Shown: piece after piece, positions 1 through 25,394 of the stretch
Layout: every line of letters begins with the position of its first letter
Numbering within the stretch: the first letter of the stretch is position 1
Origin: a virus
DNA: 25,394 nt
Virus record (IMG/VR): IMGVR_UViG_3300030117_004421
Span: 1-25,394 of that record
Reading direction: 5' to 3' (one strand)
Program-made: the position numbers and the translations under genes
The notes under the pieces: generated by a model
Told to the model about the DNA's origin: nothing
Database searches by the model: none
Seen by the model: the letters and a program-made list of their open reading frames with translations, nothing else

Positions 1-43
1 AAGTCAGACCTTTGTTGGCAATGTCTACGATTGATCCGGCCAT
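1..43 (-). CDS. Tail tubular protein A-like, N-terminal fragment
   Basis: Only the first 14 codons lie in the window, reading M-A-G-S-I-V-D-I-A-N-K-G-L-T before the left edge. A GGAG ribosome binding site sits seven bases before the ATG. The opening SIVDIANKGL resembles the start of tail tubular/adaptor proteins of T7-like podoviruses, which follow the capsid genes in such genomes. Its position just after the capsid block and a terminator supports this. The identification rests on few residues and on gene order, so it is tentative. Confidence 0.5.
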   Translation of the reverse strand, partial: MAGSIVDIANKGLT

Positions 44-54
44 ATAAAATCTCC

Positions 55-84
55 AAAAGAAAAGGGGAGGGACAAGCCCTCCCC
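55..84 (-). terminator. Rho-independent terminator after the capsid genes
   Basis: On the minus strand a perfect 8-bp stem, GGGGAGGG with CCCTCCCC around a 5-base loop (64-84), is followed directly by TTTTCTTTT. It lies after the decoration-like gene and just before the tail gene's ribosome binding site. It can therefore reduce transcription between the head and tail blocks, as the terminator after gene 10 does in T7. Confidence 0.85.
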
Positions 85-97
85 AATTCCGTCAGTG

Positions 98-577
98 TTA
101 GTCAACGATGTAATGAATGATGAAACTCATATCACCGCCGGTTCCACCTTCCGCATGCATCGTTGCCGCGACATAGTAGAACCCGCCTGGATCAGTTGAA
201 TCACCAGCCAGTTCATACATCTTCTGGCCGCAAGTGTTAATGTCTGCCGCTTCGTGGCGAACATCAGCCATTGCCCCAGCATCAGCGACAGCAGTAGCAA
301 AAACGTCTTCGTCTTTGACCACGCCAGCCGATGTGTAGATGCCTACGTTGAACGTGCAGCTTCCACCAAACGTATCGGACCCGATAAAGATATGGGGCAC
401 AGATGCGTTCGACGGGATGGGCGCCAACATAACGATGTCGTTATCGTTGGTATCCCCAGCCGCAAGCGCCACAGTACCTTGTGCAATTCGCACACGGCCA
501 TGTAATTCGGCACTGTCGTTCAGCGTCGGAGGGGTTGCCTCAAAATTGGCAACCAGATCGGTGTTTTTAGTACCCAT
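98..577 (-). CDS. Putative capsid decoration or head-associated protein (159 aa)
   Basis: I do not recognise a named family. The gene follows the capsid gene by 12 bases and has a strong AGGAGGG site seven bases before the ATG. The protein is rich in small and acidic residues (A, G, D, T), has no membrane segment, and looks like an all-beta protein. It alternates hydrophobic strands with Gly/Asp turns and ends in FIIHYIVD. Genes at this place in T7-like phages often encode decoration or head-stabilising proteins; that role is inferred from position and composition only. A terminator follows 14 bases after the stop. Confidence 0.55.
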   Translation of the reverse strand: MGTKNTDLVANFEATPPTLNDSAELHGRVRIAQGTVALAAGDTNDNDIVMLAPIPSNASVPHIFIGSDTFGGSCTFNVGIYTSAGVVKDEDVFATAVADAGAMADVRHEAADINTCGQKMYELAGDSTDPGGFYYVAATMHAEGGTGGDMSFIIHYIVD

Positions 578-589
578 TGGTCATCCCTC

Positions 590-1471
590 CTATGTTGGAT
601 CGCATTCGATGTAGCCCACCAACTTTTCTTGCATACGGGTTGCCCCGATAGCCATCGATGCGAAGACTTGCGTCGCATGATTTTTATCGGCCCGCTCAGA
701 AATCTTGATGGACGGTTCAGCACCAATGGCCAGCTTCATTCCGGCTTTTTGCCAGAACAAAACTTTGTGGTCAGAGTTGCTATCTGTACCAATGAGTTCC
801 GTTCGGATGAAGGTAAATCCCATGAAGGAATCCACTTCCCCGTTTACCAAACTTTTCACAGTGGCAAAATCGGAACTAGTGACTTCAGTTTGACCTAAAA
901 GGTTCTGAAGCTGTTTGGCGTTGATGATCATATACCGATCACCATCTTCGGCCTCATTGGCGTCGAGGATTTGCTTGGCAGCGCGTAACTTGCCGACATT
1001 CAAACCCGTATCAGCAGCAGGGCTGATACCGACCTGGACATCAACAGTGTTAGAACTGTCGTAGCTTGTTGAGGTGCCGCCGGCAACGCCCGTGTAGGCG
1101 GTCCCGTCAGCAGCAGCAACAATTTGCTCATCCATCGCACGGCCCATAGCCCAGGCAGCAGCCGAAGCATAGGGGCTTTGCGGATCGATAAGCATACGAA
1201 CACGATCTTCATCATCGATGAGATCTGCCCAATCAAAGTCGATAAGGCTGACACGACGCCTTGCATGGGGCGTGTCCATCCTTGGAGTGTCACTGTGACG
1301 TGACGTGCGCTGTTGAGCGGCAGTGCTTCCCACTTGCTCAAAGAAAGCATTCTTGCCCACAACGGTTTCAACCGAAACCGCTTCTCGTAGACGCGAACCC
1401 TTCTGTTGGACAAGGTGTTCAACATTGCCTTTATATTGCTCCACAAACGCCGTAGTAATTTGCACACTCAT
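590..1471 (-). CDS. Major capsid protein (293 aa)
   Basis: This forms the shell of the phage head. The sequence has features of podovirus capsid proteins near the usual length: an N-terminal arm (residues 1-60) with FVEQYKGNVEHLVQQKGSRL, then RRVSLIDFDWADLIDDEDRVRMLIDPQSPYA, and a long alpha/beta region with the MGRAMDEQIVAAADG helix typical of the HK97-like fold. The C-terminal part contains FMGFTFIRTE and ends in ATRMQEKLVGYIECDPT, where the late beta-strands are expected. It lies between scaffold and a decoration-like gene, the standard place. AGGAG lies ten bases before the ATG. There is no frameshifted extension visible. Confidence 0.88.
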   Translation of the reverse strand: MSVQITTAFVEQYKGNVEHLVQQKGSRLREAVSVETVVGKNAFFEQVGSTAAQQRTSRHSDTPRMDTPHARRRVSLIDFDWADLIDDEDRVRMLIDPQSPYASAAAWAMGRAMDEQIVAAADGTAYTGVAGGTSTSYDSSNTVDVQVGISPAADTGLNVGKLRAAKQILDANEAEDGDRYMIINAKQLQNLLGQTEVTSSDFATVKSLVNGEVDSFMGFTFIRTELIGTDSNSDHKVLFWQKAGMKLAIGAEPSIKISERADKNHATQVFASMAIGATRMQEKLVGYIECDPT

Positions 1472-1533
1472 TGTACAAAATCTCCTAACGTGTTGAAGTT
1501 AAAGGATAAAGTGGTTGTCCCTACGGGGCCACG

Positions 1534-1549
1534 CGCCGTCTTTCCGGCG
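1534..1549. other. GC-rich hairpin between scaffold and capsid genes
   Basis: A 5-bp stem, CGCCG with CGGCG around a 6-base loop, lies in the 99-bp gap between scaffold stop and capsid start. On the minus (sense) strand no T-run follows, so it is not a standard terminator. It could be an mRNA processing or stability element that lets capsid mRNA be expressed separately; that is a guess. Confidence 0.35.
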
Positions 1550-1570
1550 GTCAAGTGTCGGGCCGAATGG

Positions 1571-2407
1571 TTATCCGACAGATATGTTTTGCGCTACGAC
1601 TTCAGTGCCGTAGGCCAATTCTGCTAATCTCTTATCTTTCGCCACCAGGGCTTTATGCTCTGGATGGGCGTTATCCCAGAAGGCGGGGTTTGCCCGTAGC
1701 TGGGCCATTTGTTCCTTTGCCATTTCCGGCGTTGTGCCAAACTGTCCGGCGCTCTCGCCTTCCTTGAATTGCGGACCACTGCCCAGCGTCATGCCGATCT
1801 TGGCAAAGGCGCGGACAACGTGCGGGTTTGATCCCAAACCAGATTGATTTAAAACTTGTTTGAGTTCATCGGAACCGTATTCCCTCAAGGCGCGTTTGGC
1901 CGCTTCCACCCGTTGCGGAAATGCGTTGCCGTATTCTTTCTGCAATTCGCCTTCCCATTCGGCTTGCTGATCTGCCGCCTGGGTCTGCGCGGCTTCCGCT
2001 TGGCCCATCATGTTTTCAACAAAGCGGTCATGCAGCCCTTGGGCCATCTGTGCCGGTAATTTCATTTCATGGGCGGCGGTGCGGAACCAATCGGACAAAT
2101 CCTGATTGTACGCCTCAAAACCTTCCGGCGCGGCCAGTTGATAATCTTCAGCCTTTTCCGGCGTTCCCAGCTTCTGCCAGCCTTCCCATTCCGTAAGATC
2201 GCTGCCGTCCGTTGGCAAAACAACTTTGTCGGCGCCCACCTGTTTTTCTAGGTTGACGTAAGATTTCAGAACGTCATCGGCGCCTTTCCATCCCTTGGCT
2301 TCAATGACCTCATGGTAATCATCCAGACCTTGCGTCCAATCGGTTGCAACTTCTGGGTTGCCCGCATCTTCCGTAAGGATTGCGGACCCTTCAGTTTCAT
2401 TCGGCAT
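1571..2407 (-). CDS. Scaffolding (capsid assembly) protein (278 aa)
   Basis: Scaffold proteins guide capsid assembly and leave the head before maturation. This one has the typical composition: acidic, rich in Q, E, A and K, mostly helical and without cysteine. An N-terminal domain runs TDWTQGLDDYHEVIEAKGWKGADDVLKSYVNLEKQVG, a pattern common in T7-like scaffolds. A long Gln/Ala/Glu-rich helix follows around residues 120-165, then a C-terminal segment. It lies between portal and capsid, as expected. AGGAGA precedes the ATG. The start overlaps the end of the Bbp19-like gene by 11 bases. Confidence 0.82.
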   Translation of the reverse strand: MPNETEGSAILTEDAGNPEVATDWTQGLDDYHEVIEAKGWKGADDVLKSYVNLEKQVGADKVVLPTDGSDLTEWEGWQKLGTPEKAEDYQLAAPEGFEAYNQDLSDWFRTAAHEMKLPAQMAQGLHDRFVENMMGQAEAAQTQAADQQAEWEGELQKEYGNAFPQRVEAAKRALREYGSDELKQVLNQSGLGSNPHVVRAFAKIGMTLGSGPQFKEGESAGQFGTTPEMAKEQMAQLRANPAFWDNAHPEHKALVAKDKRLAELAYGTEVVAQNISVG

Positions 2408-2657
2408 TAATATCTTCTCCTATGCTCAGTGATAAAAGTTTGTCTTCATCGATGCAGAGGATCGATAAAATCCTTCGCACCATGTCCTGTGAGCCGTGCA
2501 TATGCTGTAACTCACTGCTTTCCCGCTGCCCACTAATGGTCAGGATGCCGCTGGCCTTGATCAGGTCGAGCAGAATGGCCTTGCCTTGCGGGGTGTAGAG
2601 AAAGATTTCCTTGTAAGCCTGGGCCAGTTCAGCCTGGGCCTTATGCTGTTCCGGCAA
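2397..2657 (-). CDS. Bbp19-like small head-region protein (86 aa)
   Basis: A short protein between portal and scaffold. The pattern YKEIFLYTPQGKAILLDLIKASGI resembles the Bbp19-like phage domain, which often lies next to the portal; its function is not established. The start appears to be TTG, directly after the portal stop codon (TAA then TTG), with only a weak upstream site, which suggests translational coupling to the portal gene. The end overlaps the scaffold start by 11 bases in another frame. Confidence 0.65.
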   Translation of the reverse strand: MPEQHKAQAELAQAYKEIFLYTPQGKAILLDLIKASGILTISGQRESSELQHMHGSQDMVRRILSILCIDEDKLLSLSIGEDINAE

Positions 2658-4274
2658 TTACTGAGCCATGTCCGCTATCTGGGCGACTTTCAGACCGGCA
2701 TCGGCCAGTTGCGGTGCAGAGTTTATAGCCGTCTGGGCCATTTCCGCTTGCTGGCGCTGGCCGCGCATTTCGGCAACTTCTTCTTCATCGCGAAGGATGC
2801 GTTGCGGAGCGCCGTTAATCTCGGCCAGGGAACGTGTAATTTCATCGGTGTTAAAGTTATCCATCACCGAAGGATCAACGGCGGCAATGGCCTGGACACT
2901 CTCCAGGGTTCTCAGGATGCCGACGCCCTCTGGTGCCCGCATAGCTTGCGTCAGTGGGCTAACATACTCAACTTCGTATTCGCCCGCCGCTTCCTCAAGA
3001 ACAGGTGGCGGTGGAGGAATAACGCCCTGTTCGGCAAGCACGGCAAATTCACGTTCAATCAACGGTCCCAACGCTTCCGACTGCTGTCGGCCCACCGTAG
3101 GCGCCAACAGGGCGCCTTTTTCCTGGGCACGTTGTAACACTTCCGTTGCAGTCATTTGCGGCGATTCCACAAGGATTTGAAATAAAGTCACCAGGAAGGA
3201 ATCGTTAATCATCTTCCGGCGCTGTTCCATCATTTCAAGGCCGATGTCTACACGGGCGCCGGTATAAAGGGGCTGAATAGGCGCCTGGGAACGCCCATCC
3301 ATCCTCGCAAACGTCGCCGCTCCAGGCTTGGCGTTCACAGGGAGAATGACGCCGTCGTCTGCAATAATAAGAGGGGGATCAACGGCCTTCTGTCCGGCGC
3401 GGATCACCGTCTTCGACATTTCGTTAATCATCTTGATGTCCGGCAAGATCGTCATGGCGGGAGATCGTCCGTAGACCTCACGCGGGCCGGTCACATAACG
3501 GCTGACAATATAAGGCATATCGTCAAAGCCGCCTTCCTCTATAAGCTGCTGTTCTTTCACTTCGTAATACCCAGAGAACCACGGGCGGTTACGCCGGTCC
3601 CGTGCGGACATATCGCGGTCAGTACGCGGGCAGACCAGATGTATCAGTTCAACCTTGTCGTCCGGCTTGTCTTCCGCTTGCTTGCGAAGATTGTCGGACA
3701 GGTCGCCGTCCTCAAACATTCTCAGCGCTTGCCGTGCCGTCACCTGGAACTTGCGGAACACCGTATCAACGCGGCCCATTTCGTTTTCGGCAATATACAG
3801 ATCGGACAAATGGACTTGCCGGTACATCAGGCCACCATCGGGATGCTCATCAACAAAAAGAGCGCCCGTTCCAAAGGCACCAAGGGCCATGTAGCCCTCA
3901 TGCATTTCCTTGGAGAAACTGGCTTTCGGGGAATAGCGGTAGCCGAACATGATACTTGTGACCTGGTCAAACCAAAGCCGGACATCATGGTCACGGTTGA
4001 GAACGGGATCAGTGGACCGCAACTGGTGCCAGCGGGAACCGCGGGGGGTCAACAGGCTTTCAATGGCAGAAGCAAAACGCTCACAGGCGAGGGCAGCAGT
4101 GGCGTCATATAATTTTGATGTGCGTTTATCGCCCGCTGTCAACTCACCCGTGAATATGCGCGAACGCGGCAGAACACGTTCGGCTATTTCCTCCCAATGC
4201 CCTTCCCATACGGATCGGTCATTCTTGAGGCGGGCATAGCGGGTAAAAACTTCTTTGGTATCAGGAGCAGCCAT
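2658..4274 (-). CDS. Portal (head-tail connector) protein (538 aa)
   Basis: The portal forms the ring at the head vertex through which DNA enters and to which the tail attaches. The protein matches the T7-type head-tail connector family in length (about 500-560 aa) and pattern. It has an N-terminal helical part with RYARLKNDRSVWEGHWEEIAE and YDATAALACERFASAIESLLTPRGSRWH. A central clip/stem region holds DMPYIVSRY and EVYGRSPAMTILPDIKMINEMSK, and ATEVLQRAQEKGALLAPTVGR lies near the C-terminal wing. The last 60 residues are Q/A-rich. GGAGG precedes the ATG, whose first base is shared with the TGA of the preceding M-C peptide. Confidence 0.93.
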   Translation of the reverse strand: MAAPDTKEVFTRYARLKNDRSVWEGHWEEIAERVLPRSRIFTGELTAGDKRTSKLYDATAALACERFASAIESLLTPRGSRWHQLRSTDPVLNRDHDVRLWFDQVTSIMFGYRYSPKASFSKEMHEGYMALGAFGTGALFVDEHPDGGLMYRQVHLSDLYIAENEMGRVDTVFRKFQVTARQALRMFEDGDLSDNLRKQAEDKPDDKVELIHLVCPRTDRDMSARDRRNRPWFSGYYEVKEQQLIEEGGFDDMPYIVSRYVTGPREVYGRSPAMTILPDIKMINEMSKTVIRAGQKAVDPPLIIADDGVILPVNAKPGAATFARMDGRSQAPIQPLYTGARVDIGLEMMEQRRKMINDSFLVTLFQILVESPQMTATEVLQRAQEKGALLAPTVGRQQSEALGPLIEREFAVLAEQGVIPPPPPVLEEAAGEYEVEYVSPLTQAMRAPEGVGILRTLESVQAIAAVDPSVMDNFNTDEITRSLAEINGAPQRILRDEEEVAEMRGQRQQAEMAQTAINSAPQLADAGLKVAQIADMAQ

Positions 4275-4483
4275 CAGACCTCCAAAAGCGTATTCTTGCG
4301 GATTGCCGCCACTTCAGTATTGCGCGGCGTTCCCATTAATGTTGTCTGCACACCGTTACGCGGAGCGGACCCGCCACCGTAATTGGCCGTGGCATCCCGC
4401 TGCGCTTTATCCAGCCGCGCACCCATAGAAGATGCGGGCAGCTTCTTCCCGCCCGATTGCCGGTACATACCAGGGACGCACAA
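4274..4483 (-). CDS. Small M-C peptide 3 (69 aa, TTG start), related to the two upstream peptides
   Basis: The reading frame is open further upstream, but a TTG at 4483, seven bases after AGGGGG, gives an N-terminus of M-C-V-P-G. This matches the M-C-V-G-P and M-C-I-G-P starts of the two genes upstream. All three share a C-terminal pattern: a Thr-Leu/Ile block (here QTTLMGTP) and a final TLL. ATG at 4468 (64 aa) is the alternative start, but it has a poor ribosome site. The protein is short, basic and probably partly unfolded. Its place just before the portal suggests a role in head or virion assembly; no function is known to me. Confidence 0.6.
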   Translation of the reverse strand: MCVPGMYRQSGGKKLPASSMGARLDKAQRDATANYGGGSAPRNGVQTTLMGTPRNTEVAAIRKNTLLEV

Positions 4484-4484
4484 A

Positions 4485-4559
4485 CTATTTCCCCCTGGGC
4501 TTCGGCTTCTTCGGCGGTCTGCCGCGCTTACTTCCGTATGTTCCCTTGCCTTTTGGCAT
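4485..4559 (-). CDS. 24-aa basic GRPPKK peptide
   Basis: A perfect AGGAGG site stands five bases before the ATG. The 24-aa product begins MPKGKGTYGSKRGRPPKK, contains an AT-hook-like GRP core and carries no acidic residue. Very similar mini-proteins are common beside portal genes in phages, in my experience of such genomes. It could bind DNA in the head or serve in assembly. The stop lies one base before the TTG start of the next gene. It is too short for standard gene callers. Confidence 0.72.
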   Translation of the reverse strand: MPKGKGTYGSKRGRPPKKPKPRGK

Positions 4560-4560
4560 A

Positions 4561-4779
4561 TCATCCTCCTAACAAAGTAGGCCGTCCGATGTTGGGTTCC
4601 CCCAAAACGCCTGATGGCGTAGTCATTAATGTGGATCGGCGCCCACCGGCTTGAACACGCGCACGGCGGCGGGCTTGCGCTCCGGCCCCGCTGTCGCTTG
4701 GCGGCAGACTTGTTTCAATAAGAGGAGGCGGGGGTGGCGGGGGTGGCGGTTTTGGTGGGTCGGGCGGGCCTACACACAT
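4561..4779 (-). CDS. Small proline-rich M-C peptide 2 (72 aa)
   Basis: It starts M-C-V-G-P and has a run of prolines at residues 10-19, then a basic stretch (ARRRARVQAGGRR), then STLMTTPSG and NIGRPTLLGG at the end. The end is clearly related to that of the neighbouring 74-aa peptide (STILTGSMG, NIGKTLLGN), so the two look like tandem duplicates. AGGAAA stands five bases before the ATG, in the overlapping end of the upstream gene. Its own stop region (GGAGGATGA) supplies the ribosome site of the 24-aa gene. Function unknown; the place suggests a virion or assembly role. Confidence 0.72.
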   Translation of the reverse strand: MCVGPPDPPKPPPPPPPPPLIETSLPPSDSGAGAQARRRARVQAGGRRSTLMTTPSGVLGEPNIGRPTLLGG

Positions 4780-4780
4780 A

Positions 4781-5005
4781 TCAGTTTCCTAACAAAGTCT
4801 TGCCGATATTGGCTTCGGTTTCGTCGCCCATCGATCCCGTCAGGATCGTGGACTTCCGGCCTTTCATAGCCAGCCGACGGCGGCGTAACGCCCGCGCTTC
4901 CTCGTTGACACGGGGATCATCCCGCGTGGGCGGGGGTTCGGGCGTCGGCGGTGGCGTTGGCGCGGGCATTTTCGGCACTTTGGGTGCCAAGGGTCCAATG
5001 CACAT
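4781..5005 (-). CDS. Small proline-rich M-C peptide 1 (74 aa)
   Basis: The frame extends upstream, but ATG at 5005 (or 5008) with GGAGA seven (or four) bases before it gives M-C-I-G-P, matching the next gene. Residues 6-27 are proline-rich; RRRRLAMKGRKSTILTG and a terminal NIGKTLLGN follow. The first 89 bases overlap the 3' end of the gp13-like gene in another frame. I do not know a function. The conserved M-C start is notable: with the Met removed, the Cys would be N-terminal. Confidence 0.72.
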   Translation of the reverse strand: MCIGPLAPKVPKMPAPTPPPTPEPPPTRDDPRVNEEARALRRRRLAMKGRKSTILTGSMGDETEANIGKTLLGN

Positions 5006-5489
5006 CATCGTTCTCCAATCGGGTTCGGGTCCAGCTATAGCAGTGATAGGGCACTCTGTTCTGCCCGTAATCGTCAACGGTGGCTTCGCGGACGGCGCCT
5101 AGCAGTTCCAGCCAGCGATGGGCCACATGATGGCTGTCATGGCTCCAGCATTCCGCTCTCACGCATCCCGCGCTCATCAGGATCGGCATCACCGTCCTGT
5201 TGATGTGGCGGGTCACGCTGAGTGCCACTTTCGGCCACCTGTCCGTGGCGAACATCCAGACGCTGGCCACCCGTGGCCGGACTTCCGATGCTCCCCAGGT
5301 AGCGACAGGGACCGCCCCACAACGCGCAACATACTTCAAGCCGTTTCCAGCTACAGTCGCCACTGCCAGTGTTTCCGGCGTCTGGGCATGCGTCACTGGC
5401 CATATTTCTTCCGCATCCAGTTCACGCATATTCCGCGCAATCTCAACAACATCAGGATAGCGGGCATCGATAATATTAACCGAACTCAT
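4917..5489 (-). CDS. gp13-like internal virion protein with acetyltransferase-type fold (190 aa)
   Basis: The pattern resembles the N-acetyltransferase-like proteins called internal virion protein A in T7-like phages. It has an N-terminal ARYPDVVEIARNMRELDAEEIWP, a core GNGLKYVARCGAVPVATWGAS with WMFATDRWPKVALSVTRHI, and a C-terminal SHHVAHRWLELLGA and CYSWTRTRL. The HxxAHRWLELLG segment resembles the acetyl-CoA-side helix of the fold, but I cannot say whether it is active. ATG at 5489 is chosen; an in-frame GTG lies at 5498. The start overlaps the TerL end by 14 bases, which suggests coupling. Confidence 0.75.
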   Translation of the reverse strand: MSSVNIIDARYPDVVEIARNMRELDAEEIWPVTHAQTPETLAVATVAGNGLKYVARCGAVPVATWGASEVRPRVASVWMFATDRWPKVALSVTRHINRTVMPILMSAGCVRAECWSHDSHHVAHRWLELLGAVREATVDDYGQNRVPYHCYSWTRTRLENDDVHWTLGTQSAENARANATADARTPAHAG

Positions 5490-6807
5490 TGTAATCACTG
5501 ATCACCACGGGCTGGCCCCCAGGCTGGCGCCCTGTCTGTGCCATCATGGCATAATCACTTGCATCGCCGTCGCGTAATCCTATAGCCGCATAGCGCATGG
5601 CGTCGGCAGAATGGGAACTGGCATCGTGGTTGGGCTTTTCCCGCCACGTCTGGTTTTTATCATTCCACTGCCTGTGGTAATGCCGCAAATACTTCAGCCC
5701 CAGGGCGCAGTTCTGGCGGTCAAAATGCAGGGTAGGGAGCAAGGCTCTCACCGCTTCGATCCCGTCTTGAAGAGATAACTTGGCGACAATGGTTGGCCGT
5801 ACCCCAAGACCCTGGAGCATTTCGTACCGACTGCTGCCACTGCCCAACTCACGCACAAGAACATCATGAGGAAAATAATGATCGCCATAGACATAAGGTT
5901 GAGCGCGAAGGTGGCCAATGTAGTGATGCAATCCTTCGCCGCTGCTTTCATAATAATCAATAATCCTGTGTCCAACTTCCCCGCGTATGGACTGCCCGAA
6001 CCATACGGCTGTACTGTCCCGCATACCCAGATCAAAAGCCGTCCAGACGGGCGCGTTCGGCTCCCATGGGACCGATCCGATCTGGCCCTGCAATTCCATC
6101 CTGTCCAGTGTCTTGGCGTAGTAGGCGCCCACAAGGGCTGCTGACCAGGAACATTCAAATTCCTGTTCAAACTGGCTCTCGTCCATCGTATCCCGTGCGG
6201 CTTGCAGTTCCTTCTCAGGAATAATCTTGGTCTGGCTGGCAGGGAAGCGCATGGCGAACCATTCGTTATCGCCATCTTCCATATTGCGAATGGCCGTATC
6301 GTAAATCGTCCTAAATTGATTGTCGCCTCTGGGCGTTCCGATCCACAAACATTTGCCGGTGCCAAAATCTGATAATGCGGGCCGGACAATTTCTGGAAAC
6401 AGCCTCGCATTCATGTCCGCATATTCATCCAATACGGCAGCATCAAGGCGTAACCCCCTGAGAGCATCGGGATTTTCCGATCCCAGCAGCCATATCCGCT
6501 TGCCGTCCGGCAAATCGCATCTTAGTTCGGCCTCGTTAAACTTAACCCCCGGTATTACCCCCGCATATTCCCGCAACATAACCCAGGCTATCCGCTTGGC
6601 ACTTGAATACGTCGGCGCGATATAAGCCCCCTGGGCACTCTTGCGGTCACAGGTGAGGATTTCACGCAATAACCAGTTGATGGCCATCACCGTCTTACCA
6701 AAACGCCTGTGACACACCGCCACGTTAAACCGTCGGCATTGCTCATGGAACGTCTGCTGTAACGGCCTGGGCGTGTAGGGGATGATTACTCTGTTAGGCT
6801 GCGACAT
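5476..6807 (-). CDS. terL: Terminase large subunit (443 aa)
   Basis: TerL pumps DNA into the head with its ATPase domain and cuts it with its nuclease domain. The Walker A-type loop CHRRFGKT is at residues 32-39 and the Walker B segment VLDEYAD with catalytic Glu is at about 125-131. The coupling motif WIGTPRG follows at about 155. The RNase H-like nuclease domain starts at TAFDLGMRD (Asp 259) and ends with HDASSHSADAMRYA (Asp 402). Length is typical. It overlaps the oxygenase-like gene (14 bases) and the gp13-like gene (14 bases). Its partner TerS is unusually far away, beyond the plus-strand island. Confidence 0.95.
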   Translation of the reverse strand: MSQPNRVIIPYTPRPLQQTFHEQCRRFNVAVCHRRFGKTVMAINWLLREILTCDRKSAQGAYIAPTYSSAKRIAWVMLREYAGVIPGVKFNEAELRCDLPDGKRIWLLGSENPDALRGLRLDAAVLDEYADMNARLFPEIVRPALSDFGTGKCLWIGTPRGDNQFRTIYDTAIRNMEDGDNEWFAMRFPASQTKIIPEKELQAARDTMDESQFEQEFECSWSAALVGAYYAKTLDRMELQGQIGSVPWEPNAPVWTAFDLGMRDSTAVWFGQSIRGEVGHRIIDYYESSGEGLHHYIGHLRAQPYVYGDHYFPHDVLVRELGSGSSRYEMLQGLGVRPTIVAKLSLQDGIEAVRALLPTLHFDRQNCALGLKYLRHYHRQWNDKNQTWREKPNHDASSHSADAMRYAAIGLRDGDASDYAMMAQTGRQPGGQPVVISDYNEFG

Positions 6808-7225
6808 TCTGCCCCTGCAAAAACATCAGTAAACACACTCTCCAGCCATCATGGCTGGAAACCCTGTGCCGGTTCTCTGCCTGTGTATCCCACATCCATA
6901 ACTCCCCAGGCTTCTGGTCCGGCACAATGTCGTGAAACTGTAAAATCCCCCCCACCGCATCGGCAGGGCGTTCTGTCAGCAAAACGGATGCCGACACCTC
7001 AACCCACGGCATATGCGGCCCGTTATCCAAATGCCAATCATGGCCTTCCTTGCGGCACTCAACGCGCACATAAGACGGGTCATCAAGATCAACCTGGAAC
7101 CTTTTGTATGCTTGCTCCGCAATCGGCCAAACAAGCGGGTCATTAAAATCCCTATACCCAACCTCTTTCGCCAGCAAAGCGCACTGTGTGGCGTCCAGAA
7201 CGTCAGGGACAACAACTCTAGCCAA
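6794..7225 (-). CDS. 2OG-Fe(II) oxygenase-like protein (143 aa)
   Basis: The sequence shows the iron-binding triad pattern of 2-oxoglutarate/Fe(II) dioxygenases: H65-L-D67 in HDWHLDNGP, then H120 in NRHRV, followed nine residues later by Arg 129, the usual 2-oxoglutarate anchor. Between them lies the beta-strand stretch VEVSASVLLTE and GGILQFHDI, typical of the jelly-roll core. Substrate cannot be read from the sequence; protein or nucleobase hydroxylation are both known for the fold. The start is TTG, eight bases after GGTGG, and overlaps the preceding stop. It is in the packaging operon and overlaps terL, so it is likely expressed late. Confidence 0.75.
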   Translation of the reverse strand: MARVVVPDVLDATQCALLAKEVGYRDFNDPLVWPIAEQAYKRFQVDLDDPSYVRVECRKEGHDWHLDNGPHMPWVEVSASVLLTERPADAVGGILQFHDIVPDQKPGELWMWDTQAENRHRVSSHDGWRVCLLMFLQGQNVAA

Positions 7226-7430
7226 TCAGCTTGCCACCAAGATACCGCCCACCAACGGCCCTCTGAGCCTCTCTCTGGGCCTCTGGGGCCGGTTCCTGAA
7301 CAAAAGCCTCATTAACATCAGGCGTCGATGGATCATCAGCCATAAACGTCCCATCATCCTTCTTGGCCCTGGCCCTACGCCTTGCCGGTTCCTTCTTGGT
7401 CGATGCCTTCTTCGCTGGTGCTTTAGCCAT
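7218..7430 (-). CDS. Lys/Ala-rich basic protein, first gene of the late operon (70 aa)
   Basis: The N-terminal third (AKAPAKKASTKKEPARRRARAKK) is like histone H1 tails, and the rest is acidic to neutral and ends RYLGGKLIG. The frame is open upstream, but ATG at 7430 with GGAG seven bases before it fits best. It may bind DNA or be a packaging accessory; no family is recognised. It is the first gene after the intergenic region, so the late promoter should lie just upstream. Its last eight bases overlap the TTG start of the oxygenase-like gene. Confidence 0.65.
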   Translation of the reverse strand: MAKAPAKKASTKKEPARRRARAKKDDGTFMADDPSTPDVNEAFVQEPAPEAQREAQRAVGGRYLGGKLIG

Positions 7431-7535
7431 AAAAGTTCTCCAACTGTAGTGAGATACGGGTTGTGGTCCCATCCAACTGTGAGCCGGTCGCGGAAAGGCG
7501 GGGTGCCCCTGCCTTGCCACCCCCTACCGTCAAAA

Positions 7536-7564
7536 ATTAAGAGTAAACCAATAATTATTGACAA
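7536..7564 (-). promoter_or_regulatory. Possible sigma70-like promoter for the late operon
   Basis: On the minus strand TTGTCA (5 of 6 to the -35 consensus) is followed after 17 bases by CTTAAT (4 of 6 to the -10). It lies about 105 bases before the first late gene. The -10 match is modest and the region is AT-rich, so a chance match is possible. Confidence 0.3.
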
Positions 7565-7761
7565 CGACGACAATAGCCAAGGGTTGCCGCGCCTTTTGAC
7601 TATTGCAGATTGAATGATCCCGATTGATTGATGCTATTGATTGCGATTAACCAGGGCTTTCAAATATGGCGACGTTCGCGTCCGCGAAAAGAGTGATACA
7701 TGGTGGCGAACTATCCATCCCAAACATCCCAAAATAATTTATCTTTTTTTGCTCTTAATAC

Positions 7762-7790
7762 TTGACGCTATCTATATATGTATATACAAG
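7762..7790 (+). promoter_or_regulatory. Possible promoter for the plus-strand island
   Basis: TTGACG (5 of 6) lies at 7762-7767. Candidate -10 hexamers are TATACA at 7783 (15-base spacer) or TACAAG at 7785 (17-base spacer), so none is ideal in both sequence and spacing. The overlapping inverted repeat TATATA-TG-TATATA (7773-7786) could be an operator. The island's first gene starts about 48 bases downstream. Confidence 0.4.
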
Positions 7791-7800
7791 AGTACTCACA

Positions 7801-7814
7801 GGGCGATTGTGCCC
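7801..7814 (+). promoter_or_regulatory. Leader hairpin, copy 1 of 3
   Basis: GGGCG-ATTG-TGCCC forms a 5-bp stem (one G-T wobble) with a 4-base loop. It ends 23 bases before the first island gene. Near-identical hairpins precede two further island units at 8410 and 9251. Confidence 0.6.
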
Positions 7815-7837
7815 ACTAGAAATAAGGAAAACGAACA

Positions 7838-8029
7838 ATGGAAAACAGAATAAATACAGCAAGCGACATTCTCTACCGTTGGGCTTGCGACCTTATCCCA
7901 ACAAGCGACGCTAAAGAACAATGCAAACGTCTAGCGGGTTTCGACATTGATTTTCGTCAACCCGATATTGGCGCTTATGTCCAAGCTTTTGATATCGCTT
8001 CCGGCAATTTCGTTGAAATTCATTTTTAA
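7838..8029 (+). CDS. Hypothetical protein (63 aa), first gene of the island
   Basis: I recognise no family. The product is neutral to acidic, with DLIPTSDAKEQCKRLAGFDIDFRQPDIGAYVQAFDIASG, and is probably a small soluble alpha/beta protein. An AAGGAAA site stands about seven bases before the ATG. The leader just before the start (AAGGAAAACGAACA) resembles that of the next gene (GAGGGAAACCGAACA), which supports both starts. It is the first of three genes in the first hairpin-headed unit. Confidence 0.6.
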   Translation: MENRINTASDILYRWACDLIPTSDAKEQCKRLAGFDIDFRQPDIGAYVQAFDIASGNFVEIHF

Positions 8030-8044
8030 GAGGGAAACCGAACA

Positions 8045-8146
8045 ATGGATATATTCATTACAATTTACATGGTGTTTTTGTTTTTCGCCATTTGGGGCGC
8101 TTTCGGCGCTATCTGCTATTTCGGAATAAAGGCGTCATTATTATGA
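8045..8146 (+). CDS. Small single-span membrane peptide (33 aa)
   Basis: The peptide MDIFITIYMVFLFFAIWGAF continues through GAICYFGIKASLL and is almost all hydrophobic, so a single membrane span is likely. AGAGGG lies before the ATG and the leader resembles that of the 63-aa gene. The stop overlaps the next start (ATGA), a sign of translational coupling. Small membrane peptides of this type are common in phage early regions; no function can be assigned. Confidence 0.55.
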   Translation: MDIFITIYMVFLFFAIWGAFGAICYFGIKASLL

Positions 8147-8349
8147 GCGGGTTTAAAACAAATTCAGAATTACGCCGATTCCTAATGTTGCAACAAAAAA
8201 CATATCCCGATTGCCCCGAACGGGTTTGGGATAGGTACTCGATTTATGTTCATTGCGTCGGTTCTGATGAATACCCGAAAACTTTACACGATTGGTTAGG
8301 CGACGGGTTTTCATGTGGCGATGATCTCTATCTAGATCGGGGCTTTTGA
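8143..8349 (+). CDS. Hypothetical protein (68 aa)
   Basis: The start at 8143 overlaps the previous stop as ATGA; the frame is open upstream but the coupled ATG is preferred. The product has many aromatic and acidic residues (WDRYSIYVHCVGSDEYPKTLHDWLGDGF) and three cysteines. I recognise no family. It is the last gene of the first island unit and is followed by a 95-base gap with a direct repeat GGCGCGTC twice (8361-8382) and a short inverted repeat GATGC/GCATC (8387-8403). Confidence 0.55.
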   Translation: MSGFKTNSELRRFLMLQQKTYPDCPERVWDRYSIYVHCVGSDEYPKTLHDWLGDGFSCGDDLYLDRGF

Positions 8350-8409
8350 TTATATCGCAAGGCGCGTCGTTTACGGCGCGTCTAACGATGCAATCATAGC
8401 ATCAATCAA

Positions 8410-8423
8410 GGGCAATTGTGCCC
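8410..8423 (+). promoter_or_regulatory. Leader hairpin, copy 2 of 3
   Basis: GGGCA-ATTG-TGCCC is a perfect 5-bp stem with a 4-base loop. It ends 21 bases before the start of the cysteine-rich gene, whose AGGAG site lies between. It matches copies 1 and 3 in stem and place. Confidence 0.65.
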
Positions 8424-8444
8424 GCCTAAAAAAGGAGTAATACA

Positions 8445-9179
8445 ATGTATTTCTATTTAAACCCGAAATCTCAGAACAAAAAGACAGGCCAAATGCCTGT
8501 TAGCACAAGCGACCGTGGCACTTGTCCCGATTCATGCCCTTTTAAAAACAACGGATGTTATGCTGAGGGATATCCGTTAAAAGGTCGCTGGGATGAGGTA
8601 ACATCCGGCAAGCGTGGCGGTTTATTTTCCGATTTCGTAAACCAGGTTGCAGCATTGCCCGCCAATATCTTATGGCGCCACAATCAAGCGGGCGATTTAC
8701 CTGGAACCGGCATTAATATTGACGTTAAAAAACTAAAAGCGCTTGTTAAAGCAAATCGTGGCAAAAAGGGATTTACGTTTTCCCATTATGACGTTTTGGA
8801 AAATCTGCTAAACCGTGCGGCGATAAAATTAGCGAACGCCAAGGGCTTCACAATCAATCTATCTGCTAACAATTTAGATCATGCGGACAAATTAACGGAT
8901 TTGGGCATTGGTCCCGTTGCGACGGTTTTGCCTATCGAATATGAGCGCCAAAGCAAAAAAGGCGTTTGGCAAGAAACGATAGACGAATATCGCGAACGCC
9001 TAAAAACATTGCCGACAACGACGCCTAATCAAAACAAATTTGCCGTCTGTCCGGCGACATATCGCGACGACGTAACTTGTAAAACGTGCGGACTATGTCA
9101 AAAGCAATCGCGCAAGGTTATTGTGGGCTTTCCGGCGCATGGTAACAGCAAGAAAAAAGCAAGCGCCGTCGCTTCATAA
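8445..9179 (+). CDS. Cysteine-rich DUF7227/GP88-like phage protein (244 aa)
   Basis: This matches a widespread phage and plasmid family (DUF7227, resembling phage GP88) by pattern. It has an N-terminal STSDRGTCPDSCPFKNNGCYAEG with Cys 27, 31 and 38. Mid-protein it has WRHNQAGDLPG and NLSANNLDHADKL, then DLGIGPVATVLP. The C-terminus has a second cluster, Cys 202, 212, 215 and 218 (CPATYRDDVTCKTCGLC), followed by VIVGFPAHG. The seven cysteines suggest a metal or iron-sulfur site joining both ends. The biochemical role is unknown to me. It stands alone behind its own leader hairpin, with AGGAG before the ATG. Confidence 0.72.
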   Translation: MYFYLNPKSQNKKTGQMPVSTSDRGTCPDSCPFKNNGCYAEGYPLKGRWDEVTSGKRGGLFSDFVNQVAALPANILWRHNQAGDLPGTGINIDVKKLKALVKANRGKKGFTFSHYDVLENLLNRAAIKLANAKGFTINLSANNLDHADKLTDLGIGPVATVLPIEYERQSKKGVWQETIDEYRERLKTLPTTTPNQNKFAVCPATYRDDVTCKTCGLCQKQSRKVIVGFPAHGNSKKKASAVAS

Positions 9180-9202
9180 ACGCGTCACAAGCGCGATTGA
9201 TC

Positions 9203-9243
9203 GCCATTGGCGGGGCCTGGGGTACGGGTTGCCCGCCCTTGGC
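9203..9243 (+). other. GC-rich imperfect hairpin in the leader of the third island unit
   Basis: GCCA-TT-GGCGGG can pair with CCCGCC-CT-TGGC across a 17-base loop (10 pairs with one internal 2-by-2 bulge). No T-run follows on the plus strand, so it is not an ordinary terminator. It could end the preceding transcript in combination with other signals or form a structured leader with hairpin copy 3, which begins seven bases later. Confidence 0.45.
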
Positions 9244-9250
9244 ATTAGTA

Positions 9251-9264
9251 GGGCAATGGTGCCC
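9251..9264 (+). promoter_or_regulatory. Leader hairpin, copy 3 of 3
   Basis: GGGCA-ATGG-TGCCC has the same 5-bp stem as copy 2 with one loop change. It ends 17 bases before the ATG at 9282. The GAGAGG ribosome site lies between hairpin and start. Confidence 0.62.
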
Positions 9265-9281
9265 ATATGAGAGGTAAAACA

Positions 9282-9599
9282 ATGAGTAGTTTTAACTGGC
9301 AAGACGCCACAAAGCATTTGAAACCAGGCGCTTTAGTTTTTAAAAATCGTTTGAGCGTCGATAGCGTTGACGACAAGCGTATTTACTTAACCAGGATTGC
9401 GACAAGCAAGCCCTTGATTGTTACGCGTTCAATGATTGAAAAAACGCACAAGCGCCTCATGAATGGCGATGTTATCGCATTCCGCACAATATCCTATACA
9501 AGCGCAATTGAAGCGGTTGTGATTGACGTGCTAGGAAATGCCGTTGCAACCAAGCAAATTGACGGGAAAGGGCACTATGTAAAAGGAAACAAAATATGA
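9282..9599 (+). CDS. Hypothetical protein (105 aa)
   Basis: ATG at 9282 with GAGAGG before it is preferred over an in-frame ATG at 9267 that has no good site and abuts the hairpin. The product is basic and looks all-beta in the first half (GALVFKNRLSVDSVDDKRIYLTRI), followed by a helix (TRSMIEKTHKRLMNGDVIAF). I recognise no family. The stop overlaps the next start by four bases (ATGA). Confidence 0.58.
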   Translation: MSSFNWQDATKHLKPGALVFKNRLSVDSVDDKRIYLTRIATSKPLIVTRSMIEKTHKRLMNGDVIAFRTISYTSAIEAVVIDVLGNAVATKQIDGKGHYVKGNKI

Positions 9600-9865
9600 A
9601 AATTATAGAAATTCAACCAGAAACAATAGAAGCATTCCGGCGCCAATGGCCATGTAGTGAGTTGCACGACGTTAATCACATTGTCGCAGCATTTGCCGAA
9701 AATGGCGATTTGGTTGACTATGATTGTTGCGACGAATCAAGCAATCCTATTCCGAACACTTGGGAAGGATCCGGCGCTTTACCGGCGTTATTAGACGACG
9801 CAAAACAAAACGCCGAAATTATACCAATGCCAGCTGGAACCATAGGACCAATTTGGAAATATTAA
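9596..9865 (+). CDS. Hypothetical acidic protein (89 aa)
   Basis: Coupled to the previous gene by an ATGA overlap. The product is acidic, with a helix at residues 8-17 (ETIEAFRRQWP), then HDVNHIVAAFAENGDLVDYDCCDESSN, and ends in GTIGPIWKY. The general pattern resembles small phage proteins of unknown role. Its neighbours are a basic 105-aa protein and an HTH regulator, in one unit. Confidence 0.55.
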   Translation: MKIIEIQPETIEAFRRQWPCSELHDVNHIVAAFAENGDLVDYDCCDESSNPIPNTWEGSGALPALLDDAKQNAEIIPMPAGTIGPIWKY

Positions 9866-9868
9866 ATT

Positions 9869-10084
9869 ATGACACCTGATGAATTAAAAAGCATTCGCTA
9901 TGCCCTGGGCTTAACAGTCCGGGGTTTGGCGTTTGCGCTTTCCGAACCTGGCCACAAGCCCGTAAACCCGCGAACCGTGCGACGTTGGGAAACCGGCGAG
10001 CAAGATATACAAAGCCCTGTGGCCGTCGCCTTGCGTTTACTTTTGGCCGAAAAAAAGCGCCAAAATCCACTAAATTTAGACTAG
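9869..10084 (+). CDS. XRE-type helix-turn-helix regulator (71 aa)
   Basis: The sequence MTPDELKSIRYALGLTVRGLAFAL, then NPRTVRRWETGEQDIQSP, fits the XRE/YiaG-type HTH: helix 2 and recognition helix 3 around residues 15-45, and the WETGE...P signature after it. No dimerisation or peptidase domain is present, so it is a minimal DNA-binding protein. It closes the island's third unit and could regulate the island's promoters. It ends 55 bases before the convergent stop of the terS gene. Confidence 0.78.
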   Translation: MTPDELKSIRYALGLTVRGLAFALSEPGHKPVNPRTVRRWETGEQDIQSPVAVALRLLLAEKKRQNPLNLD

Positions 10085-10121
10085 ACGGCTAGTCGCCTGG
10101 AGATTTGACGAATATTGACTG

Positions 10122-10159
10122 AAAGCGTTTTACTCAGAATTAATTGATTAAAGCGTTTT
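10122..10159. repeat. 10-bp direct repeat at the island/terS junction
   Basis: AAAGCGTTTT occurs at 10122-10131 and again at 10150-10159, 28 bases apart. The second copy lies in the end of terS. It marks the right border of the plus-strand island; whether it is an insertion scar, binding site or chance cannot be judged. Confidence 0.4.
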
Positions 10160-10565
10160 CGGTCTTTTGTTCGGCTCCTTCATTTGTGGGTTTAATTTCG
10201 TTTTCCCAACCAATAATCATGGGTCCGCTATGTGTAACTTCGCTTTTCTGAATTGGCTGAAAATCTTTCAGCAATTTTTCCGCTTCCCAGCGACTATGTG
10301 CCAGGCATTCTTTCGCCCTCAAAATGTCGTCACGGCTAATCGCCGCCTCAAGCGCCAGTTTATCCGCTTCCAATCGCGCCAGGATACCGTCGCGCCTAGC
10401 CTCGTTTACCATTTCACGCAGTTCGGGATCTTTGCGTTTCCATATGCGGACGTTCGTCGGATGCACGTCGAGTTCTGCACATAACTCATTTTCGTACCGC
10501 CCAGCTTCCAGCCCAAGCAGCAATTTATCGATTAATTTCTGATTACGTTTCGTTGGACGGCCCAT
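10140..10565 (-). CDS. terS: Terminase small subunit, Sf6-like (141 aa)
   Basis: TerS recognises the phage DNA for packaging and activates TerL. The N-terminal HTH reads MGRPTKRNQKLIDKLLLGLEAGRYENELCAELDVHPTNVRIWKRK, the usual pattern of Sf6-type TerS. A helical oligomerisation region follows (residues 50-105), and the C-terminal tail includes GPMIIGWENE. GAGGTG lies before the ATG. It is on the same strand as terL but 3.3 kb away, with the plus-strand island in between, and it is the last gene of the replication/modification operon. That is unusual, since the two subunits are usually adjacent. Confidence 0.83.
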   Translation of the reverse strand: MGRPTKRNQKLIDKLLLGLEAGRYENELCAELDVHPTNVRIWKRKDPELREMVNEARRDGILARLEADKLALEAAISRDDILRAKECLAHSRWEAEKLLKDFQPIQKSEVTHSGPMIIGWENEIKPTNEGAEQKTENALIN

Positions 10566-10586
10566 CGCCTACACCTCAAAAGGGCA

Positions 10587-10610
10587 GCGGCTGGTTTTTA
10601 CGCCAGCCGC
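10587..10610. other. Strong hairpin upstream of terS
   Basis: GCGGCTGG and CCAGCCGC form a perfect 8-bp stem with an 8-base loop. On the minus strand it is followed by TGCCCTTTTG, so the T-tract is weak and displaced. It lies in the 148-base gap between the DUF6456-like gene and terS and may act as an attenuator or a processing site that sets terS apart from the rest of the operon. A smaller inverted repeat, AGCCT/AGGCT, lies at about 10671-10690. Confidence 0.55.
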
Positions 10611-10713
10611 CACTATTAGGAACCCACATAACAAGACAATGGCGGGACAATCCCACCGTATTTAATTTAGCCTAATTAGAATCAGGCTGTAAACCAGGGT
10701 AAACCGATGACAG

Positions 10714-11190
10714 CTACATTTTATAGTAGTTTTTTAGCCCTTCTAGCACCAAACGTAGTGTTTCGACGGTTGCTTTGCCTGTTTTCCAGGTACTGATTGG
10801 GTTAGAATTTCCGATGCAATGCTCTGCCAACGACGCCAGCGGATAGCCTAAATGCTTGAGGGCTAATCGCACTTCGCGCTTGGCCCTGGTAACCACTTCC
10901 AGCATTTCAATGTTTTGCGTGGCGGGGATGTGCCCAAAGCGCACGGTTGCGTACACTTCAGCCAGCATAGCCTTGCGGAAAACTTCGGCAAATCGCTGGC
11001 CAGCTTCGTATTGAGAGCCGTCAATCAAGTCCCGCCGTCGCAAGGTTTCAATGGGATCGATGGTTGTGTTACGGGCGCGTTTCATGCCAGCAACCATCGT
11101 TTCCTCAAGCACATAATCGCCGTGTTGCTTGGCTTCCGGCGTCCCTAAATCGCTGTGTGGCGCCTTCAGCTTCTTCTTACGCCGGACCAT
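10714..11190 (-). CDS. DUF6456-like putative regulator (158 aa)
   Basis: The middle and C-terminal parts follow the plan of DUF6456 proteins of alphaproteobacteria and their phages: IDPIETLRRRDLIDGSQYEAGQRFAEVFRKA (residues 45-75), an AKREVRLALKHLG helix, and a C-terminal TVETLRLVLEGLKNYY. The N-terminus is very basic (VRRKKKLKAP). A role in transcription control is likely but unproven. The start overlaps the SSB stop as TAATG without its own clear ribosome site, so it is probably coupled. It may act late in the operon, like an antiterminator; that is a guess. Confidence 0.6.
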   Translation of the reverse strand: MVRRKKKLKAPHSDLGTPEAKQHGDYVLEETMVAGMKRARNTTIDPIETLRRRDLIDGSQYEAGQRFAEVFRKAMLAEVYATVRFGHIPATQNIEMLEVVTRAKREVRLALKHLGYPLASLAEHCIGNSNPISTWKTGKATVETLRLVLEGLKNYYKM

Positions 11191-11525
11191 TAAAACGGAA
11201 TGTCACCGTCAATTTCATCGTCAATGTTGTCTGGCTTGCCAGCGGGTAACGGGCTAACCGTCGCATCTTTTGTGACCTTCCAGGCTTTCACATCGGTGTA
11301 CCATCGCCCGTTGTATTCACGGCTTTCCAGGTCAATGCCAACGTCAACAACGTGGCCTTCCTTGATTGACCATTCATCGATCTTGTCACCCCATGCGATA
11401 AAGCAAACCTTCTTGGGATACTGGCCGTCGGTTTCCAGAATGTACTCTTGCTTTCGCCACGGTCCTTTGGCTGATTCGCCAGACTGTTCGTCAATCACCT
11501 GGATAATTTTACCTTGTAAATTCAT
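11190..11525 (-). CDS. DUF3127-like single-strand DNA-binding protein (111 aa)
   Basis: The first 90 residues look like an OB-fold of the DUF3127 type: MNLQGKIIQVIDEQSGESAKGPWRKQEYILETDG, then KKVCFIAWGDKIDEW and HVVDVGIDLESREYNGRWYTDVKAWKV. The protein ends in an acidic tail with a final DIPF, the hallmark of SSB proteins that recruit partner enzymes. It should coat single-stranded DNA during replication and recombination. It fits its operon with the DUF1376 protein and could serve the RecT/exonuclease pair encoded on the other strand. AAAGGG precedes the ATG. Confidence 0.82.
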   Translation of the reverse strand: MNLQGKIIQVIDEQSGESAKGPWRKQEYILETDGQYPKKVCFIAWGDKIDEWSIKEGHVVDVGIDLESREYNGRWYTDVKAWKVTKDATVSPLPAGKPDNIDDEIDGDIPF

Positions 11526-11734
11526 GTTGTTAGCCCTTTCTTTTGTATTTGTTCAAATTCAGTATTCATTTCTCCAAATGCTTCGCTGTACATCGCTTGC
11601 AAATCGCCTAATCCATCTTGAAGAATGTCAGCTTTGAACAACTTTCCCTCTTCCTTGAACCAATCAGCCATAACGGCTTCGGCCTCTCCGCTGTCTGTGT
11701 CTGCAATAATTTTCACTGCTATTTTTTTTGCCAT
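11522..11734 (-). CDS. Hypothetical acidic protein (70 aa)
   Basis: Overlaps the SSB start by four bases (ATGA) and has AGGAAAGG before its ATG, within the end of the upstream gene. The protein is acidic and alpha/beta (KKIAVKIIADTDSGEAEAVMADWFKEEGKLFKADILQ). No family is recognised. Its fixed place between the replication proteins and SSB suggests a small replication accessory factor. Confidence 0.6.
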   Translation of the reverse strand: MAKKIAVKIIADTDSGEAEAVMADWFKEEGKLFKADILQDGLGDLQAMYSEAFGEMNTEFEQIQKKGLTT

Positions 11735-12256
11735 TTAACCTTTCCTAATCGCCTGATTGATAATGTCTTTCGTTCTGTCCGGCGTCAGTTTCTTCTCCAA
11801 CGCCGCCTTAATCTTGGCGCGATTATTACGCCAATCGATCTCTTGCTTGAGTTCATGCCAGGATGGCCACCACATGGATTGATCCGGCCACTTGCTGAGA
11901 ACCTCATGCACGATGTCGGCAGGGTATTGCTCCAAGCGTGAGCCGTAAGCCTCAACAGCCAGGTCTAGCGTGATCTGATCGTCCTTCTTGCGCTTGGTCA
12001 GGCTGAAGACTTCCGCAATCAGCATTCCCAACGCCTTGGCTGGCATCGGCTGGCTGGCGGCATCGATAGCTGCAATTGCCGCCGTAAGGTCATCAACGGG
12101 GCAGGGGCCGTCGATGGTGTAAGCGACCACGTTAAAATCCCTGTCAACCACCGCGTCGAGCGACGAAGCCACCGACTGCGGCAGCGATGCTTGCAGATTG
12201 TGTTCCGTTTCCACTACGGATTGCGATTGGCGCTGGGTTAATTGCTGTTGTGTCAT
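11735..12256 (-). CDS. Putative replication accessory / helicase loader-like protein (173 aa)
   Basis: The N-terminal 50 residues are Gln/Ser-rich and probably flexible. The rest has two helical regions, including YGSRLEQYPADIVHEVLSKWPDQSMWWPSWHELKQEIDW, a motif common in phage proteins encoded next to DUF1376 replication initiators. A role in helicase loading is inferred from that company; no ATPase motif is visible. The first 113 bases overlap the 3' end of the DUF1376 gene in another frame, yet the start has a good AGGAAAGGTGG site. The stop is adjacent to the next gene's ATG. Confidence 0.6.
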   Translation of the reverse strand: MTQQQLTQRQSQSVVETEHNLQASLPQSVASSLDAVVDRDFNVVAYTIDGPCPVDDLTAAIAAIDAASQPMPAKALGMLIAEVFSLTKRKKDDQITLDLAVEAYGSRLEQYPADIVHEVLSKWPDQSMWWPSWHELKQEIDWRNNRAKIKAALEKKLTPDRTKDIINQAIRKG

Positions 12257-12878
12257 CAGACCACCTTTCCTGGTTCAGCCATGTGCTAGGGTAGGGGATA
12301 TAATTTTTGTCCTGACCGATTGCCGCTTGGATAAATCGATCACGGCCCTGGCAGAGGGTTTCAAAATCAGTTTTTTTGAGGGCGGTTTTGAACGCCTTTC
12401 GGGCGCCACCTTTGCCGACTTTTCGGGGCCAGGTTTCATACCATTGCTCAAACAGATTATCTGCTTTGAGCGAAAGAGATACGTTAGTATCTCTTATACT
12501 AGGTATAGGTGTAGGTGTAGGTGCATTGCGTTCGCATACTACTTTTTCCTTTTGCCACCGTGACTTAGCGGAAGCGCTATTCTTTTTCGCTTTTTTCTTC
12601 ACATACTCATATTCTTCTTTAAGACGCTTTTGTGTGATATGATTTCCAGTGGTGATAAAGAACTCATCCAGCAGATTTTTGACCAGGTTTTCCATCTGCT
12701 GATCGGTGGCCCGAAGGCGCCTTTTGACCCACTCCAAATCGTTCGGAATTTTGCAGTCTGGGGACCGCCAGATCGTCATCAAAAGCATCAGATACAGACC
12801 ATGTTCTTCATGCGTCAGGTGCAACGTGTCGGCTAAATAAGCGTCAACCCAAAGCGGCAAATGAGGAAATTTAGCCAT
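12144..12878 (-). CDS. DUF1376 (YdaU-like) replication initiator protein (244 aa)
   Basis: The N-terminus reads FPHLPLWVDAYLADTLHLTHEEHGLYLMLLMTIWRSPDCKIPND, the classic DUF1376 signature (a winged-helix domain of phage replication proteins). A Lys-rich linker (residues 85-110) follows, then a second domain with FEQWYETWPRKVGKGGARKAFKTALKK and YIPYPSTWLNQERWSDD, also usual in this group. It likely binds the origin and recruits helicase. AGGAGG stands nine bases before the ATG. The C-terminal 37 codons share DNA with the next gene. Confidence 0.85.
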   Translation of the reverse strand: MAKFPHLPLWVDAYLADTLHLTHEEHGLYLMLLMTIWRSPDCKIPNDLEWVKRRLRATDQQMENLVKNLLDEFFITTGNHITQKRLKEEYEYVKKKAKKNSASAKSRWQKEKVVCERNAPTPTPIPSIRDTNVSLSLKADNLFEQWYETWPRKVGKGGARKAFKTALKKTDFETLCQGRDRFIQAAIGQDKNYIPYPSTWLNQERWSDDTTAINPAPIAIRSGNGTQSASIAAAVGGFVARRGG

Positions 12879-13317
12879 CGTTTAATTCCTCCTGGGGCAC
12901 AAAGTAGGCCGGACGCCCACCCACGGGGTCTTTCCACCACTTGTCCTGTTTGGCGTCGGCCCCTTTAATCCAGCCTTTAATTTCATATTGGCCGTGCATT
13001 CCCACCAACAGGTAAAACAATCGGTCATCTGCATCGTATGGATGCACAATTAAACTGCCGTTTTTATGGCTGGTTGCGCGGCAATCCACGTTGCCAACAT
13101 CGGGGATTTCCCTGTTTGTGTGGTCTGCAAGAAACACGTTTAAATGTTTCGCCAGCGCCATTTCACTGATGGCCCCTTCAATTGACCGCTCCCAGGTGCC
13201 TGTTGGGGGTGTATTGCGGAGTTCAGAACGCTTCGCTTTATTCCTTCTCAGCAACCGCATTACGCCGATCATGGCGCCCTGGAAAACTTCCGCATATGAC
13301 AACGTGATCTCTGTCAT
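12871..13317 (-). CDS. Conserved phage protein of unknown function, possible nuclease-like fold (148 aa)
   Basis: The middle reads GTWERSIEGAISEMALAKHL, then VGNVDCRATSHKNGSLIVHPYDADDRLFYLLVG, then KGWIKGADA and GGRPAYFVPQEEL. The order E...E...VDCRA is compatible with a PD-(D/E)XK-type core, but the key Lys is Arg here and I cannot confirm activity. I know the overall pattern from phages as an unnamed family. It is coupled to the DpdA-like gene by an ATGA overlap, so a link with DNA modification or replication is worth considering. Confidence 0.6.
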   Translation of the reverse strand: MTEITLSYAEVFQGAMIGVMRLLRRNKAKRSELRNTPPTGTWERSIEGAISEMALAKHLNVFLADHTNREIPDVGNVDCRATSHKNGSLIVHPYDADDRLFYLLVGMHGQYEIKGWIKGADAKQDKWWKDPVGGRPAYFVPQEELNDG

Positions 13318-13997
13318 CGAACGATACTCATTAAATCAATTTGCACTGGTTTTTTAGTCCACCGCATTTGCGGCTGGCTGCAATCCCAACGCGCAACCAT
13401 GCTTTCAATCGTGTTCTGTTTTCTGTTGTTATTTCTGGCCACGTCAGCGGAATCCACTGAACCAAATGGATATAGATGGCCAACGCCCTGCATTCTCAGA
13501 CCGTGCAGCCAGGGCATTCGGCCTCGTTTTGACACTTCATTAAACGCCTCTGTCATGCGGTCATGCCATTTATCTGTGCCAACTTCGGGATATTCACCGG
13601 CACTCCCAATGCAGACCTTTGGCCAGGTTTCTATCAGTGCCAACAATCGATCTATCGGCTCATTGAGGTGCCAGACAGGGGCACCACGATCACCATGTGG
13701 CCACTGCTTAATCAATGCGTTTTGTTCAGCCTCAGAACCGTCAATTACATCAGGGATAATTGCCCAGGTTGTGACGCAATCCAGCCACATATCAGCCCAC
13801 TCGTAATAACTTTCCCAATCCACTTTCTTGCCGGATTTCCATACGGAAAAGGCGCCGTTATCCAACAAAACCGACTGTGAAATTTGATGTGCTATGGTTG
13901 CGGCAGTCGGATAAGCATGGCTGATAAGCAAGTGCCGCCCAGCCATTTCAATCAACCGATGGTTCGGATAGATGTCGCCGCAATGATAGTGGATCAT
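13314..13997 (-). CDS. TGT/DpdA-like DNA 7-deazaguanine transglycosylase (227 aa)
   Basis: Pattern of the tRNA-guanine transglycosylase superfamily as seen in phage DpdA-type proteins, which swap guanine in DNA for a 7-deazaguanine base. From ATG 13997: LLDNGAFSVW with Asp 46 (the DSGGF equivalent), TWAIIPDVIDG at about 77-87, PVWHLNE at 107-113, IGSAGEYPEVG at 130-140, LHGLRMQG at 164-171, and SVDSADVARN with Asp 182, the likely nucleophile position. The TGT zinc site is not visible. In-frame GTG codons at 14009 and 14000 are alternatives; the ATG is preferred because it overlaps the preceding stop (TGATG) after GAGG. Its partner genes upstream, a 79-aa T-fold-like protein and a YhhQ transporter, support the pathway. 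Confidence 0.75.
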   Translation of the reverse strand: MIHYHCGDIYPNHRLIEMAGRHLLISHAYPTAATIAHQISQSVLLDNGAFSVWKSGKKVDWESYYEWADMWLDCVTTWAIIPDVIDGSEAEQNALIKQWPHGDRGAPVWHLNEPIDRLLALIETWPKVCIGSAGEYPEVGTDKWHDRMTEAFNEVSKRGRMPWLHGLRMQGVGHLYPFGSVDSADVARNNNRKQNTIESMVARWDCSQPQMRWTKKPVQIDLMSIVR

Positions 13998-14236
13998 CAC
14001 GCCTCGCACACCGTCTTCACGCCTGAGTGCCAGCCGGTTGAGATTACTTTTGCTCCCAGCAACCGTGCTAAATTTTCTGTAAGAGTTTCTTGAAACGCCT
14101 CTGGCTGATCTTTAGTTAGCCGCAAAATATCCTCAACAGGGATCGTGCGGTCAGAGATAACCTCAACCTCATAGACATCTTTTTTCTTATCCACGGGGCA
14201 AACGGCTTGCATCTTGAATGCATACGTTACGCGCAT
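13997..14236 (-). CDS. Mini T-fold-like protein between transporter and transglycosylase (79 aa)
   Basis: Predicted beta-beta-alpha-beta: VTYAFKMQAVCPV, DVYEVEVISDRTIPVED, then AFQETLTENLARLLGA, then KVISTGWHSGVKTVC. The CPV strand end, and the QETLTENLA helix followed by a GWHSGV strand, recall T-fold enzymes of the FolE/QueF/QueD type, which handle pterins and 7-deazaguanines, but the protein is only about half a normal domain. I see no complete catalytic set. GAGG lies five bases before the ATG, the start overlaps the transporter end by ten bases, and the stop overlaps the transglycosylase ATG. The tight coupling argues for a role in the same pathway; the fold assignment is inference. Confidence 0.55.
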   Translation of the reverse strand: MRVTYAFKMQAVCPVDKKKDVYEVEVISDRTIPVEDILRLTKDQPEAFQETLTENLARLLGAKVISTGWHSGVKTVCEA

Positions 14237-14709
14237 CGTCGCCTCACAATCTGCCAGACGATAAGGGCACCTAACATTTTAGAAATTGTCATAGCGACAA
14301 CGCCCGTAACTGATAGATGGTTGATCATTGCCAGAAAAACCATGCTATCAATGGGCGTTGCCAGCGCACTAGACCACAAAATCCGATCCGCAAACGGCTT
14401 TTTCGTAAAAGAATACAAGCCCCAATCCGCAAACTCGCTTAACAAAAATGCGGTTAATGAGGCAAGGGCGACAAATGGGCTTGCCATAACGTATGACAGT
14501 GCGGCTGCAATGAGCATTGCCAGAATGACACGGTGGCCAAACTCACGTTGCGCGTAATCTCTTGCGACAAAAATCAACCCCACCGCCAAAGACATGGGCG
14601 GCCACATTTCACCCCCAGGCATTTCTAGCAACGGGACGACGGTGAAGCCCCAGTTTACCAGCACAATCAATGCAATGTATCCAAGCGTGTATCTATAACT
14701 CATCATCAT
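14227..14709 (-). CDS. yhhQ: YhhQ/VUT-family queuosine-precursor transporter (160 aa)
   Basis: An inner-membrane protein of the YhhQ (VUT) family, which imports queuosine precursors such as preQ0 and preQ1. Five or six membrane segments are seen: YIALIVLVNWGFTVVPLL, MSLAVGLIFVARDYAQREFG, VILAMLIAAALSYVMA, VALASLTAFLLSEFADWGLY, SSALATPIDSMVFLAMI and VTGVVAMTISKMLGALIVW. The SEFADWGLYSF and TPIDSMVF motifs are family signatures. At 160 aa it is shorter than many bacterial forms (about 220). GGAG precedes three successive ATGs. The only obvious purpose in a phage is to feed the DpdA-like enzyme two genes on. Confidence 0.87.
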   Translation of the reverse strand: MMMSYRYTLGYIALIVLVNWGFTVVPLLEMPGGEMWPPMSLAVGLIFVARDYAQREFGHRVILAMLIAAALSYVMASPFVALASLTAFLLSEFADWGLYSFTKKPFADRILWSSALATPIDSMVFLAMINHLSVTGVVAMTISKMLGALIVWQIVRRRCA

Positions 14710-14818
14710 CTGAAACTTCTCCTAGACTTTGCCAGCAATAGGGGCAGGGTGTTTCATACGGCCCATTCCAGTTAACCCGTTCGATGTAGCCTTCGCCTTG
14801 GCAATCAGGACAGGTCAT
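14693..14818 (-). CDS. Zinc-ribbon peptide (41 aa)
   Basis: MTCPDCQGEGYIERVNWNG continues to PCPYCWQSLGE and an acidic end. Two CPxC pairs (Cys 3 and 6, Cys 25 and 28) form a small zinc ribbon resembling one repeat of the DnaJ cysteine-rich region. The frame is open upstream, but ATG 14818 after GGTGGG is the best start. It overlaps both neighbours by 14 to 17 bases, which is typical of this packed operon. Confidence 0.62.
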   Translation of the reverse strand: MTCPDCQGEGYIERVNWNGPYETPCPYCWQSLGEVSDDDEL

Positions 14819-15029
14819 GGGTGCCCACCGTTTGTTGTTCCGCACCAAACTCAACTTCACTTTTTTTGACGCAAGCAGGGCAGATGTCCCAGGCGCCCTC
14901 AATCACGGTTGAACGCACTTCCTTCTGCTCCACGCCGTAGATCATCACCCTCACAATTCGGTCCACTGTCCGCTGATTGCGCCAAATCATGTGTTCATCC
15001 CTGCATCTTTCACATTGAAAATAGCGCAT
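14805..15029 (-). CDS. Hypothetical zinc-binding protein (74 aa)
   Basis: Two Cys pairs, YFQCERCRDEHM at residues 4-14 and DICPACVKK at 48-56, flank a 35-residue basic stretch (RTVDRIVRVMIYGVEQKEVR). That is a split zinc-ribbon arrangement. GAGG stands seven bases before the ATG, whose first base overlaps the DUF1064 stop. Role unknown; small zinc ribbons in phage early operons often bind nucleic acid or host proteins. Confidence 0.6.
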   Translation of the reverse strand: MRYFQCERCRDEHMIWRNQRTVDRIVRVMIYGVEQKEVRSTVIEGAWDICPACVKKSEVEFGAEQQTVGTHDLS

Positions 15030-15349
15030 CAGTAAACCTCTTGAATCTTGACGCCTGGATACAAGGCTTCTACCAGCTTTTTCTTCAGCCGATAGACGGG
15101 CGTTTTAACGCCTTTCACATCCTCAACGACGCATTCTTTTGCCGTGAAATACCTAAAGTCTGCCTTGTAGGTACAAATCTTTTTGCCATCGATCCGGCAC
15201 TCAAATGCGGGCTGTAATTCCAAATGTGAGATTTCGCCAGCGCGTTGCATTAAAACCAGTTCCATGTACCTCGCCGCCTCGCGTTTGCTATCAAACATGA
15301 TGCCATCCACTTCCGTTTTGACGGCCTTGTATTTGTTTTTAAATGCCAT
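15029..15349 (-). CDS. DUF1064 putative endonuclease (106 aa)
   Basis: Matches the DUF1064 pattern of phage proteins with a PD-(D/E)XK-type core: FDSKREAARYMELVLMQRAGEISHLELQPAF, then YKADFRYF and CVVEDVKGVKTPVYRLKKKLVEALY. The E-(R)...D-F...E-D-x-K residues are in place (Glu 23, Asp 65, Glu 75, Lys 79, roughly). It likely cleaves branched or damaged DNA during replication; the substrate is not known to me. ATG 15349 with GAGG upstream is chosen over a TTG one codon earlier. It overlaps the RHH gene by 11 bases. Confidence 0.78.
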   Translation of the reverse strand: MAFKNKYKAVKTEVDGIMFDSKREAARYMELVLMQRAGEISHLELQPAFECRIDGKKICTYKADFRYFTAKECVVEDVKGVKTPVYRLKKKLVEALYPGVKIQEVY

Positions 15350-15527
15350 CAAAGTCCTCTGGTTTATCGTCAGCGACGCGCCTTGAGTCTTCCCATTTAA
15401 GGAAATACAGCTTTAATGCGTCCTCAATAATTTGCGTCATGGTTACGCCCTGGAACTCAGCCGCCCAGCGAATTTGATCCATAGTTGTAGGCGAAATCCG
15501 CATATTGAATTGTTTTCTTTTTATCAT
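15339..15527 (-). CDS. Ribbon-helix-helix (Arc/CopG-like) regulator (62 aa)
   Basis: The N-terminal KQFNMRISPTTMDQIRWAAEFQGVTMTQIIEDALKLYF is a clear RHH domain: a beta-strand (QFNMRIS) that reads the major groove as a dimer and two helices. A short acidic tail follows. It is the first gene of the leftward operon and lies beside the divergent promoter region, which holds a perfect palindrome at 15574-15592. It is therefore a good candidate for the local repressor. No strong ribosome site precedes the ATG. Confidence 0.78.
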   Translation of the reverse strand: MIKRKQFNMRISPTTMDQIRWAAEFQGVTMTQIIEDALKLYFLKWEDSRRVADDKPEDFDGI

Positions 15528-15552
15528 TTGTCAAAACTTTTGCATTTAATTC

Positions 15553-15582
15553 TTGACACCTTGTAACACAGTAGTCTATACG
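15553..15582 (+). promoter_or_regulatory. Sigma70-type promoter for the rightward operon
   Basis: TTGACA (perfect) at 15553-15558, then an 18-base spacer and TATACG at 15577-15582 (CTATAC at 17 bases is the alternative). It lies about 90 bases before the first clear rightward gene and overlaps the palindrome. TTGACA also pairs with TGTCAA at 15529-15534 as an inverted repeat. Confidence 0.65.
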
Positions 15583-15592
15583 CTGTATAGAC
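15574..15592. promoter_or_regulatory. Palindromic operator overlapping the -10 region
   Basis: GTCTATAC-GCT-GTATAGAC is a perfect 8-bp inverted repeat with a 3-base spacer. It covers the -10 box of the rightward promoter, so a bound protein would block it. The likely ligand is the adjacent RHH regulator, or another HTH protein of this phage. Confidence 0.65.
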
Positions 15593-15674
15593 AGAGCGTT
15601 TTGGTGACATACTGTTGTCAGCGCAAAGACAGAGGAGAATAGGGAAGTGACAAACAGATATGGGGAGAAAGCAC

Positions 15675-15974
15675 ATGAATATTGACCAGCGCAGTGAAGG
15701 AGCGGTGTACATTACAATGGACGATCAGGTCTATTATTTCGATGACTCAACAGGCGAACACATTGTTCAACGCTGGCCAGTTGGTTCTGAGGATGACGAT
15801 CTAGTCCAGCGCCTGTTCTTCTTTAATGAAGATGATATTATGACCATTGAGGCCGCTTTAAGAGAAAAGGCCGATTCCCACAGACAGAACCGTCAAGACA
15901 ATGTTGATGACGCGGTTGTCGCCTACTGTAACAGCGTGTTGATGCGTGTCGAAATGCAGAAGGGAGAAGGGTGA
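15675..15974 (+). CDS. Hypothetical acidic protein (99 aa)
   Basis: ATG 15675 with GGGGAGA six bases upstream is preferred to ATG 15660. The product is acidic (GSEDDDLVQRLFFFNEDDIMTIEAALREK), with an N-terminal beta part (GAVYITMDDQVYYFDDSTGE) and C-terminal helices. It is the first full gene of the rightward operon. I recognise no family. The stop overlaps the next ATG (TGATG). Confidence 0.6.
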   Translation: MNIDQRSEGAVYITMDDQVYYFDDSTGEHIVQRWPVGSEDDDLVQRLFFFNEDDIMTIEAALREKADSHRQNRQDNVDDAVVAYCNSVLMRVEMQKGEG

Positions 15975-16318
15975 TGAGTGTACATCAAACAAAATCAGGA
16001 ATAGTTGAATTAGTGGATCAGTGGGGCCACGGCAAAGCGGCAAGTGGCGATTGGTATTCCGCACCCGCCACGCTGATTTGTGATGATGGTGACGGTCACT
16101 ATGACGCATGGAAGTACAGCGGCAAACTTGAAGATGCCGCCAACGCCGTTGCTGGGTTCTACTGCAATGACGATGGAAGTTATGTGGTCAACCACGACCC
16201 GAAAGGCCGCATCGAAGCCATCCCAACGCCAGACGATTTCTGGATTGACGACGACACTGACAGTCTGAGCGATTTCAAGCCAGACTTGGAAAAATATCCA
16301 AACGTAATTGCGTGGTGA
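15974..16318 (+). CDS. Hypothetical acidic protein (114 aa)
   Basis: The start overlaps the previous stop, after GGGAGAAGGG. The protein is acidic and aromatic (VELVDQWGHGKAASGDWYSAPATLICDDGDGHYDAWKYSG) with a likely beta-rich fold and an Asp-rich tail (FWIDDDTDSLSDF). Proteins this acidic encoded early in phages are sometimes DNA mimics, but there is no direct evidence here. No family is recognised. Confidence 0.58.
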   Translation: MSVHQTKSGIVELVDQWGHGKAASGDWYSAPATLICDDGDGHYDAWKYSGKLEDAANAVAGFYCNDDGSYVVNHDPKGRIEAIPTPDDFWIDDDTDSLSDFKPDLEKYPNVIAW

Positions 16319-16328
16319 GGGGGGAGTG

Positions 16329-16523
16329 ATGCGGATTATTCAAACCAAATATACTGAGCATGGGCCTGTGCAAATACAGGATCACGGTTCTGCTTTTCTC
16401 GTTAGTTACCCAGACAAAAACAATCCTGGGTATCAGCGCGAGAAGACTTTTACCAAAGCCATAGGGGCCGACGCATGGAACGACGCGCAAGCGTTTGCAG
16501 CTGAGAAGCGTAGGGGGGAATGA
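16329..16523 (+). CDS. Hypothetical protein (64 aa)
   Basis: ATG 16329 follows a GGGGGGAG site. The product is MRIIQTKYTEHGPVQIQDHG, then AFLVSYPDKNNPGYQREKTFTKA and a helix with AWNDAQAFAAEKRRGE: a small beta-hairpin plus helix protein. No family is recognised. The stop overlaps the start of the next gene at a G-rich GGGGGGAATGATGG junction. Confidence 0.55.
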   Translation: MRIIQTKYTEHGPVQIQDHGSAFLVSYPDKNNPGYQREKTFTKAIGADAWNDAQAFAAEKRRGE

Positions 16524-16903
16524 TGGACTACAAACAAGCAATCAGCATCATCGACGGCGTAATTGAAAACGCATGGCTGAATTTGCATGAGGGGCATGAG
16601 CCGGAAGAAGCTAAAGAACTGGAAATGGCACAAAAACTGACCGCTGTTGTCCCAAGCGACATGAAAATTCCGGCAGAAATCTTGGAAACAACCATCTGTG
16701 ATCTCGACACATTTTGTGAAAATAAGACCGACATGATCTACGATATTTGCGGATCAGCGGCTTACGATCTGGAAATGCTCAATGAATGCATCAAAGAAAC
16801 GGATCGTTTTAATGAAGATGAGCGAGAGGATATTGCAGATTTCATCCGACTTAAACAAGCACTCAACTTCTGGTGCGAGTTAAAAGAGAAGGGGGGGGAA
16901 TGA
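16523..16903 (+). CDS. Hypothetical acidic helical protein (126 aa)
   Basis: Acidic and almost all helical: YKQAISIIDGVIENAWLNLHEGHEPEEAKELEMAQKL, then PAEILETTICDLDTFCENKTDMIYD and ECIKETDRFNEDEREDIADFIRLKQALNFWCELKEK. ATG 16523 is chosen because ATG 16520 lies too close to the G-run. It stands just before the recombinase gene with the same kind of G-rich junction. No family is recognised. Confidence 0.58.
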   Translation: MDYKQAISIIDGVIENAWLNLHEGHEPEEAKELEMAQKLTAVVPSDMKIPAEILETTICDLDTFCENKTDMIYDICGSAAYDLEMLNECIKETDRFNEDEREDIADFIRLKQALNFWCELKEKGGE

Positions 16904-17808
16904 TGGCAGAAGAACTTAAATCTTCTACTAGTAGAAATGCACTAGCGCCAGGTAATGCAGAAGATGGATGCAAAGCCTCGGCCCGTAGGGCCGTTGCCAT
17001 TAAAGAAGCCATCGACAATGGCGACATCTATGAGCATGGGGCAGGGACAAACGATAAGATTGTCCTTTACTTTCGTAACTCGACAACGAAGCAGGGTGCG
17101 GAAGGCCTGGGCATCGACGCACAAAAGAAGATGTGCATCGATCATCTGAACGGCGGGAATTGGCAAGTCATCGCTGAGTTTATAGAGGTTGAATCCGGCG
17201 CCAAGTCGGAGAAGGAGAGGCCGCAACTGGATGCCGCGCTGGCGCTGTGCCAGAAGGAAGGGGCAACGCTCCTGGTGGCCAAACTGGACAGACTAAGCCG
17301 TTCAGTGGCGTTCGTATCCAGGTTGATGGAATCAGGCATCAAGTTTGCCTGTGCCGATCAGCCCTTTGTGTCGAACCTGACCATCCATATTGTGGCGGCA
17401 ATGGCCCAGTATGAGCGCGAACAGATCAGTGATCGGGTTAAGAAAACCCGCGCCGAAATGAAGCGCATTATTAAAGAAGACGGTTTCTATGCGACCAAGT
17501 CGTCTAATCGCCAGAAGAAGATGACGAAGCTGGGATCAGAAAAGTGGGATGAAGTCCAGGCCGTCGGCCAGGAAATCAAACAGAAGCGGGCTGACGCTTA
17601 CGCGCTTAAGGTATGGCCCGAAATCCTACAGTGTCGCCAGCTTGGCATAACAAGTATGCGGGCCATCGCACAGGAACTAACCCGTCGTGGCATTCAGACA
17701 CGGGCACGACAACGGATAATTGACCAGGATAAAGCTGTTTTTGGCCAGCCCAAATGGCACCCGCAACAGGTAAAAGCCATAATAGATCGTATAGAGGGCA
17801 GCGAATGA
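16903..17808 (+). CDS. Serine recombinase of the resolvase/invertase family (301 aa)
   Basis: After a 50-residue leader of its own, the catalytic domain starts with VLYFRNSTTKQ; Ser 60 fits the nucleophile of the Y-x-R-x-S-T motif. GLGIDAQ, the conserved VAKLDRLSRS (127-134, with catalytic Arg 130 and 133), and AAMAQYEREQISDRVK with the long E-helix follow. The C-terminal part (KVWPEILQCRQLGITSMRAIAQELTRRGIQTR) is a DNA-binding domain of the recombinase type. It could invert or resolve DNA or integrate the phage; no attachment or inverted site is evident. The stop is followed by a DnaA box and palindromes. Confidence 0.85.
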   Translation: MAEELKSSTSRNALAPGNAEDGCKASARRAVAIKEAIDNGDIYEHGAGTNDKIVLYFRNSTTKQGAEGLGIDAQKKMCIDHLNGGNWQVIAEFIEVESGAKSEKERPQLDAALALCQKEGATLLVAKLDRLSRSVAFVSRLMESGIKFACADQPFVSNLTIHIVAAMAQYEREQISDRVKKTRAEMKRIIKEDGFYATKSSNRQKKMTKLGSEKWDEVQAVGQEIKQKRADAYALKVWPEILQCRQLGITSMRAIAQELTRRGIQTRARQRIIDQDKAVFGQPKWHPQQVKAIIDRIEGSE

Positions 17809-17813
17809 CAGAG

Positions 17814-17822
17814 TTATCCACA
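17814..17822 (+). promoter_or_regulatory. Perfect DnaA box
   Basis: TTATCCACA matches the DnaA box consensus (TTATNCACA) exactly. It lies six bases after the recombinase stop and directly upstream of the first TGCGG-N6-CCGCA palindrome. One box alone does not make an origin. Confidence 0.55.
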
Positions 17823-17827
17823 GGCAA

Positions 17828-17845
17828 ATGCGGGATTTCCCGCAT
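17828..17845. promoter_or_regulatory. TGCGG-N6-CCGCA palindrome, site 1
   Basis: ATGCGGGA-TT-TCCCGCAT, perfect 8-bp arms. Its centre is 33 bp (about three helical turns) from that of site 2, so bound dimers would lie on the same face of DNA. It lies between recombinase and winged-helix gene. Confidence 0.7.
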
Positions 17846-17861
17846 GATTTTACACTTTTTA

Positions 17862-17877
17862 TGCGGAAACTTCCGCA
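17862..17877. promoter_or_regulatory. TGCGG-N6-CCGCA palindrome, site 2
   Basis: TGCGGAA-AC-TTCCGCA, perfect 7-bp arms. It ends seven bases before the GGAGG ribosome site of the winged-helix gene, so it may act as operator in DNA or as a hairpin in its leader. Confidence 0.7.
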
Positions 17878-17893
17878 CAAAATGGAGGAAAAA

Positions 17894-18469
17894 ATGAACA
17901 CTTTTAGATCAAATGCAACACAATATGAGATCACCGAAGATGGCTTTGAGGCAGATCAAAATGTTCGCAAAATAAAAACGTGCGACCCAGATGGTCGGCA
18001 ACAGATGGTCAGCAGCGCGGCTAACTTCAACAAACTGGTTCGCTATGCCCAAATGATGGACGAATTGCATCTAGCGCGTGTGAGAGCAAGAAAGGGATCA
18101 GGCATGAGATATGTTGTCAACAAATCACAGAACCACACCGTGATTTTTATTTCAATCATCCGAATCTATCAGGCTGTAGGCCGCAAATTTACTATCACAC
18201 AGAAGTATCTCGCAGAGCGATACGCTATTGACAGAGGCACCGTAAAAAAAGTTCTAGATGATTTTATTGTGAACGGTTTCATAAACGAGAATTATTGCCC
18301 AACTGATCTCTTGATTGAAAAATATAATGAGTTTGTGAATCATTTTTGCGCTGCTCCAGAAACCGAAAATTTTTCGCGGAGCATCGCTTTTGGACTCATG
18401 CAAAGAGCCGCGCCTGACAATCCAGAATTTGAAAACACGCTCAAAAAAGGTGCGGGTTTATCCGCATAG
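17894..18469 (+). CDS. Winged-helix DNA-binding protein, possible initiator or autoregulator (191 aa)
   Basis: A winged-helix motif lies at about residues 104-135: KFTITQKYLAERYAIDRGTVKKVLDDFIVNGFINENY, like MarR/GntR-type domains. The region before it contains a basic LARVRARKGSGMRYVV and a hydrophobic TVIFISIIRIYQAVG helix. The tail after residue 140 is not recognised. ATG 17894 with GGAGG five bases upstream is clear; the longer frame from 17828 is not used because it runs through the palindromes. Sites with TGCGG-N6-CCGCA flank and enter the gene, so it probably binds them. Confidence 0.7.
   Translation: MNTFRSNATQYEITEDGFEADQNVRKIKTCDPDGRQQMVSSAANFNKLVRYAQMMDELHLARVRARKGSGMRYVVNKSQNHTVIFISIIRIYQAVGRKFTITQKYLAERYAIDRGTVKKVLDDFIVNGFINENYCPTDLLIEKYNEFVNHFCAAPETENFSRSIAFGLMQRAAPDNPEFENTLKKGAGLSA
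18451..18466. promoter_or_regulatory. TGCGG-N6-CCGCA palindrome, site 3
   Basis: TGCGG-GTTTAT-CCGCA, same 16-bp plan as sites 1 and 2, with 5-bp arms. It lies in the last codons of the winged-helix gene. A half site TGCGGGA follows at 18474-18480. Confidence 0.6.
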
Positions 18470-18489
18470 ATCATGCGGGAAAAATAACA

Positions 18490-18506
18490 TTGCGAATGAA
18501 TCGCAA
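18490..18506. promoter_or_regulatory. Related inverted repeat upstream of the 111-aa gene
   Basis: TTGCGA-ATGAA-TCGCAA has perfect 6-bp arms and keeps the TGCG/CGCA ends of the other sites, with a 5-base centre. It is 32 bases before the next start. Confidence 0.5.
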
Positions 18507-18537
18507 CTTATGACAGAAAGGATCAGGGAAAGAACAC

Positions 18538-18873
18538 ATGGTAACAAAGTATCAAAAACGTCTAAAGAAATACGACCTCAACCAGCCGCATTCGCGGAAG
18601 GCGTTGAGGACTGTTGTTAACAAATTGGGTGACAGTGCATCGCGGCTCCAGATGCCGCTATTGCATCCCGATCATATAAAATGGGCGGCAATTGTTCTTA
18701 AAGATGTCGCCGCCAGATTTGATGAGATCGCCCACCAGCGGTCCACCAATATCCAAAAAATCCTTAGTGCCAAAACTGTTTTATCTCTTGCGAACGATGA
18801 TTTGGAAAACTTCGCCAGGGACGATATACAGTATGTCGAAGGGCTAAGGTTCTTATCACTTGATAATCATTAA
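18538..18873 (+). CDS. Hypothetical protein (111 aa)
   Basis: AGGGAAAG lies before the ATG. The N-terminus is very basic (VTKYQKRLKKYDLNQPHSRKALRTVVNKLG), then come helices (HIKWAAIVLKDVAARFDEIAHQRSTNIQKILSAKT). It could bind nucleic acid. No family is recognised. It lies between palindrome sites and a small membrane peptide. Confidence 0.55.
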   Translation: MVTKYQKRLKKYDLNQPHSRKALRTVVNKLGDSASRLQMPLLHPDHIKWAAIVLKDVAARFDEIAHQRSTNIQKILSAKTVLSLANDDLENFARDDIQYVEGLRFLSLDNH

Positions 18874-18904
18874 ATAAGGGAAGAAACGGCAGAAAGGAGC
18901 CATT

Positions 18905-19060
18905 ATGATATCCGCTAAATCGCATAATATATATTTAGTAAAGAAATCAACGCCTTACAAGATATTCCAAACAATTTTGGGGATGTTCGGGTTTAGTGCC
19001 CTACTACTAGGGGCATGGGCTTGCACAATCATCGCCGCAGCTATGCTGGGGGTGTTGTAA
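18905..19060 (+). CDS. Small membrane peptide (51 aa)
   Basis: AAAGGAG stands five bases before the ATG. The N-terminal half is basic (SHNIYLVKKSTPYKIF); the C-terminal half, ILGMFGFSALLLGAW then CTIIAAAMLGVL, is hydrophobic and makes one or two membrane spans. The stop overlaps the next ATG (TAATG). Function unknown; a superinfection or membrane-related role is only a possibility. Confidence 0.6.
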   Translation: MISAKSHNIYLVKKSTPYKIFQTILGMFGFSALLLGAWACTIIAAAMLGVL

Positions 19061-19278
19061 TGGACCTCTTTCAACACCACAGTTATACCACGTTACAGCA
19101 AGATTTGGAAGCGGCACAAAGGCGTTGCCAGACACGCAAAATCCATGATCTCCAACGCAAGCTGACGCAAGTTATGACCAATATTTTGCGCGTGGAATGC
19201 GGCCTTGCTGAATTACCGCCAGCCGTCAAGCGTCAAGAGCGTTTCAATAACTCCGTCAACATTGCGGGGGCTAAATAA
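19060..19278 (+). CDS. Hypothetical coiled-coil protein (72 aa)
   Basis: Start coupled to the previous stop, with GGGGGTG upstream. The protein is mainly one long basic helix (TLQQDLEAAQRRCQTRKIHDLQRKLTQVMTNILRVECGL). It sits directly before the exonuclease gene, in a tight operon. No family is recognised; a partner of the recombination proteins is possible. Confidence 0.58.
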   Translation: MDLFQHHSYTTLQQDLEAAQRRCQTRKIHDLQRKLTQVMTNILRVECGLAELPPAVKRQERFNNSVNIAGAK

Positions 19279-19279
19279 A

Positions 19280-20227
19280 ATGGTTGGTAAACTCACATCA
19301 AACCTCATGTGTTCATGTAGTATCTTGCCTTACATTATGGGCTTATCGCCTTACAAAACGCCCAACGAACAGTTGCTGGAAATGTGGGCACATAAAGAGG
19401 GGAAGGGCAAAGAGTGGGAAGGCAATGAACTAACCCACATGGGCAATGTTCTTGAAGAGCCTGTTCTTAAAGAGGGTTGCGAACGCCTGGGCCTGATTCC
19501 CGAACTTAATATCACCGAACCTGTGGTGCATCCGACACTGCCTTTGGCAGCAAGCCTGGACGGCAGGGCCGACGGGAAAAGCATGACAATCCACCATGAA
19601 CCATCCAAGGGCATCTATGTGGTAGGCAATGACCGCATTGTATTGGACGGCATTGGCGTCCTTGAGAGCAAGGTAACGCGGACCAGGCCGGAAGATTTCC
19701 CAGCCATGTGGCGCGGTCCTGTCCAGGTGCAGGGTCAGATGATGTGCGGCGGCTATAAATGGGCGGCACTGATCATCCTATATGGGGGTGTGGAAATGCG
19801 AATCTTCCTGTTCACGCTCCATGCTGGCACAGAAAAGTCGATCACTGAAGCGTGTCTGGATTTGGACAGACGGCTAAACGCGGAGGAGATCGAATATTAC
19901 GATCTTGCCGATGCGGCCGATGCGGCTCTGGTTTATTCCCTTGGCGACAAGGAAGACCCTGTGGATTTGCCGAAAGATTACGACAAACTTTGCAAAGAGT
20001 TTGTCTTGATGAAACAGCAGATCAAGGATGCCAACGATACGCTTGCCCTATTGACTGCCGAAATCCAACGGAAGATGGGCAACCATACGTCGGCAATTGC
20101 TGGAAACTATCGCGTGTCTTGGCCTGTCAAAAAATATCGTGAGCAACCTGAGAAAGTTATACCGGCGAAGTCCGCATATCAGGTTCGTCAGAAATCAATT
20201 AGCGTAGTGGAGAAAGCAAATGGGTGA
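19280..20227 (+). CDS. YqaJ-type phage exonuclease (315 aa)
   Basis: Belongs by pattern to the YqaJ/lambda-exonuclease group, which degrades one strand from double-strand ends so that an annealing protein can pair the other. Seen are CSCSILPYIMGLSPYKTPNEQLLEMW, HMGNVLEEPVL (Glu 59/60), LAASLDGRADG (Asp 94) and VLESKVTR (Glu 129, Lys 131), the metal-binding E...D...E-x-K set, then VQVQGQMMCGG with two Gln. The C-terminal 90 residues are a helical extension. ATG 19280 follows GGGGG by nine bases. It overlaps the RecT-like gene by eight bases, the usual exonuclease/annealase pair. Confidence 0.88.
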   Translation: MVGKLTSNLMCSCSILPYIMGLSPYKTPNEQLLEMWAHKEGKGKEWEGNELTHMGNVLEEPVLKEGCERLGLIPELNITEPVVHPTLPLAASLDGRADGKSMTIHHEPSKGIYVVGNDRIVLDGIGVLESKVTRTRPEDFPAMWRGPVQVQGQMMCGGYKWAALIILYGGVEMRIFLFTLHAGTEKSITEACLDLDRRLNAEEIEYYDLADAADAALVYSLGDKEDPVDLPKDYDKLCKEFVLMKQQIKDANDTLALLTAEIQRKMGNHTSAIAGNYRVSWPVKKYREQPEKVIPAKSAYQVRQKSISVVEKANG

Positions 20228-21227
20228 AGTCGCAGTTAAGCAATCGGGTGTTCTGACGCCTAGCAATATGGCAGAAGCGATGCAGTTCGCGGAAACGATG
20301 GCCGTGTCTGCTTTTTGCCCGAAAGCATTCCAGCATAAGCCAGCAGATATTGTGGTTGCCGTACAATGGGCAAGTGAAGTGGGGCTGGCGCCGTTAGCTG
20401 CCATGCAGTCTATGGCGGTCATCAATGGCAAACCGTCGCTATACGGTGATGGGATGATGGCACTTATTGTTGGGCATCCAGAGTATGTCAGTCACAAAGA
20501 GTGGCGCGAAGGCGATGAAGCATTCTGCACCATTGTCCGTATGCGATATGGCGAAAAGGTTGAAACGACGCGGTCCTTTTCTATGGGTCAAGCCAAACGT
20601 GCAGGGCTGTTAAGCAAAGCCCCCTGGCGTCAATACACAGAGCGTATGTTGCAAATGCGGGCGAGGGGATTTGCCGCCAGGGACAGTTTCCCCGACGCGC
20701 TATCAGGAATGGTCATCAAAGAGGAAGCCGAAGATTATCCAACAGCTTCGGATAAACCCATCGACATTACCGATCAGGTAGTGGAAGTGCCCGCACATCC
20801 GATGGATGCCTCGTTTGGGAAGGGAGAGCCAGAAATTGACCCCCAAATTTCGCCCGTGAGCGACGAAAAGGCCGCTCCAGATGCTGAGAGTCCAGAAATT
20901 ACAGATGTTGCTGAGAGCGCAACAGAGGGCGCCTCAGAGGAAGAGGGCGAACGGGCGTGGGAAATGAACCTTGAAAACGGCATAAAAGAGTTTCCAACAG
21001 CCGATGAGTGGATTGCTGGCATGAAAGAGGCTTGGGAGAAAATTGAAACTACTAAAAGCATGAGTTTTGAAGACCGACGCCATGAAATCGGTGAGCATAA
21101 AAAGGATCACGATGACACGATTGACCGGCTGAAGGCAGAACATCCTGACAAGGCAAAAGCGTTTGGCGAGGATTACAAGAAAATCTTACGGCGCCTGTCG
21201 GCCAAGGCAAAGGATGCCAGCAAATGA
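20220..21227 (+). CDS. recT: RecT-like single-strand annealing protein (335 aa)
   Basis: The first 190 residues have the RecT-type core: LTPSNMAEAMQFAETMAVSAFCPKAFQHKPADIVVAVQWASEVGL, then MQSMAVINGKPSLYGDGMMALIVGHPEY, then GQAKRAGLL, and WRQYTERMLQMRARGFAARDSFPDALSGM. The last 140 residues are acidic and low in complexity, then a helical end. It anneals single strands made by the neighbouring exonuclease and promotes recombination and perhaps genome end repair. GGAGA precedes the ATG. The end overlaps the next gene (ATGA). Confidence 0.88.
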   Translation: MGEVAVKQSGVLTPSNMAEAMQFAETMAVSAFCPKAFQHKPADIVVAVQWASEVGLAPLAAMQSMAVINGKPSLYGDGMMALIVGHPEYVSHKEWREGDEAFCTIVRMRYGEKVETTRSFSMGQAKRAGLLSKAPWRQYTERMLQMRARGFAARDSFPDALSGMVIKEEAEDYPTASDKPIDITDQVVEVPAHPMDASFGKGEPEIDPQISPVSDEKAAPDAESPEITDVAESATEGASEEEGERAWEMNLENGIKEFPTADEWIAGMKEAWEKIETTKSMSFEDRRHEIGEHKKDHDDTIDRLKAEHPDKAKAFGEDYKKILRRLSAKAKDASK

Positions 21228-21610
21228 GAGCATCACTTACACCTATGCAAATGAAAGTCTACCGATACATCGTGGACTATCATGCCGAACACGGCACGGT
21301 TCCATCCAATGCAGAGATAGGGGCCGCTGTCGAAACGCCACGCTCAAATGCTTATCGATTGCTGCAAGGGCTAATCGCCCGTGGGTATATTAATCCTGGC
21401 CCGCCAAGAACAGTGCGGTCCTACAGCATTGTCGATGATGCTGGCGGGGCAAGCCCGTCAAGCAAAGTCCATGTGGCCGCTTCGGATTTTGTCCAGAAGC
21501 ACCGCGCATTTATGAATGCAGTGGAGCGCGGTCAAGACACAGAAGAAATGGGCCATGACGTTCAAGCTGCGCTTCAAAAGCTGAATGTCGAAGTAGGGGG
21601 GAATGTGTGA
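21224..21610 (+). CDS. LexA-like winged-helix protein without peptidase domain (128 aa)
   Basis: The N-terminal MRASLTPMQMKVYRYIVDYHAEHGTVPSNAEIGAAVETPRSNAYRLLQGLIARGYI is close in pattern to the LexA DNA-binding domain. The remainder lacks the Ser-Lys peptidase of LexA, so cleavage-based control is not expected. It may regulate the recombination operon or the host SOS response. Start coupled by ATGA. The end has a G-rich junction (GGGGGGAATGTGATG) into the next small frame. Confidence 0.72.
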   Translation: MRASLTPMQMKVYRYIVDYHAEHGTVPSNAEIGAAVETPRSNAYRLLQGLIARGYINPGPPRTVRSYSIVDDAGGASPSSKVHVAASDFVQKHRAFMNAVERGQDTEEMGHDVQAALQKLNVEVGGNV

Positions 21611-21708
21611 TGAATAACCGTCAATGTATTCAGCGGGAGTTGCGAAACGCAAGGCGCGTTATCACAAACCCTGACAAGTTTTCATCAAGCCTGATCGATA
21701 CCGCTTAG
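21610..21708 (+). CDS. Possible small peptide (32 aa), last of the rightward operon
   Basis: MNNRQCIQRELRNARRVITN continues to FSSSLIDTA. The start overlaps the previous stop (TGATG) after a GGGGGG run, the same junction type as several upstream genes, which supports translation. The peptide is basic and helical. It ends 12 bases before a hairpin. Function unknown. Confidence 0.45.
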   Translation: MNNRQCIQRELRNARRVITNPDKFSSSLIDTA

Positions 21709-21719
21709 GCTGTCATCAG

Positions 21720-21733
21720 GTCTGCAAACAGAC
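21720..21733 (+). terminator. Possible terminator between convergent operons
   Basis: GTCTG-CAAA-CAGAC forms a 5-bp stem with a 4-base loop followed by AGAATATTTATTT on the plus strand. It lies between the convergent rightward and lysis operons. Stem and T-tract are both weak. Confidence 0.4.
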
Positions 21734-21740
21734 AGAATAT

Positions 21741-21911
21741 TTATTTGCACCCTGCGCCGTTTGCTTCGGCGGCTGATGCGTATTCCTGTTCGCCGTCGCA
21801 ACAATCTAAGACAGGTTGTTTGCATGAGGTGCAAACGTAGTGGGACTGCACCCGTTCCAGGCGGGTGCTTTGTCCGCACCACGGGCAGTCGATCAGTTTG
21901 TCAGGAATCAT
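21741..21911 (-). CDS. Zinc-ribbon protein (56 aa)
   Basis: MIPDKLIDCPWCGQSTRLER is followed by YVCTSCKQPVLDCCDGEQ. Two CxxC pairs form a zinc ribbon, and the PVLDCCDGE ending is a pattern I know from many phage zinc-ribbon proteins. Its ATG overlaps the lysozyme stop (TAATG), so it is translated by coupling. The role is unknown. A competing frame on the same strand (ending at 21685) is a shadow. Confidence 0.7.
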   Translation of the reverse strand: MIPDKLIDCPWCGQSTRLERVQSHYVCTSCKQPVLDCCDGEQEYASAAEANGAGCK

Positions 21912-22354
21912 TAAGAGAGAAACAATTTGCGTTCGGCAGCGCGGCGTAAGACTAATCCTTTAAGAATCTTGCCACCAGCGCGTCGCCATTTTGGAAACTC
22001 ATCAGCGGCACCCATCATATCTCCCCGATTAATTTTTCTTCTTAACGTACTCGACTGAAGGCGTCCGCTACCTAAATTGTAGACAAAACTTTGCAGAGCA
22101 GAGTGTTCATTTTCATTTAGTTTGACTTTGATAAGTCGGTCAACCGCACGTTCGCAGTTAGCGACCTCTCGTAAAAGTAACTCCTCGGCCTCTGCTTCAT
22201 TAATCGGGCGGTGAGATAAGGTGACACGACTGCCATCAAAGGACCAAGTAGAACCAAATCCAATGGTGGGAACCATTGCCGAACAGAAATACGGTTCAGA
22301 ACGAAAGCCCTCAAACGTCTTTATTAGGTTTAGCCCGATGGCGTTAATCCTCAT
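21911..22354 (-). CDS. Endolysin, GH24 lysozyme (147 aa)
   Basis: Cleaves the glycan chains of the cell wall at lysis. The motif IKTFEGFRSEPYFCSAMVPTIGFGST gives Glu 15, then Cys at the place of the usual Asp (8 residues later), then Thr 5 residues on: an E-C-T triad known as a variant in this family. SALQSFVYNLGSG and FPKWRRAGGKILKGLVLRRAAERKLF are the conserved C-terminal parts. There is no signal or SAR sequence at the N-terminus, so it depends on the holin. It overlaps the holin gene by four bases. Confidence 0.92.
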   Translation of the reverse strand: MRINAIGLNLIKTFEGFRSEPYFCSAMVPTIGFGSTWSFDGSRVTLSHRPINEAEAEELLLREVANCERAVDRLIKVKLNENEHSALQSFVYNLGSGRLQSSTLRRKINRGDMMGAADEFPKWRRAGGKILKGLVLRRAAERKLFLS

Positions 22355-22800
22355 TTTCTTGCTCTGTTGATAGCCCTTCCACCAAACCAGAAAGCGATGA
22401 CTGCCGCAAAAAGTGCTTTTGTGTCTTCATCCCAAACGGCGTTAACCGCATCCAGCCCTGATACCCCAGCATTTGTGAGAGCGAGGTACGCCGATATTTC
22501 AACAAAAACAAATAGCCCAAAGAATGCGTAGGTAATCACTGGCCTAACGGAACCGCGAAGCCCATCAACCCAGGTTACGCCTGTTGGTTGCATGGATTTT
22601 TGTAACGCCTCAACCTCTCTTATGTCTGCTTCTACATTAACCATTTCCAGCTTTTGTGCCGCCAATTCTTTCTGTTGGCGTATCTGCACTTCCATGACTT
22701 TTAGTTCATGTGCCTTGTCAGAACGATCTTGAAAATATTCCATGACTTTCGGCAAAAACGAAGTGCCAAAGCCAAGCAAAGAACCTAGCAAACTAAGCAT
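22351..22800 (-). CDS. Holin, GTA-type 3TM family (149 aa)
   Basis: Resembles the three-TM holins found in gene transfer agents and alphaproteobacterial phages. There is an N-terminal hydrophobic stretch (LLGSLLGFGTSFLPKVM), a charged coiled coil (HELKVMEVQIRQQKELAAQKLEMVNVEADIREVEALQKS), then WVDGLRGSVRPVITYAFFGLFVFVEISAYLAL and KALFAAVIAFWFGGRAI as two more spans. AAGGA stands before the ATG. It sits just before lysozyme, the usual order, and should form the membrane hole that frees the enzyme. Confidence 0.82.
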   Translation of the reverse strand: MLSLLGSLLGFGTSFLPKVMEYFQDRSDKAHELKVMEVQIRQQKELAAQKLEMVNVEADIREVEALQKSMQPTGVTWVDGLRGSVRPVITYAFFGLFVFVEISAYLALTNAGVSGLDAVNAVWDEDTKALFAAVIAFWFGGRAINRARK

Positions 22801-22812
22801 ATTAAATCCTTT

Positions 22813-22896
22813 TTAGTAACTAAACATATCTACGGGGATACGCCAGCGACAGGCGCCTAAGACAATCAAAAGCAATACAAGGCTAATGTAATGCAC
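22813..22896 (-). CDS. Tiny lipoprotein candidate (27 aa, GTG start)
   Basis: GTG at 22896 stands seven bases after an AGGGG site inside the end of the 71-aa gene. The product HYISLVLLLIVLGACRWRIPVDMFSY has a hydrophobic stretch and an L-G-A-C lipobox; the mature peptide would be only 12 residues. There is no positive charge before the hydrophobic part, which weakens the prediction. Its place in the lysis cassette suggests a mini outer-membrane spanin partner or another lysis factor, but it is too short to reach across the periplasm alone. Confidence 0.45.
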   Translation of the reverse strand: MHYISLVLLLIVLGACRWRIPVDMFSY

Positions 22897-23098
22897 TAAC
22901 TTTCCCCTTCTTAATCGGATCGCTAAAATCTACAGTCGTGCAAAATGCTGCCCACTGTTTAAAAGCACCCAATCTTTGATGATAATCATAATGCTCTTCT
23001 GTCATATCTTTCGATGGACAGCTATTCACAGGCATACCAGTAATGTCGTAAGAGCCGTCATTCGCTATAATAAAAACAACGAAATATAAGATCTTCAT
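22883..23098 (-). CDS. Hypothetical exported protein (71 aa)
   Basis: The N-terminus MKILYFVVFIIANDGSYD looks like a signal peptide or membrane anchor; the rest is soluble with two cysteines (Cys 27 and 53) that could pair in the periplasm. The start overlaps the previous stop (TAATG). It lies in the lysis region between a coiled-coil membrane protein and the lipoprotein candidate. No family is recognised. Confidence 0.55.
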   Translation of the reverse strand: MKILYFVVFIIANDGSYDITGMPVNSCPSKDMTEEHYDYHQRLGAFKQWAAFCTTVDFSDPIKKGKVSALH

Positions 23099-23448
23099 TA
23101 TTCTACCTTTGGGTGCTTTCCGTTATGAATAGAAGCAAGATGCTTGACCTGTGACTGCAACACTTCAATTTGCGCTTGAATTGTCGCTATTTCACGGTTG
23201 CGGTGCTCAAGGGCAGGAACCGAGTTAATTTCTTTCAGCACATCTATCTGCGACGTAAAGACAGCACGTTGCGATTCAGCTTCATCTAACCGCTGATCGA
23301 ACGTAGACTTAGACTTTTCATACCGTTTAATAAAATGCCCCAAGTCTTCCATCACACGGGCCAGTTGCGATTTGACTACAGCATAGCCGCCAGCCACAGT
23401 GGCAAGCATGATTGCTAACTGCATTCCCAGCTTGGCATCTACTTCCAT
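23098..23448 (-). CDS. Membrane-anchored coiled-coil protein, possible inner spanin (116 aa)
   Basis: MEVDAKLGMQLAIMLATVAGGYAVVKSQ gives one N-terminal membrane span; residues 30-110 form a long coiled coil (MEDLGHFIKRYEKSKSTFDQRLDEAESQ, then REIATIQAQIEVLQSQVKHLASI). This layout, in a lysis cassette, is that of Rz-type inner spanins, though structural phage proteins can look alike. ATG 23448 is chosen over TTG 23454. It overlaps the next gene by one base. Confidence 0.55.
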   Translation of the reverse strand: MEVDAKLGMQLAIMLATVAGGYAVVKSQLARVMEDLGHFIKRYEKSKSTFDQRLDEAESQRAVFTSQIDVLKEINSVPALEHRNREIATIQAQIEVLQSQVKHLASIHNGKHPKVE

Positions 23449-23450
23449 AT

Positions 23451-23669
23451 TCAATCATCCATAATAATTTTGACGGGGTACTGCTTGCCATCCACCGTCT
23501 TGAGCAACAACTTGCCTTTGCGGCAGATCCATCTTTCTTTGTGAGGATCAGTACGCTCAATCACACGCTTGGCTTTGAGGCAATCACTCAGGCTGTCACG
23601 CGGGGTAAATTCTAAAAGAGCACCCGCCGTTGTGTAGAGGTGCAATATAAAGCCAACAAAAGTTTCCAT
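23451..23669 (-). CDS. Hypothetical protein (72 aa)
   Basis: METFVGFILHLYTTAGALLEF, then CLKAKRVIERTDPHKERWICRKGKLLLKTVDGKQYPVKIIMDD: a short hydrophobic start and a basic beta-rich end. Two cysteines flank the middle. The ATG directly follows the previous stop (TAA-ATG), so coupling is likely. Small proteins with ERWICRKG-type patterns are frequent in phage tail/lysis regions. No function is known to me. Confidence 0.55.
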   Translation of the reverse strand: METFVGFILHLYTTAGALLEFTPRDSLSDCLKAKRVIERTDPHKERWICRKGKLLLKTVDGKQYPVKIIMDD

Positions 23670-24092
23670 TTATTTGCCGTTGATTTGCAGATGCCGCTGC
23701 GCGTCCTTCAGCTTTTCAACTGCGCTGCGAACTTCCATCATGTCTGTTTGAAGGCGGGTGATATTGACGCTGTTGTTTGATCTGTCCTCGACCTTCTTTG
23801 TCAGCTTTTCTAATTGACCGCTGATATGCTCGATCAGCATGAAGGCTTCCTTGGTGGCGGGGCTTTGAGGACGGTCAATCCTAAAGGTTGTGTTCTTGTC
23901 GATGTCTACTTTTAAAGAGGCAATGCCAGTTTGAAGATCTTTCTTGACTAGCTGTTCTGATGTTTCCAGACGGTTCAATCGCTCTTGGATAATGAAATAG
24001 CTGTAGACCCCCATGCCCACTAGCGCGATTAGCGAAATCACCGTTTTCATCGGCATCTGCACGTTAGTCGTATCGCTGATCTTCGTCGTCAT
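23670..24092 (-). CDS. Membrane-anchored coiled-coil protein (140 aa)
   Basis: A span MKTVISLIALVGMGVYSYFII at residues 15-35 is followed by a coiled coil (QERLNRLETSEQLVKKDLQTG) and a second helical region (ISGQLEKLTKKVEDRSNNSVNITRLQTDMMEVRSAVEKLKDAQRHL). It resembles the 116-aa protein two genes on in layout. A spanin-like or virion-anchoring role is possible. The start overlaps the previous stop as ATGA. Confidence 0.55.
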   Translation of the reverse strand: MTTKISDTTNVQMPMKTVISLIALVGMGVYSYFIIQERLNRLETSEQLVKKDLQTGIASLKVDIDKNTTFRIDRPQSPATKEAFMLIEHISGQLEKLTKKVEDRSNNSVNITRLQTDMMEVRSAVEKLKDAQRHLQINGK

Positions 24093-24640
24093 CGTATCGG
24101 CCCTTGGTCATACGCCGTCATCAGCATCCAGCCGATTCCCAGCACAGCGATAACAAGCACTGCAAATTTGACTGTTTCTTGACCGATCTTTTTCCAACGC
24201 TCCTTAGCTTCTTCTGCTTCACGCTTTGCAATCTCTGCACGTTCCCGTTTTTGTTTAATCTTCAATGATTGGATGCGTGACTGTTCCCGTTTAATCTGTT
24301 GCCACATCGACGGTTCGCCTTCTGGCGTTGGAAACTTTTTATTTAATTCATATTCCAAGTCCTTAATCATTTCCGACATTTCGCGTCGGTGAATCATCAA
24401 GTCTATCGCTTCCTGCAAACTTTCGTCTGGCTTAATCTCACCTTTTTCGACGCTTTCGTTATAAGCGTGTTGGGCTTGGTAGGCTTTGTTAGCTTCGCGG
24501 CTGTGGTGGAATAAATCGCTTATATGGTGGCTAATCGATGATATATCGTCAGCCGTATCCAGTGCTTCTCTAATAGCTGTTATAGAACTCTGTGCAGCCT
24601 TAAAAGCTGCAACGCCAGCCGCAATTGTAAGAGGATCGAT
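24089..24640 (-). CDS. Coiled-coil, C-terminally anchored phage protein with apparent ATC start (183 aa)
   Basis: The frame is open from just after the stop of the previous gene, but has no ATG, GTG or TTG until 24418, which would lose 74 residues. A strong AAGGTAGGTG site stands six bases before ATC at 24640. That start gives M-I-D-P-L-T-I-A-A-G-V-A-A-F-K, the usual opening of a phage family known from marine podoviruses and myoviruses. Next come helices, the conserved EPSMWQQIKREQSRIQSLKIKQK, and a C-terminal span KFAVLVIAVLGIGWMLMTAY. Either initiation is at ATC or one base is wrong in the assembly. The family lies near the fibre genes; function unknown. Confidence 0.68.
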   Translation of the reverse strand: MDPLTIAAGVAAFKAAQSSITAIREALDTADDISSISHHISDLFHHSREANKAYQAQHAYNESVEKGEIKPDESLQEAIDLMIHRREMSEMIKDLEYELNKKFPTPEGEPSMWQQIKREQSRIQSLKIKQKRERAEIAKREAEEAKERWKKIGQETVKFAVLVIAVLGIGWMLMTAYDQGPIR

Positions 24641-24652
24641 GGCGCACCTACC

Positions 24653-24949
24653 TTAAAGTTCATCTCGGAGTGCTGCAATTTCAGCCTCTTTATCTTTTAT
24701 AAAATCACCACCAGTGCCTAATAAATGATCGCGGATTCTTCTAGGCGTAATCTGTGCTTCAATATCCAAAATCTTGTCGATAGTAGTTACCGCTGGCTCA
24801 ACGTACTTAACAACTTTATTATCAACATAGGTGTCTTTGTCAGTTGTGCCATCGGCCACATCCACCCATTTTAAATCAGAATGAACTGGAAAAGTTTTAT
24901 CATCGTCTACGAGTTCGCAGATGCGACTACCGTGTACTAATGCTTTCAT
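24653..24949 (-). CDS. Small tail/fibre-associated protein (98 aa)
   Basis: MKALVHGSRICELVDDDKTFPVHSDLKWVDVADGTTDKDTYVDN is a pattern common in small proteins encoded next to phage tail fibres. The C-terminal half has helices (TTIDKILDIEAQITPRRIRDHLLG, and IKDKEAEIAALRDEL). The ATG overlaps the fibre stop (TAATG). A role in fibre assembly is inferred from its place. Confidence 0.6.
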   Translation of the reverse strand: MKALVHGSRICELVDDDKTFPVHSDLKWVDVADGTTDKDTYVDNKVVKYVEPAVTTIDKILDIEAQITPRRIRDHLLGTGGDFIKDKEAEIAALRDEL

Positions 24950-25394
24950 TACTTATATTCCTCCACCAGCACAATTCCAGAACCGCCTGTGCCACCATTA
25001 TAACTTCCTTCGCCTGTAGAGCCCGAACCGCCGCCACCTGAGTTTGCAACCGCGTTATTGCCATTGTTGCCGTAAACTGCACTTGCGGCTCCACCGCCAA
25101 GAAAACTACTGCCCCCAGCCGCACCAATACTTTGAGAAATAGCTGAGTGAGTGTAAGACCAGATGCCTACGCCACCTGTGATATTTACATTGCCACCCGA
25201 ACCAGCACCCCCTGCAACCGAGTGACCAACGCCTTGCCCATCACCTTTTTTGCCACCTGAACCGCCAGTTGCAGAGCAATGTGAACCAAAACTTGAGGTG
25301 CCGCCTGTTGAACCGTCAGCATTACCAGAACCGCCAGAGCCACCAGCCCCAATCGTTACTGTTTCAGACGAAATAGATGAAACGTCAATGACTT
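24949..25394 (-). CDS. Glycine-rich tail fibre / receptor-binding protein, C-terminal part
   Basis: The gene enters from the right edge; the last 147 codons are present. They encode a glycine/serine-rich domain with repeated GGSGG, GGAGSGG and GGGGSGSTGEGS blocks and the ending GTGGSGIVLVEEYK, typical of glycine-rich C-terminal tips of phage tail fibres and adhesins. Such domains form polyglycine-II-like sandwiches that bind receptors. It is the first gene of the fibre-lysis part of the late operon in this window. The full length is unknown. Confidence 0.8.
   Translation of the reverse strand, partial: VIDVSSISSETVTIGAGGSGGSGNADGSTGGTSSFGSHCSATGGSGGKKGDGQGVGHSVAGGAGSGGNVNITGGVGIWSYTHSAISQSIGAAGGSSFLGGGAASAVYGNNGNNAVANSGGGGSGSTGEGSYNGGTGGSGIVLVEEYK

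Follow-up and report, generated by a model that had tools for sequence, protein, structure and literature searches.

A compact phage cassette with a predicted importer, DNA transglycosylase and QueF-Like protein for 7-deazaguanine modification

Three overlapping genes of a phage probably constitute a minimal kit for DNA modification, in which a 7-deazaguanine base is imported, inserted by DpdA and finished by a QueF-Like protein. The genes are located in a stretch of viral DNA of 25,394 bp (the window), which is a complete IMG/VR record and which also encodes phage capsid, head-tail connector, terminase, SSB, RecE/RecT-like and serine-recombinase genes. The cassette is a variant, with a new makeup, of the known phage 7-deazaguanine systems. 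An earlier note on this DNA had proposed salvage, that is, uptake of the base or its precursor followed by insertion; that idea holds up, but salvage and insertion are not the whole of it. Since the smallest of the three proteins (79 aa) is nearest to QueF-Like, the cassette is read as import, insertion and nitrile conversion, a finishing step being added.

In the mechanism that we propose, the VUT protein would import preQ0 (7-cyano-7-deazaguanine) into the infected cell and DpdA would swap guanines in the phage DNA for preQ0 after replication. The cysteine of the 79-aa protein would then attack the nitrile of preQ0 to form a thioimide, which ammonia would turn into the formamidine of 2'-deoxyarchaeosine (dG+) or, alternatively, water into the carboxamide dADG. 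What we infer is the substrate, whether insertion precedes finishing, the product and the protection from host nucleases. A broader proposal seems plausible and is put forward tentatively: that the 79-aa protein acts on DNA as an archaeosine synthase and is smaller than the other QueF and QueF-Like proteins compared, that phages as well as prophages have the import-insert-finish cassette, which recurs with two transglycosylase families, phrog_887 and the uncharacterised phrog_15826, and that the importer occurs in phages of hosts incapable of making preQ0. The family phrog_37496, small and previously unnamed, is given a specific and testable chemistry.

The genes and their arrangement

All three genes lie on the minus strand; the VUT gene comes first, then the 79-aa gene and then dpdA, and each overlaps the next. 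The first (14227..14709) encodes a YhhQ/VUT-family protein of 160 aa, probably a membrane protein, predicted from profiles and from homology to a protein of phage CAjan to import preQ0, a 7-deazaguanine base; the second (13997..14236) encodes a putative minimal QueF-Like (archaeosine-synthase-like) T-fold protein of 79 aa, assigned by AlphaFold and Foldseek, hhalign and a residue map; the third (13314..13997) encodes a DpdA-type DNA guanine transglycosylase of phrog_887 (227 aa), assigned by profiles, invariant Asp residues and a structural model. The VUT gene (14709-14227) and the 79-aa gene (14236-13997) share 10 nt, and in TGATG at 13997 the stop of the 79-aa gene overlaps the ATG of dpdA by 1 nt; the three genes are translationally coupled. 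The start of DpdA is placed at the ATG at 13997, which gives 227 aa, because its homologues begin with MIHYH, and there is no need for the GTG at 14009.

The same gene order is present in independent contigs, with identity down to about 35-43%, and the three overlapping genes that the earlier note described are confirmed. Between the 79-aa gene and two relatives there are 33-35 synonymous and 10-12 non-synonymous changes (dS>1, dN 0.06-0.07), dpdA compared with contig L014 has dS 0.50 and dN 0.031, and the relatives used for these comparisons also have a conserved VUT gene. The mostly synonymous divergence, together with the conservation of the VUT gene, indicates that all three are genuine genes and not chance reading frames, and dN well below dS in the 79-aa gene and dpdA points to purifying selection on these two. 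Taken from the sequences, the gene identities (by homology), the conserved residues, the strict neighbourhood and this selection are the established part of our reading.

A gene for an uncharacterised phrog_18407 protein of 148 aa (12871..13317, minus strand) is coupled to dpdA through ATGA at 13317-13314, where the stop of dpdA overlaps its start. It adjoins dpdA in the closest relatives (L009, L010, L014 and L015) and is absent from that place in the more diverged L007 and L016; it was rejected as a fourth component of the cassette because it is present in the closest relatives only.

The transporter and the transglycosylase

The 160-aa protein has several hydrophobic segments by hydropathy and scores slightly below the cut-off of Pfam Vut_1 (1.1e-5, 26.3 bits against 27.2) and below that of TIGR00697, the queuosine precursor transporter family (5e-8, 33 bits against 51). 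Over 98% of its length it shares 45% of its residues (E 5e-34) with CAjan's putative preQ0 transporter, whose gene sits between those for QueC and QueD. The YhhQ/VUT assignment therefore held up despite the low profile scores, and the protein is a VUT homologue short of the curated cut-offs, predicted by homology to import preQ0. Transport of preQ0 is known for YhhQ of E. coli (Zallot et al. 2017, cited in PMC6884629), and no transport test of the phage VUT proteins was found.

The 227-aa protein belongs to phrog_887 (E 9.4e-53), a family named queuine tRNA-ribosyltransferase, and has relatives in 104 phage records, among them Pantoea phage MED16 (41% identity). In hmmsearch the profile of its family detected the DpdAs of CAjan/Seurat (E 5.9e-10), a Rhizobium phage (E 7e-12), Funsized (E 4e-10) and Dp-1 (E 9.3e-7), and in hhalign it matched the validated DpdAs with prob 99.0 and P 3.6e-18. 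In CAjan, deletion of dpdA abolishes the modification (PMC6884629). Three residues, D47, D84 and D183 (numbered with one residue counted before the ATG), lie in the motifs LDNGAF, IPDVI and SVDS, do not vary among 40 homologues and align with the DpdAs of Funsized and Seurat; by analogy to TGT they are candidate catalytic Asp residues.

With regard to structure, the AlphaFold model is a TIM barrel (pLDDT 89.3), but there was no TGT among the top 50 PDB matches in Foldseek, where only generic TIM barrels were found, at E 0.0036 or worse; the structural match to the TGT fold that the earlier note had asked for was not cleanly obtained. Similarly, a direct match to TGT could not be detected with hhalign and a small bacterial TGT profile (prob 0.1), which is uninformative rather than contrary, as the validated DpdAs fail with the same profile. 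The DpdA/TGT-like reading is upheld by the profile match to the validated DpdAs and by the relative in MED16, whose DNA contains dADG, and in terms of sequence the 227-aa protein is a true relative of DpdA. In one phage contig two dpdA paralogues are present (L022:2544-3233 and 3893-4672).

The small T-fold protein and its possible functions

The AlphaFold model of the 79-aa protein (pLDDT 95.7) has the bbaabb order of a T-fold, as the T-fold-like label in the earlier note had it; the same note had left the protein aside as something less than a full queD. In profile and structure comparison, however, it comes nearest to QueF-Like. The best 13 Foldseek matches in the PDB are all QueF-Like (5jyx/5k0p; E 1.6e-6 to 1.6e-5), with TM-scores by query length of 0.76-0.86; GTP cyclohydrolase I (1.2e-4) comes next and then QueF (5.7e-3). 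In hhalign the family matches a mixed QueF/QueF-Like set (prob 85, P 5.9e-6), and the best hit of a profile of ten homologues among PDB sequences (hmmsearch) is the QueF-Like archaeosine synthase, at an E of 0.12 that alone is not significant. A QueD-type T-fold was rejected (hhalign P 0.22) and FolE/GTP cyclohydrolase is weaker both in profile (P 1.8e-3) and in fold; Pfam RexA was set aside as well, its match (E 0.23) being confined to one member of the family. The protein itself has no match in Pfam or NCBIfam, and in PHROGs its one match is the uncharacterised phrog_37496. Cui et al. 2023 reportedly describe additional subfamilies of DpdA and additional modifications; that work lay outside the scope of our literature search, which found no earlier description of phrog_37496.

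C13, D20, E35 and E50 of the 79-aa protein align with C21, D28, E46 and E63 of the QueF-Like protein of P. calidifontis, in which preQ0 is captured by Cys21 as a thioimide, the acid/base is a conserved Asp and ammonia turns the adduct of preQ0-tRNA into archaeosine (PMC5485725). Across 17 diverse sequences of the family, C13, P14, Y22, E35, E50 and H70 never vary. D20, at the position of the general acid/base Asp, is frequent and not universal, being missing in L059, L106 and Mae-JY30, and the His-Glu of QueF and QueF-Like is replaced by Gln-Glu. None of the 17 aligned homologues has the reductase stretch ESKSxKLYL, which is conserved in the four phage QueF proteins compared; they have VEDI... 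there instead, and the archaeal QueF-Like proteins lack the stretch as well. Its absence makes an NADPH reduction to preQ1 less likely. The crenarchaeal QueF-Like proteins (5jyx, 5k0p) and the 79-aa protein have in common the T-fold, the thioimide Cys, the Asp, two Glu and the lack of the QueF stretch, whereas the crenarchaeal protein has 109 aa, a tRNA substrate and His before Glu, and that of the window 79 aa, a predicted DNA substrate and Gln. Judged by sequence and model, the 79-aa protein most resembles the archaeosine-making QueF-Like enzyme and is predicted to be the finishing enzyme.

Three other functions have to be weighed against this. It is distinctly unlikely that the protein works as a reductase in the manner of bacterial QueF and that the DNA carries dPreQ1 as in phage Dp-1, even though the thioimide cysteine is common to QueF and QueF-Like (PMC5485725) and the label given by HHpred has misled before: proteins of Dp-1 and HVTV-1 were labelled QueF-Like, wrongly, as both phages carry dPreQ1 (PMC6884629). 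Against a reductase stand the loss of E-S-K-S-x-K-L-Y in 17/17 homologues and the fold search, which places QueF-Like (1.6e-6) far above QueF. It is also unlikely that the protein is a T-fold partner without catalysis or with another mode of action, such as a base carrier or a subunit of DpdA, with DNA containing dPreQ0 or only low dADG; the protein is 30 aa shorter than the QueF-Like protein of P. calidifontis, D20 is not universal and GTP cyclohydrolase I is structurally within reach, but the six invariant residues in 17 diverse sequences are those expected of an active site.

The remaining alternative concerns the target and not the chemistry, as the cassette could act on host or phage tRNA in support of the queuosine pathway. 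The literature treats DpdA and TGT as homologues, and queuine tRNA-ribosyltransferase is the name in many database entries; nevertheless this is very improbable, given that the family profile fits DNA-modifying DpdAs and not bacterial TGTs, that the relative in MED16 accompanies dADG in DNA, and that the phages surveyed in PMC6884629 lack queA/queG/queH.

Neighbourhood, known systems and supply of the base

The DNA-modification reading of the cassette can be placed against 40 non-redundant viral dpdA loci, in which the adjoining genes are VUT (about 22), the 79-aa gene (7, a share slightly inflated by two loci that came from a search with the 79-aa family) and QueD-like (about 9). About 34 of the 40 have a VUT, QueF-Like-like or QueD-like neighbour and about 6 have none; neighbours were limited to 200 bp, VUT was also counted when only the 79-aa gene intervenes, and the counts were corrected by hand, including two loci slightly beyond the limit. 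VUT and QueD-like genes never occur together at any of these 40 loci, as though either import or synthesis sufficed. Every 79-aa homologue found adjoins dpdA or phrog_15826, and the arrangements of the phrog_37496 type in IMG/VR comprise VUT-small-dpdA, dpdA-small, small-dpdA, and the small gene beside phrog_15826 with or without VUT. A scan of bacterial genomes with the pattern of the 79-aa family found nothing; it was probably too strict, because a dpdA scan later recovered the family in Massilia, Janthinobacterium, Sphingomonas and an Acetobacteraceae MAG.

The uncharacterised phrog_15826 family matches the DpdA family of the window in hhalign (prob 91.6, P 8e-7) and becomes, by sequence comparison, a candidate second, DpdA-like family of DNA transglycosylases. 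It replaces dpdA beside the QueF-Like-like gene in L011:971-1600, L096:4370-5014, L097:4385-5002 and L105:4402-5001, and in the L105 protein Glu replaces Asp in the DNGxF motif. Other small proteins were also observed beside dpdA. QueD-like proteins of about 100 aa (L029:3672-4001, L082:3657-4001, L085:1854-2156, L005:4711-5004, L067:3690-3995) keep HGH and an upstream His and lack the Cys before HGH that longer QueD neighbours (L020, L072) have, and may have a chemistry other than that of QueD. A small protein matching phrog_9572 (L003:5687-5947 and L005:5729-5983, Pam5 and Caulobacter phage DMCA) is no relative of the QueF-Like-like protein and is a possible further partner of DpdA; the middle protein of Pam5 is unrelated to the 79-aa protein and was rejected as its homologue.

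Among known systems, the DpdA-only phages MED16 and Salmonella SEN1/SW9 have a homologous dpdA and, like Salmonella phage 7-11 and the cassette, encode no genes for preQ0 biosynthesis. Virion DNA of MED16 and 7-11 contains dADG (PMC8306585, PMC6884629); the comparison of DpdA sequences covered MED16, SEN1 and SW9. In MED16 dADG amounts to about 0.13% of G by LC-MS, most of the enzymes tested with G-containing sites cut the DNA normally, and m6dA was held responsible for the resistance to MboI and Bsu15I (PMC8306585); these data do not demonstrate the protection from restriction mentioned in the earlier note. In MED16, unlike in the window, none of the genes beside dpdA carries a VUT or QueF-Like-like annotation, and the host of this phage probably makes preQ0. 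CAjan (Seuratvirus; FolE-QueD-QueE-QueC-transporter-DpdA) shares a homologous DpdA and the 45%-identical transporter, but makes its own preQ0 and has no QueF-type protein annotated in the region, whereas the window has a putative QueF-Like protein and neither QueC nor QueD. Pseudanabaena phage Pam5, Rhizobium phage N3_2 and Pectobacterium phage PEAT2 have dpdA beside VUT as in the window, and unlike it lack a QueF-Like-like gene. The phage QueF or QueF-like proteins of Dp-1, HVTV-1, MMDA13 (Gp33) and Funsized (gp2) are likewise T-fold proteins in a dpdA/preQ0 pathway; those compared differ in having 132-157 aa and the ESKS stretch, and most belong to multi-gene preQ0 pathways.

Where the base comes from is addressed by the absence of queC and queD in the 25,394-bp window, as the earlier note had stated, and likewise in 16 related contigs of 15-73 kb; the record may be a fragment, in which case their absence from it is weak evidence. 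Among 24 bacterial genomes with dpdA, queC is missing in 4 of the 7 in which the locus bears VUT and in 1 of the 17 in which it does not (one-sided Fisher p 0.0145, in a small sample with phylogeny uncontrolled), all five queC-less genomes being MAGs. All four queC-less genomes with a VUT-bearing locus also lack PTPS/QueD, and two of them (G004 and G032) have extra VUT genes elsewhere, fitting with hosts that live on imported preQ0. A wider search for host queC in one order found dpdA of the window type in 1 of 397 genomes and no further queC-less cases. The role of DpdA-only phages was left open by Hutinet et al. 2019, where phage YhhQ genes were uncorrelated with any group. Our survey finds VUT genes concentrated beside one short DpdA family, never with QueD-like genes and more commonly where the host lacks queC, and this pattern makes the salvage idea directly testable.

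In two bacterial genomes, Massilia (G006:C24:472700-479173) and Pararoseomonas (G005:C26:9437-13057), a second QueC is clustered with a QueD and a partial TGT-like match, in Massilia also with VUT, and these are separate deazaguanine clusters.
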